From contig CAMDJM010000021.1 of assembly GCA_945900785.1 (NCBI GenBank), positions 1-64,000 of the forward strand: a stretch of DNA of 64,000 nt, written 5' to 3'. The notes under the pieces were generated by a model. The model was not told the origin of the DNA and ran no database searches. It saw only the letters and a list, made by a program, of their open reading frames with translations. The position numbers and the translations under genes were made by a program. Source of the stretch: Akkermansia muciniphila. GTDB lineage: Bacteria; Verrucomicrobiota; Verrucomicrobiia; Verrucomicrobiales; V1-33. Below are positions 1-64,000 of this stretch, piece by piece. Numbering within the stretch: position 1 is the first letter of the stretch; every line of letters begins with the position of its first letter.

Positions 1-234
1 GCGGGCCAATCCTTATCATAACGCCTGGACGGAATCCTTCATGGGCACCCTCAAAGCCGAAATGTTGCAGGGCGGCACCTTCATCGACGCCCACGACGCC
101 CGCATCGAGATCTTCGCCTACATCAACGCCTACTACAACACCCGCCGCAAACACTCTTCCCTCGCCTACCAGACCCCCGTTCAGTTCGAATCAAATCTCG
201 TCCAAAATAACTAATCTTTTTGGTCCATATAACA
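1..234 (+). mobile_element. Right end of an IS3-family insertion sequence
   Basis: The window opens inside an insertion element. It holds the C-terminal end of an IS3-type transposase followed by a short AT-rich tail ending TTGGTCCATATAACA. Read from the other strand this begins TGTTATATGGACC, which fits the TG...CA ends usual for IS3-family inverted repeats. The left end lies outside the window, so the repeat cannot be paired and the exact boundary near 234 is inferred. The reading frame that starts immediately after it looks truncated, as expected of an insertion into a gene. Confidence 0.6.
2..214 (+). CDS. IS3-family transposase OrfB, C-terminal fragment (integrase core)
   Basis: An open frame enters from the window edge and ends at TAA 212-214, giving about 70 residues. 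It contains the NPYHNAWTESFMGTLKAE block with the last catalytic Glu of the DDE/rve core, then INAYYNTRRKHSSLAYQTP, the standard C-terminal end of IS3/IS150-type OrfB. The enzyme cuts and joins the IS ends during transposition. The product is complete at its C-terminus and cut by the window at its N-terminus, so whether the element is active cannot be judged. The absent start makes it too short for the ORF track. Confidence 0.88.
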   Translation, partial: RANPYHNAWTESFMGTLKAEMLQGGTFIDAHDARIEIFAYINAYYNTRRKHSSLAYQTPVQFESNLVQNN

Positions 235-235
235 G

Positions 236-517
236 TTGCACATCAGGGACCTAAGGGAGGTTCATGCCACCGTGCCCATAGAGTTGCGCGAGATTCCCCG
301 CGAAACCGAAGTTCCGGAGCAGCTCAGCGACTGGGCTTTAGGAATATCGCCCGGTTCAGAGGAAACGAAGAGACTCCTGGACAAACTTGATTCGTGGGCT
401 GGTGATATCTTACCATGGCTGGAATATCAAATGACATTGCTTGCATTTTCGGACATTGATGCGTTTCCAAAATTAAAGCGAGCATGGGAGGCAGAGAAGA
501 AAGGTCTGGACATATAA
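236..517 (+). pseudogene. C-terminal fragment of an unknown protein truncated by the IS
   Basis: A 93-codon frame opens at a TTG two bases past the inferred IS end and stops at TAA 515-517. The residues are an ordinary soluble mix (for example LLDKLDSWAGDILPWLEYQM) and base composition is lower in GC than the neighbours. No family is recognised. Because the frame is open right up to the IS boundary and has no convincing start, I read it as the surviving 3' end of a gene cut by the element. It could instead be a small acquired gene using the TTG. Confidence 0.45.
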
Positions 518-570
518 TAAACCAAATCACCAGGGAATTTAACTGCCGCGAGTCCCGAGCCGGCAGGATC

Positions 571-1764
571 CTACTCCGGATACATCAGAATGGGCTGACG
601 GCGGGAGCGGAAAGCGGCTTCGTCGTTTTCCCAGGCGCGGGTGGCTTCGGGCCAGGGAATATTTTGTTCGATGGCGGCGCGTCCGCTGGCATTGCCGAAC
701 AGAAGATCAATCGCGATAGGGTTGGTGACGTATTCGTAGATCTCGGTCCGCCATTGGAACTCCCCTGGATTGAGGCTGCGCGCGGTTTGCAAAAAGGTGT
801 ATCCGGTGCGGACGGGACGGAAGGCGTCAGGATCGGTGACGTGGATTTGCACCCCGCCACAATCCTTTCCGGCCTGTTTTTGGAACGTGGGGCGGAAGGT
901 GAGGGGACGGAAGGTCACGCCAGGGAGTTTCGCCTGTTCCAGCCGGGCGGCGAACTCGCGCCCTGACAACCACGGAGCGCCCATGATTTCAAAGGGCCGG
1001 GTGGTGCCGCGGCCTTCGCTGAGATGGGTGCCTTCCACGAGGCAGGCCCCCGGATAAACGAGGGCCGTGGCAGGTGCCGGCATATTGGGGGAGGGCAGAA
1101 TCCAAGGGAGGCCGGTGTCCGGAAATAACATACCGCGTTTCCATCCCTCACACGCCACCACGGTGAGCGGGGCTCCGGCGATGCCGCGTTCCTGAACATA
1201 CAGTCTGGCCAGTTCCCCCATAGTGAGGCCGTGGCGGATGGCGGTATCGGCGCAGCCCACAAAGCTTTGAAAGCCGGGCTCCAAGGCAGGGCCTTCCACG
1301 GCGAGGCCCCCGATGGGATTGGGGCGGTCGAGGATCATGACCGGCAGCCCCAGGGGCAGCGCGGCCTCCAGACAATACAACATGGTGGCCTGGAAGGTAT
1401 AATACCGGCTCCCCACGTCCTGCAGATCGATCACAAGGATATCGAGCCCGCGGAGACTCTCCACCGTGGGACGCAGACTGAAGGCGTTGGTTCCATACAG
1501 ACTGTGGAGACGGGCGGCGGCCCCGTGGCCGGTGGACTCATGCTCCGCGACGTGGATGAGATCCTGAGCCTGCCCCATCAAGCCGTGTTCAGGACCAAAG
1601 ATCGCCGAAAGGGTGAGGTGGGAAGCCGCCGAAAAAAGGTCAATGGCATGGCGCAGCGAGGAATCGCAGGAAGCCGGGTGCGCCACCAACCCCACCTTCA
1701 TCCCACGCAGGGGAGCGAATGCCTGGGCTGTGAGAATATCCAATCCGGTTTGAACCTTTGTCAT
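571..1764 (-). CDS. NamZ-like exo-beta-N-acetylmuramidase (DUF1343)
   Basis: This 397-residue protein matches the DUF1343 family end to end. Hallmarks are GPEHG near residue 58, VIDLQDVGSRYYTF near 110, ILDRPNPIGG near 143 and VEGTHLSEGRGTTRPFE near 243. The characterised family member NamZ removes terminal N-acetylmuramic acid from peptidoglycan fragments, so a role in cell-wall recycling is the best guess. No signal peptide is visible, although many relatives are exported. The start is the ATG at 1764, preceded by AAGGTG, one of the few Shine-Dalgarno-like sites in the window. It stands alone, with 387 bp of non-coding DNA upstream. Confidence 0.85.
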   Translation of the reverse strand: MTKVQTGLDILTAQAFAPLRGMKVGLVAHPASCDSSLRHAIDLFSAASHLTLSAIFGPEHGLMGQAQDLIHVAEHESTGHGAAARLHSLYGTNAFSLRPTVESLRGLDILVIDLQDVGSRYYTFQATMLYCLEAALPLGLPVMILDRPNPIGGLAVEGPALEPGFQSFVGCADTAIRHGLTMGELARLYVQERGIAGAPLTVVACEGWKRGMLFPDTGLPWILPSPNMPAPATALVYPGACLVEGTHLSEGRGTTRPFEIMGAPWLSGREFAARLEQAKLPGVTFRPLTFRPTFQKQAGKDCGGVQIHVTDPDAFRPVRTGYTFLQTARSLNPGEFQWRTEIYEYVTNPIAIDLLFGNASGRAAIEQNIPWPEATRAWENDEAAFRSRRQPILMYPE

Positions 1765-2151
1765 ATGACACCTTAAGGCTGGTCCGGCATTTCGTCCAGA
1801 TGAGCTTCACTCGGCCGGGCATCCTTCTTTTTTATAGATTAAAAAGCCGTGCTCAGGATAGGCGAATAGCGGTCCTCCCATGGGATACAGCATCGGCAAC
1901 CCCCGGGCCAGGAAGGTCAGTCAAGTTCCTGCAAAAGCCTACCGCTCCGGAGGCCCTGCTGCGGTGGATCCTCCCGTGCTCCAGCCTCAGACATCCTGAC
2001 CTGCCTGAAGGTAAGTGCTGGACATTGGGGCAAGGAGATGAATCGGCCGCCCCAGCCACTTTGGGCTTTGGAGTGCGGATGGCTTGCCGGTCGTCCTGGC
2101 ATTGAGCGGTCTCCAGGATCACTGATCCCGGAGGGCAGGCTGAAGAAAACA
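1765..2151. other. Non-coding gap between the DUF1343 gene and the glycosylase gene
   Basis: No supported gene is seen. The frames here are short shadows with unnatural composition. An AT-rich patch (tttttatagattaaaa near 1830) could belong to the promoter of the leftward DUF1343 gene, but no clear -35/-10 pair was found. Confidence 0.4.
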
Positions 2152-3009
2152 TCAGGACAATTTCCCTGACATACGGGCATAATGAAACAGAAACTGCTGG
2201 GCATAACCGCCGGCGGGGCCAAAGTGCGTGCGGGCAAAGTGACGCAGGGCGGCAGCCTTGATGTCAGGATCCCCGGCAAAATAAAGTTCGCGCAGGACCC
2301 GCTCGACCCAGACATCGACCGGGAAAGCCGCTAGCCGCTGCCAACCAAAGAGGAGGGCACAGTTGGCAATTTTTTCCCCAACGCCATGCAACTGACAGAG
2401 CGCCGCCCGGGCGGCATCGTCCGGCAGCGAGGCGACGGCAGCGAGGTCAAACCGCCCGCTGGTGATGTCGCTGGCGGTGCGGTGCAGGAAGGGGGCCCGG
2501 TAACCAAGGCCACAGGCCCGCAGGGCTATTTCACCGGCCCCGGCGAGCGCTGCTGGTGTTGGATAGGCCCATTGCTCCGGCAGCCCTGGCGACGGAATGG
2601 CTTCCCCGAACCGCTGCCGGAGCGTGAGGGAAATCTGCCGGATGTGCGGGACCTGTTTCAGTGAGGAGGTGATGAAGGTAGCGAGGCATTCCCAAGCCGG
2701 CTGCCGGATGATCCGCAGGCCCGGACACCACTCCATGGCGCGCCGCAGGGGCTGGTCTCCAGCCGGGAACGTAGTGCTGAGGGCGCTCAGATCATGATCC
2801 AGTCCCAGGTAATCCATCACCAGTTCCCGGGTCCCGGGGCTGCAATGGAGCCCCTCGGGGGTGGGCTGCGAAAGTTGGACAGGTGTGGCCCCAATGAGCC
2901 CTGCCCACCCGCCTTCATGCGCGTGCCAGTGAAAGACCTGACCACTTTGCAGGGTGGCGGTGAGATCGAATGGCCAGCCGGAGAGTGGAATGATATCGGG
3001 AGCTGGCAT
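2152..3009 (-). CDS. OGG1/HhH-GPD family DNA glycosylase
   Basis: A 285-residue HhH-GPD superfamily protein with the layout of 8-oxoguanine glycosylases. The N-terminal part has LQSGQVFHWH, as in OGG1/AlkA N-domains. The helix-hairpin-helix is LCQLHGVGEKIANC near residue 205 and is followed by FPVDVWVERVL, which carries the catalytic Asp of the GPD loop. It would excise oxidised or alkylated purines from DNA. Aligned to human OGG1, the HKAL lysine that makes the Schiff base falls on alanine here (ARAAL). The activity may therefore be monofunctional or differ in substrate. It stands alone, and its upstream leader is pyrimidine-rich and merges into a heptamer repeat. Confidence 0.82.
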   Translation of the reverse strand: MPAPDIIPLSGWPFDLTATLQSGQVFHWHAHEGGWAGLIGATPVQLSQPTPEGLHCSPGTRELVMDYLGLDHDLSALSTTFPAGDQPLRRAMEWCPGLRIIRQPAWECLATFITSSLKQVPHIRQISLTLRQRFGEAIPSPGLPEQWAYPTPAALAGAGEIALRACGLGYRAPFLHRTASDITSGRFDLAAVASLPDDAARAALCQLHGVGEKIANCALLFGWQRLAAFPVDVWVERVLRELYFAGDPDIKAAALRHFARTHFGPAGGYAQQFLFHYARMSGKLS

Positions 3010-3024
3010 AGGGATCAGAGGAGA

Positions 3025-3101
3025 GAAGTCAGAAATCAGAAGGCAGAGGTCAGAAGGCAGCAGGCAAAAGGCAGAGGTCAGAGGTCAGAGGTCAGAGGTC
3101 A
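3025..3101. repeat. Heptameric short tandem repeat, 11 units of GARGKCA
   Basis: The stretch divides exactly into eleven 7-base units: gaagtca, gaaatca, gaaggca, gaggtca, gaaggca, gcaggca, aaaggca, then four gaggtca. The last four are identical, which suggests recent expansion. It lies just upstream of the glycosylase start and reaches into its leader. Confidence 0.9.
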
Positions 3102-3151
3102 GGGATGGACTCTGCCAGATGGTGGCGCGCATCAAGGGCGCTGAGGATCTT

Positions 3152-3760
3152 CTACCCCCGGCTCACGATAGCAATCAAATGCCGCAGTTCATCGGCTGCC
3201 TCGTTGGGATCCTGCACGGTAGCGGCGACTTCGGCACGAATGAGGTTGGGGAAGCGGCTGCAGAGCCGGTGCATAGCTACTTTCACAGCGGTGGCAATCA
3301 GGCCTAACGTGGCAGCAGCGGGGGCCTAGGACAGATCGGAAGCCGCGTCCAGCCAAGGCTTCAAAGTTTGGAAAAGAGCCGGCTTTAGCGCATGTTCCTT
3401 TTCCAAAACCGCCAGCGCCCGGGCAATCACCGTGAAGGCCCACTCCCGGTAAAAAACCAGCGTATCATCCTCGATTGGGAGCTGCAGGTCAGCATTGGAA
3501 TCATCCTCCAACGCTACATGCTCCGCTCCACCACCCCGTTTCTGCGCCATGGCCTCTTCACGGTGTTTGGTCAGGAAATGCCTCACGGCCCCCAACAAAC
3601 AAGTCCGCAACCTTCCCCGCGCGGGATCCAGGCAGCCCAACCACCCGGGAGCAAGCCCGCAAAAAATCCATGTGCCATTTCCCGGGCAGCCTCTTCACCA
3701 CGCCCGTCATGGCGGAGAAAGGCCACCACCGGCGCGTAATAGTCTGCTCACAAATCCGAT
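3152..3760 (-). pseudogene. Decayed ECF-type RNA polymerase sigma factor
   Basis: Three pieces of one sigma-70-like protein lie in order on the minus strand in different frames. The first, near 3755-3640, reads YYAPVVAFLRHDGRGEEAA...GFFAGLLPGGW (region 2). The second (3640-3326) carries LGAVRHFLTKHREEAMAQKRGGG and ends in an early stop after FQTLKPWLD. The third (about 3295-3152) reads VKVAMHRLCSRFPNLIRAEV...ELRHLIAIVSRG, the typical C-terminal region-4 end of large ECF sigma factors of planctomycetes and verrucomicrobia. At least one frameshift, an internal stop and a lost N-terminus make it non-functional. Upstream it abuts an antitoxin-like fragment, so a rearrangement probably removed its start. 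Confidence 0.75.
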
Positions 3761-3768
3761 AGGGCCGC

Positions 3769-3860
3769 TTACGGCATTCAACCGGGATCGCACTGGAGAA
3801 ACCGTTCTGCCCCAGCAGGATTTGGACGAACTCTTCGAAGACATGCGCGGGCCATATTAG
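3769..3860 (+). pseudogene. C-terminal remnant of a PIN-partner antitoxin
   Basis: The frame ending at TAG 3858-3860 reads LTAFNRDRTGETVLPQQDLDELFEDM, a charged tail resembling small antitoxins encoded ahead of vapC-type genes. It ends 21 bp before the PIN gene. Upstream the same frame runs into antisense of the sigma remnant, with no proper start. I therefore read it as the truncated end of an antitoxin gene; alternatively it is an unrelated short tail. Confidence 0.4.
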
Positions 3861-3881
3861 CCTGACAAGGCTCATTCCATT

Positions 3882-4313
3882 ATGATTTGCGCTGACACCA
3901 GTTTCCTGATCTCGCTTTACGGAATGGACGCCAATACCCCTGCTGCCGGGCAGCAATCGGCTGGCACCTCGTATCCCATTCACGTTAATGCCGTCATCGA
4001 TTTTGAATTTCACAACGCAGTTCGATTGCTGGTGTTTCGACAAAAAATTGCCCCAGCCCAAAGGCTTTCGCGGGTTGCCGCCTACCAGGCTGACAAAACT
4101 GCCGGGCTTCTTGTGGTGTCGGGTTTGGATACCAACGCAGTATTTGTGGAAGCTGAGGTGATTTCTGCGGCACACGGAGAACAAGGCGGCCATCGCGGAT
4201 ACGACATTCTCATCGTCGCAGCTGCAAAGCTCATCGGAGCCAAGGAATTCTGGAGCTTCGATGGTAAACAACGGGCGCTTGCCGCCGCAGAGGGATTTAC
4301 TGTCGGCCCCTGA
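3882..4313 (+). CDS. PIN-domain ribonuclease, VapC-like toxin
   Basis: A 143-residue PIN-domain protein. Asp5 (ADTSF), an acidic residue in DFEFHNAV, and the C-terminal RGYDILIVAAAKLIGAKEF followed by SFDGKQRALAAAEG supply the usual quartet of metal-binding acids. VapC proteins cut RNA, often tRNA or rRNA, and are kept silent by a co-transcribed antitoxin. Here the cognate antitoxin upstream seems to survive only as a fragment, so the toxin may be orphaned, silenced or inactive. Base composition is lower in GC than in the flanking chromosomal genes, consistent with horizontal arrival. Confidence 0.8.
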   Translation: MICADTSFLISLYGMDANTPAAGQQSAGTSYPIHVNAVIDFEFHNAVRLLVFRQKIAPAQRLSRVAAYQADKTAGLLVVSGLDTNAVFVEAEVISAAHGEQGGHRGYDILIVAAAKLIGAKEFWSFDGKQRALAAAEGFTVGP

Positions 4314-4385
4314 CGACCGCAGGTTCCTGACTGTTTTGCCGGGCGGGGTTACAGAAAAAGAGACACGACACCCCAGCAGCAGGGC

Positions 4386-5486
4386 TCACAACCACCGGCG
4401 GCGGCGGAAATACAACAGCATGCCGATCCCGAGGAGCACGAAGATGATCCAGACGATGGGATACCCCAAGGGGTGCTTGAGTTCAGGCATGAACTCAAAG
4501 TTCATCCCATACACGCCAGCGATAAAGGTGAGGGGCAGGAAAATAGTGCTGATGGCGGCCAGCACTTTCATGATTTCATTCATGCGCTGGCTCAGCACCG
4601 CGTGGTGATATTCCCGGATGGAGGTGACGGCTTCGCGGATGTGGTCGGCGGTCTCGATGGCCCGCCAGGCATGGTCGTAGAGATCACGCAGAAAAGGGGT
4701 CAGGGATTCCGTGGTGAGTTCCCCTTCGTGGTGCTGCAGGCCGACCGCGACCTCGCGGATGGGGCGGATGGTGCGGTAGAGGAAATTCGTCCGGGCACGC
4801 AGCTGATGGATTTCACGGAGGTCCACCACGGCATCCGGCAAAGTCAGCAATTCGTCCAGGCGGGCCACTTCCTCCTCCATAAGATCCAGGGCCAGGAGAT
4901 AATGGTCCAGGAGGGCATCCAGGAGCGCCCAGGCCAGATAGTCAGGGCCCTGCTGGCGCAGGCGTCCTTTCCCCTGCCGCAGGCGCTGGAGCACGGGATC
5001 GAACACGGCGGAGGGGCCTTCCTGAAAGCTCAGCAGCACCCGCTTGGTCAGGATGAGGGAAAAATGCTGCACGTCATAGGGTTCCGTGGAATTGTCAGGC
5101 CGGATGCTGAGCAACTTCGCCGTAACAAAAAGGTAGTCGCCAAAGTCATCCACCTTGGGTCCCTGATGGGGATTCAGAATATCATCCTGCACCAGAGGGT
5201 GGATGTGATAGGCCTCCAGCAGGCTGCGGATGCGGGTGGTCTCATGGAGGCCGGTCACGCGCACCCAGACGGGGCTGTCCCCTCCTTCAAACGCGACGCA
5301 CTCCGCCCCCGTCGCCACTTCCTGCTCCCGCACGCTTTCCGGACAAAAGTCAAAAACCGTGATCGAGATTTCAGGCATGCGGGGCTCGCCCTGATATTCG
5401 CCAGTGCCCGGAGCGGCCGCAGGCAGTTGCCCCCGCTGGGCACGACGACGGGCCCGCCGGGAAGTTCTGGATGATGAATCAGACAT
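4386..5486 (-). CDS. corA: CorA-family magnesium/cobalt transporter
   Basis: The protein has a large cytoplasmic N-terminal domain and two C-terminal membrane helices. The first helix ends in the diagnostic YGMNF motif and the last is followed by the basic tail YFRRRRWL. MNEIMKVLAAISTIFLPLTF before it is the classic CorA pore-helix lead-in. It forms a pentameric Mg2+ (or Co2+) channel in the inner membrane. The longest frame starts at 5507; I chose the Met at 5486 (MSDSSSRTSRRARRRAQ). The true start may be as late as 5378 (MPEISITVF), since the first 40 residues are basic and low in complexity. It appears to be a single-gene unit. Confidence 0.9.
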   Translation of the reverse strand: MSDSSSRTSRRARRRAQRGQLPAAAPGTGEYQGEPRMPEISITVFDFCPESVREQEVATGAECVAFEGGDSPVWVRVTGLHETTRIRSLLEAYHIHPLVQDDILNPHQGPKVDDFGDYLFVTAKLLSIRPDNSTEPYDVQHFSLILTKRVLLSFQEGPSAVFDPVLQRLRQGKGRLRQQGPDYLAWALLDALLDHYLLALDLMEEEVARLDELLTLPDAVVDLREIHQLRARTNFLYRTIRPIREVAVGLQHHEGELTTESLTPFLRDLYDHAWRAIETADHIREAVTSIREYHHAVLSQRMNEIMKVLAAISTIFLPLTFIAGVYGMNFEFMPELKHPLGYPIVWIIFVLLGIGMLLYFRRRRWL

Positions 5487-5606
5487 TGGTATGCGCTGAC
5501 ATGGCATGATCCGGCGGCGGCTGCATCCGGGATCATGGACAAAAATGGCTCCGCTTCAGTCTGCTCATGGGAAAGTGGCAGGCATCGAGACCCAGTTGGC
5601 AGAAAT

Positions 5607-6752
5607 TCAGCTTCCTCGTTTTTGCTTCACAATGACGCCGAGGTTCCAGGCATCGTGCATTTCCTGCAGTGAAGGCACTTTGAGAGGTCGCACGAGGCGG
5701 AATCCCAGGAATTGAGCACTGGTGTGATACCAGCGACTTTTCGGCAATTGAGGATCCATAACCTTCCAGACGTCCCGGGATCCCTGGCGGCAGGCACTGC
5801 GGAGGCGGTCCGCATCATCGTCCCAGGAGCCGCCCCGCACCGTCCGGGGATAGAGCGTAACCGGTTTATTGTAAGGATTTTGCACCGCTCCACCTGGTTC
5901 CTTTGATGCCACAATGGCGTAAAAATCAGGGCTATATTGATCCAGCACCCACTCCACCACATTGCCATGCATGTCATAGAGACCCCAGGGATTCGGCTTT
6001 TTTTGCCCGACGGGATGTGTGGTCGCGTCACTGTTTTCCCAGGACCAGGCATATTCCCCCAGTTTTGAGGCATCATCCCCGAAGGACCACGCCGTCGTTG
6101 TCCCGGCCCTGGCTGCGTATTCCCACTCTGCCTCTGTGGGCAGCCGGTAAAAGTGCCCCGTCTGTGCACTGAGCCACTGACAGAACTTATTGGCCGCATG
6201 CTCCGTCATACAGATCGCTGGATAGCCGGCCTCCCCCATCCCGAAACCCATGTCGGTATAAGGCGCGGTAGGGCTGCTGATGGCATCAACAGGTTCGGGA
6301 TCCGGCAGCGGCTCCTTTCGGCTGCCATCCAGCCACCGCGGCAGCGGCGTGACCATAAAAGGCCCATAGAGATCCCATGTCACCTCCGTGGCCCCCATCC
6401 AAAAGCCATCAAGCTTCACCCGCACCTGCGGCCCTTCATCCGCTTTGCGTTTCGCCTCTGCCGCCGGGCTCCCCATTAAAAATTCCCCTGCCGGAATCGG
6501 CAGCATTTCAAAGGTCTGGGGAACCTTTCCCTTCTTCATCTCTTCTGCATACTTCTTCAATTCGTCGCTCATCTCCCCACCTTGGGCCGTCAGGATTTGA
6601 TCCCTGATCTTGCGCGTCAGTTCTATCGTATCCGGCGTGTCGGGATTATTCCCCAAACCGCCCTCGCCCGCATGGGCTCTGCTGATGCATCCCAAAATGG
6701 CAAAGAACATGCCGGATAAAAACGACAGGGGAGTCCAATGGCTGGCGGGCAT
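5607..6752 (-). CDS. Secreted SUMF1/FGE-fold protein, probably non-catalytic
   Basis: This 381-residue protein has an N-terminal signal peptide (helix up to about ISRAHA) and a formylglycine-generating-enzyme-like domain from about residue 75 onward: [42 protein letters not shown] and LGFRLVRP. In true FGE the segment after GGSW carries the copper-binding cysteine pair. Here it is [11 protein letters not shown] with only one Cys, so sulfatase activation is unlikely and a binding or structural role outside the cytoplasm is more plausible. No sulfatase gene is adjacent. The divergent two-component system begins 213 bp away, and the 6753-6965 interval should hold promoters for both. Confidence 0.82.
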
Positions 6753-6965
6753 GCAGCGAAAACGGTCGTGGCTCTCCCAAGCTTCCAGACCGGCAGGCTT
6801 TCCCTCTGATTTTTTTATGCCACACCTGAATCCATGAGAGGCAGCGCCGGTAGCTTGGCAGAACGGTCAGGTGTGATAGGAGAGAACCTTCCCGCTTTTT
6901 GGTTAAGCAATTGTAAAAGCCCGGGCAGGCGGTGGATTTTGCGGCAGAGTATGGTTTGAATCCCT

Positions 6966-7682
6966 ATGTCTGCTGCTCCTGCCCGTATTTTACTGATTGA
7001 TGATGACCGCAAGCTTTGCCGGCTGGTGCGGGATTATTTGACGCCGATGGGCTATGCGGTGGAAGCGGTGCATGATGGGGCGGAAGGGGCGAAGCTGGCG
7101 CTTTCGGAGAAGTGGGATGCGGTGATCCTGGATGTGATGCTGCCCGGACTGGACGGGCTGGAAGTGCTGCGGCGGCTGCGTCAGGAATCCGGCATTCCCG
7201 TGCTCATGCTGACGGCCCGCAGCGATGAATCGGACCGCATTGTGGGTCTGGAATTGGGAGCGGATGACTATTTGCCGAAGACGTTTTCCCCGCGCGAGCT
7301 GCTGGCACGGCTGCGCGCGGTGCTGCGGCGGGCGCAGGGGCTGGCTGGGCCAGGACCTGAGCCAGTGACGGAGATTTGCGTGCGCGATTTGAAAATCCAG
7401 GTGGAGGCGCGCTCTGCTACGTTGGGGAGCGAGGTGCTGGTGCTGACGCCCGTGGAGTTCGAGCTGCTGGTGGTGCTGGCGCGGGCCAAGGGCCGGGTGA
7501 AGAGCCGGGAGCAGCTGGTGGACGAAATCCGGGACCGGGAATATGAGGTGTTTGACCGCTCGGTGGATGTGCATGTTTCCGCGCTGCGGCGGAAGCTGGG
7601 GGATGATGCGAAGGAGCCGCGCTACATCCGCACGCTGCGGGCGGCGGGCTACATGATGATCGATCCGGAGGGCCAGAGTTGA
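6966..7682 (+). CDS. OmpR/CpxR-family response regulator
   Basis: 238 residues: a receiver domain (acid pocket IDDD at 11-14, phospho-acceptor Asp56 in VILDVMLPG, Thr83, Lys105) and a winged-helix DNA-binding domain (about 140-232, with LTPVEFELLVVLA and DVHVSALRRKLGDD). The usual Lys-Pro after beta-5 is Lys-Thr (LPKTF), as in some CpxR-type regulators. It would control envelope-related genes when phosphorylated by the kinase encoded next, whose start overlaps this stop (TTGA), giving translational coupling. A likely upstream target or partner is the divergent SUMF1 gene, but that is inference. Confidence 0.9.
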   Translation: MSAAPARILLIDDDRKLCRLVRDYLTPMGYAVEAVHDGAEGAKLALSEKWDAVILDVMLPGLDGLEVLRRLRQESGIPVLMLTARSDESDRIVGLELGADDYLPKTFSPRELLARLRAVLRRAQGLAGPGPEPVTEICVRDLKIQVEARSATLGSEVLVLTPVEFELLVVLARAKGRVKSREQLVDEIRDREYEVFDRSVDVHVSALRRKLGDDAKEPRYIRTLRAAGYMMIDPEGQS

Positions 7683-9304
7683 AACGGGGACTGCCGCTAT
7701 CCGTGAGGATTCTGCTTTGGGCTTTGTTGAATCTGCTGCTGCTGGCGGCCCTGGGCTGGGGCTTGTTCCGGGGACAGTTTGGCCTGGGGCTGGATGCGTT
7801 ATTGGCCGGGCGGGCGGGCGACCGGCTGCAAAGCATGGCGGATGTGCTCGGCGGGGAGCTGGCCCGCACGCCTTCGGCAGAATGGGATGGCGTGCTGGCC
7901 CGCACCGCCGGGGCCTATGAGTTGAAGCTGGTGGTCCTCCGCATGGATGGCCAGCATTGGGCCGGGGAACGCATCGAACTTCCCACGGAGGTGCGGCAGC
8001 GGATCGGGGAGCGGTTCCCTGGAGAGCGTCCCCGCGGGGAGGGGCCTCCGGGCGAGTTCCGGCCCAATGGGTTCCGGCGCAATGGAGAGCGCATTCCAGA
8101 GCTGCCGCCAGGGCAGGAGCGCCGGGAACCGGGACCACCTGTGGTGGTATCCCCGCGTCCCCTGCCAACGAATGAAATGACCACGCCGGCCTTGCCTCCC
8201 CTGCCCGGCCGGGAGCGCGCGGAGGGCCCGGGCAATCCGGAGACGCGGCGCAATATGCCACCGCGCCGGCCCCGCTTCCTGATCCGTGCCGGGGAACCCT
8301 CACAATACTGGGCGGGAGTCATCCTGACAGGCCTGACTTCGCCGGAAGGACGGCCGGCGGGGGCCTTGCTGCTCGCCGTGGCGGATAGCCTGACAGCGGG
8401 CGGGTGGGTGGTGGACCCCCTGCCGTGGCTGTTGGGCGGGTTTGGGGCGGTGCTGCTGTCCCTGTTGTTATGGTATCCGCTGGTGCGGGGGGTGACCCGC
8501 TCGATCCGCCAGATGACGGCGGCTACCGAACGCATGGCGGAGGGAAAATTCGACACCGCCGTGCCGGTGGGCCGGAGCGATGAACTGGGCCGGCTGGGGG
8601 CTGGGATCAATCACTTGTCAGGACGGCTGGAGCATTTCATCCATGGCCAACGCCGGTTTTTGGGGGATATCGCCCATGAATTGAACAGCCCACTGGCGCG
8701 GATGCAGCTGAGCGCAGGCCTGATGGAACGGGATGCCGATGCCGCACAACGGGAGCGGGTGCAGGATGTGCAGGAGGAGGTGGAACTGATGACAAGGCTG
8801 GTGAATGAACTGCTGGCGTATTCCAGGAGCGGCCTGCAGGCCCGGGAAGCGGCCCTGCAATCCATCCCTCTGGCGGAACTGGTGCACCAGGTCTGCGCCC
8901 GTGAGGCCGGTCCCGGGCACCCGGTGGAGGTGGAGATCCCCGGCAGCCTGACAGTTAAGGCGGAGCCGGAACTCCTGGCCCGGGCGGTGGCGAATCTGGT
9001 GCGCAATGCTCTGCGCTATGCTGGCCATGCCGGGCCGGTCAAAGTCAGCGCCCTAACCCAGGATGGACAGGTCTTTTTAAGCGTAGGCGACTCCGGGCCA
9101 GGCGTGGCGGAAGCGGAATTGGAGCGCATTTTCGAGCCCTTCTACCGGCCGGACAGCGCCCGCACCCGGGAGGCTGGCGGAACAGGTTTGGGTCTGGCGA
9201 TTGTCAGGTCCTGTGTGGATTCCTGCGGCGGCAGGGTCAACGCACGCAACCGCCTGCCCTCCGGACTGGAAGTGGTGATCCGCCTTGCTCCGGGCTCCAG
9301 TTGA
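7679..9304 (+). CDS. CpxA-like sensor histidine kinase
   Basis: 541 residues starting at a TTG that overlaps the regulator's stop. In order: a membrane helix at about 8-28; a roughly 215-residue extracytoplasmic region; a second helix near 245-265; HAMP; the phospho-acceptor motif GDIAHELNSPLARM with His333; and the ATPase domain with N box (NLVRNALRYAG), G1 (DSGPGV), F box (FEPFYRP) and G2 (GGTGLGLAIVRS). The part of the sensor region between about residues 110 and 190 is extremely rich in Arg, Pro, Glu and Gly, so it looks disordered and unlike the folded CpxA sensor. The cognate regulator is immediately upstream. Confidence 0.9.
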   Translation: MKRGLPLSVRILLWALLNLLLLAALGWGLFRGQFGLGLDALLAGRAGDRLQSMADVLGGELARTPSAEWDGVLARTAGAYELKLVVLRMDGQHWAGERIELPTEVRQRIGERFPGERPRGEGPPGEFRPNGFRRNGERIPELPPGQERREPGPPVVVSPRPLPTNEMTTPALPPLPGRERAEGPGNPETRRNMPPRRPRFLIRAGEPSQYWAGVILTGLTSPEGRPAGALLLAVADSLTAGGWVVDPLPWLLGGFGAVLLSLLLWYPLVRGVTRSIRQMTAATERMAEGKFDTAVPVGRSDELGRLGAGINHLSGRLEHFIHGQRRFLGDIAHELNSPLARMQLSAGLMERDADAAQRERVQDVQEEVELMTRLVNELLAYSRSGLQAREAALQSIPLAELVHQVCAREAGPGHPVEVEIPGSLTVKAEPELLARAVANLVRNALRYAGHAGPVKVSALTQDGQVFLSVGDSGPGVAEAELERIFEPFYRPDSARTREAGGTGLGLAIVRSCVDSCGGRVNARNRLPSGLEVVIRLAPGSS

Positions 9305-9325
9305 AGGCGAGGGCTTGGTGTGAAT

Positions 9326-9340
9326 TCCTGATGATCAGGA
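9326..9340. promoter_or_regulatory. Short perfect palindrome upstream of the SGNH hydrolase gene
   Basis: TCCTGAT-G-ATCAGGA, with 7-bp arms, sits in the 109-bp gap between the kinase stop and the next start. It could be a dimeric regulator's operator. There is no U-run, so it is unlikely to be a terminator. The call is weak. Confidence 0.25.
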
Positions 9341-9413
9341 AAAGCGAAGAATCACGCCGGGACTTGTCAGATTTTCATGATGTGGTATTTATATGCGGAT
9401 TTTTTAACCTCCT

Positions 9414-10568
9414 ATGAATCGCTTCGCGGCCTCCCTTCAACTAGCTATTTTTTGTCTGGTCCTCTCATCATCCAAGGCCTCACTCCTGGCCGGGGTGAAG
9501 GTGTTGTATTTGGGAGATTCGCTGAGCTTTGGCTCCTTTGGGATGACCTTGGACAAGCAAATGCGGCAGGCGGGGTGCGAGGTCTACACCATGGTGACAG
9601 GGGGGGCGACTCCGTTTTACTGGCTGAGTGATTTTGAGCCGGTGGCGGCAGAAGCTGGCCATTGGGTCAAAAAGAAGGGATCCGACCGCCGTCTGCGGCG
9701 CGTCAGCAAAGTTCCCAAGGTCGAGACGATTTTGAAGACCTTCCCTGCCAATGTCGCCGTGGTCCAGACCGGAACCAACATGTATGCCATCCTGCGCGAC
9801 AAGAAAAAAACTCCTTCCGAACGCGTGAAGATGGTGGAATACCTGGTGGACCGGATGTGCCGGGTGCTGGAGACCGCCCATTGCCGGATTTACTGGGTCA
9901 CCCCGCCGGACAGCCATGTGTATAAATATCCGCGCGAACTCCAGGAACAAATGCGGGAAATCATGAAACGGGTTGCGGGCAAACACGGACGGGTTTTCGA
10001 CAGCTATGCCGTGACCCAATACACTGAACCTTATCCCAAGGAAGATGGCATCCATTACGGCCCGGAAGAAGCCACGGATTGGGCCCGGCGCGTAGCGCGG
10101 GATGCGATCCCATGGGTGAACGCGTCCCGCGAACAAGCCAGCATCAACAGCCCCAGCCCTGCGGAAGTTGATCCCGCCTCTGAGCTGCCTGTCGAAACGG
10201 TGCGCAAGGCCCTGCCTTCCCTGAACGAAGCCAATACCGTCAAGGTGGAGGCGATCCTCACGGAAAAGACGCCTTTTCTCCATCCCGAAACCTGCACCTA
10301 CCGCAATGCTGTGGCCTGCTATGAATACAAAGTGGTCAAGGTGCTCTCCGGCAAATATACGGGGGACCGTCTCAAGGTGGCCCATGTGGTGATGCGCAAC
10401 AGCCAGCTCAAGCCCGAATTGGAATGGGAAGTGGGACGCAAGGAAGTGCTGACCCTGGTGCCTCTGGCATCCTATCCCGATACCGAAAAACTGGAAACCC
10501 TGGATGAACTGCCGGATGAACCCCAGGGATCCACGCTTCCTCTCCTGACTCCTCTGCAGGGCAGCTAG
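9414..10568 (+). CDS. Secreted SGNH/GDSL-type hydrolase with extra C-terminal domain
   Basis: 384 residues beginning with a signal peptide (to about residue 25). The SGNH core follows: block I KVLYLGDSLSFGSFG with the nucleophile Ser, block III-like QTGTNMY, and block V EDGIHYG with the Asp/His pair. Such enzymes hydrolyse esters, often acetyl groups on polysaccharides or cell wall, outside the cytoplasm. After about residue 250 there is a second region (VKVEAILTEKTPFLHPETCTY...) that looks like a beta-rich domain I cannot name. No gene in the same direction is close, so it is probably a single unit. Confidence 0.85.
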   Translation: MNRFAASLQLAIFCLVLSSSKASLLAGVKVLYLGDSLSFGSFGMTLDKQMRQAGCEVYTMVTGGATPFYWLSDFEPVAAEAGHWVKKKGSDRRLRRVSKVPKVETILKTFPANVAVVQTGTNMYAILRDKKKTPSERVKMVEYLVDRMCRVLETAHCRIYWVTPPDSHVYKYPRELQEQMREIMKRVAGKHGRVFDSYAVTQYTEPYPKEDGIHYGPEEATDWARRVARDAIPWVNASREQASINSPSPAEVDPASELPVETVRKALPSLNEANTVKVEAILTEKTPFLHPETCTYRNAVACYEYKVVKVLSGKYTGDRLKVAHVVMRNSQLKPELEWEVGRKEVLTLVPLASYPDTEKLETLDELPDEPQGSTLPLLTPLQGS

Positions 10569-10626
10569 GCCGGTGAGGAAACCTGGGCATGGGTTGGCCG
10601 GAAAGCCTGCTGATCCGGCATTTAAA

Positions 10627-11706
10627 TCAAGCCCGGAGGATCATGACGTCGTCAGGATTGATGGTCACGGTGACCTGGGCATCATCGGCTTCGCGGAGGA
10701 GGGCCGGGTTGAGTTCGGAGAGGTGGAAGCTGGCACCGGAGGAATCGCGAACCGTGTATTGGGCAAGTTCCCCGAGGTAGACGGATTCGGTGAGGCGGCC
10801 AGTCAGGAGGTTGGCGGCCGCAGGTTGTTCCGTGAGGCGGAGAGCCTCGGGGCGGAGGCAAAGCTGGACCTTTTCTCCGGAGGCAGGATGCCAGTTGGGA
10901 TCCGTCAGGCGGCCAGTGAAGATGCCGTGGCTGGTGTGGGCGGTGGCATGGGAGCTGCTGCCGGAGGGGGCGATGAGTTCGGCGGGCAGGAAATTGGCCT
11001 CGCCAATGAAGGAGGCTACCGAGGCGGTGATAGGAGAGCGGAAGACCTCGCGCGGGGTGCCCACCTGGCTGATAACGCCTTTTTCCATGATAGCCATGCG
11101 GTCGGCGAGGTGGAGGGCTTCTTTTTGGTCGTGGGTGACGTAGACGGCGGTGACGCCGAATTCCTTGCAAATGCGCCGGATCTCGGAACGCATTTCGAGC
11201 CTGAGTTTGGCGTCGAGATTGGAGAGGGGTTCGTCAAGCAACAGCGCATCCGGGCGGACGGCAAGGCTGCGGGCGAGGGCAACGCGCTGCTGCTGGCCAC
11301 CTGACAGTTGATTGATTTTCCGCCCGGCAAGAGGGCCCATTTTGACCATCTGGAGGCTTTCCTGGACCCGGGTATCGATCTCAGCTTTGGGCAGTTTCCG
11401 CTCGTGAAGGCCGAAAGCGACATTCTCGCCCACCGTGAGGTGGGGCCAGAGGGCGTAGCTCTGGAACATCATGGCAGTGTTGCGCTTATGGGCGGGGAGG
11501 TGGGTGATGTCCCGCTCATCGAAAAGGAGGTGGCCCTTGTCCGGTGTATAAAAGCCGGCAATATGGCGCAGGAGGGTCGTCTTGCCACAACCGCTGGGCC
11601 CCAGCAGGAAAAACATCTCCCCGGATTCAATGCTGAGGTTAATGTTATCAAGAGCGGCCATGCTCCCGAAGTTCTTTGTCAGGTTGCGGATGTGGATCGA
11701 GACCAT
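10627..11706 (-). CDS. Orphan ABC transporter ATPase, PotA/iron/phosphonate type
   Basis: Walker A GPSGCGKTTLL, Q-loop MMFQSYALWPH, signature LSGGQQQRVALARSL, Walker B LLLDEPLSNLD and the switch His in YVTHDQKEA are all present. They are followed by a C-terminal TOBE_2-like beta domain (from about residue 235). This architecture is typical of ATPases for spermidine/putrescine, ferric iron, 2-aminoethylphosphonate or sugar importers. No permease or binding protein is encoded nearby, so the substrate cannot be assigned and it may serve a transporter encoded elsewhere. I prefer the start MVSIHIRNL at 11706; the longer frame to 11748 only adds a Pro/Ala-rich tail. Confidence 0.88.
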   Translation of the reverse strand: MVSIHIRNLTKNFGSMAALDNINLSIESGEMFFLLGPSGCGKTTLLRHIAGFYTPDKGHLLFDERDITHLPAHKRNTAMMFQSYALWPHLTVGENVAFGLHERKLPKAEIDTRVQESLQMVKMGPLAGRKINQLSGGQQQRVALARSLAVRPDALLLDEPLSNLDAKLRLEMRSEIRRICKEFGVTAVYVTHDQKEALHLADRMAIMEKGVISQVGTPREVFRSPITASVASFIGEANFLPAELIAPSGSSSHATAHTSHGIFTGRLTDPNWHPASGEKVQLCLRPEALRLTEQPAAANLLTGRLTESVYLGELAQYTVRDSSGASFHLSELNPALLREADDAQVTVTINPDDVMILRA

Positions 11707-11772
11707 GGGATACGGGGCAGGAGAGGCAGGCGGCGTGCCAGCCACCATGACTAAGGCGGGGCCGTGGCAAGG

Positions 11773-12690
11773 TCAAGCCTGGTGAAGATCCGGGAGGCCG
11801 CCCGTGTGCAGAAAAACGAGGCCTTCCGTCTGGAGTTGGGCGGAATCGGGGAGATAGCTGAGGGCGTGCAGCGCTTTCCCGGTGTAAATAGGCTCGCAGG
11901 GAAGGCGGTGACGCCTGGTGAATTCCTGACAAAACGCGCGCAGTTCCGGCGTGGAGCGCGCGTAGCCCCCCGCCTCGTGTCCTGTGATCCAACGCAGGAG
12001 CGGGGCGACTCCATGGGCCTTGGCCAGGGCCTGCTGCTCCGGCAGGTTGTGCAGCACGGGGACGGCCAGGACCTGCGTTTCCATACCGGCACGTGCCAAA
12101 GCCAGGGCGAGCCCTACCGCGGTCGTGGCCGTGGCAGAGGCGTGGAGAATCGCCCGGGGGAAAAAGGACTGGGCGCGCCAGCTATCGATAAGATCCTGAA
12201 ATCCCACGAATCCTTCCGGCCCGCCACCGCCTTCCGGAATGACCAGCACATCCTGCCAGGCCAGGTCTGCCATGCCGGCACGGGACTGGATTTCAGCCAG
12301 GGCGAGGGCTTTGTCCCGATAGGTGGCCCGGCTCACCTGACAAAGCTGCATGCCAAAGCGCCGCGCCGCCTGCAGCCAGGGATTCTCCATGGGCTCATCC
12401 CCCCGCAGGATGCCAATGGAGCTTAGGCCGCAGTGCTGGGCCAGGCACGCGGTCGACAGCAGATGATTGCTGAAAGCCCCTCCGTAAGTGAGGAGGGTGC
12501 TCTTCTTTTCAAGGCGGGCCCGTTGCAGCCAACCGCTAAGTTTGCGCCACTTATTCCCGGAAATGACCGGATGCAGCAGGTCGTCACGCTGGACGTGAAT
12601 CGTGCCCTGGGGCAGGTCCAGAGGTTGCAGTGGAGCCTCCTGGAGAAAGGCCGGAGCAGGTAACATGGAACCAGCAGCGGCGGGGTTCAC
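11773..12690 (-). CDS. PLP enzyme, ACC deaminase/D-cysteine desulfhydrase family
   Basis: About 305 residues of the fold-type II PLP family. VQRDDLLHPVISGNKWRKL near residue 35 holds the PLP-binding Lys, LLTYGGAFSNHLLSTA near 65 binds the substrate carboxylate, and an IPEGGGGPEG loop follows. Relatives either release ammonia from 1-aminocyclopropane-1-carboxylate or split D-cysteine into pyruvate, H2S and ammonia; the sequence alone does not decide, and the desulfhydrase is commoner in bacteria. The GTG start at 12690 overlaps the TGA of the nucleotidyltransferase gene, implying coupling; an internal ATG at 12666 is the alternative. Confidence 0.82.
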   Translation of the reverse strand: MNPAAAGSMLPAPAFLQEAPLQPLDLPQGTIHVQRDDLLHPVISGNKWRKLSGWLQRARLEKKSTLLTYGGAFSNHLLSTACLAQHCGLSSIGILRGDEPMENPWLQAARRFGMQLCQVSRATYRDKALALAEIQSRAGMADLAWQDVLVIPEGGGGPEGFVGFQDLIDSWRAQSFFPRAILHASATATTAVGLALALARAGMETQVLAVPVLHNLPEQQALAKAHGVAPLLRWITGHEAGGYARSTPELRAFCQEFTRRHRLPCEPIYTGKALHALSYLPDSAQLQTEGLVFLHTGGLPDLHQA

Positions 12691-13523
12691 CGGCCTTTGG
12701 TCGCGAGCAGTTCCACGATGTTGCGGAGGACTTCGTCGCGGTCCGTGCCAGCGAGGGATAGGGCCAGTTGGGCATTGAGCAAACCGTATTTGACGCCGAA
12801 GTCATAGCGACGCCCCTCCAATTCGCAGGCAAGATAGCGCTCCTGTGTGGCGATGCTGGAGAGGGCACTGCGGAAATTCACGGTGCCACCGGCAGCGAAG
12901 AGCCCCGTTAGGTGCTTCTGCACCGCAGGAGTGAGCACATGCATGCCGAAGAAGCAGAGATAATACCCAGCGCGCAATCCGGGCACCACCAGCTTTTGCT
13001 CGGCTTCTGTCGGCGTGGGCTTTTCCAGCACCGCTTCCACCTGATAGAGCCGCCGCGCGGCATGGACCAGCCGGCCGCCGACGGCGCCGTAGTAGGGCAG
13101 CTTGCTCTCGTGGGTGGATTGCACCGCAGAGACGGAACAGTTTTCGGCCCGGGCGGTTTCCACCAGTTGCTGGGCGCAGCCTTTTTCGGTGGCACTGAGA
13201 TAAAGGTGGTCCCCCACAAGGAGAAGAAACGCATCATCCCCACAAAAGCCGGCCGCGCAGTGAATGGCGTGGGCATAACCGAGGGGTTCCGCCTGCTCAA
13301 TAAAGGTGAGCCGCGCCGCATGTGCCCCTGCAGCCGTGCGGTAGGCCGGCTCATCGCCGGGGCTGATGACGATGCCGATCCTCCCGATCCCCGCCCGCAG
13401 GATTTCTTCAATAATAATAGCGAGTGCGGTTTTGCCCGTGCCATCGCGGTCCACAAGGGATTGGAGCGGCAGCGTGCGCTGATTTTTACCGGCGGCGGTG
13501 ATGAGGGCCTTGTTAATGTCCAT
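12687..13523 (-). CDS. GalU-like sugar-1-phosphate nucleotidyltransferase
   Basis: The protein has the nucleotidyltransferase fold of UTP-glucose-1-phosphate uridylyltransferases. The N-terminal loop is ALITAAGKNQRTLPLQ, followed by IIEEILRAGI, LGYAHAIHCA, LLLVGDHLYL (metal-binding Asp), a VLEKPTP motif and YDFGVKYGLL near the end. It would make UDP-glucose or a related sugar nucleotide. The signature loop differs from classical GalU (no GxGTRxLP), so specificity is uncertain. I start it at the internal Met 13523 (MDINKALIT); the 13 upstream codons are not family-like. Its stop overlaps the next gene's start, forming a two-gene unit of apparently unrelated functions. Confidence 0.78.
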   Translation of the reverse strand: MDINKALITAAGKNQRTLPLQSLVDRDGTGKTALAIIIEEILRAGIGRIGIVISPGDEPAYRTAAGAHAARLTFIEQAEPLGYAHAIHCAAGFCGDDAFLLLVGDHLYLSATEKGCAQQLVETARAENCSVSAVQSTHESKLPYYGAVGGRLVHAARRLYQVEAVLEKPTPTEAEQKLVVPGLRAGYYLCFFGMHVLTPAVQKHLTGLFAAGGTVNFRSALSSIATQERYLACELEGRRYDFGVKYGLLNAQLALSLAGTDRDEVLRNIVELLATKGR

Positions 13524-13601
13524 GCTGGGAAATCTATCCACCCAGGCCAGGGGTGGCGTCAACCGGGCGAGGGGATTTGTGACGGGGGGAACGGATCAAA
13601 G

Positions 13602-14333
13602 TCAGCGGCGCTGCCAGACGGTGCCCAGGGCCACACTCCATTGGAACTTGCGGGCGTGTTCGCGGATGAGGAAGGGAAGGTCCTTTTGCTGCGCCAGGGT
13701 GAAGTCAGGGAGCAAAGTTTCCTTGAGCCAGTCCAAAGTGCTGGCGGCGGGCCAGCGCCCAGGCGGGGTGTAGTCTGCCAGCCAGGTGCAGGGGGTGGTC
13801 AGCAGGAGGTGACCGCCCGGTTTGATCAGGGCAGGCAGCCGCTGGAGAAACCGCAGGGGCTCGGTGAGGCGGCAGATCAGGTTGGCCGCGTGCACAATGT
13901 CAAAGCTGCAAAGACTGGCTGGCAGGTTCATCGCATCGCCCTGCTGGAAGGTGACGCGTTCCGGGTGGACGCCGGGCGGCAACTCAGCGGTGAGAGGCTG
14001 GGTGAGATGGGCTTCGAGGGAGATTTGGTAGGACAGCGCGCCAGCCGACTGGATGGTTTGGGCCGCCTTGATAAAGGCGAGCGAAAAATCGATGGCCTGG
14101 ACTTCGGCACAGGTGCGGGAGAGTTCAAAGGCGGAGCGGCCGGTGGCGCAGCCAATATCAAGGGCCCGTGCCGCGTGGGCATGGGATGGCGGCAGCAGTG
14201 CCGTGACGGTGCGCACAGGGAAATTCAGGGCACTCACCGGGCCGTTTTCCCATGGGAGGATTTCGTGATCCTGACCATAGTGAAAAAGGAGGTATTCATC
14301 GACGAGGCGCTGGGTTTCGTAGGGGTTGGACAT
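13602..14333 (-). CDS. Standalone OvoA-C-terminal-type methyltransferase (putative 4-mercaptohistidine N1-methyltransferase)
   Basis: 243 residues starting MSNPYETQRLVDEYLLFHYG. The opening motifs YET...VDEYLLFHYG, LPWENGP and ALNFPVR, and the SAM-binding ALDIGCATGRSAFELS, are those I associate with the putative 4-mercaptohistidine N1-methyltransferase family. That domain is normally the last third of OvoA in ovothiol biosynthesis, where it methylates the imidazole after sulfoxide synthase and lyase steps. The sulfoxide synthase part (DinB plus FGE-like) is not in this window. The longer frame to 14381 runs through a terminator hairpin, so 14333 is the better start. The family assignment rests on recalled motifs. 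Confidence 0.72.
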   Translation of the reverse strand: MSNPYETQRLVDEYLLFHYGQDHEILPWENGPVSALNFPVRTVTALLPPSHAHAARALDIGCATGRSAFELSRTCAEVQAIDFSLAFIKAAQTIQSAGALSYQISLEAHLTQPLTAELPPGVHPERVTFQQGDAMNLPASLCSFDIVHAANLICRLTEPLRFLQRLPALIKPGGHLLLTTPCTWLADYTPPGRWPAASTLDWLKETLLPDFTLAQQKDLPFLIREHARKFQWSVALGTVWQRR

Positions 14334-14352
14334 GGATTGGTAAATTGGAAAA

Positions 14353-14393
14353 GCTGAAAAAGGGAAAGGCAGCACCCGCATGGATGCTGCCTT
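14353..14393 (-). terminator. Rho-independent terminator of the aminopeptidase gene
   Basis: On the minus strand, AAGGCAGCA and TGCTGCCTT form a perfect 9-bp stem with a 10-base loop, followed by TCCCTTTTTC. A second hairpin (GCGGGATGA...TCATCCCGC, 14405-14433) lies just before it. The pair sits between the aminopeptidase stop and the methyltransferase start, separating the two leftward genes. Confidence 0.72.
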
Positions 14394-14460
14394 CCGAAAG
14401 TAAAGCGGGATGAAGCCGCGCGCCTCATCCCGCCCCCGTTTCCGGGTTTTGGGGCCGCAG

Positions 14461-15681
14461 CTAATCGGCCGCCAAAGCGTTCAGCAGATATTCCGAAGGG
14501 CGGAAATTCTCGATCAGGATTTCGTGCTGATCGCCGCGTTTCATGCGGACCTGGAGGATGTTGAAGTTGGGGGTCTTGTGAGGCGCAAAGAGGATGTCAT
14601 CGTGGGTAGCATTCTTGTGCTCCTTGAACAGGTCCGGTGTCAGGTGGCCACCCAGATGGTCATCGCGCCCCGTAGCGAGGTGGCAGGTGCCGAGAACTTT
14701 TTCGTCCTGAATGTCGGCATAGCTGATGGGTAGCACCTGGGTGCCGAAGCCGAGTTCACCCAGAACACCCGTCATCGGATCGTTGCTGAGCTTGGCGTTA
14801 TGGGCGGCGATCGTTTCCTGGTTTCCTTCGATGAGTTCAGAGAGGATAATGCGTCCACCCGTGACGGTCAGGCGGCCCAAGGTGCCGTCCTCATACTTCA
14901 TGGGGAACAAGCCTTCAGCACCAGTGGGAACAAAGTAAACTTCGCCAGCCGGCAGATTGGCAATATCCGGCTGGGTGCCACGGCAGAGGCCATGGGACTT
15001 TTGCGCTTCCTGCCCGCTGAGCATCAGCTTGGCAGTCAGGATTTCGCCCGTTTCCAATTGGAAGTCGATTTCAACCTCGTCGGCTTTGGTCATGGCCCGG
15101 CGGAGTTTTTCCGCATCGCGGCTCACGTCTTCGTAATCGACCGACAGACCGGAGTTAAGAATGATTTCATTCACCCCATGCAGGGTAGCCCCACGGAAGT
15201 TATACTTCTTCGCCATCGCGGTGAGAGGCGCAGTGGCGCTGAAGGTGGAAATGCAAAGGATGATATCGTAGTCCGGATACACATCGGTCTCCAGGCTCAG
15301 CATGTTACCCGCTTGGTCGGTGCAGGCATCGGCAAGGTCGAGGTTGCTGCCATAAGTCATTTCATAAGCAAACATTTCGCCACCCGTCATGCCAAGCGCG
15401 GCCATGACCCCATCGCGGTGCAGACCCTGATAGAAATGCTCGTAGGCGCGGCCCTGAATGGCAAACTGGGGATCCTTCAGAAAACCGAAGTCCTTCATGC
15501 CGGAGATATCCGGCAAATCAATCAGGATACACACCCGGCGGCCCTCGGTGGGCGTGAAAACACTACGGAGCAGGCGCTCCAAGCTGAAGGGTGGGAAGAC
15601 GCGGGTGGCAGCATCGGGAAGCGGGGCGGCGAGAGTCTGGGACATAGGGGGATGAGGACTGGAATGAGCTGTCGTATTCAT
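14461..15681 (-). CDS. M29 (aminopeptidase T-like) family protein
   Basis: 406 residues. The C-terminal half resembles M29 leucyl aminopeptidases: GELGFGTQVLP, then DEKVLGTCHLATG, and a His-rich DDHLGGHLTPDLFKEH segment, which together should provide the Glu/His metal ligands. Family enzymes remove N-terminal residues using two Zn or Co ions in the cytoplasm. The first 30 residues are poorly conserved, and an alternative Met (MSQTLAAPL) lies at 15645. No operon partner is visible, and a terminator follows. I am fairly confident of the superfamily and unsure of the substrate. Confidence 0.68.
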   Translation of the reverse strand: MNTTAHSSPHPPMSQTLAAPLPDAATRVFPPFSLERLLRSVFTPTEGRRVCILIDLPDISGMKDFGFLKDPQFAIQGRAYEHFYQGLHRDGVMAALGMTGGEMFAYEMTYGSNLDLADACTDQAGNMLSLETDVYPDYDIILCISTFSATAPLTAMAKKYNFRGATLHGVNEIILNSGLSVDYEDVSRDAEKLRRAMTKADEVEIDFQLETGEILTAKLMLSGQEAQKSHGLCRGTQPDIANLPAGEVYFVPTGAEGLFPMKYEDGTLGRLTVTGGRIILSELIEGNQETIAAHNAKLSNDPMTGVLGELGFGTQVLPISYADIQDEKVLGTCHLATGRDDHLGGHLTPDLFKEHKNATHDDILFAPHKTPNFNILQVRMKRGDQHEILIENFRPSEYLLNALAAD

Positions 15682-15791
15682 GGGATAAACGCATCATGAC
15701 ACCTCAAGGATGAGGTGCGATGGTAAATTTTATTCCGGGAAGCGGCGGACGGGACTTGCCTTGGGAACCAAACCAAGGCTTAATTTCCGGC

Positions 15792-16016
15792 ATGCTCAAT
15801 CGCACTATCCTCCTGCCGGTCTGTCTGTTGCTGTGCCACTGTGAAACCGTCACCAGTCCCTCCGAGCGCCGGACTTCCCTGACGCAATCCGGCCTGACTC
15901 CTTCCGAACGCGTGGAGGCTGACAAAAACCGTCCCCTGTCCAGCAATCCTACAGACCCCATGAACAAGGTCAGCACCCGCGATGGCGCTGTGGGTTACCG
16001 GTTGTTGGAGTTTTAG
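15792..16016 (+). CDS. Small secreted or lipoprotein-like protein, unknown function
   Basis: A 74-residue product starting MLNRTILLPVCLLLCHCETV, a short hydrophobic N-terminus ending in cysteines. The cysteine context (LCHC) is an imperfect lipobox, so lipid attachment is only possible. The mature part is polar (SERRTSLTQSG, PMNKVSTRDGAVGYR). The ORF track extends the frame to 15720, but those codons lack signal-peptide character. No family is recognised. Confidence 0.5.
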   Translation: MLNRTILLPVCLLLCHCETVTSPSERRTSLTQSGLTPSERVEADKNRPLSSNPTDPMNKVSTRDGAVGYRLLEF

Positions 16017-16035
16017 CCGCCAGCTGGGAAGCTAG

Positions 16036-16332
16036 TCAATCCGGGATCAGCGTCCCCAGAACAGAGGACTTGCTGACGACCAGCTTCCCTTCCTCCAGTT
16101 GCTGCTTCAGCAGAAGCGAGTGCGGCGCGGCGCGGTGTGCCTCCACGGCGGCCTGGTCAGCATAAAGTTCCACCAGCACAAAAACATGGGGACGATCCTG
16201 AACTTGTGTGACTTCAAAACGAAGGCAGCCAGGCTCAAGGGTCCGCGCGGCGTGGGCTGCCGGAGTGATGACCCGGAGGAATTCCGCGATTTTATCTGGA
16301 GGCGTTTCGATAGTGACGATGAGGGAGATCAT
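16036..16332 (-). CDS. Antibiotic biosynthesis monooxygenase (ABM/YgiN-like) domain protein
   Basis: 98 residues with the pattern of the dimeric alpha-beta-barrel ABM fold: MISLIVTIETPPDKIAEFL, then EPGCLRFEVTQVQDRPHVFVLVELYADQAAVEAH. Relatives are cofactor-free quinol or heme-related monooxygenases, or simply small stress proteins such as YgiN. The substrate is unknown. The gene is complete. Downstream there is only a small lipoprotein gene on the other strand. Confidence 0.8.
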   Translation of the reverse strand: MISLIVTIETPPDKIAEFLRVITPAAHAARTLEPGCLRFEVTQVQDRPHVFVLVELYADQAAVEAHRAAPHSLLLKQQLEEGKLVVSKSSVLGTLIPD

Positions 16333-16435
16333 GGAGCAAGGGCGGGAGGGTGGCGGGGGTTATTGGGTATTGGACATCAGTAAATCAAATATCAAAGGGA
16401 AACTAATTTTGAAGGGCGGCTGGTGGTGGCAGGGT

Positions 16436-16606
16436 CAAAAAACCGCTGGACTGGCCTTCCCCGGGGATGGATAGATCGATAGGGACCGGGCGGTGGCGTG
16501 GCGCAGGAGGCGCTCCACTGGTCCCTGTATAAGTTCCCCATCCAATGGGCAGGTGCCGTAGTGCATGGGGATGAAGTGTTTGGCCCCGAGGTCTGTGGAA
16601 GCGGCG
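16436..16606 (-). pseudogene. Partial copy of the 3' end of the neighbouring MBL-fold hydrolase gene
   Basis: About 170 bp align base for base, with scattered substitutions, to 17926-18096, the 3' end of the MBL hydrolase gene in the same orientation. Translated, GAKHFIPMHYGTCPLDGE and PVERLLRHATARSLS match GAKHFIPMHYGTFPLGGE and PVERLLRHAAARSLS. The copy has no start and stops matching abruptly near 16606. The two copies flank a 1.3-kb segment holding a low-GC gene and a transposase fragment. Confidence 0.85.
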
Positions 16607-16771
16607 TGGGAACTTTCGCATCTGATCTTAAAACTGCGGATTTGCATAAGGGCCTTTGAACTTTGAACGCCCTCTCTGTTGGTGTGGCGGCACTGCAGTT
16701 TTAACAATCACAATTTCCTTTGGAGTAGAAAGAAGCTTGTCCAGGGAGTGCCCGGCCTATTCCGCAATCGG

Positions 16772-17587
16772 CTAAAGTTCTACCCCGGAGGATTTAAAGA
16801 GGGCTTTCAGCATTCTTTTATTCGTGAACACTTTACCAAAGTATTCAGCCACCCTGATGGCGTCTTTTAGGGAGTTGAAATGAAAAAGCACCGTGCCGCC
16901 TTCGGAGTTGTCGAAGTAGCCACCGGGGTGCGTGCCTGCATGATCCTTCACCAGTTTCTTTTTTTCAATGGCTTCTCCCATGACGTCACCCAAGGTGTTT
17001 CCCTCCATCTCACATTCCTGGCCCATGGTATCGTCAAGCATCCCGAATTCTGTGAACTGCAGCCGGACCTCAGGCTCCGCATCATCAAGCAATTTGGACA
17101 ACAAAAACGGGTAATAAGTATCCGCATCTTCGCTATCCGCGTCAAAGAACGGTTCCTTTAGGGTCGCCGTTTTTGACGGAATTGACTCGCTTCTGGGTGG
17201 CCCCTTGGTGCCGAACACCCTGCGTTCTCCCTCACCAGGCCCGATTTGCTCGATTTCCAAATGACAATAGCGGCGGTGATCTTCACCATCTACCGCTATG
17301 ATCTTGCGTATCTGAGCCAAGGCGATGGCTGCTTGACTTGCCGGTCCCTTCAACCGGACGATCCCATGAATCCATGACTTCGACTTTTCAAAGACTTTAA
17401 ATTTTAACCTCGTGTGACTAAGATAAAATGTGATGTGTTCAGAGAACATCCTTGCTCGCAACTTTAAGTCACCGGGTCCGGCATTGTCTTCATACGGCAC
17501 AGTCCCACCAGAGCCATTCGGGGAACAAGCCTTAAGTTTTCGAATTTCAAATATTACTTCGTCGCTCTTTATCATATAAGCATGCAT
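16772..17587 (-). CDS. Hypothetical protein in a low-GC insert
   Basis: 271 residues with no recognised family; the start may be the fifth codon (MIKSDEVIFEIRKLKACS, 17575). No signal peptide or membrane helix is visible, and the protein is acidic in the middle (FFDADSEDADTYYPFLLS, DAEPEVRLQFTEFGMLDD). The C-terminal GGTVLFHFNSLKDAIRVAEYFGKVF suggests an alpha/beta fold. Base composition is clearly poorer in GC than the genes on both sides. The gene is bracketed by two copies of the MBL hydrolase 3' end and lies next to a RAYT remnant, so it was probably acquired. Function is unknown; nothing nearby indicates one. Confidence 0.7.
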   Translation of the reverse strand: MHAYMIKSDEVIFEIRKLKACSPNGSGGTVPYEDNAGPGDLKLRARMFSEHITFYLSHTRLKFKVFEKSKSWIHGIVRLKGPASQAAIALAQIRKIIAVDGEDHRRYCHLEIEQIGPGEGERRVFGTKGPPRSESIPSKTATLKEPFFDADSEDADTYYPFLLSKLLDDAEPEVRLQFTEFGMLDDTMGQECEMEGNTLGDVMGEAIEKKKLVKDHAGTHPGGYFDNSEGGTVLFHFNSLKDAIRVAEYFGKVFTNKRMLKALFKSSGVEL

Positions 17588-17669
17588 TGAGATTTCCTAA
17601 TTGAGTGCAATAAATCAGCAAAATTGTTTGTAAACTGACTTGTCATTGGATGATGCAGATTACGCCCGT

Positions 17670-17900
17670 GGCGCACGCAATGAATAGAGACCCCGGAGTG
17701 CCGGCTTCCCCAGATAACGCGAACCCCGCTTGCGCTCTGTCCGGCTTCTGTCTTGCACAGATTTAACGATTCGCTTCGAACCACCCATCCACGAACGTCC
17801 GGCTCCCAAACAGGACTCCCCTGGTGAACTGGGCCACGCGCCGCATCAACACCCCGGCTCGCACCGCCGCCCGGTGCGTTCCCCATCGCGGGTGGCTAGA
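17670..17900 (-). pseudogene. C-terminal remnant of a REP-associated (Y1/RAYT) transposase
   Basis: On the minus strand a frame reads RAAVRAGVLMRRVAQFTRG, VLFGSRTFVDGWFEANR and then a stop. In another frame, slightly further on, it reads RTERKRGSRYLGKPALRGLYSLR. FTRGVLFGSR.FVD and the Arg-rich LYSLR tail are what I associate with the C-terminal end of RAYT-type transposases. Frame change, internal stop and absence of the HUH catalytic part make it a relic. It lies directly behind the MBL hydrolase stop. Confidence 0.55.
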
Positions 17901-17923
17901 GAATCTTCTGGAGCGGGCAGGAT

Positions 17924-18904
17924 TCAAAAAACGCCGGGCTGGCCTTCGCCGGGGATGGTTAGATTGGAGAGGGACCGGGCGGCGGCGTGGCGCAGGAGGC
18001 GCTCCACCGGTTCCTGCATCGGTTCCCCACCCAGGGGGAAGGTGCCGTAGTGCATGGGGATGAAGTGTTTGGCCCCGAGGTCCGTGAAAGCGGCGAGGGC
18101 TTCCTCGGGGTTCATGTGGACCTCCCGGCCGCTCATGGAATCATAGGCTCCGATCGGCATGAGGGCGAGGTCAATGCCCGCGCTGCCTCCGATGCGGGTG
18201 AAGCCGTCGAAATAGGCGCTGTCGCCGCAATGGAACACGGTGCGCCCGGCGGAGTTGCGGATGAGAAATCCGCCAAAGCCGCGATGCGTATCATGCACCC
18301 AGCGGGCGCCCCAGTGCTTGGATGGGGTGAGGGTGATGGTGAGAGGACCGCAGGCGATTTCCTCCCAATAGTCGAGTTCCACGATCTCCCCAAAACCCCG
18401 GTTGGCCACCAGACTGCCGACGCCCTTGGGGGTGATGACCGGCTGGCCACAGGCGATGCGTGACAGACTGCCAAGGTGCAGGTGGTCAAAGTGCGCATGG
18501 GAGATGAGCACGAGGTGGATTACGGGCAACTCCTTCAAGGCCAGCCCGGGCATCCTGACGCGTTTTACAATGCCCAGCCATTTCGCCCAGACCGGATCGA
18601 TCAGAATATTCACGCCTTCCGTCTGCACGAGAAAGGTTGCATGCCCGATCCAAGTGACGTGGAAACGGTGATCCTCCGGGGTCGCCAGGTCCGGACGCAG
18701 CGTCTCGCCCTGACGGCGGGAGAAAATCTGCGGCAGGAGAATGCGGCGGATGAAATGATAGTTCCGCTGCAGGGATCCCTTGTTGGGGAGCAGTCCTACC
18801 TGAAGATCGTTGTCCGCAGATTTCCCGCCCCGGCGCAGGGAATCGCCCTTTTTCCGCAGGTGGGCGACGAGGTCGCGCACGGGCTGTTTCCGGGGGTTGG
18901 ACAC
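17924..18904 (-). CDS. MBL-fold metal-dependent hydrolase, NAPE-PLD/UlaG-like
   Basis: 326 residues starting at a GTG. Features of the NAPE-PLD-like branch of metallo-beta-lactamase folds: VTWIGHATFLVQTEGVNILIDPVW, then ISHAHFDHLHLGSL (HxHxDH metal site), SKHWGARW, TVFHCGDSAYF and GAKHFIPMHYGTFPLGGEP. Relatives act on phosphodiesters or lactones; the substrate here is unknown. The N-terminal 70 residues are basic, with no signal peptide. A broken copy of its 3' end lies 1.3 kb downstream. The rhodanese gene follows upstream in the same direction 15 bp away and may share a transcript. Confidence 0.85.
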   Translation of the reverse strand: MSNPRKQPVRDLVAHLRKKGDSLRRGGKSADNDLQVGLLPNKGSLQRNYHFIRRILLPQIFSRRQGETLRPDLATPEDHRFHVTWIGHATFLVQTEGVNILIDPVWAKWLGIVKRVRMPGLALKELPVIHLVLISHAHFDHLHLGSLSRIACGQPVITPKGVGSLVANRGFGEIVELDYWEEIACGPLTITLTPSKHWGARWVHDTHRGFGGFLIRNSAGRTVFHCGDSAYFDGFTRIGGSAGIDLALMPIGAYDSMSGREVHMNPEEALAAFTDLGAKHFIPMHYGTFPLGGEPMQEPVERLLRHAAARSLSNLTIPGEGQPGVF

Positions 18905-18918
18905 AGGAAGGAGGGAAG

Positions 18919-19392
18919 CTATTTCGCGGGCACGGCGGCGGGCTTTTCCACGGGGAGCCCGGCAGCCTTCCAGGCATTCAGGCCGCCATCCAGGTGGAGG
19001 ATGGATTTGAACCCAAGCTTGCCCAGCACGCCGAGGCTGCGGGTGCTGCGCCCGCCGGCGGCGCAGTGCACGAGGTAGGTTTTGGCAGGATCCAGTTTCG
19101 CCAGGTTCTTCTGGAAGTCAGGGGAGCCGATGTCGATGTTCTGAGCGCCCTTGAGGTGCCCTTCGGAAAACTCCTCCGGGCTTCTGACATCCAGGATGGT
19201 GATGGATTTTTCCGGGGCCTTGGCGGCCTGCGCGGCGGCGAGCGCCTTGGCCGCGTCCGGGGCGTTAAGATGGGTGACGGAGGACGCGGCGGGCGGGACT
19301 GCCGCAGACGGGGCGGGCGGTGCCGGCGTTTCTGCGGGAAGCAGCGCGGAGGACAAGGCAAACATCAGGCAGGCGGTGAAGGCAGTTTTCAT
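18919..19392 (-). CDS. Secreted rhodanese-like sulfurtransferase
   Basis: 157 residues: a signal peptide (MKTAFTACLMFALSSALLPA), an Ala/Pro-rich spacer, and one rhodanese domain with ITILDVRSPEEFSEGHLKGA, the active-site loop LVHCAAGGRSTRS (nucleophilic Cys) and the terminal HLDGGLNAWKAAGLPVE. Single-domain exported rhodaneses move sulfane sulfur to thiols or cyanide, or serve as binding modules in the periplasm. It ends 15 bp before the GTG of the MBL hydrolase gene in the same direction. Rhodanese and MBL domains often cooperate in sulfide or persulfide metabolism, although this MBL is not the ETHE1 type. Confidence 0.88.
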   Translation of the reverse strand: MKTAFTACLMFALSSALLPAETPAPPAPSAAVPPAASSVTHLNAPDAAKALAAAQAAKAPEKSITILDVRSPEEFSEGHLKGAQNIDIGSPDFQKNLAKLDPAKTYLVHCAAGGRSTRSLGVLGKLGFKSILHLDGGLNAWKAAGLPVEKPAAVPAK

Positions 19393-19442
19393 ACAGGGGA
19401 ATACAACGCTGGATCCGGGGTGGCGTCGAGGCTGGAATTTGC

Positions 19443-21044
19443 CTACCGCGGCAGCAGGCCATCAAGGAGTTTCAGCCCGCTATCCACGCCCTGGTGCAGG
19501 ATTTCCGGGGCTTTCTGCAGGATAGGGGGCGCGGTTTCGATCACGGCTTCGGCGGCCTTGATGCCGGTGCGGGCCGCAGTGGCAGCGCCTTCCATGGATA
19601 GCCCGGCGACTTGATCCACCGTGGCATTGAACCACGCCCTGGCCAATCGTTCTGACAAATCCTCCACCGGTTGGTCCAGGGTGCCGCTGAGCTGGAATGC
19701 GGTCCAGAGCAGGCCGGCATCATCCGGACTCAAGGCCCCGCCCTGCCCCGGGCTGGCACTGAAACGCTCGGCGCTCAGGAAGACGGTTTGTTCCGCCCCG
19801 GCCAGATAGCGCAGGGTGCCCGGCACGATGCCGAGGAGCAATTTTCCCTCCAGGCTGCCCCCGCGCCCTGTATTCACCTGACCCTTCAGCCGGAGCAATC
19901 CTGGAGCATCTGCGCGGATCCGCCGCACCTGCCAGGTCTCTGGAGCCACGCGCTCGTATTGGCCGGTGGCCTCCTTGATCTGCATCCGGAAAAAGGCGGC
20001 ATTCTGTGTCTTTTTTGCGATCACATCCAGCAGTGGCAGGGCTTGGAGCAACAAATCCTTCATCTGGAAATCGCCCTCGATCTTCACCGTATCCGGCTGC
20101 CGCCAATCACCGCGGAGGTTTGCGGTGCTCGAGGCCAGGCCAGTGCAGCGCTTCAACCAATCTTCCGGCAGCCAACGTTCCAGGCTGGCACTGCTGAGGC
20201 GCATTTTGAGCCGCAGCTCCCCGGGCGTCTGGAATCCCACGCTGCCTTCCGCTGTCACCATGGCTTCCTCGAGGGTGCCTTCCAACTGATCCAGCGAGGC
20301 CCCTTCCGGACGCAGCGTGCCACGGATCCGGGATACCTTCAGCGGTCGGCTGCTGCCAGCCATCCTCACTTCCCCGGCCCGTCCTGACAGGTCCAGACGG
20401 AAGGGTTTTACTTCCGGTTTCAGCTCCAGGGAAAAACCCCGCCCAGTCACCCCAGGTGAGTCCGCGGTGGCCTCTCTGACAAAATCAAACTGATCCACGG
20501 TGACCGGTCCCAGCACCGTCCGGTTAGGCAGCCAGCGTTGCAGCCAGGAGGGACCGGAGGCCTTGGGCACCACCGGCTCCAGCACGGGCGCGTTTTCCGT
20601 CAGGCGCTTTCCAGCGGAAAAATCCGCTGACACCTGAGCGATTCTGACAGAGTTCACCCGCCACACCCGATCCCAAAACGCCCCGGTATCCACCTCCGCC
20701 CGGAGATCGGAAAAGCGAAATTTCCGGAAAGCCGCCGCTTCCCGGCCATCCGCTTCAAAGGTCCCGGCAAAGGCCGCCGATCCCTGCCAGGTCACTCCAT
20801 CGATCCTGCACTCCGCCCGCAGCGCCTGGCCCGCCGCCGCATTCACCTGCGCCGTGAAGGCCTCACTCCGGAGATACCGGTCCACCCACACCCGCACCGC
20901 CCCTGCCCCGGCCAAGCACAGCGCCGCCACACCACCCAAAGCCAGCAAAACGCGCCGCCTTCCCTGCCGGGCAGGCTGGCGGCGGCCCCGGCGTGGCACT
21001 GCGGTGGACGGGGCATTTTCAATCGGGGCGGGGGAATCAGTCAT
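19443..21044 (-). CDS. AsmA-like inner-membrane-anchored protein
   Basis: 533 residues with a basic cytoplasmic start (RRGRRQPARQGRRR), one N-terminal membrane helix (about 31-52), and a long beta-rich region of repeated strands such as LKLKGTLRPEG-like and LRLKGQVNTGRGGSLEGKLLLGIVPGTL. This plan fits the AsmA/DUF748 group, large periplasmic bridge-like proteins linked to outer-membrane biogenesis. The closest subgroup cannot be named. The C-terminal EILHQGVDSGLKLLDGLLPR is amphipathic. Upstream and downstream genes point different ways, so it is probably transcribed alone. Confidence 0.65.
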   Translation of the reverse strand: MTDSPAPIENAPSTAVPRRGRRQPARQGRRRVLLALGGVAALCLAGAGAVRVWVDRYLRSEAFTAQVNAAAGQALRAECRIDGVTWQGSAAFAGTFEADGREAAAFRKFRFSDLRAEVDTGAFWDRVWRVNSVRIAQVSADFSAGKRLTENAPVLEPVVPKASGPSWLQRWLPNRTVLGPVTVDQFDFVREATADSPGVTGRGFSLELKPEVKPFRLDLSGRAGEVRMAGSSRPLKVSRIRGTLRPEGASLDQLEGTLEEAMVTAEGSVGFQTPGELRLKMRLSSASLERWLPEDWLKRCTGLASSTANLRGDWRQPDTVKIEGDFQMKDLLLQALPLLDVIAKKTQNAAFFRMQIKEATGQYERVAPETWQVRRIRADAPGLLRLKGQVNTGRGGSLEGKLLLGIVPGTLRYLAGAEQTVFLSAERFSASPGQGGALSPDDAGLLWTAFQLSGTLDQPVEDLSERLARAWFNATVDQVAGLSMEGAATAARTGIKAAEAVIETAPPILQKAPEILHQGVDSGLKLLDGLLPR

Positions 21045-21205
21045 GACCCTGCCACCCTGACAGCCTTCCGCTCATTCTGCAAGTTCCCACCGCGAATCGC
21101 CCCAGTTCCCCCAGCGTTGCGCCCGCCACGCCCGCAAGCTGCGCTGGATTTTTTCCGCGCTTTGTGATGAGGTGGCATATAAATCCCCCCACCCCCCAAA
21201 AAATC

Positions 21206-21910
21206 ATGACTTCCCCCTCCCGGATTCTCTTATATTCCCTTGGCTGCCTCGCCCTCGCTGCCCCCGCCCGCCTGCGTGCCGGGGAAGACTGGCAGGAAGC
21301 CGGACGCAACCTCTTCCAGAGCTACGCGGACGCCATGCAGGGCAAAAATTACTCCGTTTTCATCTCCAATTGTGAGAGCAAATCCCGCAGCCTCTTCCGC
21401 GAATTCACCCTTTGGCAGATGGACCTCATGTCGGACGACGACCTCATGGGCGTCCTCCCCCGGGATGATGGCGGCAACCCCATTTCACTCAAAGCCCTCC
21501 TGGAACTGGATGATGAGCGCTTCTGGTTTCTCTACACCGACTGGATGCGGAAGCGCGAATTGGCGATCACTGACAAAGTCCGCGCCCAGCAGGGACAATC
21601 CGGCCTGCCCATCTACAAGCTCAAAGTCCTCACCAAATACCAGGACACCCTCTTCATGATCGCAGAGCGCACCTACACCAAGCCTTCGCCCGTGCCCATT
21701 CCCCTCAGCGTCCTCGAGGCCGTGCAGGAAAAAGGTAAATGGAAGCTCAAAATCCCCCGCGAAATCATCTGGGACGCCCTCGAATCCGGCCGCACCCGCA
21801 CCCAGCAGATCCAGGAGGAACTCAAATACATCCCCTACGACGTCAAACCCCCGCTAAGGCCCTCAGCCGATCAGCACCCCCTCCCTGCCAAACCGCCGGA
21901 GTCAAAATAA
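21206..21910 (+). CDS. Secreted protein of unknown function
   Basis: The frame is open from 21164, but the Met at 21206 gives a proper signal peptide (MTSPSRILLYSLGCLALAAPARLRAG). The mature part, about 210 residues, is alpha-helical and charged, with ISNCESKSRSLFREFTLWQMD and DERFWFLYTDWMRKRELAITDKV, and a Pro-rich tail. No known domain is recognised. The protein appears intact. It precedes hisC by 67 bp in the same direction, but a functional link is not apparent. The leader before the start is a C-rich run without a Shine-Dalgarno sequence. Confidence 0.68.
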   Translation: MTSPSRILLYSLGCLALAAPARLRAGEDWQEAGRNLFQSYADAMQGKNYSVFISNCESKSRSLFREFTLWQMDLMSDDDLMGVLPRDDGGNPISLKALLELDDERFWFLYTDWMRKRELAITDKVRAQQGQSGLPIYKLKVLTKYQDTLFMIAERTYTKPSPVPIPLSVLEAVQEKGKWKLKIPREIIWDALESGRTRTQQIQEELKYIPYDVKPPLRPSADQHPLPAKPPESK

Positions 21911-21977
21911 TCCATCCCCCGTTTAAAAACGTTCCTGTCAAACCAGCCCGCTCCTCTCCTCTCTTTCATCCATCCTC

Positions 21978-23072
21978 ATGACCGACCTTTGGACCCAAGC
22001 CAACCCACAACTCCGCAGCCTCGTTTCCTACGAACCTGGCAAACCCATCGAAGAAGTCGCCCGCGAACTCGGGCTCAATCCTGACGACATCGTCAAGCTC
22101 GCCTCCAACGAAAACCCGCTGGGACCTTCCCCCAAAGCCGTCGCCGCCATGCAGCAGGCCCTCCTCCAGGCCCACATCTACCCGGACGGCGGTGGATATA
22201 AGCTGCGCACCGCCATCGCTGAAAAATTCGGCCTCGAAATGGGCAACATCGTCCTCGGCAATGGCTCCAATGAAATCATCGAATTCATCGGCCACGCCTT
22301 TCTCAAGCCCGGCGACGAGGTGATCACCGCCAAACACGCCTTCGTCGTTTACAAACTCATGGCCACCCTCTTCGGAGCCACCACCGTGGAAGTCGACGAC
22401 CCTGGCTTCAAGCACGACCTCCCCGCGATGGCCGCCGCCGTCACCCCGCGCACCAAGGAAATCTTCATCGCCAACCCCAACAACCCCACCGGCACCCTCT
22501 GCCATCAGGCGGAGATCGACGACTTCATGGCCCAAGTCCCGGAGCACGTCATTGTCGTGTTTGACGAGGCCTACTATGAATTCCTTGAGGAGCCCCCCGA
22601 TACCCTGAAATATATCAGGGAAGGCCGCAACGTCGTCATCATGCGCACCTTCTCCAAAATCCAGGGCCTTGCCAGCCTGCGCATCGGCTATGGCATCGCC
22701 CCCAAACACCTCGCCGACATCCTGCAAAAAACCCGTCAGCCTTTCAACGCCAACGCCATCGCCCAAGCCGGCGCCCTCGCTGGCTTGCTCGACGAAGACC
22801 ACCAGGACCGCACCCGCGCCGTGAACAAGGAAGGCCGCCTCTTCCTGGAAGCCCTCTTCACCCGCCTCCATCTCGAATTCATCCCCACCCACGCCAACTT
22901 CATCCTCGTCAAAGTCGGCGATGGCGACGCCCTATTCCACCATGCCATGAAGCACGGCGTCATCCTCCGCGCCATGCGCGCCTATGGTCTCCCGGAATGG
23001 ATCCGCGTCAGCATCGGCACCATGCCCCAAAACCAGAAATTCGCCACCATCCTCGAAGGTTGGCTGCCCTGA
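21978..23072 (+). CDS. hisC: Histidinol-phosphate aminotransferase
   Basis: 364 residues, full length for HisC. It shows LASNENPLGPSPKA near residue 40, YPDGGGYKLR, the substrate/PLP elements GNGSNEIIEF and NPNNPTGT near 170, FDEAYYEF (PLP-pyridine Asp) near 197, and the Schiff-base Lys in MRTFSKIQGLASLRIGYG near 225. It converts imidazole-acetol phosphate to histidinol phosphate in histidine synthesis and may also act on aromatic amino acids. No other his gene is in the window, so the pathway is scattered in this genome. The 207 bp after it hold nothing recognisable. Confidence 0.93.
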   Translation: MTDLWTQANPQLRSLVSYEPGKPIEEVARELGLNPDDIVKLASNENPLGPSPKAVAAMQQALLQAHIYPDGGGYKLRTAIAEKFGLEMGNIVLGNGSNEIIEFIGHAFLKPGDEVITAKHAFVVYKLMATLFGATTVEVDDPGFKHDLPAMAAAVTPRTKEIFIANPNNPTGTLCHQAEIDDFMAQVPEHVIVVFDEAYYEFLEEPPDTLKYIREGRNVVIMRTFSKIQGLASLRIGYGIAPKHLADILQKTRQPFNANAIAQAGALAGLLDEDHQDRTRAVNKEGRLFLEALFTRLHLEFIPTHANFILVKVGDGDALFHHAMKHGVILRAMRAYGLPEWIRVSIGTMPQNQKFATILEGWLP

Positions 23073-23280
23073 AAATATCTTCCATTCCACCACCTGCGAT
23101 GCTACGGGGCAACGGCGCAAAAGCGAGCGTCCGCAGGGCGAACGGCATGCCACCATCTGTGATTTCCTCACTGCACCCATTGGCTTCCAAACCGCTGTCA
23201 TTCCCAAAACCTGAATCACCACCGGGAGAAAAGGATCTGCCTGAAATGTCGTCCCATAGGCTGTTATGAATCAACCCGCA

Positions 23281-23740
23281 TTAGCCCCTTTTAAAGCGCA
23301 GCCCGTATTCATGCCGCAGGGCATCGTGATGCTCCTGCAGCGCATCCTTGGATAAGGACTCAAGCACGGTGTCGGAGGTGATAGGCAAGTCCAGAAATTC
23401 TTCAAGCGTTTGTATCTTGCCGACCACGCGGCCTTCGAACCGACCTTCGACGCGGCCTTCGATTTTGAGTTTTTCGGCGACTGACATAGTGGTGGTTTTG
23501 AGTGCTGGATTCGACGACAAGATCGGGTAAATCGACTGCGCGTCAGGTTCGCTGTCGGCGTGCAGAGCGTAGAGGAGCATCAGGCCGATCAGGTCGTCCG
23601 GCAAAGCATGGGCCGGAAATTGCACCAGCCAGGCAAAAAACTTGAGGATTTCGCGCTGGCGGACCAATTTCATCAAATTCAGCACGATCCGGAGCTGGGT
23701 ATCCGATTCGCCGGTCGTTGGATTATAATGGTTTAGATCC
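23281..23740 (-). pseudogene. C-terminal part of an Rpn/PD-(D/E)XK-transposase family protein
   Basis: The minus-strand frame (ORF track up to 23862) carries HYNPTTGESDTQLRIVLNL, LIGLMLLYALHADSE and the charged repeat MSVAEKLKIEGRVEGRFEGR typical of the C-terminal half of Rpn-like nucleases (recombination-promoting, DUF4351-related). The N-terminal PD-(D/E)XK nuclease part is missing. Upstream of about 23740 the frame continues only into antisense of another gene fragment. It is therefore a 5'-truncated relic. The full protein would nick DNA and promote recA-independent recombination. Confidence 0.65.
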
Positions 23741-23743
23741 CGG

Positions 23744-23983
23744 GTGGAATGGATCCGCCGCCCCGTCTGGTCCGATGCCGTGGCCGCTGCCGTCAAGGAA
23801 GTGAATCGCCGCCTTGCCGCCCGCGTCTCCACCGATCCTGGAATCCGCTTCGTCGATCTCACTGGTGAGGTCCTGAGCTTGGACTACGTCGATACCCTGT
23901 ATTTCAACCCAGCCTTTTACCAAAAAATCCAACCCCGGGTCATTGCAGAAATCACAGCGCTTTCCAAGCCAGAGTCGAATTAA
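23744..23983 (+). pseudogene. C-terminal fragment, probably of an SGNH-like hydrolase
   Basis: A 79-codon frame ending at 23983 reads WSDAVAAAVKEVNRRLAARV, then FVDLTGEVLSLDYVDTLYFN and FYQKIQPRVIAEI. The D-x-x-(F/H)N-x-x-FY-x-K-x-x-P pattern resembles the last block of SGNH hydrolases, but the catalytic His would be Tyr-Phe here and the rest is absent. The fragment starts exactly where the opposing Rpn fragment ends, so both seem to have been cut by the same rearrangement. It has no leader of its own. Confidence 0.45.
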
Positions 23984-24076
23984 TCCTCAAAAGCCTGGAT
24001 CGGCCCGATTTCATTTTATCAATTTCATCGCCGTATTTCCCTGAATCATCCAAGCCCTCCGCGCCTTGCCCCGATC

Positions 24077-24119
24077 CCACCCAGCGCCCACCCAGCGCCC
24101 GCCCAGCGCCCGCCCTGCC
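24077..24119. repeat. Short tandem repeat of CCAGCGCCCGC
   Basis: Three to four imperfect 11-base units (ccagcgcccac, ccagcgcccgc, ccagcgcccgc, cctgccc) lie 50-90 bp before the pelD start, in an otherwise unremarkable 186-bp gap. Confidence 0.7.
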
Positions 24120-24169
24120 CCTTCATTTCCCGCTTTCCATTTCCGGCGCTTTGCGGTTCCTAATGGCTG

Positions 24170-25459
24170 ATGTCTGACACCGTTTCCTCCGTTCCACGCT
24201 TTTCCCTGGGCCGCCCCTGGCTGGACGCCCTCACGCTCGGTGGTCTTCTCGGCTTCCTGAACTTCCTCACCGCCCGGCAGGATCCCGGTTGGTTGGCCTT
24301 GAATCCCTCGCCTTGGATCCTCCTGCCCCTGCTGACCGGTGCCCGCTATGGCTTCCGCTGGGGGTTTCTCTCCGGTGCCACGGTTTCCTTGATCGTTCTC
24401 GGCCTCCTCATGGTATTCCAAAAAGAGACCATCGCCGCTCAAAGCCTGTTCTTCCTGGCCCTGCCCACCATCGGACTCCTCGCCGGGGAAGCCCACACCC
24501 TTTTCGCCACCAAGCTCGCCGAGCGCGATGACGCCGTGGAAACCCTCCTCACCCAGCGCGACCACCTCGGGACCGACCTCGAAGTCGCCGAAGACGCCCG
24601 CTTCGAACTCCAGGAACGCCTCGCCCTGCTCAATGCCGACACCGCCTCCCTCGACCAGCAACTGCGTGGCCTCTTCGAACCCGGGGCCGGACCTATCTTC
24701 CCCCACCTCCTGCGCCTGCTGCGCGATACGGCGGGAGTGACCGATGCCGCACTCTATCAAATCAGCGGCTCCAACCTCACCCTTGGCGCCCTCCTTGGCG
24801 ACAGCAGCGCCTTGCCCGCCACGCTTTCCCTCCCGGACACGGAAATCGCCAATCTCGCCGTCACCCGCGGCACTCTTGTCACCTGCCGCCAGGTCTGGTC
24901 CAGCGTCCCCGCGTAAAACAGCCCCTGGCTCGCCGCCCTGCCCTGGCCGGCGCACAGCGGCCCCTCCCACAGCCTCCTCCTCATTCACCGGATGGACTTC
25001 GCCTCGGTCAATTGGCGCACCTTCTCCAGCATCCAAATGATCTGCCACTGGGTCGCTCAATTCATGGAACTGCGTGGCCTCACCGGCACCGCCGAGCCCA
25101 CCGCCGGCCCTCTCCTCGTCCCTGGCGAAACCCTCCGCCGCGCCACCAACGAAGCCGCCGCCGCCCACCGCGAGCACAGCCTGCCCTCCACCACGGTCAC
25201 CTTCCGCCTCGCCCCCGGCTCCACCGCCGAACACGCCGCCCGCCTCGGCGCCCTCATTGCCCCGCAACTCCGCACCACCGACCTCGCCACCCAGCACCCG
25301 GATGGCCATATCGAAGTTCTCCTCACCTTCGACAGCGCCCGCGACGCTGAACGCTTCACCACCCGCGTCCAAAGCCTCGCCTCCCGGGATCCGCTCCTGA
25401 ACGGCTACCTCCTTGGCGAAACCCCTGCCGCACCCAGCCCCAGCCTAGCCGCCGCCTAA
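24170..25459 (+). pseudogene. pelD: pelD, c-di-GMP receptor of Pel synthase, split by an in-frame TAA
   Basis: Two ORF-track frames (24170-24916 and 24992-25459) are the same frame separated only by TAA at 24914-24916. Read through, they make about 429 residues with the PelD plan: clustered N-terminal membrane helices (about 18-110), a coiled linker, a GAF domain, and a degenerate GGDEF domain. The C-terminal domain keeps an I-site, RTTD at about 368-371, placed before a PDGHI that replaces GGDEF, as in known PelD c-di-GMP receptors. pelE, pelF and pelG follow. The stop falls inside the GAF domain and would remove the c-di-GMP site from the first product. A separate C-terminal polypeptide could start at ATG 24992. 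Nonsense mutation or sequence error are both possible. Confidence 0.8.
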
Positions 25460-25473
25460 CTTACCCCCCGTGG

Positions 25474-25516
25474 CGCAGGCTTCCAGCCTGTGCGGCCAGT
25501 GGGCTTCCAGCCCGCT
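25474..25516. repeat. Pair of REP-like hairpins between pelD and pelE
   Basis: Two adjacent hairpins share the core GGCT-TCC-AGCC: cgcaggct-tcc-agcctgtg and agtgggct-tcc-agcccgct. A third copy of the same design is at 51803-51817. Small palindromes with a 3-nt loop repeated through a genome are typical of REP elements. Confidence 0.7.
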
Positions 25517-25560
25517 GAAAATAAGCAACGAAATAAATCAATTCCAGCCTTCCCTCCCGC

Positions 25561-26604
25561 ATGCTGCGTCATCCGCTCCTCACCCTGCCCGCCATGGCCC
25601 TCCTGGCGGTAGCTGATGGAGCCGCCTGCCTTGCTTTCGTCGGAAAATCCACCGCGCTTCCTCCTGCCGCCGCCAGCTTTCTCTCCCAGTTGCCGCCAGC
25701 GCTCACCCATTCCGCCAATGCAGCCATCCCGTTAGGCTTGCACGCTGCCATGGCCTTCCTTGCCTCACTGCTCGGAGCCGCCGCCCTCACCGAAGCCACC
25801 AAACTCACCCGCTTCACTCTCGCCCTCTTTTTCCTGGTTCTCACCCTGACCATTCCCGTCATCGGCATCCTCATCACTGCCGCTCTAGCCCTCATCCTCC
25901 GCCAGCCGTCCCTTGGCGGGCTCCGGCCTGAGGAGCGCTTCGTCTTTGGCAATCCGGAGGACACCGCTGCCCGCCGCGAGTCCCGCGATCCGCACCCGAA
26001 TCTCATCCCCCTAGCCGCCCGCTTTCGCGACATGGATGAAGACACGCTCTGCCGCGCTATTCTTGGTTTAAAGCACCTCGGCCCCGTCAGCGCCATCGCC
26101 CCCTTTCTCCGCCGCTTCCAGCAGGACCCCCGCACCTCCGTCCAATTCAGCGCCCAGGCTGTGCTCACCGGAGCCACCGAAGCCCTCGAAGAAACCGTCC
26201 GCACCCTCCGCGCCCGTGCCGCCGCCGACCCCCGCGACCCCGAAACCACCCTCGCCCTCGCCAGCACCCTGGATCAACTAGCCGGGTGGACCCCACCTGG
26301 CGACACCACCGCTGCCCTCTACCGCCGCGATGCCACCGCCCTCCTCCTGCCGTTGCAAAACCACCCTGCCCTCCAGCACCGCGTCCTCCCCCTCCTCGCC
26401 CGCCAACAACTCACCACCGGCCCCACCGCCGCCCTCCAAACCACCGCCGCTGCTGCCACTGCCACTACCCCCACATCCCCAGCCGCACACCTCGCCCATC
26501 TCCAATCCCTCTTCCAGCAAGCCCGCTGGGACGACCTCGCCGCCGCCGCCGCCCAACTCCCCCTCCCCCCCGGCCACGCCGAATCCCAAGCCTTCTGGAC
26601 CTAG
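25561..26604 (+). CDS. pelE: PelE-like Pel synthase subunit (membrane plus TPR-like)
   Basis: 347 residues. Membrane helices lie near 8-25, 55-80 and 85-115 (LALFFLVLTLTIPVIGILIT), followed by a long Ala-rich helical region with TPR-like repeats (RAAADPRDPETTLALASTLDQLAG). This is the architecture of PelE, which partners PelD, PelF and PelG in the inner-membrane Pel polymerising complex. Sequence conservation of PelE is low, so the call relies on architecture and position between pelD and pelF/pelG. The start ATG follows a pyrimidine-rich leader and the REP hairpins. The C-terminal end is rich in Ala, Thr and Pro. Confidence 0.78.
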   Translation: MLRHPLLTLPAMALLAVADGAACLAFVGKSTALPPAAASFLSQLPPALTHSANAAIPLGLHAAMAFLASLLGAAALTEATKLTRFTLALFFLVLTLTIPVIGILITAALALILRQPSLGGLRPEERFVFGNPEDTAARRESRDPHPNLIPLAARFRDMDEDTLCRAILGLKHLGPVSAIAPFLRRFQQDPRTSVQFSAQAVLTGATEALEETVRTLRARAAADPRDPETTLALASTLDQLAGWTPPGDTTAALYRRDATALLLPLQNHPALQHRVLPLLARQQLTTGPTAALQTTAAAATATTPTSPAAHLAHLQSLFQQARWDDLAAAAAQLPLPPGHAESQAFWT

Positions 26605-26619
26605 CCCGAGCAACGAAGC

Positions 26620-26746
26620 GGCCACGGATGGCACGGATGGCACGGATAATACGGATAAACACAGATTTACAAAAATTCACTTCCCTTCCAAAAACCTCTA
26701 TCCAGCCCTATCCGTGAAATCCGTTCTATCGGTGCCATCCGTGGCC
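26620..26746. repeat. MITE-like element with 19-bp terminal inverted repeats (ACGGATGGC family)
   Basis: The left end GGCCACGGATGGCACGGAT and right end ATCGGTGCCATCCGTGGCC are inverted copies with one mismatch, 127 bp apart. Inside are further ACGGAT units (acggataatacggataaacacagattta). A degenerate relative of the inner part lies at about 48150-48200 (ccacggatgg...cacagattta). No coding capacity. It sits between pelE and the next small gene. Confidence 0.75.
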
Positions 26747-26778
26747 CCGCAGCAACCTTAAACCCCTAGAAACCACCC

Positions 26779-27135
26779 GTGGATTTCACCGGTATTCTCC
26801 TGCTCGTCCTCGCCAGCCTCACCAGCGGTTTGGCGGTAGCAGCCGTATTCCACGATAGATTCCAAAAGCCGATCGCCAGTCTCCTTTGCTTGCTCTCCGC
26901 CGTCGCACCTTGGTTCAGCATCCTGCCCCTCTTCTCCCATTTCCAATTTGGCAATTTCCTGATCATCTTCGGCCTCTTCGGTGCCACTCCCGTCCTCCTA
27001 ATCTCCTTCTTCCTGTTTGGCCTTGGCAAGCCGTATCCTGCCCGCGCCCGCTCCGCCGGCTTCGCCCTTACCGCCATGTTCAGCGCCCTGATCACCTTTT
27101 TAGCTACTTTCAACTTATTGTCAAAAATGGAGTAA
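26779..27135 (+). CDS. Small polytopic membrane protein in the pel locus (paralog A)
   Basis: 118 residues with three to four hydrophobic helices (about 4-24, 33-51, 60-82, 92-112), starting at a GTG. Family unknown. It shares landmarks with the next gene: DRFQ after the first helix, a G-x-P-x-P-x-R-A loop (GLGKPYPARARSAGF) before the last helix, and a small-residue MFSAL helix. The two genes therefore look like a diverged duplication. It lies between pelE and pelF in the same direction, separated from pelE by a MITE-like repeat. A role in the Pel complex is suggested only by position. Confidence 0.65.
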   Translation: MDFTGILLLVLASLTSGLAVAAVFHDRFQKPIASLLCLLSAVAPWFSILPLFSHFQFGNFLIIFGLFGATPVLLISFFLFGLGKPYPARARSAGFALTAMFSALITFLATFNLLSKME

Positions 27136-27165
27136 TCAGCCCTCCTCCTTCCTGCCGCTTTTCAA

Positions 27166-27582
27166 ATGAATCTTCCCGTTCTCTTGTCTTACACCAGATT
27201 GCACAGTGTTGACCAAGCCCAGCTGTTGTTTGTCAGTGGCGTTCTCACCATCATTTTTGCACTGAATGCTGTTTCCTATGATAGATTTCAGACATTTGGG
27301 GCAAGTTGCCTAAACTCACTGACAGCCTTGGCCGTTTATGTAACTATTCTCCTGAAGTTTGATGCGTTGCCGGCCATTGAACATGCGTTCCATCGAAAGT
27401 GGTTGCTCCCACTGCAGTATCTTGGAGTATTTTGCGGTCCCCTTCTTCTTGCCACAGGTGCCATGTTTCGGTTGGGCCCCCCGCATCCAAAGCGGGCTCT
27501 TGCCGTCGGTTTCTCCTTTGCGGGCATGGTTAGCGGATTACTTTTCGCCTTTCCAGTAATTTACCAATTAATACACAACTAA
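27166..27582 (+). CDS. Small polytopic membrane protein in the pel locus (paralog B)
   Basis: 138 residues with about four hydrophobic helices. It contains YDRFQTFGASCLNSLTALAV, then FRLGPPHPKRALAVGFSFAG and MVSGLLFAF, aligning with DRFQ and GKPYPARARSAGF of the previous gene at similar spacing. No known family is recognised. GC content is clearly lower than in pelF, hinting at a different origin or relaxed codon use. It is co-directional with pelE, paralog A (30 bp upstream) and pelF (about 100 bp downstream), so probably co-transcribed. Confidence 0.65.
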   Translation: MNLPVLLSYTRLHSVDQAQLLFVSGVLTIIFALNAVSYDRFQTFGASCLNSLTALAVYVTILLKFDALPAIEHAFHRKWLLPLQYLGVFCGPLLLATGAMFRLGPPHPKRALAVGFSFAGMVSGLLFAFPVIYQLIHN

Positions 27583-27638
27583 GATTCGCAGGAATCCAAT
27601 CCAACCCGAACCACCAGGCTCTTCCAGCAGCACCCCCC

Positions 27639-27666
27639 AATAACCAATAAACAGGAACCAATAACT
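27639..27666. repeat. AATAACC heptamer element upstream of pelF
   Basis: Four 7-base units, AATAACC AATAAAC AGGAACC AATAACT, end 14 bp before the pelF ATG and are followed by a C/T-rich leader (tccacccccctccc). The same four-unit design precedes pelG. Confidence 0.8.
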
Positions 27667-27680
27667 TCCACCCCCCTCCC

Positions 27681-29240
27681 ATGTCCCGCCCCGCCACCAC
27701 CACCACCCCAGAGGTCTGCCTTCTCGTCGAAGGCACCTACCCCTACGTGGCGGGCGGAGTCTCCACCTGGGTGCACCAGATCATCACCGCCCTGCCGGAT
27801 CTCAGTTTCTCCGTCTTCTTCATCGGGTCGGAAAAATCCCCCACCGCCAAATACAAGTATCAGCTTCCCGCCAATGTCACCCGCGTGGACGAAATCTACC
27901 TGCACGACCCAATCACCGCTCCCCCGCGCCGTCAGGCCCGGGGGGAGGATGCCGCCGCCGTTCACCAGGCCATCCGCCAATTGCTGAGCCACGCCCCGGA
28001 CGACCCTGCCGCCGCTGGGGCACTGGATGATCTTTCCACCAAAGTCGCCTGCCTCGCCCGCCGCGTTTCCTTTGATAACTTCTGGCGGGCCACCGGCACC
28101 TGGCAGCTCATCCAGGAAATTTACCATCAGTATGCCGAAGGCGGTTCCTTCCTGGACTTTTACTGGTCCCTGCGCAGCCTTGTGGAACCCGTCTGGCGGC
28201 TCATGTCCAGTGTCCTCCAGGTCCCGCCCGCCCGCGTCTATCACAGCCTTTGCACTGGTTATGCCGGGTTCGTCGGTGGCCTCGCCGCCCGGCACCATAA
28301 CGCCACCTTCCTCCTCAGCGAGCACGGCATCTACGTCCGCGAACGCATCGCCGACCTGCAAAAAGCCCGCTGGATCCACGATCCGCCCATCCTGCGCCCG
28401 GGCCTCCTGCAACGCCCCACCCTGCTGCGCCGCGTCTGGATCGCCTTCTTCGAACTCCTTGGCCGCTTCGCCTACCAATCCGCCCGCCGCATCACCACCC
28501 TCTTTGTCAGGAATGCCGGATTCCAGATCGAACTCGGCGCGCCGCCGGACAAGCTCGAAATCATCCCCAACGGCGTCCATCCGCCGGACTTCGATCAACT
28601 GCGGGCCACGCGCAATGCCCTGATCGCCCAAAACCCGGAACGCGAAGTCGTGGGCTTCCTCGGCCGTGTGGTTTCCATCAAGGACGTCAAAACCCTCCTC
28701 CGGGCCGCCCGCCTCACCGTCGACCAGCGCCCCGCCGCCCAATTCCTTATCGCTGGCCCGCTCGACGAGGAACCCGCCTATGCCGCCGCCTGTCAGGAAC
28801 TCAGCCGCAATCTCGGCCTCGAAAACCACGTCCAATTCCTCGGCCCCCAGCAGCGCGATGATCTCCTCCCCGCCATCGACATCATGCTCCTCACCAGTTT
28901 CAGCGAAGGTCTCCCCTTTGTTATTCTCGAAGCCTTCGCCGCCGCCATCCCCTGCGTCAGCACCGATGTCGGTTCCTGCCGCGAACTCATCGAAGGCCGC
29001 GCCAACGAACAACCACCCCTCGGCCCCGCCGGCCTCGTCGCCCCCGTCGGCAAAGCCGAACTGATCGCCTCCGCCCTGATCCGCCTCCTCCGCGACCGCC
29101 CCCTCGCCACCCGCATGGGCGAAGCCGGCCGCACCCGCGCCACCGCCCACTACGCCCGCGACGGCGTGGTGCAACGCTACCGGGAGCTGTATTGCGGGGA
29201 GGGAGTTATTGGGAAGGAGTTATTGGTTAATGGTTATTAG
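27681..29240 (+). CDS. pelF: PelF, GT4-family glycosyltransferase of Pel synthesis
   Basis: 519 residues, the usual PelF length. The N-terminus VCLLVEGTYPYVAGGVSTWVHQII is the hallmark start of PelF, followed by FLLSEHGIYVRERI, the GT4 nucleotide-binding region LEIIPNGVHPPDF, GFLGRVVSIKDVKTLL, and the acceptor/E-x7-E region SFSEGLPFVILEAFAAAIP. PelF uses UDP-GlcNAc/GalNAc to polymerise Pel in the cytoplasm, bound to PelD/E/G. The last dozen residues (GEGVIGKELLVNGY) are encoded by an inverted copy of the AATAACC repeat, so the natural C-terminus has been altered or extended by the element. Confidence 0.92.
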   Translation: MSRPATTTTPEVCLLVEGTYPYVAGGVSTWVHQIITALPDLSFSVFFIGSEKSPTAKYKYQLPANVTRVDEIYLHDPITAPPRRQARGEDAAAVHQAIRQLLSHAPDDPAAAGALDDLSTKVACLARRVSFDNFWRATGTWQLIQEIYHQYAEGGSFLDFYWSLRSLVEPVWRLMSSVLQVPPARVYHSLCTGYAGFVGGLAARHHNATFLLSEHGIYVRERIADLQKARWIHDPPILRPGLLQRPTLLRRVWIAFFELLGRFAYQSARRITTLFVRNAGFQIELGAPPDKLEIIPNGVHPPDFDQLRATRNALIAQNPEREVVGFLGRVVSIKDVKTLLRAARLTVDQRPAAQFLIAGPLDEEPAYAAACQELSRNLGLENHVQFLGPQQRDDLLPAIDIMLLTSFSEGLPFVILEAFAAAIPCVSTDVGSCRELIEGRANEQPPLGPAGLVAPVGKAELIASALIRLLRDRPLATRMGEAGRTRATAHYARDGVVQRYRELYCGEGVIGKELLVNGY

Positions 29241-29351
29241 TTATCAGGAAAATGCCCGCCCCTCTGCCTTGCCCTATCCTCCCTCATCCGTTCCCCCATC
29301 CTCCCCACAGCGCCCCGGCCCCTAATAACCAGTAACCATTAACCAATAACT
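29208..29351. repeat. Inverted pair of AATAACC heptamer elements spanning the pelF stop and pelG leader
   Basis: At 29208-29245 the complement reads GATAACT AATAACC ATTAACC AATAACT; at 29324-29351 the plus strand reads AATAACC AGTAACC ATTAACC AATAACT. The first copy covers the pelF stop codon, and the second ends 9 bp before the pelG ATG. Together they can form a long stem (about 30 bp with few mismatches) with an 80-nt loop in pelF-pelG mRNA. Confidence 0.85.
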
Positions 29352-29360
29352 CCTCCCCCC

Positions 29361-30740
29361 ATGGCCGGCATCGGATTCGAACTCAAACACCTCTCGCGGC
29401 ATCAGAATGTCGAAGGAATCCTGCGCGCCTATGGGTTTGCCGCCGTCATCAGCAGCGGGCCCTGGATCATTTCCATTTTCGCACTGCTCATTCTCACGTA
29501 TTTTCTGCGCTCGCTGCTGAACCAGGGGGAACTGGATCTTTTCTCCACCTCGGTGACTCACGCCTACGCCTTTTCCCTCATCCTCGTTGGTCCGCTCCAG
29601 CTGGTGCTCACCCGTCACGCCGCCGACCGCTTTTTCACCAAATCCCGGGATAGCATCTTCCCCGCCTGCTATGGGGCCCTCGCCCTCACCGCCCTGCTCT
29701 CCGCCATCGTGGGGGGCCTCTTCTTCCACTTCGCCGTTCCTGGAAATCTTCTCTATCAGGTCAGCGCCACCGCCCTGCTGGTCCTCGTCTCCTGCATTTT
29801 CATCGTCTCCAACTACCTCAACGCCCTCAAGGACTACCAATCTGTGGTGCTCGGGTTCGCCATTGGATACGCCACCGCCTGCATTCTCGCCTGGGCCGGG
29901 GCGCAGTGGCTGGGAGCCGCTGCTGTCCTGCCAGGATTTACCGCCGGACATGGACTCCTCCTCGTCTGGCTCATCGCCTGCCTGCACCGGGAATTCGGCC
30001 GCCCTGGCCCCGGAGCCCATAGCGCCTGGGACTTCCTTCGTTACTTCCGCCGCTTTCCTGCCCTCGCCCTCCGCGGCTTCTTCTACAGCCTCGGCATCTG
30101 GGCGGATAAACTCGTCTTCTGGTGGTTCTCCGCCGGCCGCGAACAAATCGTCCCCGGCGGCCTGCTCTACGCCGCCCCGCAATACGACACCGCCGTCTAT
30201 CTGAGCTTCCTCAGTATCGTCCCTGGCATGGCCGTCTTCTTCCTCAAGCTGGAAACCGACTTCGCCGGGAAATACGCCGCTTTCTTCTCCGCCATTGAAG
30301 ACCGCGGCTCCCTCCAACAAATCCAATCCGCCAAGACGTCCGTCATCCTCACCCTCCGCGCCGGCCTCGCCCAGCTTTTCAAAATCCAGGGCCTCGTCAC
30401 CGCCTTCCTCGTCGTCTTCGCCCACCCCATCGCCACCCTCGCCGGCATCGGCTCTATCCAAACCGGCATCTTCCAAATCACCCTCTTCGGTGCCTTCCTC
30501 CTCGTCTGCTTCCTCTCGCTCCTCACCATTCTGTTCTACTTCGATGACCAACGCGGCGTCCTCCTCGCCAGCCTCACCTTTGCCCTCCTCAACATCGGCC
30601 TCAGCCTGCCCACCATCCTCATGAACGAAGCATGGCATGGCTTCGGTTTCGTCGTCGCCGCCGGCCTCGCCCTCCTCATCGTCACCCACCGCGTCAACCA
30701 CCACGTCGCCCGCATGGACGAAATGGTCTTCCGGGCCTAG
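29361..30740 (+). CDS. pelG: PelG, MATE-like inner-membrane protein of Pel export
   Basis: 459 residues with about 12 hydrophobic helices and the PelG signature start MAGIGFELKHLSR..., then YGFAAVISSGPWIISIFALL. Conserved inner parts include LVLTRHAADRFF, GIWADKLVFWW and MAVFFLKLETDFA. PelG belongs to the MATE/flippase-like superfamily and forms the inner-membrane Pel synthase and transporter with PelD, PelE and PelF. It starts 120 bp after pelF, behind a heptamer repeat and a C-run without a Shine-Dalgarno site. A frameshifted small membrane gene follows. Confidence 0.92.
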   Translation: MAGIGFELKHLSRHQNVEGILRAYGFAAVISSGPWIISIFALLILTYFLRSLLNQGELDLFSTSVTHAYAFSLILVGPLQLVLTRHAADRFFTKSRDSIFPACYGALALTALLSAIVGGLFFHFAVPGNLLYQVSATALLVLVSCIFIVSNYLNALKDYQSVVLGFAIGYATACILAWAGAQWLGAAAVLPGFTAGHGLLLVWLIACLHREFGRPGPGAHSAWDFLRYFRRFPALALRGFFYSLGIWADKLVFWWFSAGREQIVPGGLLYAAPQYDTAVYLSFLSIVPGMAVFFLKLETDFAGKYAAFFSAIEDRGSLQQIQSAKTSVILTLRAGLAQLFKIQGLVTAFLVVFAHPIATLAGIGSIQTGIFQITLFGAFLLVCFLSLLTILFYFDDQRGVLLASLTFALLNIGLSLPTILMNEAWHGFGFVVAAGLALLIVTHRVNHHVARMDEMVFRA

Positions 30741-30774
30741 CAGAGATCACTATTTCCACCTTCATCTGCAACCG

Positions 30775-31084
30775 ATGACAGTGGCCTTGAAACAGTTTGC
30801 CGTTTTGTTTTGCCTATGCGTGATTTTGAGCAGCTATTTCTCCCCTGATGCGCTCAAGGCCCTGCCGGTCATCATGCTTGGACCTTTACATTTGTTTCGG
30901 CAAATTCTGTGCTGGATACGAATATCGACATTTGGATTTCAGGCCCGATGGCGATCCTCGTCTGGTGGCGTTTGATTTCATGGAGTTCGAAAGGTTTTAG
31001 GGCGCATTTTTTGATCAGCGTCTGGCCACTGTCCGTTTTCTACGGATTATTCAAATTGATGGTCAGTTCTTTTGTGACCTGAAA
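30775..31084 (+). pseudogene. Frameshifted small membrane protein gene after pelG
   Basis: The first frame (ATG 30775) reads MTVALKQFAVLFCLCVILSS and continues with hydrophobic residues up to about 30880. From there a second frame reads VLDTNIDIWISGPMAILVWW followed by more hydrophobic segments to TGA 31082-31084. Joined by one inserted base between about 30880 and 30910, they give a protein of roughly 100 residues with three membrane helices. GC is low, as in the small gene before pelF. No family is recognised, and the lesion could be real or a sequence error. Confidence 0.5.
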
Positions 31085-31444
31085 TTTTCGCGACTCACTC
31101 ATTGATCACTGTGGATCCGGAGACCGCTGGTTTACTGACTGGCGACGACTGGGAGCGGACAGTTTCATGGACGTCTCAGTTTTTTCTTCCGGTAATCCAA
31201 GGGCTTTCCGCAGGAGGTGCCGCTCCTTCATCTTCCATCGGGAGAGCGATCAGGCGGTTTTCCTGCTATAAAAAATGACACCGCATCCTTTATCAAATAC
31301 GTTATCTTCAATACCGTATTGATTTTGACGTATTTTGAATCGAGCGGAGTTTACCCGCAGGGAAAGTATCGGATCCATGAAACGCTGGGACTCCCACAGG
31401 CTAGACCGGCAGAACAAGACCCGCGCGACACCCGGACGATTGAA
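31085..31444. other. Intergenic region between the pel locus and lpxR
   Basis: No convincing gene. The middle is AT-rich (aatacgttatcttcaataccgtattgattttgacg near 31300) and could contain a promoter, but both flanking genes end here (pel genes rightward, lpxR leftward). It is more likely leftover DNA. The long plus-strand ORF beginning at 31217 is antisense to lpxR. Confidence 0.4.
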
Positions 31445-32491
31445 CTAAAAGTTCAAGGTCAGCGAGAGGGAGCCGAAGATCTGGGCGTCGCCCTGGCCTT
31501 TGAATTCCCGGCTGCGGTAGAGGTAGGCGTAGCTCAGTTTGGTGTTGCGCCAGTTGATGGAAAGACCGGCGGCGAGATCGGCGACGAGCGGTTCTTTCGT
31601 GACCGAGTGGCTGCTTTCGAAGGTGTTGCCATCAAGGAAGATATCGCGGGCGACGGCGCGGCCTTCGGCGCGGCCGAAGACATGAATGCCAAGGTTGTCC
31701 TGCCAGTGTTTGGCTTTGCTGTTTTCCACGGGCGTGGAGGTGGAGGAGGCATCGCTGATGGCGGCGGTGCCGAAATCGTCAGGAAGATTCCAGCCGAGGC
31801 GGAGTTCCGTGCCCAGTCGGGCATTGATCGCGACATTCCCTACCGTAACTCCCGCAAAGGGCAGGAGATCCCAATCCCAGCCTCCTTCACTTTTATCGCG
31901 GATGCGCCACATGATTTCCCACGCCAGGGCGGCTCCTACTTCGTTGCCCAGTTGGTTGTTCCAGCCACGCGGCACGGCAATGTCCCTGGCTTCATGAATG
32001 AGGCGCTGCGTTTCCTGGGCATAGGACCAGGGTCCCACCACGCCGAGATTGAGGATGAGGGAATTCCTCACGGTTTCATTTTTCCAGATCAGGCCAAGTC
32101 CCGCATAGAGCCATCCCGCGTAAGGCCGGTCATCCGTGATCAAATCCGTGCGGATGGTATCGCTAGGGGTAAACATGTTCTGGCCGATGCTGAAGACCAC
32201 ATTCCGCGAAAAAGAACCGTCCCCCAGCAGGGAAATATTATCACAATTTCCGGTCAGGCCACCAAAGGTTGGATCATCGCCGTATTTCTTCAGGTTGGCG
32301 GACGTCCAGCTGAGTCGCGTCCCATTGGTGTAGCGCTGATCGGTGCCGGCGAAGAGGTCATTTTCAAAATAGATGGAGAAGACCCCAGCAGCGGGCGCGC
32401 CGGTCTCCAAAGGAACAGCAGGAGGTGCGGCGTTGGTAGAGGCTACCAGAACAAGGAAAAGAATTTTGGAAAGGCGGGGTGGGATAGCCAT
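31445..32491 (-). CDS. lpxR: LpxR-like lipid A 3'-O-deacylase, outer membrane
   Basis: 349 residues from the Met at 32491, which gives a clean signal peptide (MAIPPRLSKILFLVLVAS). The mature start FSIYFENDLFAGTDQRYTNG is the DUF2219/LpxR hallmark with the catalytic Asn-Asp region. GQNMFTPSD, DDRPYAGWLYAGLG and QRLIHEARDI (candidate catalytic His) follow. The C-terminus ends in alternating strands and a terminal Phe (LSLTLNF), as in outer-membrane barrels. LpxR removes the 3' acyloxyacyl group of lipid A. The longer frame to 32557 overlaps a terminator and is not used. Confidence 0.85.
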   Translation of the reverse strand: MAIPPRLSKILFLVLVASTNAAPPAVPLETGAPAAGVFSIYFENDLFAGTDQRYTNGTRLSWTSANLKKYGDDPTFGGLTGNCDNISLLGDGSFSRNVVFSIGQNMFTPSDTIRTDLITDDRPYAGWLYAGLGLIWKNETVRNSLILNLGVVGPWSYAQETQRLIHEARDIAVPRGWNNQLGNEVGAALAWEIMWRIRDKSEGGWDWDLLPFAGVTVGNVAINARLGTELRLGWNLPDDFGTAAISDASSTSTPVENSKAKHWQDNLGIHVFGRAEGRAVARDIFLDGNTFESSHSVTKEPLVADLAAGLSINWRNTKLSYAYLYRSREFKGQGDAQIFGSLSLTLNF

Positions 32492-32525
32492 GAGGTGGAG
32501 GGAAAAAGAAAAGGCCAAGGATATG

Positions 32526-32557
32526 AAAAATGGAGGAAGCCCTGGGGCTTCCTCCAT
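32526..32557 (-). terminator. Rho-independent terminator between the small lipoprotein gene and lpxR
   Basis: On the minus strand ATGGAGGAAGCCC and GGGCTTCCTCCAT form a perfect 13-bp stem with a 2-base loop, followed by TTTTTCAT. It stops transcription coming from the lipoprotein gene and lies 35 bp before the lpxR start. Confidence 0.85.
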
Positions 32558-32603
32558 GGAAGTGACAGGGGATACCCGCCGCTGGATTTAGCTGCCAGTT
32601 TGA

Positions 32604-32801
32604 CTACTGGGCGGTAACAGAACGGGTATCCGTCGAGGAGGAAACTGCTGGGGCCATCCCACCGGTGTTGTAACTGGAACTGGTGTGACGGGAGCTTTCG
32701 GTGACCGTGGTCGGCTCTGGCTTCACCACCGTTGTGGTGGAACAGCTGGAGAAAATGAGGGCAGCGATGCTGACTAAAATAGTTTGGATAATAGTTTTCA
32801 T
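32604..32801 (-). CDS. Small Ser/Thr-rich lipoprotein
   Basis: 65 residues: MKTIIQTILVSIAALIFSSC is a good lipoprotein signal with the lipobox FSSC. The mature part is rich in Ser and Thr (STTTVVKPEPTTVTESS) with no folded domain apparent. Likely a lipid-anchored envelope peptide of unknown role. A strong terminator follows, so it forms its own transcription unit. Confidence 0.75.
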   Translation of the reverse strand: MKTIIQTILVSIAALIFSSCSTTTVVKPEPTTVTESSRHTSSSYNTGGMAPAVSSSTDTRSVTAQ

Positions 32802-33440
32802 AGGTTGGTCACGGTTTGGTTTTTTGGGGGGATGCTAAAAACCGGCCGCAGGACGGCAGGTTCTACTTGATTCCTTTTGCAGAAGCAATGCCAGAGCCCC
32901 AAGGACACTCGCAACCTGTTGATTGTTAATCAATTTCGCATCCTGCCCATTCTGAATCAGCTGGGCCTTTGGTGGCAAAGTGCGGCACAGCCTCGGCCGC
33001 TGTGGCGAAATGCCTCCCCCGAAGCAGATGCCTGGGCCGGCTGCCGCGCTTCTTTGGATCAGCGGCAGCTCCGACGAGCTGGAGGCGCTTTCCGCATCAT
33101 TTCCCGGACACCCGCAGATCCTGGACTGGACCCAGCACGAAGGCCGGCACTGGACCGGATGTGCTGCTCAAAACCGCAGCGTCCCGGCGATCTGCACGAA
33201 GTCACTCTGGGGTGATGCGCCGGTGTTATTTACAAAACTGCCGGGGAAGAAATGCGTTGACATAGGCGGCTTTCTGTCATCCCCCTCCAAGGGCGTGTCA
33301 AAGTCTATTTGAAGGAACCGATCAGGCGCTCAGCTTCATCTGCCTGCTGCGCAGCCGGGCTTGCTGCCGCCTGTTTGGCGGACTACCAGACCATGACGCC
33401 AGCCTCGCGGCAGGATGCGTTCCCTTGGATCACCCTCATC
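32802..33440 (+). other. Region upstream of modA, without a supported gene
   Basis: An open frame (32980-33312) encodes ordinary-looking residues (ALSASFPGHPQILDWTQHEG) but matches no family I know and overlaps other frames of equal quality; it may be a gene fragment. The last 130 bp before modA must hold its promoter. I could not find a ModE-type palindrome, nor convincingly trace a molybdenum-cofactor riboswitch. Confidence 0.35.
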
Positions 33441-34226
33441 ATGACACGGTTCACCTTCATCATCCTTTCCGGTGCAATGCTGCTGGCTGGCTGCCGGCCA
33501 CCACCCAAACCAGCGGGCACGACCCTGACCATCGCCGTGGCTTCCAGTGTGCAGTTCGCCATGGAGGATCTCATCAGGGAATACCACGCGGTCATCCCTG
33601 AAGTGACGGTCAATGCGGTGTATGGCGCATCGGGCACTTTCTTTGCGCAGATCCAGAACCAAGCCCCCTTCGATCTTTTCCTTGCGGCGGACCTGGATTA
33701 CCCTGGCAAGCTGGCAAAGGCGGGATTCGCGCTGGATGGCGCGGTCTCGCCCTATGCCGTCGGCGGACTCGTGCTGTGGGTGCCTAAGGCTTCGCCGCTC
33801 GACGTGGAACGGCTAGGCATTCAAACTCTGGCTGATCCGGCGGTGAAGAAAATCGCCATCGCCAATCCAAAGCTGGCTCCTTACGGTTCGGCAGCCGTCG
33901 CGGCGATGCAGGCGCTCAGAGTTGATGAGCAGGCGGAGCTAAAACTTGTGCTGGGTGAAAACATCAGCCAAACGGCGCTATTTGTGGAGAGCGGCGCGGC
34001 GGATATCGGTTTCCTTGCGCTTTCCCATGCAGTGTCGGACAGGATGAAGGACAAAGGCCGTTATTGGGAAGTGCCCGCAGAGGCCTTTCCCGCCATTGGG
34101 CAGGGGCTGGTCATCCTCAAAAGCTCGCCAAATGCTGCTGCCGCGCTTGCCTTCCGGGAGTTCATCCTGAGTGATGCCGCAGGCCGGGTGCTGCAACGGT
34201 ATGGTTTCAAGCTGCCGGGGAAATAA
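33441..34226 (+). CDS. modA: ModA, periplasmic molybdate-binding lipoprotein
   Basis: 261 residues from the Met at 33441: MTRFTFIILSGAMLLAGC is a lipoprotein signal (lipobox LAGC). LTIAVASSVQFAMEDLI, YGASGTFFAQIQNQAPFDLFLAADLDYP and the late QGLVILKSS are classic ModA, with Ser/Ala residues that cradle the oxyanion. It delivers molybdate or tungstate to ModBC. Modal binding proteins are often soluble; this one seems lipid-anchored. The ORF track extends to 33309, but that stretch is not signal-like. modB starts 6 bp downstream, so modABC is one operon. Confidence 0.93.
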   Translation: MTRFTFIILSGAMLLAGCRPPPKPAGTTLTIAVASSVQFAMEDLIREYHAVIPEVTVNAVYGASGTFFAQIQNQAPFDLFLAADLDYPGKLAKAGFALDGAVSPYAVGGLVLWVPKASPLDVERLGIQTLADPAVKKIAIANPKLAPYGSAAVAAMQALRVDEQAELKLVLGENISQTALFVESGAADIGFLALSHAVSDRMKDKGRYWEVPAEAFPAIGQGLVILKSSPNAAAALAFREFILSDAAGRVLQRYGFKLPGK

Positions 34227-34232
34227 GCTATT

Positions 34233-34907
34233 ATGGACTGGCAAGCCATCAGCCTCAGCCTGCGGCTCTCCGCCTGCACCACGGTCATTCTCATCGGGCT
34301 CGGTCTGCCGCTGGCATGGTGGCTGGCGAACACCCGCTGGCGCTGGCGTTTTCTCGCCGAGGCCGTGGTGGCCTTGCCGTTGGTGTTGCCGCCGACTGTG
34401 CTCGGTTTTTATGTGCTGATGGCCATCAGCCCGCACAGTCCCCTGGGACAGTTTTATGAATCGTTATTCGGTCAACGGCTGCCCTTTTCCTTTCAGGGAC
34501 TGCTGATTGCCTCGGTGCTCTACAGCCTGCCGTTTGCGGTGCAGCCCTTCATGGGTGCCTTTGCCACGGTGGACCGCCGCATGATCGAGGCCTCATGGTG
34601 CCTTGGCGTGAGCGGCTTCGGCACCTTCCGCCGGGTGGTGCTTCCCCTGGCATGGCCGGGCGTGCTGGCCGGCATCGTGCTTTGTTTTGCCCACACCATG
34701 GGGGAGTTCGGCGTGGTGCTCATGGTCGGGGGCAATTTGCCCGGCGTCACCCGCACCATCTCCGTCTCGATTTACGATGAAGTGCAGGCGCTGAACTATG
34801 ACGCCGCGCATCAAACCGCGCTGGCAATGCTGTTTTTCTCCTTCCTGGTGCTCTCCCTAACTTACGCCCTGCAGCGCCGGCTGCTCCAGCCATGGCCGAC
34901 ACGCTAA
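34233..34907 (+). CDS. modB: ModB, molybdate ABC transporter permease
   Basis: 224 residues with five to six membrane helices and the permease EAA-type loop (ASWCLGVSGFGTFRRVVLPLAWPGVLAG) that contacts ModC. The MGEFGVVLMVGGNLPGVTRTISVSIYDEVQ segment is diagnostic of ModB. Size is normal. Its 3' end overlaps modC by 16 bp, giving tight coupling. It forms the dimeric inner-membrane channel for molybdate. Confidence 0.94.
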   Translation: MDWQAISLSLRLSACTTVILIGLGLPLAWWLANTRWRWRFLAEAVVALPLVLPPTVLGFYVLMAISPHSPLGQFYESLFGQRLPFSFQGLLIASVLYSLPFAVQPFMGAFATVDRRMIEASWCLGVSGFGTFRRVVLPLAWPGVLAGIVLCFAHTMGEFGVVLMVGGNLPGVTRTISVSIYDEVQALNYDAAHQTALAMLFFSFLVLSLTYALQRRLLQPWPTR

Positions 34908-35554
34908 CAGCAGACTTCCGCATCACCCATCCCCGCGGCCCGACCATCCATGGCGCGCTGGAGATGCCCGCCCTGCGGCACAGCATCACCGTGCTTTCCG
35001 GCCCCTCCGGCTGCGGCAAAACCACTATCCTCCGCTGTCTGGCCGGACTGGATCGACCGGACCAGGGGCGCATCCGGTTTGGTGAGAAAGTGTGGTTTGA
35101 TGCCGATAGCAAAACGCACCTCACGCCGCAGGAGCGCGGCATCGGACTGGTGTTTCAGGACTATGCGCTCTTTCCCCATCTCAACGTGGAGGAAAACATC
35201 GCGTATGGACTGCATGCGTTGGCAAAACACGAACGCCAGACCCGCGTGGATGAAATCATGCAGCGCTTCGGACTTAATGAGCAGCGCCTGCGCCGGCCCC
35301 GCCAAATCTCCGGCGGCCAGCAGCAGCGGGCCGCCCTCGCGCGGGCGCTGGTCACCCAACCCCGCCTGCTCCTCCTAGACGAACCGCTCTCCGCGCTGGA
35401 CACCGGACTGCGCCACGACCTGCGCGAAGAGCTGCGCCTTCATCTCAAGGCACTGGACATTCCCGTCGTGCTGGTCACGCATGACGAAGCTGAGGCGCAG
35501 TTGCTGGCAGACCAAGCGGTCAGGATGCAGCCTTCCGGGATGAACAGAAGCTGA
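34892..35554 (+). CDS. modC: ModC, molybdate ABC transporter ATPase (short form)
   Basis: 220 residues: Walker A SGPSGCGKTTIL, Q-loop VFQDYALFPHL, signature ISGGQQQRAALARAL, Walker B LLLDEPLSALD and switch His VTHDEAEA. The usual C-terminal MOP/TOBE domain (about 120 residues that bind molybdate and regulate transport) is missing. The gene ends cleanly at 35554, so this is a naturally short ModC instead of a cut one. It overlaps modB. The absence of a MOP domain implies no direct trans-inhibition by molybdate. Confidence 0.9.
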   Translation: MADTLTADFRITHPRGPTIHGALEMPALRHSITVLSGPSGCGKTTILRCLAGLDRPDQGRIRFGEKVWFDADSKTHLTPQERGIGLVFQDYALFPHLNVEENIAYGLHALAKHERQTRVDEIMQRFGLNEQRLRRPRQISGGQQQRAALARALVTQPRLLLLDEPLSALDTGLRHDLREELRLHLKALDIPVVLVTHDEAEAQLLADQAVRMQPSGMNRS

Positions 35555-35689
35555 TTTTGAAAAACCGCCGGAAACTTTCCGCGCCGGAAGTTGCAGAACG
35601 GAGTGCAAGGCAGCGCCGCAAAGCCGGGCCACCTGTTCAACATACAACCTCCCACATCCACGAACACCAACAATCCAGTCATCCTGGCC

Positions 35690-37052
35690 ATGGGCCTGCT
35701 CTGCACGGCCGTGCTGCCTGCCACCGCGCAAAACCGGAACACCGTTACGCTCTTCCACGTCAATCATGGTGCCGGGTGCACTGAAGTCACCGCCTCCGGG
35801 GACTACGCCTATGTGGCCCGGGGCGCTGCGGGCATTGAGGTGGTGAAAATCGCCGGGGCCGGGGCTCCGCTGCGGGTCGGCACGATCCGGCCGTATTTAG
35901 GCCAGGGGAATATCTGCATTACCGATGTGCAGGCGGTGGGAAATACGCTATACGCCAGCAATGACGTGCCCAACGGCGGACCCGTGCCGCACACGGGGCT
36001 GTTCATTTTTGACCTGGCCACCAGTCCGGTTGCCCCAGCCATAAGCGGCACTATCACCTGGGGGGCGGGGCCGCTTTATCATCTCGCCGGCAGCGTGCAT
36101 AACTTCTGTGTGGATGTCATAGCGGGCCGCTCCTATGCCTATCTGGCCTCCGCGATCAGCAATGAAGTGGTGGTCTTCGATGTGACCAATCCAGCGTTGC
36201 CGGAGTTCAAGGACCTGCTCCGCCCCCCCCCCGGCCTCCCCGGGCTTTTCCCGCGGATCGGTGCATGATGTGGCGGTGAAAAACGGGAAGTGCGTTTCCA
36301 CCTGGGCCACCGGTGGATTTGTCATCCATGATGTCAGCAATATCGCGGGCAGCTACCTTGATCTGCAGGCCGGGGAATTTGTCAGCGCAGTGAGCCTGAT
36401 CAACTACACCACCTATCCGAACGCGCTGGTCTATCATGCGGCATTTTCTAAAGACGGAAATACCCTCCTCACGGTGGATGGCCGTTACTACAATGGCTGC
36501 CGCAGTTGGGATCTGTCCAGCATCACCACCCCGATGGTGCCCCTCGTGCAGACCGGCAGTTTCACCAGCGGATCCACTGACTTCATGCATAATATCCACG
36601 TGGCTGGCAAGTATGTTTACCTTTCCAACTTCATGGATGGCTGCCGGATCGTGGAACTGCGGCCCGGCGGACTGCTCCGTGAAATGGGCCGCTATGATAC
36701 CACGCCTACGGTAGGTGGCGCAGGATCGTCCGGGGTCTGGGGCGTCTTCGTTGCGGGACAGAAGGTGCTGCTGGGCGACACCGCGCTGGGTCTCGTCGCC
36801 GTGGACTTCAAGGACACCATCAGCGTTCCTCTGGCGGAATGGAAACAGAGCACCCGGACCCTGACATTGCAAAGCACCAGCACCACCGCCCCTCCGGTGG
36901 GACTCAGCGTGGCTGGATTTGGACCCATGACCTAGAATGTGAATACAGGCCGGTATCAGTTGGTGCTGGGCCAGGTCTACAGCAATCCAGTCAGTGTGAC
37001 CGTGCTCTCCGACATCGGGGGCCGGCAGGTGGCCAGTGTCCGCCGCCGGTAG
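35690..37052 (+). pseudogene. Secreted LVIVD/beta-propeller-like protein, broken by a C-tract slip and a TAG
   Basis: Two frames (ORFs ending at 36268 and 36935) join if the C10 run at 36223-36232 is read as nine Cs, giving SRGSVHDVAVKNGKCVSTW without a break. The protein then shows repeated blade motifs such as YAYVARGAAGIEVV and FVIHDVSNIAGSYLDL, and a signal-like N-terminus (MGLLCTAVLPATAQ). A second lesion, TAG at 36933-36935, interrupts a frame that continues NVNTGRYQLVLGQVY to the true end at TAG 37050-37052. LVIVD-type propellers are usually surface or extracellular. It follows modC closely but is unrelated in function. Confidence 0.65.
36223..36232. repeat. C10 homopolymer tract inside the LVIVD-type gene
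   Basis: Ten consecutive Cs (cg-cccccccccc-gg) lie at the exact point where the reading frame is lost. Removing one C restores it. Confidence 0.9.
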
Positions 37053-37223
37053 GTGGGCCCTTTCCTTGATCCCTTTTGATGGCCAGGCCGGGAAGGCATG
37101 GCGGGAGATCCCTGGGATTTCCTGTCAGCCTTCCCGGCCTTTCGTTTGGTGGGGCGATTCCGGCAAACCGCCGCTTGCACGCCTGGGAGGGCAGGGGAAA
37201 CTGGCAGGCTCTCCGCCGATCCC

Positions 37224-37697
37224 ATGTCCTATCGCTATCTCCACCGCCGCCGGGTGCTCTTTTCAGAGACCGATCTGGCTGGGATTGCGCATTTTTCGAA
37301 CTTTTTCCGGTGGATGGAGGAAGCGGAGCATGCCTTTTACCGCTCTCTTGGACTATCCGTGCATCCCCGGCAGCATGGCATCACGGATACCAGCACGGGA
37401 TGGCCGCGGCTGAAGGCCTCAGCGGAATACCGGCTGCCCCTTCAGTTTGAAGAGGAATTTGAGGTGGAGCTGCTGGTGGCGGAAATGCGGTCCAAGGCGA
37501 TCCGCTACGAGCTGAAATTCTGGAAGATGCCCGATGATCCCCCCGCCAGAAAGCTGGCCGCCCGGGGGGAATTGGTGGTGGTAGCGGTGCAGGCCACGCC
37601 TGGCACGCGGGAAATGCAGGCCCGGGCGATCCCTGACGACTTTCGTGAACGTATCTCCTGTGCTCCGGCTGAATTGCTGCAGGCCCCTCCTTCCTGA
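37224..37697 (+). CDS. Hotdog-fold acyl-CoA thioesterase (YbgC/4-HBT-like)
   Basis: 157 residues from the Met at 37224. LFSETDLAGIAHFSNFFRWMEEAEHAFYRSLGL is the 4-hydroxybenzoyl-CoA thioesterase signature, with the catalytic Asp and the acyl-CoA-binding helix. The downstream strands end in ELVVVAVQATPGTREMQARAIP. It hydrolyses an acyl- or aroyl-CoA; DHNA-CoA for menaquinone is one possibility. It heads a run of same-direction genes reaching DUF58. The ORF track starts it at 37098, inside unrelated sequence. Confidence 0.85.
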   Translation: MSYRYLHRRRVLFSETDLAGIAHFSNFFRWMEEAEHAFYRSLGLSVHPRQHGITDTSTGWPRLKASAEYRLPLQFEEEFEVELLVAEMRSKAIRYELKFWKMPDDPPARKLAARGELVVVAVQATPGTREMQARAIPDDFRERISCAPAELLQAPPS

Positions 37698-37731
37698 AAA
37701 CCACCCAACCATCCCCGTGAATTCCCTCAAA

Positions 37732-38379
37732 ATGAATACTACCGCATTAAGTTATGCCCTTGGCACCGTCATCTGCTGGGGCCTTTACAGCGTGCTGCTG
37801 CACAAGGGCAGCCAATTGATGACGCTCGCGGGAAATCCGGATATGGGCTCCCGCATGAAGGCCTTTTTGCTGGTGGGGGTGGCCTATTTTGTGGTGGGTA
37901 TCGTGGGCCCCATGGTGATGATGAAACTCAAAGGCACCCCGCTGAACTTCCCCACGGGCGGTGTGGTTTGGAGTTTTGTGGCTGGTCTGGCCGGGGCCAT
38001 CGGGGCTTACTTTTTGCTGATGGCCCTGAGTTCCGGCACTTCGCCGATGGAATCCAAGGCCCTCGTGCTGCTGGTGCCCGCGATTGTTTTTGCCGGTGCC
38101 CCTATCGTAAATGCGGTGGTGAGTATCACCAAGGATGGCGTCTGGGGGCAAACCCACTGGCAGTTTTACGCCGGCATTATTCTGGCGGCAGCAGGCGTGG
38201 CCATGGTAATGCAATACCGTCCGCTGGCCACACCGGCTGGGGCTCCAAAACCTGCCCCCGCTCCCATGCCAGCCGCCATTTCCGGGCCGATTGCGCCATT
38301 TCCTTCCCTAATTTTCCCCGTTCCACCGTTAGCGCCGGGTTATGTGGATGTGACCACCCGCACCTGGAGAGTCAGCTAG
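37732..38379 (+). CDS. DMT-like membrane protein of unknown substrate
   Basis: 215 residues from the Met at 37732 with about five to six membrane helices (TALSYALGTVICWGLYSVLL, VAYFVVGIVGPMVMM, LAGAIGAYFLLMALSSG, LLVPAIVFAGAPIVNAVV, FYAGIILAAAGVAMVM) and a Pro/Ala-rich cytoplasmic tail. The pattern of alternating short helices and a TSPMESKALVLL loop recalls EamA/DMT-superfamily transporters, but it is only about one and a half repeats long. The substrate cannot be inferred. It sits between the thioesterase and PaaK-like genes. Confidence 0.6.
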   Translation: MNTTALSYALGTVICWGLYSVLLHKGSQLMTLAGNPDMGSRMKAFLLVGVAYFVVGIVGPMVMMKLKGTPLNFPTGGVVWSFVAGLAGAIGAYFLLMALSSGTSPMESKALVLLVPAIVFAGAPIVNAVVSITKDGVWGQTHWQFYAGIILAAAGVAMVMQYRPLATPAGAPKPAPAPMPAAISGPIAPFPSLIFPVPPLAPGYVDVTTRTWRVS

Positions 38380-38431
38380 GTTTTCCAAGCCCCGGTCCTG
38401 TTATCCCTGCCACCTCCCCTCCCCGACCCGC

Positions 38432-39712
38432 GTGCTGCGCAGCGAAGAGATAGAACGGTTCCGCCCCGTCATCCGGCAGCGGCAATGGGAGCGGCTGCGT
38501 GCCCTGCTGGACACGGTGCAGACCACCAATCCCTTCCACCGGAAGCGGCTGATGAATATGTCAGCGGCCATTTCCCTGGAGGATTTCGTGCGGCGCTGTC
38601 CGCTCATGACCAAGCGGCTGCTGGTGCAGGACCGGGAGAACTTCCCACCCTATGGCTCGAACCATACCTATCCTTTGGAAAACTATACCCGGTTTTGCCA
38701 GACCAGCGGCACCACGGGGCCACCCCTGACCTGGCTGGACAGCCGGGATGACTGGGAAGGCATGCTGAATCTTTGGCAGGAAATTTTCGGGGCCTTTGGC
38801 ATCGAGCCCGGCGAGGACCGGCTGTTTTTCCCCTTTTCGTTTGGACCGTTTTTGGGATTTTGGACCGCCTTTGAAGCCGCCAGCCGCGTGGGCTGTCTGG
38901 TCATTCCCGGCGGCGGCATGAGCACCAATGCCCGTCTGCAGCTGATGCACGGGCACGGCGTGACGGTGATCTGCACCACGCCGACCTACGCGCTGCATCT
39001 TGGGGAGACGAAGGAGCAAAGCGGGGAATTGCGTCAGGGACCCTGGGCCTTGAAAAAAATCATCGTCGCCGGTGAACCCGGCGGCAGTCAGCCGGAAATC
39101 CGCGCCCGCATTGAAGCCCTCTGGCCGGGAGCCCACGTGCTGGATCATCACGGCCTGACAGAAACAGGTCCGGTCAGTTATCAGGACCCGGAGGACGCCG
39201 GCCGGCTGCGGGTGATGGAGGAGGCCTATTTTGCGGAGATCCTCGACCCGGCGACGGGCCACGAAGTGCTGGAAGGCAGCACCGGGGAGCTGGTGCTCAG
39301 CACCCTGCACCGGCTGGGCAGCCCCATGCTGCGCTACCGCACCGGGGATCTGGTGAGGAAACGTTATGCCGCCGATGGCGGACTCTGCCTGGAAGGCGGC
39401 ATCCTCGGCCGGCTGGACGACATGATCTGTGTGCGTGGCGTGAATATTTACCCCACCGCCGTGGATGCGGTGCTGCGCCGTTTTCCCGAGGTGGTGGAAT
39501 ATCAGGTCCGGGAAATCCGGGCCGGTGCCCTGCTGGATTTGAAAATTGTGGTGGAAGTGCCGCTGACGGTGCGGGATGTTTCGGTATCCGGGCGCATCGC
39601 GCTGGCCTTGCGGGATGCTTTTCAATTGCGTATGGAAGTCGAGGTGGTGCCGCAGGGCACGCTGCCCCGCTTCGAATTCAAAGCCCGCCGCTGGATCAAG
39701 GAACTACCATGA
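38432..39712 (+). CDS. PaaK-like acyl-CoA/AMP-forming ligase
   Basis: 426 residues starting at GTG. Adenylate-forming motifs are present: CQTSGTTGPPLTW (P-loop) near residue 90, GEPGGSQPEIRARIE, HHGLTETGPVSYQD, and RYRTGDLVRKR...GRLDDMICVRGVNIYP near 310-335, as in phenylacetate-CoA ligases. There is no phenylacetate pathway nearby, so the acyl substrate is unknown. Its TGA overlaps the LolD-like ATPase start by 4 bp, which is unusual and suggests joint expression. The upstream thioesterase hints at a CoA-linked acyl pathway. Confidence 0.85.
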   Translation: MLRSEEIERFRPVIRQRQWERLRALLDTVQTTNPFHRKRLMNMSAAISLEDFVRRCPLMTKRLLVQDRENFPPYGSNHTYPLENYTRFCQTSGTTGPPLTWLDSRDDWEGMLNLWQEIFGAFGIEPGEDRLFFPFSFGPFLGFWTAFEAASRVGCLVIPGGGMSTNARLQLMHGHGVTVICTTPTYALHLGETKEQSGELRQGPWALKKIIVAGEPGGSQPEIRARIEALWPGAHVLDHHGLTETGPVSYQDPEDAGRLRVMEEAYFAEILDPATGHEVLEGSTGELVLSTLHRLGSPMLRYRTGDLVRKRYAADGGLCLEGGILGRLDDMICVRGVNIYPTAVDAVLRRFPEVVEYQVREIRAGALLDLKIVVEVPLTVRDVSVSGRIALALRDAFQLRMEVEVVPQGTLPRFEFKARRWIKELP

Positions 39713-40395
39713 TGATCGCTGAACTCTCCAATATCACCAAGACCTACCGCACTTCCCCGGAGGCACCGGAACAGCGCGTCCTGACAGGATTGAACCTGGC
39801 CATCGCGACCGGCGCGACCCTATCCATCTCCGGCCCCAGCGGCTGTGGCAAGAGCACGGTGCTGAACCTGCTGGGCACCCTGGACCAGCCGGACGCAGGC
39901 ATCGTGAAGCTTTTCGGGGAGGAAGTTCCCTACGGCAATGAGATCGCCCTGAGTGATCTGCGCGCCGAAAAACTGGGATTCATTTTTCAACTGCATCATC
40001 TGCTCCCGCAATGCACCGCGCTCGAAAACGTGCTCATCCCCACCCTCGGCGGCTCCCGGCGGCCGGATGCCGGGGAAGCCGCAGACCGGGCGAAGCGTCT
40101 TTTGAACCGGGTCGGCCTGGGAGCGCACATGGACAAAAAACCCGCCCAGCTTTCCGGCGGGGAGCGCCAGCGCGTCGCGGTGGTGCGCGCCCTGATCCGC
40201 GCTCCCGGGCTGATCCTCGCGGATGAACCCACCGGGGCCCTGGATGCCGCCAGCGCTTCGCTTCTGATCGATCTGCTATTGGATCTGAACAAGGAGGAAG
40301 GCCCTGCGCTGGTGCTGGTGACCCACGATCCAGCCCTCGCCGGGCGGATGGCGCAGAAATACCGGCTCACGGAGGGCGGCCTTTCCCTGGGCTAG
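39709..40395 (+). CDS. LolD/MacB-type ABC transporter ATPase
   Basis: 228 residues: Walker A SGPSGCGKSTVLNLLGTLD, Q-loop FIFQLHHLLPQCTALENVLIP, signature LSGGERQRVAVVRAL, Walker B LILADEPTGALD and switch His VTHDPAL. The LGFIFQLHHLLP signature is typical of LolD, which powers release of lipoproteins from the inner membrane. No LolC/E-like permease is adjacent, so it may energise a complex encoded elsewhere. It starts on ATGATG overlapping the ligase stop (4-bp overlap). Confidence 0.88.
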   Translation: MMIAELSNITKTYRTSPEAPEQRVLTGLNLAIATGATLSISGPSGCGKSTVLNLLGTLDQPDAGIVKLFGEEVPYGNEIALSDLRAEKLGFIFQLHHLLPQCTALENVLIPTLGGSRRPDAGEAADRAKRLLNRVGLGAHMDKKPAQLSGGERQRVAVVRALIRAPGLILADEPTGALDAASASLLIDLLLDLNKEEGPALVLVTHDPALAGRMAQKYRLTEGGLSLG

Positions 40396-40470
40396 AGGCA
40401 CAATCGGCGGGATCCACGCCCTCCCGGCTTGAAAAACCTGACATCCTGCCTACTGATCCTGCGATTGACC

Positions 40471-41193
40471 ATGGCTGCTCCCACTCCTGACCGCCTTGAC
40501 ACGATGCAGCGTATCGAGCTGGCGGCCGGAGTTGAGGTGGAACTGCATCCTGCCGGGCCGGTGGTGCGGGCCAAAGCGTGGCTGTTGGACGTCCTGTGGA
40601 TGGGTTTGGGATACCTGCTGGCAGGGGTGGTGGTAGCACTTTCGGCGACTGTGGGCGGAATGGAGATCGGCGGCGGGGTTTACCTGCTGTTCATGTTTTT
40701 CATGAGCTGGGGCTACCGGGTGGTTTTTGAAGTGAGGCGCGGGGCGACGCCTGGCAAAAAAAGCTGTGGCCTGAAAGTGGTGATGACGTCCGGAGCGCCG
40801 GTGACCTGGACGGCGGCGGTCCTGCGGAATCTGCTGCGGGTCGCTGACTTTTTGCCTTCGTGCTACCTGACCGGCCTCGTCTCCTGTCTGTTAAGCCGGC
40901 GGTTCCAGCGATTGGGGGATCTGGTGGCGGATACCATGGTGGTTTACCGTCAGCAGGATGCCTCCCCGGTTTTTCTGCCCCAGGAGAGTGTGCCGGTGCC
41001 GGCAGTGCCGCCAGCGGTGGCGCTCAGCTGGGAGGAACGGGCCTGCATCATCCGCTTCAACGAAAACCTGCCCATGTGGTCGGAAAGCCGCCGTGAGGAA
41101 CTGGCCGGCCAGTTGGAAGTCCTGACCGGAATGACCGGCCCGGAGGGGGTGCAGCGCCTCGCCGGCATTGGCACCTGGCTGCGCGATTCCTGA
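40471..41193 (+). CDS. RDD-family membrane protein
   Basis: 240 residues from the Met at 40471. RAKAWLLDVLWMGLGYLLAG and the RRGATPGKKSCGLKVV loop followed by LRNLLRVADFLPSCYLTGL fit the RDD domain (two Arg and Asp-Asp positions partly changed: R..D is seen, the second D is in RVAD). The family is of unknown function and, in this genomic setting, regularly accompanies SpoIIM/DUF4129/MoxR/DUF58. A cytoplasmic C-terminal tail of about 80 residues is not conserved. Co-directional and 21 bp before the SpoIIM-like gene. Confidence 0.8.
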   Translation: MAAPTPDRLDTMQRIELAAGVEVELHPAGPVVRAKAWLLDVLWMGLGYLLAGVVVALSATVGGMEIGGGVYLLFMFFMSWGYRVVFEVRRGATPGKKSCGLKVVMTSGAPVTWTAAVLRNLLRVADFLPSCYLTGLVSCLLSRRFQRLGDLVADTMVVYRQQDASPVFLPQESVPVPAVPPAVALSWEERACIIRFNENLPMWSESRREELAGQLEVLTGMTGPEGVQRLAGIGTWLRDS

Positions 41194-41214
41194 AATTCAA
41201 ACCTTCCTTTTCCA

Positions 41215-42180
41215 GTGACCCAACTCCGCTTCGAACAGGAACACACCGCCCGCTGGGCGGAGACGGAAGCCTTGATCAAGTCGGCGCGGCTGAAGCAGTG
41301 GACGCCGGACCAGGTGAAACTGCCAGGGCTCTACCGGCAGCTCTGCGCCGACCTCTCGCTCGCCCAGCACCGCATGTATGGAGCGCGCCTCTGCGGCCGC
41401 CTGAATGCCCTTGTGATCGATACCCGCGAAATCATCAGCAAAGGTGCGCTGGTCAACCGCCGCCGGGCCCTGACGCGTTTTTGGGGCAGTTGTCCGCAGG
41501 CGGTGCGCCGGGAATGGCGGCTGTTCTGGATTGGCATGCTGCTCTTCTGGGGACCGTTCCTTGCCTTTATCATCGCCGCCTATCAAAACGAACGCTGGAT
41601 CTTTGCCGTGCTGGATGAGGGCACCATGAGCAGCATGGATGAGATGTATGGGGAGGATTCGCCAGTGCATCACCTGCGGGCAAAATTCGGCTCGAATTTC
41701 ATGATGTTCGCCTACTACATTGAGCACAACATCGGGATTGGCCTGCGCACCATCGCGGGCGGGGTGCTGGCAACGCTGGGGGCAGTGGTGTCCACCGGGC
41801 TGCAGGGGGTTTTGTTGGGGGCGGCTTTTGGGTATACCCACTATCAGGGGAATGCGGAGCGCTTGTATACCTTCGCGGCCGGGCACTCCTCCTTTGAGTT
41901 GATGGGTTTGGTGATATGCGGGGTCGCCGGCATGCGCCTGGGCATGGCGGTTTTGAATCCCGGCAATCTCAGCCGTGCGGACGCGCTGAAAGTCACGGCA
42001 AAGCAGGCCCTGCCGCTAATTTACGGGGGACCGGCCCTGGTGTTGATTGCGGCATTTATTGAAGGATTCTGGTCGGCCTCCGACACGCCTGGAACGGTGA
42101 AATTGGTAGTGGGCGGGGTGCTCTGGGTGCTGTTGGGATCATGGCTCCTGTTTGCCGGGAGGGGGGCGGATGAAGCTTGA
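41215..42180 (+). CDS. SpoIIM-like (DUF95) membrane protein
   Basis: 321 residues starting at GTG. The first 100 are helical and charged (LYRQLCADLSLAQHRMYGARLCGRLNALV, the family's leading motif); then about five helices follow with LLFWGPFLAFIIAA, a YYIEHNIGIGLRTIAGGVLA stretch, and AGHSSFELMGLVICGVAGMRLGMAV, all usual for the SpoIIM/DUF95 fold. In non-sporulating bacteria it belongs to the MoxR-DUF58 operon, role unknown. Its stop overlaps the following DUF4129/DUF4350 gene by 11 bp. Confidence 0.85.
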   Translation: MTQLRFEQEHTARWAETEALIKSARLKQWTPDQVKLPGLYRQLCADLSLAQHRMYGARLCGRLNALVIDTREIISKGALVNRRRALTRFWGSCPQAVRREWRLFWIGMLLFWGPFLAFIIAAYQNERWIFAVLDEGTMSSMDEMYGEDSPVHHLRAKFGSNFMMFAYYIEHNIGIGLRTIAGGVLATLGAVVSTGLQGVLLGAAFGYTHYQGNAERLYTFAAGHSSFELMGLVICGVAGMRLGMAVLNPGNLSRADALKVTAKQALPLIYGGPALVLIAAFIEGFWSASDTPGTVKLVVGGVLWVLLGSWLLFAGRGADEA

Positions 42181-44860
42181 TCATATTTCAGCCGTTCTGA
42201 GACCCCGCCAAAGTGCGGAGGCGGTGGATCTGGGGTTGGCCATGGTGCGGCGGCATGCTCCCGGGATCTACCGGGCCTGGCTGCTTTTTGTGCTGCCGCT
42301 CTGGGGCGTGCTGGGCGCTTTGCTCCATGACTATCCCAGTGTCCTGGTCGCCGTGGTCTGGTGGCTGAAGCCGCTGTATGACAGGATCGTGCTCTTTTAT
42401 CTCGGGCGGGCACTGTTTGGGGAGGCTCCCACGCTGCGGGAACAGATCCGGGAATGGCCCCGCCTGCTCACCCGGCGTCTGGGCCTTTCCCTGCTGTGGG
42501 GCCGGTTTTCCGGCGTGCGCTCCTTCACCATGCCGGTGGTGGTGCTGGAAGGGCTGACGGGAAAATCTTATGAAAGCCGGACGGCGATTCTGAAACGCCA
42601 CGGGGGCGCGCCGGCCATTGGCTTTATGCAATTGTTTTTGCTCTTGGAGTTGGCCGTCATCATGGGATTGTGGATGGGCATCCGGGATTTCCTGCCGGAG
42701 GAGGCATTGGAGTGGATGGCTCAGATCAGGATTTACCTGAAGCAGGGGGGAGATCCGCCGCTCAGTCTGCTGTGGAGTCTGGCCGGATGTTATCTGGTGG
42801 CCGTGGCGTTTCTGGAGCCGTTTTATGCCGGGGGCGGGTTTGGTTTATACATCAATACCCGGACCCACCTGGAAGGATGGGATGTGGACCTGGCCTTCCG
42901 CCAGTTGGGCAGCCGGCTGCGGGCCCGGCTGGTGCCGCCACTAGCCTCCCTGCTGGTCTTTTTGCTGGCCCTGGGCAGCGTGGCGGATGGCCTGGCGGCT
43001 GGCGGTGTCCAGGTGGAGCGTGACCAGGCGAAGCAGCAAATCAGGGAAGTGCTGGCTCATCCGGAATTTGAGGAACACGTTGGAAAATACAAGGAATGGG
43101 TCAGTGACAGCCCACCGTCCTCTTCTTCAAGTCCATCGCGGGCAGCGCAGGGCTGGGACTGGAGTTGGATTTATTCGTGGCTGAAAGGATTCGGGAGCCT
43201 GTTTTCCGGGAACTGGCATGAGGTGGCACTGCGGCTGCTGGCAGCAGCGGCGATTGCGGCGCTGTTGGCATGGCTGGGCTGGTGGTGTTGGAAGGGCCTG
43301 CGTTTGCCGCAGCGGCAGCGTGTGGAAAAACCAAAGGATCGTGGCCCCAGGGTAGTGATGGGTTTGCAAACCACGCCGGAATCCCTGCCGCCGGATGTGC
43401 CCTCAGCGGCATGGATGGCGTGGCAGCAGGGCGATCAGGAAGGTGCGGTGCGCCTGCTCTACCGGGGGGCCCTGACATGGCTGATCGGCCAGGCTCCCGG
43501 GCCGGTGCGGGAAAGCGATACCGAAGGGGACTGCCTGCGCCACGCCAGCCGCTTGCCGGACGGAAATCAGCGGAGTTATTTTTTTGAAATCACGGGAACG
43601 TGGCTGGCCTGCGCCTACGGACGCACCCCGCCTCCTGCCGCATTGATGCAGGGCCTGTGCGGCCGCTGGCCCTTTGCCGCCGGGGCACCAGGCCTCCCTG
43701 GGGCAAATCCGTTGGGACCAACGCTCCTGATTTTCCTTCTGATAGGAATGCTGCCGGCGCTCAGCGGGTGCGGCGGCCATTTCGAGGAAAAGGAGCGCGG
43801 GCTGGGCTACGTGGGGGAGGCCAAACGCAATCCCTGGCTGGCGGCGGCCCGTTTTCTGGAATTGAATGACTACCAGGTAGTGAATCAGCGGGGCGTGATG
43901 GACCTGCCTGGTCCGGACGCGGTATTGATCGTGCCGGCCGGAGCCCTCCAGTCCCGGGGTCCTGCGAAACATGTCCTGGACTGGGCCCGCCGGGGAGGGC
44001 ACCTCATTTACCTCGCGGAAGGAGGCGACTCCTTCCTGGACGACTGGAACACCCCTGACTACAAAAGCCCGGTGAATCAGGAACTTCACCCCATGGCGGC
44101 GGAATTGGGGATCACGCTGAAACGGGATAATTCTGCTGCCCGCGTTCAGGAAGTGCAGCTCAAAAGGGAAACCTACCAGGTGAGCCTGCAGGAGGAAATC
44201 CGCTTTGAAGTTTCGGCCGACTTGCGGAAGCCTGACATTCTGGCGGGCCCGCCGGCCGGAGCCTCGCTGGTTAGCCTCCGTCAGGGGATGGGACGGGTCA
44301 CCCTGATCTCCCATGCGCACCTCCTGAGGAACCGTTATATTGACGAAGGGGAGCACGCGGCCCTGCTCCTCGCCCTGGTGCAGCAGACCGGGGCCGGGGC
44401 GGTGTATTTTATCAAGGCCGGACGCGTCAGCCTCTGGGAGATGCTGCTGGAGCATGCCTGGCCCGTCATGTTGGCACTGGTGGTGCTGCTGGTCTTTTGG
44501 CTCTGGCGGGTGCTGCCGCGCTTCGGGCCTGTCCGGGGGCTGCATCAACGCCGGGAGCTGCGCTTTGTCACCCACCTGGAGGAAGCAGGGGCGTATTTCT
44601 GGCAGCACCGCCTCACGGATGCCCTGCTGGAGGCCCCCCGGCAGGCCGTATTCGCCGCCGCGCGCCGCCGGGCCCTGCGTCAGGAGGAGCGGCATTTCCA
44701 CGCCCTCGTCGCCGCGCAATCCGGCCTGACAGAAGAGCGCGTCAATGAGGCCCTCTCCGCCGGAGGCCGCCAGGATGCCCGCGCCTTCACCAGCCAAATG
44801 GCGGATCTCCAGCAAATCCTCCACAGCCTAACCACCGCCCCTCTCCCACCCGGCACCTGA
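42170..44860 (+). CDS. DUF4129-DUF4350 fusion-like large membrane protein
   Basis: About 896 residues from the Met at 42170, which follows a GGGAGGGGGG run, so an SD-like site helps here. Part 1 (1-260) has several membrane helices. Part 2 (about 300-500) carries a membrane helix and the DUF4129-like cytoplasmic region (AAWMAWQQGDQEGAVRLLYRGAL). Part 3 (about 510-720) begins with a lipobox-like SGCGG and a DUF4350-like GAT fold (PDAVLIVPAGALQSRG, HVLDWARRGGHLIYLAEGG). A final helix (HAWPVMLALVVLLVFWLWR) and coiled tail follow. Usually these are separate genes. It sits between SpoIIM and MoxR in the same operon. Confidence 0.75.
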   Translation: MKLDHISAVLRPRQSAEAVDLGLAMVRRHAPGIYRAWLLFVLPLWGVLGALLHDYPSVLVAVVWWLKPLYDRIVLFYLGRALFGEAPTLREQIREWPRLLTRRLGLSLLWGRFSGVRSFTMPVVVLEGLTGKSYESRTAILKRHGGAPAIGFMQLFLLLELAVIMGLWMGIRDFLPEEALEWMAQIRIYLKQGGDPPLSLLWSLAGCYLVAVAFLEPFYAGGGFGLYINTRTHLEGWDVDLAFRQLGSRLRARLVPPLASLLVFLLALGSVADGLAAGGVQVERDQAKQQIREVLAHPEFEEHVGKYKEWVSDSPPSSSSSPSRAAQGWDWSWIYSWLKGFGSLFSGNWHEVALRLLAAAAIAALLAWLGWWCWKGLRLPQRQRVEKPKDRGPRVVMGLQTTPESLPPDVPSAAWMAWQQGDQEGAVRLLYRGALTWLIGQAPGPVRESDTEGDCLRHASRLPDGNQRSYFFEITGTWLACAYGRTPPPAALMQGLCGRWPFAAGAPGLPGANPLGPTLLIFLLIGMLPALSGCGGHFEEKERGLGYVGEAKRNPWLAAARFLELNDYQVVNQRGVMDLPGPDAVLIVPAGALQSRGPAKHVLDWARRGGHLIYLAEGGDSFLDDWNTPDYKSPVNQELHPMAAELGITLKRDNSAARVQEVQLKRETYQVSLQEEIRFEVSADLRKPDILAGPPAGASLVSLRQGMGRVTLISHAHLLRNRYIDEGEHAALLLALVQQTGAGAVYFIKAGRVSLWEMLLEHAWPVMLALVVLLVFWLWRVLPRFGPVRGLHQRRELRFVTHLEEAGAYFWQHRLTDALLEAPRQAVFAAARRRALRQEERHFHALVAAQSGLTEERVNEALSAGGRQDARAFTSQMADLQQILHSLTTAPLPPGT

Positions 44861-44861
44861 C

Positions 44862-44952
44862 ATTTCCCAATTTCCCAATTTTCCCATTTCCCCATTTCCC
44901 CATTTCCCCATTTCCCAATTTCCCAATTTCCCAATTTTCCCAATTTTCCCCT
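44862..44952. repeat. Octameric tandem repeat TTTCCCAA/TTTCCCCA before moxR
   Basis: About eleven units of 8 (occasionally 7 or 9) bases, tttcccaa, tttcccca and variants, fill the short gap between the DUF4350 gene and moxR. Pyrimidine-rich in the mRNA, no hairpin, no coding frame. Confidence 0.88.
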
Positions 44953-44976
44953 TCCACTCCTCATCCCATCGCTTCC

Positions 44977-45999
<1,023 letters not shown>

Positions 46000-46040
46000 G
46001 CCTGCCGGAAGGATCCACCGTCTTCTTCCCCAGTTCCGCC

Positions 46041-47351
46041 ATGCTCCTGCCTGCCCGTCATCTCCTCCCCGCCCTGACCGGATGGCTGCTGCTCGGTTTT
46101 GCCGCGAGCCTGTGGCCGCCCGGGATCCCCTGGTGGACCGGGGCCGGTCTGTTATTGGCGGCGGTGGCTCTTTGGGACGCCATCGGACTGGCCACTACGG
46201 CCCGCGTCACTACCACCCGGGAGGTGCCGGAGCGGATGGCTCTGGCCGTGCCTCTGGAGATCCTCCTGACGCTTCACCATTCCGGCCTCCGTCCCGTCCG
46301 TGTCCGCGTCTGGGATACCTTGCCGCAGCATTTGGAAACCGTCGATTTTCCCTGGACCGGGATCGTCCCTGGCGGAGGCTTCAGCACCATCCAGGTGAGG
46401 GTGACCCCCGCCGGCCGCGGCCCGGCACCGTTTGGTCAGGTGCATGTGGAGCAGTTCTCCCGCTTTGGGTTTTGGTGCCGCCGCTTCCGCACCGGCACGC
46501 CGTCCCTGACAAAAATTTACCCGAACTACGAACCCGTAATCCGCTTCGCCCTGCTCTCCATGGGCAACCAGCAATCCCAAATGGGCATCCGCCAACTGAA
46601 CCGCCCCGGCCAAAGCCGCGAGTTCCGCCAGTTGCGGGACTATCAGGATGGCGACGCCATGTCCCAAATCGACTGGAAAGCCACCTCCCGCCGGCTCAGC
46701 CTGGTCAGCCGCGAATATCAGGAGCAGCGGAATCAAACCCTGATCCTGATGGTGGATTGCGGACGGCGTCTCCGCCCCATGGATGGCGACCTGTCGCAGT
46801 TCGACCATAGCCTGAACGCCCTGCTGCTGCTCAGCTACATCGCCCTGCGCCAGGGGGATCTCGTTGGCGTGATGTCCTTCGGCAGTGAAACCGTGCGCTG
46901 GCTCCCCCCGGTCAAAGGGCCTCACGCCATGCCCGCTATCCTGAATCATCTCTACGACTATCAACCCAGCGCCGCGCCGGGCGACTTTGGCCAGGCAGCG
47001 GAAAACCTCATGGCCCGCTGGTCCCGCCGGGCGCTGGTGATCATCGCCACCAACCTGCGCAGCGAAGACCAATTTCATTTTACCGCCCCCCTCGCGCTGA
47101 TACGCCGGAAGCACCTCGTGGTCGTCGCCAGCCTGCGCGAAAAGGAGGTCAGTGTCATGGAACAACCGCAGGTCGCCGATCTCTCCACCGCCGTCCGCTT
47201 CAGCGCCGTGCTCCAATATCACGATGAACGCCGGCAATTGCTGGAAAAACTCCACCAAGGCGGCATCCTGACCGTCGATGCCGCCGCCGCTGAACTCCCC
47301 ATCGCTCTGGGAAACCTTTACGTCAGCATCAAAAAGCGCGGCCTGCTTTGA
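46041..47351 (+). CDS. DUF58-containing membrane protein
   Basis: 436 residues with two N-terminal helices (about 9-45), then a beta domain, and the DUF58 region with SREFRQLRDYQDGDAMSQIDWKATSRR (diagnostic), QTLILMVDCGRRL, and the vWA-like ALLLLSYIALRQGDLVGVMSF. DUF58 proteins are the constant partners of MoxR, and their DUF58 region resembles a vWA fold. Intact and in the expected order after moxR. The last gene of the operon, DUF1287, follows 68 bp later, with a possible independent promoter. Confidence 0.93.
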   Translation: MLLPARHLLPALTGWLLLGFAASLWPPGIPWWTGAGLLLAAVALWDAIGLATTARVTTTREVPERMALAVPLEILLTLHHSGLRPVRVRVWDTLPQHLETVDFPWTGIVPGGGFSTIQVRVTPAGRGPAPFGQVHVEQFSRFGFWCRRFRTGTPSLTKIYPNYEPVIRFALLSMGNQQSQMGIRQLNRPGQSREFRQLRDYQDGDAMSQIDWKATSRRLSLVSREYQEQRNQTLILMVDCGRRLRPMDGDLSQFDHSLNALLLLSYIALRQGDLVGVMSFGSETVRWLPPVKGPHAMPAILNHLYDYQPSAAPGDFGQAAENLMARWSRRALVIIATNLRSEDQFHFTAPLALIRRKHLVVVASLREKEVSVMEQPQVADLSTAVRFSAVLQYHDERRQLLEKLHQGGILTVDAAAAELPIALGNLYVSIKKRGLL

Positions 47352-47419
47352 ACCGGGTAAAGCAGGGAGCCAAACCACTTTTAACTGCCAATAGGAAAGA
47401 AATTGTGCAAACATTCACC

Positions 47420-48025
47420 ATGAACCGCCGATGCCTGATTCACGCCCTGTCTGGTCTGCTTTTGTGCCCACTCGGCCTCCCCGCCTTGGCGGAGAAAAAG
47501 GAAGTGATGCCGGCCACCGGGGAAAATGTGGTCAAGGCGGCGCGGGCCTGGATTGGGGTGACCCTGATTTATGATCCGGCTTACGTTTCCTTGAGTTATC
47601 CCATGGGCGATGTGCCACCGGATCGGGGGGTCTGTTCCGATGTCGTGATCCGGGCCTTGCGCCCCTGTGGGGTGGACCTCCAGCAGTGGGTGCACGAAGA
47701 CATGAAGGCGAATTTTTCCGCCTATCCGAAAACCTGGGGCATGACCCGCACGGACCGCAGCATCGATCACCGGCGGGTGCTGAATCTGGCAGTGCTCTTC
47801 AAGCGCAAGGGCTTCGCGGTGCCGGTCACGAAAAACGCGGCGGATTACCTGCCCGGGGATCTGGTGACCTGCACGGTCGCCGGGAAGCTGCCGCATATTG
47901 TGGTCGTGAGCGACCGGAAGAACGCGGAGGGCGTGCCTCTGATCATCCATAACATCGGCCAGGGCGCGAGGGAGGAGGACCGGTTATTTGAGTTTCCAAT
48001 CAACGGGCACTTCCGCTGGAAGTGA
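47420..48025 (+). CDS. Secreted DUF1287 protein
   Basis: 201 residues from the Met at 47420: signal peptide MNRRCLIHALSGLLLCPLGLPALA, then the DUF1287 pattern: AARAWIGVTLIYDPAYVSLSYP, GDVPPDRGVCSDVVIRALR, DYLPGDLVTC and LPHIVVVSDR. The fold is NlpC/P60-like, and the conserved Cys and His are visible (GVCSD, LPHIVV). It probably acts on cell-wall peptides, but activity is not established. The ORF track extends it to 47348, which is only upstream non-coding sequence. Confidence 0.85.
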   Translation: MNRRCLIHALSGLLLCPLGLPALAEKKEVMPATGENVVKAARAWIGVTLIYDPAYVSLSYPMGDVPPDRGVCSDVVIRALRPCGVDLQQWVHEDMKANFSAYPKTWGMTRTDRSIDHRRVLNLAVLFKRKGFAVPVTKNAADYLPGDLVTCTVAGKLPHIVVVSDRKNAEGVPLIIHNIGQGAREEDRLFEFPINGHFRWK

Positions 48026-48335
48026 TTTCCCGTGGAGGCCTTCCACAGTCCCAACCCTCCGGAATCGCGCGTCCACGGATTTTGGGGCTTTCCACCACGA
48101 GCAACTGGCAACCCGCAGGAACGTCTGTGGATTTAGTTAGACTGAAAAGGACGCCGACGGACCACGGATGGATGAGACTGATATTCACAGATTTATGGGA
48201 ATAGATGCACCCACCTGCAGAGTGACGCTCAGATTTGGGCAAGTCCTTCGCAAGTTACTGATTTTGTGTCCTTCGCGTCCTTCTGTTGAATTTCCACTGC
48301 CTTTGTCAAGTTTGGCAGGGCGCTTGGATTTTTGG
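48026..48335. other. Intergenic gap with a degenerate ACGGAT-type repeat
   Basis: Between two converging genes. Around 48145-48200 the text accacggatggatgagactgatattcacagatttatggg resembles the inner part of the MITE-like element at 26620-26746. No gene is seen. A terminator pair would be expected between convergent genes, but none stands out. Confidence 0.45.
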
Positions 48336-49028
48336 TCAGAGGCGGGGGAATGCGGTGCGCGGCGGGTGGTGGTAGACCTTGGTGAGTTGGGTGGCTTCGG
48401 AGAGGCTGCGCGGGGTGATCATGAGCCGAGCGAGCGGCGCGGGGCCCTGCTCGATGGTTTCGATGAGTTTCCGGTAGGGCTTCCAGTTGAGGTCGCCGAG
48501 TTTTTGGAGCTTGCCGAGGGTTTCGCCAGTGGCTTTTTGACAGGCTTTGTAGATGAGTTCAGAGCAGTAGATTTTTTGATCGTCGAGGTCGTATCGGATG
48601 TCATAGGGGCGGCCCAGCCAGGTTTTTGCGGCGCGGATGATGTCAGGAATTTTCGGCTGCAGGGCATCGTTCAGCCGATATGCGGCGAAGCGCTGGTCGC
48701 GGGCTTGATTCAGCCAGTCCAGCAGTGGGGTTTGGCGGACGGGGCCAATGGCTTTAAGAACCACCCAACCCTGCGGGGTGCGGTGGAGAATGCCGCAGTG
48801 GGACCATGGGGAGTGGGTGCAGCCCTCAATGGCTTCAACCAGCGGGACTTTGTTCAGGGATTGGAATAGCAGGTCGCCCTCCTGCCAGGTGAAGGTGGCA
48901 GGTGGCGCGGGGGCGGTTTTACCGGATTTGGCAGGCGCGGCGGGGGCTGGTTCACGTTGGGCCAACCCCGCCCATCCTGATGCGTGGAGAAGGACGCCGA
49001 AGAAGATGAGCAGATGGACTGGTTTCAT
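48336..49028 (-). CDS. YiiX/YebB-type permuted papain-fold protein, exported
   Basis: 230 residues with a signal peptide (MKPVHLLIFFGVLLHASGWA) and an Ala/Pro spacer. The NlpC-P60-like YiiX_YebB pattern follows: EGDLLFQSL, THSPWSHCGILHR (catalytic His region), WLGRPYDIRYDLDDQKIYCSELIYKA (catalytic Cys). Family members hydrolyse amide or ester bonds of lipids or cell-wall peptides; the substrate is unknown. It converges with the DUF1287 gene. The 245-bp upstream gap towards the next rightward gene carries two palindromes that may regulate it. Confidence 0.85.
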   Translation of the reverse strand: MKPVHLLIFFGVLLHASGWAGLAQREPAPAAPAKSGKTAPAPPATFTWQEGDLLFQSLNKVPLVEAIEGCTHSPWSHCGILHRTPQGWVVLKAIGPVRQTPLLDWLNQARDQRFAAYRLNDALQPKIPDIIRAAKTWLGRPYDIRYDLDDQKIYCSELIYKACQKATGETLGKLQKLGDLNWKPYRKLIETIEQGPAPLARLMITPRSLSEATQLTKVYHHPPRTAFPRL

Positions 49029-49064
49029 AAACAGAGGTCAACGATTTCAGGAGCCGGGTCAAAT

Positions 49065-49100
49065 CCGGATCGCGATCCGGTCTGGTGCCTTTCAAGGCAC
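49065..49100. promoter_or_regulatory. Two adjacent palindromes in the divergent promoter region
   Basis: CCGGATCGCGATCCGG (49065-49080) is a perfect 16-bp palindrome, and GTGCCTT-TC-AAGGCAC (49085-49100) is a 7-bp-arm inverted repeat immediately after it. They lie between the divergent yiiX-like gene and the thioredoxin-fold gene. An operator for one or both genes is the likeliest use; no U-run follows. Confidence 0.4.
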
Positions 49101-49290
49101 TGGGGTAAAATCTGTGTAAGGAATGTGGAGCCTGAGTTCCGATTTGCTGATGGCTCCCTGCAGTGCGGCTGTCATAATGCAGGGCACCTGAGTCCATGAC
49201 TTATGCTGGAGATGGCTGAAAGGCAAAGTTTTTCCAGCCCGGGCCTGTTCCAGACTGGCGTTTCCGGGGAACTTGACCTATAGCTCCGGG

Positions 49291-50361
49291 GTGAAGTCTA
49301 AATTCCTGCTCTTCTTAGCCGTTAGCCTGGCCTGTGCTCCGGTCGGCCGGGGCGTGGAACCTCCGTTGCCGGGAGAGGAAGCGCCGCAGCACTCGGAGAC
49401 GGGGGATTTTAAGCCGCTGCTGCAGCCGGGGGATGAATTGCCTCCGGGCAGTGAGGCCCCGCCCATGCCGGAGGCTCCAGCCGAGTTGCCGCCGGAGTTG
49501 TTCCCTGATGGGATGCCGCCCGGGGCGGATGGGGTGGATGGATTACCTCCACTGGAGCCGCCAGGGTCGCCGGACCTGCCGGAACCTGCCTTGCCGGTGC
49601 CATCGGGGCAGGAAACGCCGCTGCTGCCACCGCCTTCCGTGGAAGGGATGGAACTGGCGGCCCGGGCTTACTGGCATAAGAGCCCGCGCGAGGCCCGGAA
49701 GCTGGCGAAGCAGGAGCGGAAACCCCTGCTGATGTTCTTCTATCAAAGATGGACCGCCGCGCCTGGAGGAACCAACGGAGCGCCCGGAGGGGATAATAAT
49801 ATTTCAATCAATGACGATCTCCTGGCATCTCCGGAGTTCAACGAATTCATGGGATCCCGCGTAGTGCTGACCCGCTTGTTCTATCCCAAGGGGGACCAGA
49901 AAAAGAAATACACGCCGGAAAAGCTGGCAGCGCTGGATCATTTCCGGGTATACTTCAAGGTCAAGGTGCTGCCCAGCATCGTGCTGCTGGATGAGAACGG
50001 TCGGGAAATCGCCCGCCAGCGGGGCTACTCCCGGGTGCGGAATGGTCCGGGCAAGGCGGAGCTGAGTGGAGCCCCGCCGATTTTTGAACGTCTGAAGACG
50101 GAAGTGGAGCGCCGGGAAAAAGTGATCGCGGCCAATGACGAAAAAATGGCCCAACTGCTGGCGCAAGACTACCGGGAATGGACCAGCCGGGCGGGCACAA
50201 AATTGCTGGCCAAACTGGTGTCGGATTCCACGGAGGAGATCATTCTGCGGGACGATGCCGGCACCCTGCGCCGCGTCCTCCCGGAACAATTGAGCATCGT
50301 GGACCAGGCCTGGATCCACCGGGAGCAGAAGAAATCCCAGCAGGCGGCCTCCAGCCCCTAG
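49291..50361 (+). CDS. Secreted thioredoxin-fold protein without CXXC, with Pro-rich spacer and SHD1-like tail
   Basis: 356 residues from the GTG at 49291 (MKSKFLLFLAVSLACAPVGRG signal). A Pro/Glu/Gly-rich stretch (about 25-115) is followed by a thioredoxin-like domain: WHKSPREARKLAKQERKPLLMFFYQRWT, where the active CXXC would follow but is replaced by AAPGGTNG; then FRVYFKVKVLPSIVLLDENG with the cis-Pro. The C-terminus, REWTSRAGTKLLAKLV...LRRVLPEQLSIVDQAWI, resembles the SHD1 module common in planctomycetes and verrucomicrobia. Redox activity is unlikely, so a binding or chaperone role is inferred. A Pro-rich membrane protein gene follows. Confidence 0.75.
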   Translation: MKSKFLLFLAVSLACAPVGRGVEPPLPGEEAPQHSETGDFKPLLQPGDELPPGSEAPPMPEAPAELPPELFPDGMPPGADGVDGLPPLEPPGSPDLPEPALPVPSGQETPLLPPPSVEGMELAARAYWHKSPREARKLAKQERKPLLMFFYQRWTAAPGGTNGAPGGDNNISINDDLLASPEFNEFMGSRVVLTRLFYPKGDQKKKYTPEKLAALDHFRVYFKVKVLPSIVLLDENGREIARQRGYSRVRNGPGKAELSGAPPIFERLKTEVERREKVIAANDEKMAQLLAQDYREWTSRAGTKLLAKLVSDSTEEIILRDDAGTLRRVLPEQLSIVDQAWIHREQKKSQQAASSP

Positions 50362-50419
50362 CCCCTAGCCCTTGAGCAGGCGGATCCAACGAACCGCTTC
50401 CCTCTTCTCCCTGAAAATC

Positions 50420-51070
50420 ATGAATACCCCTCCTCCCGATTCCCCCCCGCCGGTGCCTCCCTCGATTCCACCCATTCCTGCGGATCCTCCGAATCCGCCC
50501 ATTCCTCCGAATCCGCCAGTGATTCCACCCGTGCCGGCCGCTACAGAAAGCGGTGCCAGGGAAGCGGCAGATAAAGCATTGAAGATTACCCAGGAGGGGG
50601 TGGCGGCCTATAAAAGGCTGAACCAGCCTACCCAAATTTATTTGGGAGGATTGGCCGTGACGGTGCTTTTTTCGCTGCTGTTTGATGTGATCACGGTGCA
50701 GGTGGAGATGGCGAATGTGCCAGGAAATCTTACCGGGCTGTTATCACAAAATCATGGCACCGTATCCGCTTTCGGATCGGGGACGACCGGCAAGTTCGCC
50801 GTGCTGGCGGCGGCAGCGGGGATTGGTATTTGGGTCTGGAACCTGAAATCCGCTATCAAGGAAGCCTGGGTGCCTAAAGCGCTGGCTGGCTGTGCAGGGT
50901 TCAGCGCTTTGATGTATTTGGTGCTGATGTTGACCAGCAATGGATCGCGCATGGGAGTGGTTGAGGTGGATGTGGATATGACGCTTTTTGGATTCTGGAT
51001 CCCCTTTGCCGGGGCCATTGCCGCGACCGTGGTTTCAGTCAAAAAACTAAAGTCGGGCTCATCGGTCTAG
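50420..51070 (+). CDS. Pro-rich membrane protein of unknown function
   Basis: 216 residues from the Met at 50420. The first 45 are almost only Pro, Ile, Asn and Ala (PPSIPPIPADPPNPPIPP). An amphipathic helix (AADKALKITQEGVAAYKRL) and three to four membrane helices follow, separated by short loops. No family is recognised. The longer ORF-track frame adds an upstream stretch that is not needed. It follows the thioredoxin-fold gene by 58 bp and may share its transcript. Confidence 0.6.
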   Translation: MNTPPPDSPPPVPPSIPPIPADPPNPPIPPNPPVIPPVPAATESGAREAADKALKITQEGVAAYKRLNQPTQIYLGGLAVTVLFSLLFDVITVQVEMANVPGNLTGLLSQNHGTVSAFGSGTTGKFAVLAAAAGIGIWVWNLKSAIKEAWVPKALAGCAGFSALMYLVLMLTSNGSRMGVVEVDVDMTLFGFWIPFAGAIAATVVSVKKLKSGSSV

Positions 51071-51166
51071 CAGGCGATTCAGGCTCACGGAACCCCGCAC
51101 ATTGCCCGGAGCCTGCGGTGTCCCTTGTCCTTGTCTGTGCAGCACCAAACCGCCCGGCCATCCCCA

Positions 51167-51691
51167 TCATCTCACAACGGCGCAGCGGTAGAAACCCCGC
51201 AACTGTCCTGGAGTCATGGAAGCCCTGACTTCATCGCCGTCCGCATCATTGAGCAACGTAAATGCCGTGGGGCTGCTAGCCGTGCCGCCTGCATGGACTA
51301 TGCTGATGAATCCGGTGGCAGCATCTGCCGGGACCGTCGCGGTGATCTGTTCCTCCGATTCGGCAGTAAAGGGTAAAGACGGCGTCGATGCCGTTGAAAC
51401 GGACCGCCGTAGCGCCAAACGGACGCTGGCCAGCCAGGACAACTTTTTGGAAATGGCCGCGATGATAAAAAAGGCACCGATTACCAAAGCCGGGCCAGGA
51501 ATCCACCAGAATGGCAAATTTCCTATCTTTAAATAAAGTGATTCCCCAATCTGCTCTTTTTTGGTTTCTGAAGACGCCGGTCCCAGTGAAGTGGCTTTTA
51601 CAGCAGATCCAGGAACGACAACCCGGCTATAGTTTCTTGCCTCAAAGGCTTCGCTATTGGTTTCCCAGAACCGACGGGCAAGCTGAATCAA
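51167..51691 (-). pseudogene. Mosaic remnant with a broken IPT/TIG domain
   Basis: One minus-strand frame reads a membrane helix (LPFWWIPGPALVIGAFFIIAA) near its start and, further on, ESEEQITATVPADAATGFIS and HAGGTASSPTAFTLL, the second half of an IPT/TIG immunoglobulin-like domain. The first half of the same domain (GATAVRFNGIDAVFT) appears in a different frame at about 51440-51395. A frameshift thus splits the domain, and the upstream part may come from an unrelated membrane gene. I take this as a relic of a surface protein. Confidence 0.5.
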
Positions 51692-52103
51692 GGCCTACCA
51701 GCGGGCGTGAGCCGATGGAAAGCTTTTTGTGCATCATCGATAACGTATGAACAACTTCCGGGCCCTGCTGGATCAGCCGGGGGTGGATGTGCCGGTGTGG
51801 CGCGGGCTTCCAGCCCGTGCAGCATTCGGCCTTCCAAGCCGGAGTTTACCGTCAAAGCCACCAGCCCCGAGTTCTTGCTGAAACACGATCATTGAGCACG
51901 TCCCCGAACCCGCCCCGTCTACCTGACGGGAAAGGGTTATCGAATGGACGCCTCTGTTAGATGGGGACTGAATCAATACTGAAAAATTAAAGGACAAAAA
52001 TTTCGCAATTCAGGAATATTCCCGCAGCCTGATTCCTCCAACTGCTGCTGCCACACCAACCGGTGCCGGGAGTCAACCTTCAAACTTCAACCCTACTGCC
52101 ATT
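51692..52103. other. Gap with one REP-like hairpin
   Basis: No gene is supported. At 51803-51817 lies CGGGCT-TCC-AGCCCG, the same hairpin type as at 25474-25516. The stretch 51970-52040 is AT-rich (aatactgaaaaattaaagg) and may contain the promoter of the thioredoxin-like gene at 52104. Confidence 0.5.
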
Positions 52104-52562
52104 ATGCTCACCCTAACTTACAAACGTTTGCTGCGGATGGCTTTGCCTCTCCTGTTTTGCCTTCCTCCGGGGGCGGTCCGGGCGGCGGACTTTCCGCAGG
52201 GCAGCCCCCCCTTTCACACCCTTTACGCGGATTTTGTGGCGGAGCGGAAGCGGACCGGCAAGCCTGGCGTGATCGTCTTTTCCGCCACCTGGTGCGCCTC
52301 CTGCCAGACCATGAAGCGGAAAGTTTACCACACGGCCCCGGTCCGGCCCTATCACGATAAATTCGTCTGGGCGTGGCTGGATGTGGATGATCCGGCAAAC
52401 CAAGCCGCCGCCAAGCTCTATCAAACTGGCGGGCTGCCGCATCTTGAGTTTTTGAATCCAAACGGGAAACCGGTCGCCCGCCTGCTCGGCAAAAAGGACG
52501 CCGCCACCCTAGCGCGGCAGTTGGCCGCCGTCGCTCCCAAACCATCCCCCGCCGCCCGTTGA
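52104..52562 (+). CDS. Periplasmic thioredoxin-like protein (CASC)
   Basis: 152 residues: an N-terminal signal (about MLTLTYKRLLRMALPLLFCLPPGAVRA) and a thioredoxin domain with GVIVFSATWCASCQTMKRKV (WCxxC site) and the cis-Pro GGLPHLEFLNPNG. Its plan resembles DsbD-gamma or single-domain thiol reductases that act outside the cytoplasm. It begins the run thioredoxin, thioredoxin-like, barrel, FecR-domain protein, all in the same direction and closely spaced, which suggests a shared envelope pathway. Confidence 0.85.
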   Translation: MLTLTYKRLLRMALPLLFCLPPGAVRAADFPQGSPPFHTLYADFVAERKRTGKPGVIVFSATWCASCQTMKRKVYHTAPVRPYHDKFVWAWLDVDDPANQAAAKLYQTGGLPHLEFLNPNGKPVARLLGKKDAATLARQLAAVAPKPSPAAR

Positions 52563-52585
52563 TCCCTCATCCCCTCATTCCTATT

Positions 52586-53596
52586 ATGAAACTCCGTCTT
52601 CTTACCGCTTGGACCGCCCTGGGTTGCGCCGCAGCCCCGCTCCACGCCCAACTGCAAAATGGTCAGCAGCCCGATTTCGTGCTCCCGGATATCAATCCGG
52701 ATTCCGTCAGGAACACCACCCGGCCGCCCCGGCCGGATCTCTCGCCCCGGCACTACCGCCAACAAATCTCCGCCTACTACTTCAGTCAGGAATACTGTCC
52801 GACCTGCCAGGCGCAGTTCACCCAGCTCCAGGGCTTGTCCAACGCTTTAAAGGGCACCACGGATCTCCCTATCGTCATCACCGGCATCCATCTGCTGGGC
52901 GGCCCCCAGGATCCCGCAATGTTTGAGGGGAAGTCCCTCTCATGGGTGCGGGAGAACGCCACCCACCGCCCATGGCAGAGTTGGCGCGTCCCGGTTTCCT
53001 CACGCCCCGGTCAGGAAATCCGCTGGCTCGATCTGGGGATCGTGGATGAAAACAATCGTTTCGTCGCCGTGCAGAACTTCACGGAGACGCCCATCACCAA
53101 CCCCACCAACTATAACCGCCTGCGCAATACCCTGGTCGCCGCCGCCTCCATAGCGGATTCCGATATCGACGGCATTCCCGATCGTTGGGAGTTGGATCAA
53201 ACAGCGGCGGCGGGCACTCCGGGCAATCTCGCCGCTCTGGGCACCCTGACCCCTGCCGCATCCGGAACGCCCGGCCTGCTGGCCTATGCGTTTTCCATGC
53301 CCCTGGCGGAAAACCGCATCAGCCATCTCCCCGTCGTGTCCACCGCGATGCTCGGGTCGCAGACTTTCCTGCAAATGCAATACCGCCGCCGCCTCGGCTT
53401 GGAAGGGGAGCGGCTCGGATATCTCCCCAAGCGCTCTGCTAACGGGGCGGGCTGGACTCATCTGGCGGCTGACTGGACCGAAACGGCGGCGGTAAATCCC
53501 TTCGATAGATCCGGGACGGAGATCGTCACCCTCCGCCGCACCGCCCCCATTACCGGTGGGCGCGAATTGATCCGCCTGCGGATCAATGCCTTCTAA
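52586..53596 (+). CDS. Secreted thioredoxin-like protein (CPTC) with a calcium-loop region
   Basis: 336 residues from the Met at 52586 with a signal (MKLRLLTAWTALGCAAAPLHA). The thioredoxin-like part is AYYFSQEYCPTCQAQFTQLQ, with its CPTC motif near residue 76. At about 193-203 there is a dockerin/TSP3-like Ca-binding loop, DSDIDGIPDRWEL. The C-terminal part is beta-rich. The combination of a redox site and a Ca loop is unusual. It starts 24 bp after the thioredoxin-like gene, so co-expression is likely. Confidence 0.75.
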   Translation: MKLRLLTAWTALGCAAAPLHAQLQNGQQPDFVLPDINPDSVRNTTRPPRPDLSPRHYRQQISAYYFSQEYCPTCQAQFTQLQGLSNALKGTTDLPIVITGIHLLGGPQDPAMFEGKSLSWVRENATHRPWQSWRVPVSSRPGQEIRWLDLGIVDENNRFVAVQNFTETPITNPTNYNRLRNTLVAAASIADSDIDGIPDRWELDQTAAAGTPGNLAALGTLTPAASGTPGLLAYAFSMPLAENRISHLPVVSTAMLGSQTFLQMQYRRRLGLEGERLGYLPKRSANGAGWTHLAADWTETAAVNPFDRSGTEIVTLRRTAPITGGRELIRLRINAF

Positions 53597-53626
53597 TTGC
53601 ACGTAAAACCTGATGTTCTCCGTTCC

Positions 53627-54586
53627 ATGAAACCTATCAGCAAGTTTTTCCTCTGCCTGTGGTGCGGCCCCACGCTGCTCCCCGCCGCCGCGCAGGATGC
53701 CGGATTGAACCGGCGTGATGCCACCCCGGCGGATCTCAGGATGGCGCTGCCTCCCGCGGCCGCCCTCGCTGAGCGCCGGTCCGCCGCCGCCGTGGCCGTG
53801 GCCGGAGCGGACGATACCCAGCTCTACGGCGAGCAGGAAATCCTGATACGTCCTGACCTCTGGCAACCGTGGTCGGTCAGCGCCTCCATAGGCGGCGAAT
53901 GGCAGAGCAATGCTCCTCTCGCGGCGGAGGGGGAGGCTTCCGACTACGTGTTGCGCCAGTCCCCTAACCTGCGGAACACATGGAAACTATCCGATTTCTG
54001 GTATCTCAATACCGGGACTTCCGCGCAAACTTCACGTTATAACAACTTCGACGTGCTGGACTTCGACCGGATCGAAGGCGATGCCGGATTGCTCTGGATC
54101 GCCCCGCCGGACGGCCACCCCGTCTTCGCCAACTGGGTGCTGGGAGTTGGTGGCGCATGGTCGCGCCTGTCCGAAGCCTCGCACTTTTCCAATAAACTCC
54201 TGACCAATACTGCGGTCACCGGTTCCATCGCCCGGTCCTTTGCCCTGCATCCGCACCAGTTCCTGCTGGTCAGCCTCACCGGAGAGGTCAGCCTGGAGGC
54301 CAGCGAACCCGCCGCGCAGCGCGATGAATATGCCGCGCAACTGGCCTGGCGGGCCGAATGGAGTCCGCGCTGGGAAACCACCCTGCTGGCCCGCCTCGCC
54401 TATTATGACTATCGCGAACACCGGGACTGGAACTGAACCGGCTCCCTCGGCGTGGACTACCTCATCACCCGCAGCATCCGGCTGGGCCTGACCGCCAGTT
54501 GGACGGAAAACCAGTCAAACGAGGCCGTGTTTGACTATCAAAACACTTCGCTGGGGGCCGCTCTGCGGCTGCAGTTCCGTTTTTGA
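53627..54586 (+). pseudogene. Outer-membrane beta-barrel protein gene with an in-frame TGA
   Basis: A signal (MKPISKFFLCLWCGPTLLPAAA) is followed by about 280 residues of alternating beta strands with aromatic girdles (DFWYLNTGTSAQTSRYNNFD). The frame is stopped by TGA at 54434-54436 after RLAYYDYREHRDWN. It continues without any frame change through TGSLGVDYLITRSIRLGLTA and ends in ALRLQFRF at TGA 54584-54586. LQFRF is a good C-terminal beta-signal for BAM, so the truncated form would lose it and be expected to misassemble. The ORF track shows only the first part (53597-54436). Confidence 0.7.
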
Positions 54587-54616
54587 TCACAGCCTTGTTT
54601 CAACCTTACACCCATC

Positions 54617-56083
54617 ATGAAAATATTCCCAATTCTAACTTCACTGTTCATTCTCACTTCGGGCACTCTGCCGGCGGCTCCGGCGGAAATCCAAATGCGT
54701 TCCGGCGACCTCGCCTTCAGTCAGGACCGGCTCCGCACCGCCGGCTCCCGGAGTGCGGCGGAAGCGCGGCTGGCGGGTGATGGCACCCTGCGCCTCGCCG
54801 GCCTGGGCGACGCCCTGACGGGCCGCACCGTGCAGGTGGACAAAGGCCTGGTGCTGCTTAGCTCGGGACGGGGAGTGCTGGGCCGGAAGGCCATCACCAC
54901 CTCCGTCGGCCCGCTGAGCCTATCGCTCAAGGGCACCACGCTCATCTCCCGCCTCCCGGATCAGCCCCTAAAAATTACCATTCTCGAAGGAACCGCCACT
55001 GCCCGGCTGGCGGACCGGCGCAGCCGGTTCATGGGGCTGGAATCCGGCATGATGCTCATGATGTCGGAATATGAAATCGACCTGCCCCGGCCTACGGAAG
55101 TGCGGCTCTCCCTCCTGCGCGGAACCTCCGGCCTGATGGCCAAACCCTTCGGACCCCTGCCCGCCGAGTCCGCCATCCTGGCTGCCACCGCCAGGCAGGA
55201 AAAGGAAATCGCCCGGCGCAGACTTGTCGCCTCGAATGTCAGACTACGAGGCGGCCAAGCCTTGTTAGGAGAAACCCCCGGCAGCGGTGATGACCCGGCG
55301 GGCGGCGGGGACGCGGACGGGAGTGCTTCCGGCGGCTCTTCCAGCAGCAGCGGGAGCAGCACCTCCACCTCCACCAGCAGCAGCGGGACGACCGCCACCG
55401 CCGCTGCCGGGACTGCCTCTGCCCATGTGTGTTTGGATTGTCTCAGCCATGCCACCCCGACCGGGGCCGTCTCCGGGAACGACGCCAACCGCCTCGCCCA
55501 GATCCGCGCGGAATTGGCCGCCAGCGGCATGACCGCAGACAGCACTGCCCGCGCCTCCAGCCTGCCCGGCGGCAAATCTTTCACCACCGTTTCCGTCAGC
55601 GGTTCGGCCGCCGCCGCAACAGGCGACCTCGGCACCGCCCTGACGGCCGACAGCGTGGTAACCGTCACCAACAGCTCGGACCTGACCGCTTTTGCCGAAG
55701 CTGTCGTCCTCGCCAACCTGGGGGAAAATTTAACCGCGGAAGGCTCCACCTTTTCAAACCGTCCCGGCGGCATCAGCCTCGACGCCGGCACCATCTACCA
55801 GCGGACCCTGACATTGCGCAACAACACTCTGGCTGCCGATGTTATTAAAACCCGCGGCTTCAACATCCCTGGAAGTAACGCCCTCCTCATCGAAGGCGGC
55901 AGCTTCAACGCCGGACAACTCCTGCGCCTCTACGGGGAGGGCGGCGGTGCCCTGCGCTTCCGGGGCGACGTCGCGCTGAACTCCCCCCAGACCGACCTCG
56001 CCGCCTCCATTATTGAGATCGAAGCTGGAAACCGTCTCCGCGCCGCAGGATCCGTGCGCGCGTTCAGCGGACTGCACCAATAA
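54617..56083 (+). CDS. Secreted FecR-domain/beta-helix-like protein, ends early at a TAA
   Basis: 488 residues with a signal (MKIFPILTSLFILTSGTLPA), an N-terminal FecR-like domain (SVGPLSLSLKGTTLISRL, LKITILEGTATARL), a Ser/Thr/Gly-rich spacer (GGSSSSSGSSTSTSTSSSG), and a repetitive beta-helix-like C-terminal part. Its only two cysteines form VCLDC directly after the spacer. Beyond the TAA (56081-56083) the same frame runs 25 more codons (DKAGFGTLKSTGPKTQDPFA) to TGA 56159-56161, so the natural end is probably there. It is probably secreted or surface-associated. It follows the barrel gene by 30 bp. Confidence 0.75.
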   Translation: MKIFPILTSLFILTSGTLPAAPAEIQMRSGDLAFSQDRLRTAGSRSAAEARLAGDGTLRLAGLGDALTGRTVQVDKGLVLLSSGRGVLGRKAITTSVGPLSLSLKGTTLISRLPDQPLKITILEGTATARLADRRSRFMGLESGMMLMMSEYEIDLPRPTEVRLSLLRGTSGLMAKPFGPLPAESAILAATARQEKEIARRRLVASNVRLRGGQALLGETPGSGDDPAGGGDADGSASGGSSSSSGSSTSTSTSSSGTTATAAAGTASAHVCLDCLSHATPTGAVSGNDANRLAQIRAELAASGMTADSTARASSLPGGKSFTTVSVSGSAAAATGDLGTALTADSVVTVTNSSDLTAFAEAVVLANLGENLTAEGSTFSNRPGGISLDAGTIYQRTLTLRNNTLAADVIKTRGFNIPGSNALLIEGGSFNAGQLLRLYGEGGGALRFRGDVALNSPQTDLAASIIEIEAGNRLRAAGSVRAFSGLHQ

Positions 56084-56150
56084 GACAAGGCTGGCTTCGG
56101 CACCCTGAAAAGCACCGGCCCCAAGACCCAGGACCCCTTTGCCGCCCGTC

Positions 56151-56202
56151 CCCGTTATTGATTTTGCTTGGATGATCCCGTTATTGATTTTTCTTGGTTA
56201 AT
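56151..56202. repeat. Two tandem 26-bp units at the end of the FecR gene
   Basis: cccgttattgattttgcttg-gatgat and cccgttattgatttttcttg-gttaat are adjacent copies differing at a few bases. The first covers the natural stop codon of the FecR-domain gene. Confidence 0.8.
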
Positions 56203-56283
56203 CCAGTCTGAGCTTGGTTTCCAGCCCCCTGCAAGGATAAGCTGACAAACCAGGGAAGTGCCGGAGCCTGAAAACCAGTCCGC

Positions 56284-56505
56284 TCAACTTTGCTCCACTA
56301 ACACCTCCAACCGCTTGGCGCTGACGGGCTGGGCGGTGCCCAGTTCATGGGCGAAGACGGAGACCCGGTATTCCTCCAGCAGCCCGCGGAAGGCCGCGTC
56401 CCCACCCGCGTTAGCGCATCCTGGAAGCCGATCACCTGTTTCGGCTTCATTGCCGGAGCCACCGCCAAGCTCCTCAGTTCCTTCTGCAACCACGCGATCC
56501 CACCC
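56284..56505 (-). pseudogene. Internally deleted copy of the hrpA 3' end
   Basis: 56284-56392 matches 57880-57984 (the last codons of hrp[21 protein letters not shown] against [20 protein letters not shown]), and 56395-56505 matches 58424-58535 ([18 protein letters not shown]). The roughly 440 bp between these pieces in hrpA are absent in the copy. No start remains. It flanks, together with hrpA itself, the TPR gene at 56782-57780. Confidence 0.85.
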
Positions 56506-56506
56506 T

Positions 56507-56585
56507 GGGCCAAAGGCCCCTCCCATCCCAGCCTGGGGCAACGCCCCAGGAAACCGGCCGCAACAACCCCAAGGGCTGAAAGCCC
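56507..56585. repeat. Cluster of three REP-like hairpins with 3-nt loops
   Basis: GGGCC-AAA-GGCCC (56507-56519), CCTGGGGC-AAC-GCCCCAGG (56532-56550) and GGGCT-GAA-AGCCC (56573-56585) follow one another. They share stem size and 3-base loops with the GGCT-TCC-AGCC hairpins elsewhere in the window. Confidence 0.75.
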
Positions 56586-56781
56586 GCCCCATCAAACCAA
56601 ACAATCGAGCAATCATCTGGCCTTCAACAATGCCCGCCCCTGCCTCCCTCCTTCATCGGCCGCTCAGTTACTGGACCCGTCCTCCGGGCACAATGCGGAA
56701 GCCACCTGTTTCCGAGCCGGGACCACCGTCGTCCTGCCAGAGGAGCGCACCCTGCACCTTCCTGCTGAAATGCATTTAGGA

Positions 56782-57780
56782 TCAAAGCCCGCTCTCTTTT
56801 GGGAAGTATTTCCGGATGAATTCCGCAGAAAGATCCTTGCGGGTTTTTGCCCATTGGATTTCATCGCGTCGGACACTCTCGCTCAAGGTTTTTCCTTTTT
56901 CCAGCAGCGACGTGACTTCCAACCCTACCTTTTTCGGATTCCATTTCTCTCCCAGCACCCCGGTTGCGGTAGTAAATTTGGAAAATAGACGCTGCTTTTC
57001 CTCCGCTCTGCCCGCTTTGGAAGTGGCAATTCGGTAGGCAAATGCTGCGTTTGTCATGGAATTGGTTTCCCAGTCGCCGGAGAGAAGCACGTCACCCAAA
57101 GCCTCCTGCAATAGCGGATTGTCGAAATCCGCAAATCGCATCATGCCCAGAATCCCTTTCAGCGCGGCCGCGCGCTCAGGCTCGCCCCAATGTTTGGTAT
57201 CCGAATTTAGCTGCTCTTTGAGAAAACGGGCAAATCCGGTTGGCTTATTGTGACGGTCATGCCCATCATCCGGCAGGACAGCTTCCTCCGTCTTAACCGG
57301 GCGCGGCTCCTGAGACCACAAAACGAGCCATCGCTGATATTTCTCCCGGCCGAAGTGGGCATCGGGGTTGATGGCGAGGGCTTTGTCGATCCATTTGACG
57401 GCCTCGTCCGGCTCGCCGGTGTAAATATAAAAAGTCCCCAAATTGGAATAGGTCTCATACAGGCCAGGGAAAAGCTTCTCCTTTTCCATCATGGTGGCGA
57501 TGGCAGCCCGGTGATCGCCCTGTTTATGCTGGGATACAGCCAGATCATCATAAACGGACGAAGTCGCGCCGCCTTTGCCCAGGGCTTGCTGACAGTTCGC
57601 GGCACGCCATCGGTAAAACTCCATGGAGTGCCGGGGGAAATTCCCCGTCATGATTTGCAAAGCCTCGGGAAACCGTGCCTTTTCCACCGTCATCGTCTCC
57701 GAATCCCACAAACACGCAGGGCATGAACCTGTTCCCAAAATCAGAACCACCGACAGAATAGTGAAGGAAATCGTTTTCAT
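56782..57780 (-). CDS. TPR-containing secreted protein (WDSET/GREKYQ family)
   Basis: 332 residues from the Met at 57780, with a lipoprotein-like start (MKTISFTILSVVLILGTGSC). CLWDSETMTVEKARFPEALQIMTGNFPRHSMEFYRWR, then SVYDDLAVSQHKQGDHRAAI, GLYETYSNLGTFYIYTGEPDEAV and LAINPDAHFGREKYQ define a TPR family I have seen across planctomycetes, verrucomicrobia and myxobacteria, function unknown. Base composition is poorer in GC than in hrpA. It is bracketed by hrpA and a partial copy of the hrpA 3' end, and looks acquired. Confidence 0.8.
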   Translation of the reverse strand: MKTISFTILSVVLILGTGSCPACLWDSETMTVEKARFPEALQIMTGNFPRHSMEFYRWRAANCQQALGKGGATSSVYDDLAVSQHKQGDHRAAIATMMEKEKLFPGLYETYSNLGTFYIYTGEPDEAVKWIDKALAINPDAHFGREKYQRWLVLWSQEPRPVKTEEAVLPDDGHDRHNKPTGFARFLKEQLNSDTKHWGEPERAAALKGILGMMRFADFDNPLLQEALGDVLLSGDWETNSMTNAAFAYRIATSKAGRAEEKQRLFSKFTTATGVLGEKWNPKKVGLEVTSLLEKGKTLSESVRRDEIQWAKTRKDLSAEFIRKYFPKESGL

Positions 57781-57868
57781 GAATAACAAACGCTTATTCC
57801 TTCTGCCCTTCAGCGTCAAGCAAAGCCCTGCTCCATCTGAGCCAGCCTACGTCGAAAACCATCCCCAT

Positions 57869-60800
57869 TCACACTTCCTCCAATAACGCCTCCAGCCGCT
57901 TGGCGCTGACGGGTTGGGCGGTGCCCAGTTCCTGGGCGAAGACGGAGACCCGGAATTCCTCCAGCAGCCAGCGGAAGGCTTCGTAGTTGGCTTCCGGCAC
58001 TTGTGATTTCCAATCGCGGAAGGGCACGAGGAGGCGGGCCCGCTCGGCGTCCTTCACCGGCGAAAGCCAAGCCCGCTCCCCGCGTTGCAGCATGGCTTTC
58101 AGATAGCGTGGCAGGTGCTCCAGACGCTCGTGCGGAGTGTGCTTCAGGAAATCCGGCGGCACCAACCGGGCCAGATCTTCCTCCAACGCCCCGTAGCGCC
58201 GTTCGGTGCTGCGCAATTGCGCGATCAGGGCGTTGATGGTTTTGGTCATCTCCCGCACCCGCCCCGCGAGGGAGGGCAAGCCACGCCGGGCCTGCTCCGT
58301 CATTTCCTTGAAGCGCTCCCCGGTCAGGGGGCGCAGCGGAATGAGCCGCAACGAGTGCTTCAGCAGGTGCTCCAAAGCCAGGGCCGGCACGTCCGAACTG
58401 ACATAGGCATCCGAGGAAAGCTGCGTCCCCACCCGTGCCAGGGCATCCTGGAAACCAATCACCTGTTTCGGCTTCACTGCCGGAGCCGCCGCGAGGGTTC
58501 TCAGTTCCTTCTGCAGCCAAGCAATGTCCTTTACCAGCGCCAGTTCCGCCAGTTTCCGCACCGCCGCTGGCGCGGCCGACTCCGCCGCCGCCCTCGTCTG
58601 ATGCAGCCGCAGGGAAACCTTGCTATCCTTCTCCAGCACCGGGCCCGGCCAGCCCAGGACCGCCACGCCCCCCAGCGTTTCCACCACCACGGATTCCGGC
58701 AAATCCCCAAAAGTCCATCCGGTGAGGTTCGTCTTTTCCCAGCGCGACACCGCTGACAGCCACGCCGCCGATTCCCCCGCCTGCTCCTTCCCTTCCCGCC
58801 GCACTTCATCCAGATTCCGGCTCACTGCCAGCACCTGACGCTGCCGGTCCACCACCTGCACCCGCGGCTTCAAATACTCAGGCAGACTATCCGCCGGCCA
58901 ATCCGCCGCCATCACTGGAATGTCATAACGGTTGGTGATGAACTTGGATAGGCCTATTAAAAAATCACCCGCTCCGGGATCAAAGGATTCCGTGATTTCC
59001 TTGATCTTGTGCTCATATGGCATCAGGCGCTTCCGGGTCGCCTTCGGCAGCGCCCGCAGCAGCACGCCGATGATTTCCGCCCGCAACCCGGGCACCATCC
59101 ACTGCATCTTTCCACTGGTGAGATGCTGGGCCACTTCCACGGGCACCTCCACCGTCACCCCATCCCGCTCGCCCCCTGGCCGGTAGGCATAGGACACCGG
59201 CAGCACACTATTCCCCAGTTGCACGGTATCAGGAAATTGCAGGGGATCACACACTTCCTCACGGCCGCCCGTCAGGTCTGCCTCGGTGGCCAGCAGAAAA
59301 TCCGGGTCCGTCTTGAACTTGCTCTGCACCAGACGGTTCAGGTCGTGCACCGACGAAATCCGCTCCAGCCGCGCCTTGTAGAAATCGTAGAGCGCCTCCA
59401 TTACCATGAAGGTCCGCTGGCTCCGCGCCCGGGCAAAGACCGTTTCCAGCTTGTCGCGCAGCCGCCGGTTCGCGGCGTGGAAGGGATGTGTCACCGCCCC
59501 GCTATCCTCCAGCAGCGCATAACGGATAAAAATCTCCGTCGCCGACACCGGGTCGATCTTCCCATAGTCCACCCGGCTGCGCTTCAGCTCCAGCCCATGC
59601 AATAACACCCGCTCCAGCGCCAGCACCCGGCCGGTTTTTTCATCCCAGAGCGGCTCGCTGTAGCGGAACTCACACAAATGCCCGCCCACTTCCACCACCC
59701 ACTCCGGCTGGATCCCTGCCAGCGTCCTCGCAAACAACTGCGACGTCTCCACAATCTCCGCCGCCATAATAAATGCTGGCTGTTTGCTCTTCTCCGGCGT
59801 TGCGCCCTTCGGCAGTTTTTTGCTGCGCTCGAAGACATGTGATCCCGGAAACACCTGCACCTGACGATTCCCCGCGCCCTTGTAAACATTCCGCTCCTCC
59901 CGCCGCGCCACATGCCCCAGCAGCGCGGACAAGACCGCCCGGTGCACCGCATCCGCCTGCGGGCCGTCCGCCATCCGCAGTTCCGGCAACTCCGGACCCC
60001 GCATTCCCATGGTGTCCGCCAGTTGGCTATAGACATCCCGCCACTCCCGCATCCTCACAAACGACAAAAACGAGCCCCGGCACAGCTTCCGCAGGGCATT
60101 GCTGCTCCGCCAGGCATTCGCCGCCGTGGCCGCCTGCCAAATCTTCAGCAGCGTCAGGAAATCCGACGAGGGATGCCCGAACGCCGCATGCGCCTGCCGC
60201 GCCGCGTCCTTCGCCTCCTCCGGCCGCTCCCGGGGATCCGGAATGCTCAGGCCTGCCGCGATCACCAAAATCTCCGGCAGCACCTGCTCCTGCCGCGCCT
60301 GCAGCAGCATCCGCCCCAGCGAAGGATCCAGCGGCAGCCGCGCCAGCTCATGCCCCATCGGCGTCATTTCATGCACATCCGTCAGGGCCCCCAGCTCGTG
60401 CAGCAGCTCATAGCCGGAGCGGATTGAAGCCGGCAGTGGTGGATTCAAAAATGGAAAGCTCTCAATCTCCCCCAGCTTGAACGCCTTCATCCGCAGGATC
60501 ACTTCCGCGAGGTTGGAGCGCTGGATTTCCGGCTGGGTAAAGCGTGGGCGGTTTTCGTAATTCTCCTGGTCAAACAGCCTCACACAAATCCCGTCACTCA
60601 AGCGCCCCGCCCGGCCCGCCCGCTGGTTGGCACTGCTCTGCGACACTTCCTCGATCGGCAGCCGCTTCGTCCGCGTCCTCGGTGCATAACGGCTCATCCG
60701 TGCCAGCCCGGTATCCACCACATAACGAATCCGGGGAATCGTCAGGGAAGTCTCCGCGATATTCGTTGCCGCGATAATCCGCCGCTTTTTCCCTGGCGAA

Positions 60801-61609
60801 AAAATCCGCTGCTGCTCCTCCCCGGCCATCCGTCCATACAATCCCAACACCTCCACCCCACTGCCCAGGCTGCCCTCCAACTGATCCTTCAGCTCCCGGA
60901 TGTCCCGCTCCGTCGGCAGGAACACCAGCACATCCCCCTCATTCGATTCCATCCACACATCCTCCACCGCCCGCGCCGCCGCCGTGATGAAATCCCCCTC
61001 CAGTTCCTCCCCCATTGGCCAATAACGGATCTCCACCGGATACGTCCGCCCGCTTACCTCGATCACCGGAGCCCCGCCGAACGCCTCCGAAAACGTCGCC
61101 GTATCAATCGTCGCCGAGGTAATCAACAACTTCAGCTCCGGCCGTTTTTGCAGCAGCCCCTTCAGATAGCCCAGGAGGAAATCCACATTCAGCGAGCGCT
61201 CGTGCGCCTCATCAATGATGATCGCCGAGTAAGCCCGCAGCATCGGATCGCTCTGGATCTCCGCGAGCAAAATCCCATCCGTCATGAACTTCAGCACCGT
61301 GTCCCCGCTGGTATCATCATTGAAGCGCATCTTGCAGCCAACCAGACCACCCCACGGCACCTGCATCTCCTCCGCCACCCGTTTGGAAATACTCATCGCC
61401 GCCACCCGCCGCGGCTGCGTGCAGCCGATCCGCCCCCGCTCCGCCAGCCCCGCCTCCAAGCACATCTTCGGGAGCTGCGTCGTTTTCCCCGACCCCGTCT
61501 CCCCCGCCACGATCAGCACCTGATGCTCCCGCAACGCCGCCACAATACGGTCCCGCTGCCCGGAAACAGGAAGATCAACCGGATAACGAATGAGAGGAGC
61601 AACAGACAC
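57869..61609 (-). CDS. hrpA: HrpA-like DEAH-box ATP-dependent RNA helicase
   Basis: About 1246 residues from the GTG at 61609 (VSVAPLIRYP), close to the 1300 of E. coli HrpA. Helicase motifs: I GETGSGKTTQL, Ia TQPRRVAAMS, II IIDEAHERSL, III SAT, V-like TNIAETSLTIP, VI QRAGRAGR. The OB/ratchet region and the long HrpA-specific C-terminal domain (DUF3418-like) follow, ending [31 protein letters not shown]. HrpA resolves stalled ribosomes and mRNA structures. The ORF track extends to 62059, but that part is an unrelated YhcG remnant joined by chance in frame. Confidence 0.93.
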   Translation of the reverse strand: MSVAPLIRYPVDLPVSGQRDRIVAALREHQVLIVAGETGSGKTTQLPKMCLEAGLAERGRIGCTQPRRVAAMSISKRVAEEMQVPWGGLVGCKMRFNDDTSGDTVLKFMTDGILLAEIQSDPMLRAYSAIIIDEAHERSLNVDFLLGYLKGLLQKRPELKLLITSATIDTATFSEAFGGAPVIEVSGRTYPVEIRYWPMGEELEGDFITAAARAVEDVWMESNEGDVLVFLPTERDIRELKDQLEGSLGSGVEVLGLYGRMAGEEQQRIFSPGKKRRIIAATNIAETSLTIPRIRYVVDTGLARMSRYAPRTRTKRLPIEEVSQSSANQRAGRAGRLSDGICVRLFDQENYENRPRFTQPEIQRSNLAEVILRMKAFKLGEIESFPFLNPPLPASIRSGYELLHELGALTDVHEMTPMGHELARLPLDPSLGRMLLQARQEQVLPEILVIAAGLSIPDPRERPEEAKDAARQAHAAFGHPSSDFLTLLKIWQAATAANAWRSSNALRKLCRGSFLSFVRMREWRDVYSQLADTMGMRGPELPELRMADGPQADAVHRAVLSALLGHVARREERNVYKGAGNRQVQVFPGSHVFERSKKLPKGATPEKSKQPAFIMAAEIVETSQLFARTLAGIQPEWVVEVGGHLCEFRYSEPLWDEKTGRVLALERVLLHGLELKRSRVDYGKIDPVSATEIFIRYALLEDSGAVTHPFHAANRRLRDKLETVFARARSQRTFMVMEALYDFYKARLERISSVHDLNRLVQSKFKTDPDFLLATEADLTGGREEVCDPLQFPDTVQLGNSVLPVSYAYRPGGERDGVTVEVPVEVAQHLTSGKMQWMVPGLRAEIIGVLLRALPKATRKRLMPYEHKIKEITESFDPGAGDFLIGLSKFITNRYDIPVMAADWPADSLPEYLKPRVQVVDRQRQVLAVSRNLDEVRREGKEQAGESAAWLSAVSRWEKTNLTGWTFGDLPESVVVETLGGVAVLGWPGPVLEKDSKVSLRLHQTRAAAESAAPAAVRKLAELALVKDIAWLQKELRTLAAAPAVKPKQVIGFQDALARVGTQLSSDAYVSSDVPALALEHLLKHSLRLIPLRPLTGERFKEMTEQARRGLPSLAGRVREMTKTINALIAQLRSTERRYGALEEDLARLVPPDFLKHTPHERLEHLPRYLKAMLQRGERAWLSPVKDAERARLLVPFRDWKSQVPEANYEAFRWLLEEFRVSVFAQELGTAQPVSAKRLEALLEEV

Positions 61610-61702
61610 AGCAGGAAAAAGGAAAAAACCACCCCCGCCCCCAAGACAGGAACAGAGCCGCCCACTCTGACCCATACTTTCCCATCCGCACGGGGAAGTT
61701 CG

Positions 61703-62059
61703 GAGGTCGAGGTAAAAATCATCGCCGCCCACTTCCAGATGAACCCTCCTGCCGACGAAGGCAAAGCCCGCGCCCAACTCAAGGAGAAACCTTTGCACAT
61801 GATCCATCAGGGCCTGCTCCACTTCGGCATCGCGGCGGGGATCGGCGGTGCCAAGGAAGTCGAAGAGGTAGGGGTCTTTGAAAAGTTGAGCGGCGAGGTC
61901 AGAGTCCGCCGGGGGCATGGTAAGGGCAAAGTTGTTCAGGGCCTTGCCTGCGCGGAGGTGGAGCTGGCTTTGAATTTGCATCTCCAGGATGCTTCGGCTC
62001 CAGACGTGGGCGATGGTCTCGCGGATGTAAAAGTCGCGCGCGGCTGGGTCTTTGACCAT
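61703..62059 (-). pseudogene. Remnant of a YhcG/DUF1016-type PD-(D/E)XK nuclease
   Basis: 119 residues read MVKDPAARDFYIRETIAHVWSRSILEMQI, then KALNNFALTMPPADSDLAAQL, KDPYLFDFLG, and FAFVGRRVHLEVGGDDFYLDL, the middle of a YhcG-type nuclease up to the first catalytic Asp. The ExK half and the C-terminal end are missing; the frame goes on through a Gly-rich low-complexity linker into hrpA. The N-terminal part is also gone. YhcG proteins are frequent in mobile and defence regions. Confidence 0.75.
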
Positions 62060-62268
62060 CTGGGCTGAGGGAAGGTAAGCAGGGGTTGGTGCGCTGACAA
62101 GTTATTACGGACGGAATTTCCGCACACCCACGTGCCCTGAATGACCCCACTCTCCCAGTCCTATTCAAACTTACGGCGGGCAGAACAATAGGATGAGGCA
62201 CCGGGGCTCACCGTGCCCGGCTTCGCGCTAACGCACCGCCGCCGCACCTGAGGTTCCGGAGCCTCCCG

Positions 62269-63903
62269 CTAGGGACCGACCGCCGCCGGGGAAACCCGGT
62301 AGGGCGTGGCCTGCTCAAAGGCGTAAGCATAGGCCAGGAGGTCGGCGTCCTTGCCTGGTTTTCCGATCAGGGTGACGCCGTTCGGCGTGCCGTCCTGACC
62401 GAGACCCAGTGGCACAGTAATGGCCGGATAGCCAGCGGTGGCGTAGAGTTCGGAGTGGCTGCCGCCCAAGCTGACCAGCACTTCCACCCTGGCACTGACG
62501 AAGGCCTGATCCAGCAGCGTGGCCATTTCCTGACGGAGCTTCAGGGCCAGGGCTTCGTAGGCTTTGGGTAGGGTTTCCTCCGTCGCTCCCAGCTCTTTCA
62601 GAAGCGGGGGCATCAGTTGGGCACCCAGATCAATCAGGTTTTGCCCCCGGGGGATGCGGGTTTCGGGCTTGGCGGCGTTGTAGGCTTGCAGCGCAGCGAT
62701 GGTTTTCATGGGCGACCCGGTGGAGGCGATAAAACCCAGAGTGTCCACCTGCAAGCCGAGGAAGATGAGAGGCAGGATCCGGGGCTTGGCGGCGAAGGTA
62801 TCGGGCACCTCGCATACCGCCGCTTTCGCCTTGCTGAGACCTTCATCCATGCGCCGCAGCCATTCCCTGGTTCCGCGGGATGGGTCCGCTCCGGTCAGGC
62901 TGGCGCGCAGCACGCCCGTGGCAACGCCTTCCAGGGCATTGGGCTTCAACCCGGCGGCATAATCTGTGTTCTTTTCATCCATCACGCCCAGCAGGATGGC
63001 GGCGTCTGATACGTTGCGGGCCATGGGACCGGCGGAATCCTGAAACCGGATCAGGGGCACCACGCCGTCTCCACTGACCACGCCCAGGCTGGGTTTCATG
63101 GCCACCACGCCATTGCAGGAGCCGGGCGAGATCAGGGAGCCTGACGTTTCCGAGCCAACGCTGATCACAGTGAGTCCAGCGCTGATGGAAATCGCCGATC
63201 CACTGCTGGAACCGGAGACCGGCAGGCCGTTCCGGTAGGCATTCACGCCGATGCCGCTGATGGCATTGTAGCCGGGTGGCTCCGTGGTCAGGGAACCGGC
63301 CAGTTCCGATAGGCTGGCTTTACCGAGAATGACCGCGCCCCCTTCGCGGAGACGGCGGGTCACGGTGGCGTCGCGGGCCGGCGAATGGTTCAGCAAAATC
63401 TCGGCCCCGGCGGTGGTGTGCAGCGGCGCGGCGGTGCCGATGTTATCCTTGAGATTCAGGGGAATGCCGTCCAGCGGCCCGCGTCCCTGGCCAGCCGCGC
63501 GGCGGCGGTCGGCTTCCCGGGCTTCCTCCAGACAACGGGGGTTCAGCTCCAAATAGCTGCGCAGGCTTTCATCGTAGCGCTGGATGCGGCTGAGGAACAG
63601 CAGTGTCAACTCCTCCGAGGTGCACTGGCCCGCTTTCAGGGCGGACTGAATATCTGTCAGGGTAGCCTCCCGCACCAGATCATGCAGCGCAGTCAAACGC
63701 ACCGGAGCGATTTTTTCCAGATCCCGCACAAAGGGCGCGAAATCCAACTGCCGCAGTCGGGGCAGCGGGGTGTGGACCGAAGGGGTGGCATCGGTTTTAA
63801 CTGGAGGGTCCTGCTGCGGGTGGCTGCATAGTGTCACCCCAGGAGCGAGCAGGAGAAGGAGGGCGGGGCAGACAGGGCGTGGAACCCATGAGGAAGGATT
63901 CAT
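62269..63903 (-). CDS. Secreted amidase-signature enzyme
   Basis: 544 residues with a signal peptide (about MNPSSWVPRPVCPALLLLLAPGVTLC, possibly a lipoprotein). The amidase signature follows with Lys in DGIPLNLKDNIG, Ser in SGSSSGSAISISAGL and the nucleophile Ser in SVGSETSGSLISPGSCNGVVAMKP, the Ser-cisSer-Lys triad. The rest matches GatA-like amidases in length. Being exported, it is not a tRNA amidotransferase; amide or peptide-like substrates outside the cell are likely. The window's last 97 bp hold its upstream region. Confidence 0.9.
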   Translation of the reverse strand: MNPSSWVPRPVCPALLLLLAPGVTLCSHPQQDPPVKTDATPSVHTPLPRLRQLDFAPFVRDLEKIAPVRLTALHDLVREATLTDIQSALKAGQCTSEELTLLFLSRIQRYDESLRSYLELNPRCLEEAREADRRRAAGQGRGPLDGIPLNLKDNIGTAAPLHTTAGAEILLNHSPARDATVTRRLREGGAVILGKASLSELAGSLTTEPPGYNAISGIGVNAYRNGLPVSGSSSGSAISISAGLTVISVGSETSGSLISPGSCNGVVAMKPSLGVVSGDGVVPLIRFQDSAGPMARNVSDAAILLGVMDEKNTDYAAGLKPNALEGVATGVLRASLTGADPSRGTREWLRRMDEGLSKAKAAVCEVPDTFAAKPRILPLIFLGLQVDTLGFIASTGSPMKTIAALQAYNAAKPETRIPRGQNLIDLGAQLMPPLLKELGATEETLPKAYEALALKLRQEMATLLDQAFVSARVEVLVSLGGSHSELYATAGYPAITVPLGLGQDGTPNGVTLIGKPGKDADLLAYAYAFEQATPYRVSPAAVGP

Positions 63904-64000
63904 GTGAGGGTGCGGAGGATGTTTCAGAGGAAAGATTTGCGCTGGTGCATCTGCCTGACTAACGCTTTCCCATTCTACCCATGCCTCCCCCCAGGCCCCC

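Follow-up and report, generated by a model that had tools for sequence, protein, structure and literature searches.

The pelF and pelG genes of the DNA studied here are each preceded by a block of four AATAACC-like heptamers, and an inverted copy of such a block runs over the pelF stop codon, which raises the question of whether these blocks serve the two Pel genes in particular or are local examples of a repeat whose placement follows a more general rule. A sequence-only reading of the locus had suggested a mobile mini-repeat that was recruited as a leader at gene starts, or an mRNA element that tunes the PelF:PelG ratio. The window, by which we mean the whole stretch of 64,000 nucleotides that was analyzed, is contig C21 of a MAG (G000; 5.08 Mb in 172 contigs, 86% complete) that is of Verrucomicrobiales type as judged by its nearest relative (L051), which is labeled Verrucomicrobiales and has a PelG 86% identical to that of the window. 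The genome is free of annotation and genes were predicted with a purpose-written codon-usage caller; all start positions given below are therefore predictions.

Heptamer blocks at pelF and pelG

The first block (positions 27639–27666, plus strand) is a decayed four-unit array, AATAACC-AATAAAC-AGGAACC-AATAACT, which has mutations in its second and third units, is without an inverted partner, and is separated by a C-rich tract of 14 bp (27667–27680, plus strand) from the pelF ATG at 27681. The pelF gene (27681–29240, plus strand), whose product is a glycosyltransferase with Pfam matches to DUF3492 and GT4, extends into the second block, an inverted four-unit arm, AGTTATTGGTTAATGGTTATTAGTTATC (29218–29245, minus strand). 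As had been claimed, the pelF stop codon TAG (29238–29240) is inside this arm, and the arm together with its outer tract encodes the C-terminal residues of PelF (..EGVIGKELLVNGY*). A lone outer AGTTATT unit (29204–29210, minus strand) is present within the 3′ end of pelF, with GGGAAGG between it and the main arm. The inverted arm is followed by a core of 78 bp (29246–29323), which occurs once in the genome and is unrelated to the cores found elsewhere, and then by the third block, the direct four-unit arm AATAACCAGTAACCATTAACCAATAACT (29324–29351, plus strand; units AATAACC-AGTAACC-ATTAACC-AATAACT). As read from the sequence, this arm leads into a C-rich tract of 9 bp, CCTCCCCCC (29352–29360, plus strand), and the ATG at 29361 of pelG (29361–30740, plus strand), the gene for an exopolysaccharide exporter (Pfam PF16933).

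The spacings of 14 and 9 bp are those that the sequence-only reading had given, although its description of the same block before both genes was slightly generous: both blocks have four units, but they agree at 24 of 28 positions, block 1 being the decayed one. The facing arms, blocks 2 and 3, are identical at 25 of 28 positions and both have a rare GGTTAAT unit at the matching position.

In general form the unit of the arrays is RRTAACY, i.e., (RRTAACY)n. Searching the window for AATAACCAATAAC with up to two mismatches identified 10 matches, where 0.25 were expected. Scoring of both strands by a heptamer weight matrix placed the three pel blocks first among the 28-mers of the window (29.4, 28.7, and 23.6), with the next independent site at 15.4 and a best score of 16.2 among eleven 20-kb stretches drawn at random from the genome. 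Apart from the pel blocks, a single notable match is present in the window, a two-unit remnant with one mismatch, AATACCCAATAACC, on the minus strand at 16358–16371. The region ahead of pelF is ~1 kb long, measured from the end of the preceding gene at 26604 to position 27680, and has CACGGATGG-type repeats as well as a weak haemolysin-III-like ORF (26779–27135) and a second ORF (27166–27582); in L051 the preceding gene and pelF are only ~70 bp apart.

Placement of arrays at gene borders

A genome-wide census, based on pattern searches and on fetched stretches around all listed sites, revealed that the pel blocks are members of a dispersed population. Two-unit matches numbered 79, versus 13 for a reversed control pattern, and three-unit matches 37 versus none, and together these represent 42 arrays in 32 spacers. 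The arrays have a common layout in which, read outward, the AATAACT end is usually followed by a C-rich tract and then by an ORF edge. In 37 of the 42 arrays the AATAACT end is no more than 30 bp from an ORF edge, which is well above the 12.8 expected (maximum 25 in 5000 trials) for the same array placed anywhere within the same spacer, and the corresponding values in two congeners are 19 of 22 (4.4 expected) and 22 of 28 (6.3 expected). Placement relative to gene borders is therefore non-random. It is not, however, a rule about starts, as had been proposed. Pooled over the three congeneric genomes, the arrays hug 47 stops and 45 starts, and a start-specific leader was thus rejected as a general explanation. 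In addition, 28 of the 47 stop edges have CCCC immediately beyond the AATAACT end, whereas among stops in general GGGG comes next in only 5%, so the C-rich tract is not merely native leader sequence.

The type of spacer is also restricted. Among the 75 array-bearing spacers of the three genomes, 65 are between co-directional and 10 between convergent genes and none is divergent, although ~15 divergent spacers would be expected based on the composition of all spacers of at least 70 bp (85 co-directional, 20 convergent, and 27 divergent; n = 132). The neighboring genes include those for ATP synthase, NADH dehydrogenase, dihydrodipicolinate synthase, peptide deformylase, and purine and histidine genes. 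No functional theme was found among the array neighbors, and with regard to phase variation, unit numbers do differ between species (one genome per species) and the neighbors are mostly housekeeping genes. In two stretches (L037, 1100–1250, and L040, 1835–1970) GGTTCTT heptamers run straight into GGTTATT arrays, i.e., unit families mix within one array.

Those arrays that precede starts could potentially act as translation leaders, with a G-poor, unstructured AAUAACC..CCCC segment aiding ribosomes (via S1 or a cold-shock protein) where Shine-Dalgarno sites are few, a role of the type proposed for the TAACTGA repeats of Beggiatoaceae (MacGregor 2015, PMC4679880). Start-side arrays end 8–31 bp upstream of most starts, and across the window and genome stretches L151–L170 a Shine-Dalgarno-like 4-mer was found at only ~10% of predicted starts, while leaders are C/T-rich with C at position −1 in 53%, so that the tract before pelF is of a type general in this genome. 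Set against this, half of the arrays are at stops and in the reverse sense, very few genes carry an array at all, and orthologous starts such as that of dapA do without one. Moreover, the start-side array and C-tract of a pair are predicted to be sealed in a stem, which is the opposite of an open leader. A leader role is, in our estimation, very improbable.

Facing pairs and the predicted stem

Wherever two arrays in the three genomes face each other, they do so inward: there are 23 pairs composed of a reverse arm and then a direct arm, and no outward pair. All but two of the 23 pairs (21) are between co-directional genes and none is between divergent genes, and their cores, which range from 35 to 179 bp, are unrelated to one another. 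Counting decayed partners, both edges bear an arm in 29 of the 75 array spacers. Because an arm is present at fewer than 1% of ORF edges (our own estimate from ~42 arrays in a 5-Mb genome), this frequency indicates some coupling between the two arms of a spacer, through either joint movement of the pair as one unit or selection for a hairpin.

The claim that the inverted pair at pelF-pelG is able to fold was borne out by RNA structure prediction, in which blocks 2 and 3 form a long stem of −53.9 kcal/mol (z = −4.1) that can be extended into the outer G-rich/C-rich tracts; for the block 5′ of pelF no structure was predicted (z = 0.15). The stem is A+T-rich with a loop of ~78 nt and no U run, features that do not describe an intrinsic terminator, and a scan of the junction found no intrinsic terminator and no sigma-70 promoter. 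The facing arms probably fold into a stem in the pelF-pelG transcript, and this is a real prediction, but the stem is probably a by-product of the facing copies.

An alternative is that the inverted pair functions as an intercistronic hairpin of the REP/BIME type, which would protect the upstream mRNA or attenuate transcription and so lead to unequal expression of two genes. The strength of the predicted pelF-pelG stem is consistent with such a role, as are the bias of pairs to co-directional spacers and the occurrence of bilateral arms far more often than independent placement permits. However, when arms were exchanged among the pairs of the three genomes, the true partners had no advantage over swapped arms, in either RNA duplex energy (p = 0.75) or sequence likeness (p = 0.84). 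There is thus no signal of the compensatory changes in the stems that a conserved RNA regulatory structure would show; for the pairs of G000 alone, pairing was slightly better than with swapped arms (p = 0.024, uncorrected). In addition, a majority of the array spacers contain a single arm, the closest congener has no pair at its pelF-pelG junction, and outward pairs would fold equally well, yet are absent, which implies that orientation is set by something else. We therefore regard a functional hairpin as unlikely. The good mutual match of the pel arms, with their common GGTTAAT unit, is at the level of sequence an exception among the pairs.

A more specific proposal, in which the pair would fold the whole untranslated spacer, bring a stop and the next start to within a few nt, and, in a genome with few Shine-Dalgarno sites, permit a terminating ribosome to re-initiate across the 120-nt spacer as a portable stop-to-start bridge, seems to us very improbable. 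A conserved inner motif (e.g., GGCCAAT) was also sought in the pairs, and no k-mer was above the shuffled background, the sole regularity being that RGG is often present at the inner edge. The notion that a stop-side arm is an inverted copy of the start-side arm and C-tract of its own locus was tried and rejected, as flank likeness was no better than for swapped arms (p = 0.46), despite two loci (C101 and C4) that are suggestive of such copying.

Turnover among related genomes

The congener with the nearest PelG (G002, whose pel contig is L051 and also L248) has 78 three-unit matches genome-wide, and there is no array at its pelF-pelG junction, where the spacer is 67 bp and pelF ends with ..YRELYHMSTR*. 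Since the PelF tails of relatives with a readable tail vary after a YRELY-like motif, the tail encoded by the element is in a non-conserved part of the protein. Pel-specific regulation was rejected based on the presence of arrays beside unrelated genes and their absence from this congener's pel junction, and the more particular idea of an element tuning the PelF:PelG ratio is not supported, for the same reasons and because the arms do not co-vary.

Several orthologous junctions were sought together with a single query in which the ends of five flanking genes were concatenated. Six G000 junctions have counterparts in G002 or G003 that also carry arrays, which differ in unit variants, unit numbers, and cores, so some copies at junctions common between species have been kept or regained. 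At five further gene edges that were compared, the congener spacers are mostly short and array-free. Two junctions have a different heptamer family altogether: in G003 the atpD-atpC spacer (L287, 1800–2100), the site of an AATAACY pair in G000, has GGTTTCA/CCCTGAA heptamers in two tandem inverted sets, and G002 has ATTTCCC units before hisA where G000 has AATAACC arrays. These two cases of different families at equivalent junctions suggest that position and period may outweigh sequence.

At a wider scale the repeat is patchy, being found in 12 of 57 genomes across the order, and two congeners (G001 and G004) have zero three-unit arrays. The genome with the most arrays (G056) belongs to another family and has the unit GATAACT, i.e., TAACTGA; the border rule is also evident there, with 18 of 24 arrays no more than 30 bp from an edge versus 6.5 expected.

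A further alternative is a transposing unit, MITE- or REPIN-like, with terminal inverted repeats built of heptamers and moved in trans. The inward arms, the conserved outer G/C tracts, and the frequent RGG at the inner edge would be compatible with this, and in the purine and deformylase operons the pair-bearing spacers are longer than array-free orthologous spacers. However, the cores are unrelated and that of pel is single-copy, which led us to reject a MITE with a shared core. REPIN/RAYT systems were rejected as well, as array-bearing G003 has no Y1_Tnp match, whereas G001 and G004 have Y1_Tnp matches and no three-unit arrays, and the arms are tandem RGTTATY units rather than a palindromic REP with a GTAG or CGTC tag. 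No clean empty site or target duplication was identified in these spacers, which are unalignable and for which there is no near array-free relative. We consider a transposing unit quite improbable. The suggestion of a mobile mini-repeat is borne out in its dispersed and non-random placement; movement as a transposon is unproven, given cores that have nothing in common and RAYT transposases whose distribution differs from that of the arrays.

Comparison with known heptamer repeats

The closest counterparts to the arrays are the direct repeats of the heptamer TAACTGA that MacGregor (2015, PMC4679880) described in marine Beggiatoaceae, in some cyanobacteria, and in Bacteroidetes. Both have a period of 7 and nearly the same unit (TAACYRA for the arrays here, with the GATAACT of G056 being TAACTGA in another phase), both are intergenic and lie in the same sense just before starts, with some overlapping an upstream stop, and in both cases Shine-Dalgarno sites are rare, the taxonomic spread is patchy, and there is no functional theme. 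In contrast, the best-studied genome with TAACTGA repeats has most of them before starts, and a single inverted repeat was reported (PMC4679880), whereas the arrays described here are equally frequent at stops, often form inverted pairs around a core, have C-tracts, and occur in Verrucomicrobiota, a phylum not mentioned in that paper.

The GGGAATC/GGGGAYT heptamer repeats of Xanthomonas and Nostoc, studied with a focus on their quadruplex potential (2015, PMC4692102), obey a strand and edge rule very like that found here, overlap stops, are scarce between divergent ORFs, are adjacent to random gene classes, and vary in length between relatives. They differ in unit sequence, as the units here have only runs of two Gs, in the paired architecture found here, and in that two species have most of them between the same genes, whereas most junctions that we compared are not shared. 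REP, BIME, and REPIN elements (PMC3116915, PMC3733652) are likewise extragenic inverted pairs in transcribed spacers; unlike these, the arms here are tandem heptamers with no palindrome or GTAG tag of their own, and their distribution does not match that of RAYT.

The arrays have the properties of intergenic, border-hugging heptamer repeats such as TAACTGA and GGGAATC: tandem 7-bp units in two to several copies at many sites per genome, an intergenic location with a fixed orientation to the nearest ORF edge and overlap with stops allowed, and avoidance of divergent spacers (0 of 75 versus 27 of 132). We assign them to this general kind rather than to the TAACTGA family because the units of G000, mainly TAACCAA and TAACTAA, are not identical to TAACTGA. 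The STRR sequences of cyanobacteria are degenerate tandem heptamers dispersed in intergenic DNA, like the arrays here. STRR heptamers of Calothrix are mentioned in the study of GGGAATC repeats (PMC4692102).

This kind of bacterial intergenic heptamer repeat is already known and is itself unexplained. New here are Verrucomicrobiota as a host taxon, the equal use of stop edges by a TAAC-type unit, the frequent inward pairs with C-rich outer tracts, and the replacement of one heptamer family by another at equivalent junctions; our search of the literature on intergenic tandem heptanucleotide repeats in Verrucomicrobia found no report. Our results extend a little-studied kind of repeat to this phylum and demonstrate that heptamers of different sequence follow closely similar orientation and edge rules across distant phyla.

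Proposed origin of the arrays

In our judgment the arrays are probably dispersed, fast-turning, lineage-variable heptamer repeats of the same kind as the TAACTGA and GGGAATC repeats, and not a Pel-specific control element. Copies accumulate in spacers between co-directional or convergent genes, each as a short RRTAACY run with its AATAACT end and C-rich tract aimed outward at the nearest ORF edge, and where both edges of a spacer have one, the two arms stand inverted on either side of a unique core. Unit number and type may change via slippage and gene conversion, and copies would persist where coding is not disrupted and the spacer is not a divergent, promoter-only one. Presumably, pelF gained its last residues and stop codon from the arm, and hairpins such as that at pelF-pelG would arise incidentally from copies that face each other.

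Counting against this proposal are the excess of pairs, the GGTTAAT unit common to both pel arms, the p value of 0.024 for G000 alone, and the six junctions common between species. The near-constant pointing of the AATAACT end toward the ORF, together with the arms coming in pairs, still allows for a hairpin with a function or a mobile unit made of a pair. At the same time, our findings are a caution against inferring operon-specific regulation from such blocks and hairpins.

Other heptamer arrays in the window

Two further short-period arrays in the window are also next to ORFs. A ATTTCCCA-type array of 7/8-bp units with 10.5 copies (44862–44946) is directly after the stop of an ORF that ends at 44860, and the ATTTCCC array before hisA in G002 (L288), at the position where G000 has AATAACC arrays, is related to it. 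The second is a TCAGAGG heptamer array with 12.6 copies (3015–3102), directly upstream of the start of a minus-strand ORF (2152–3009), which likewise hugs the ORF edge.
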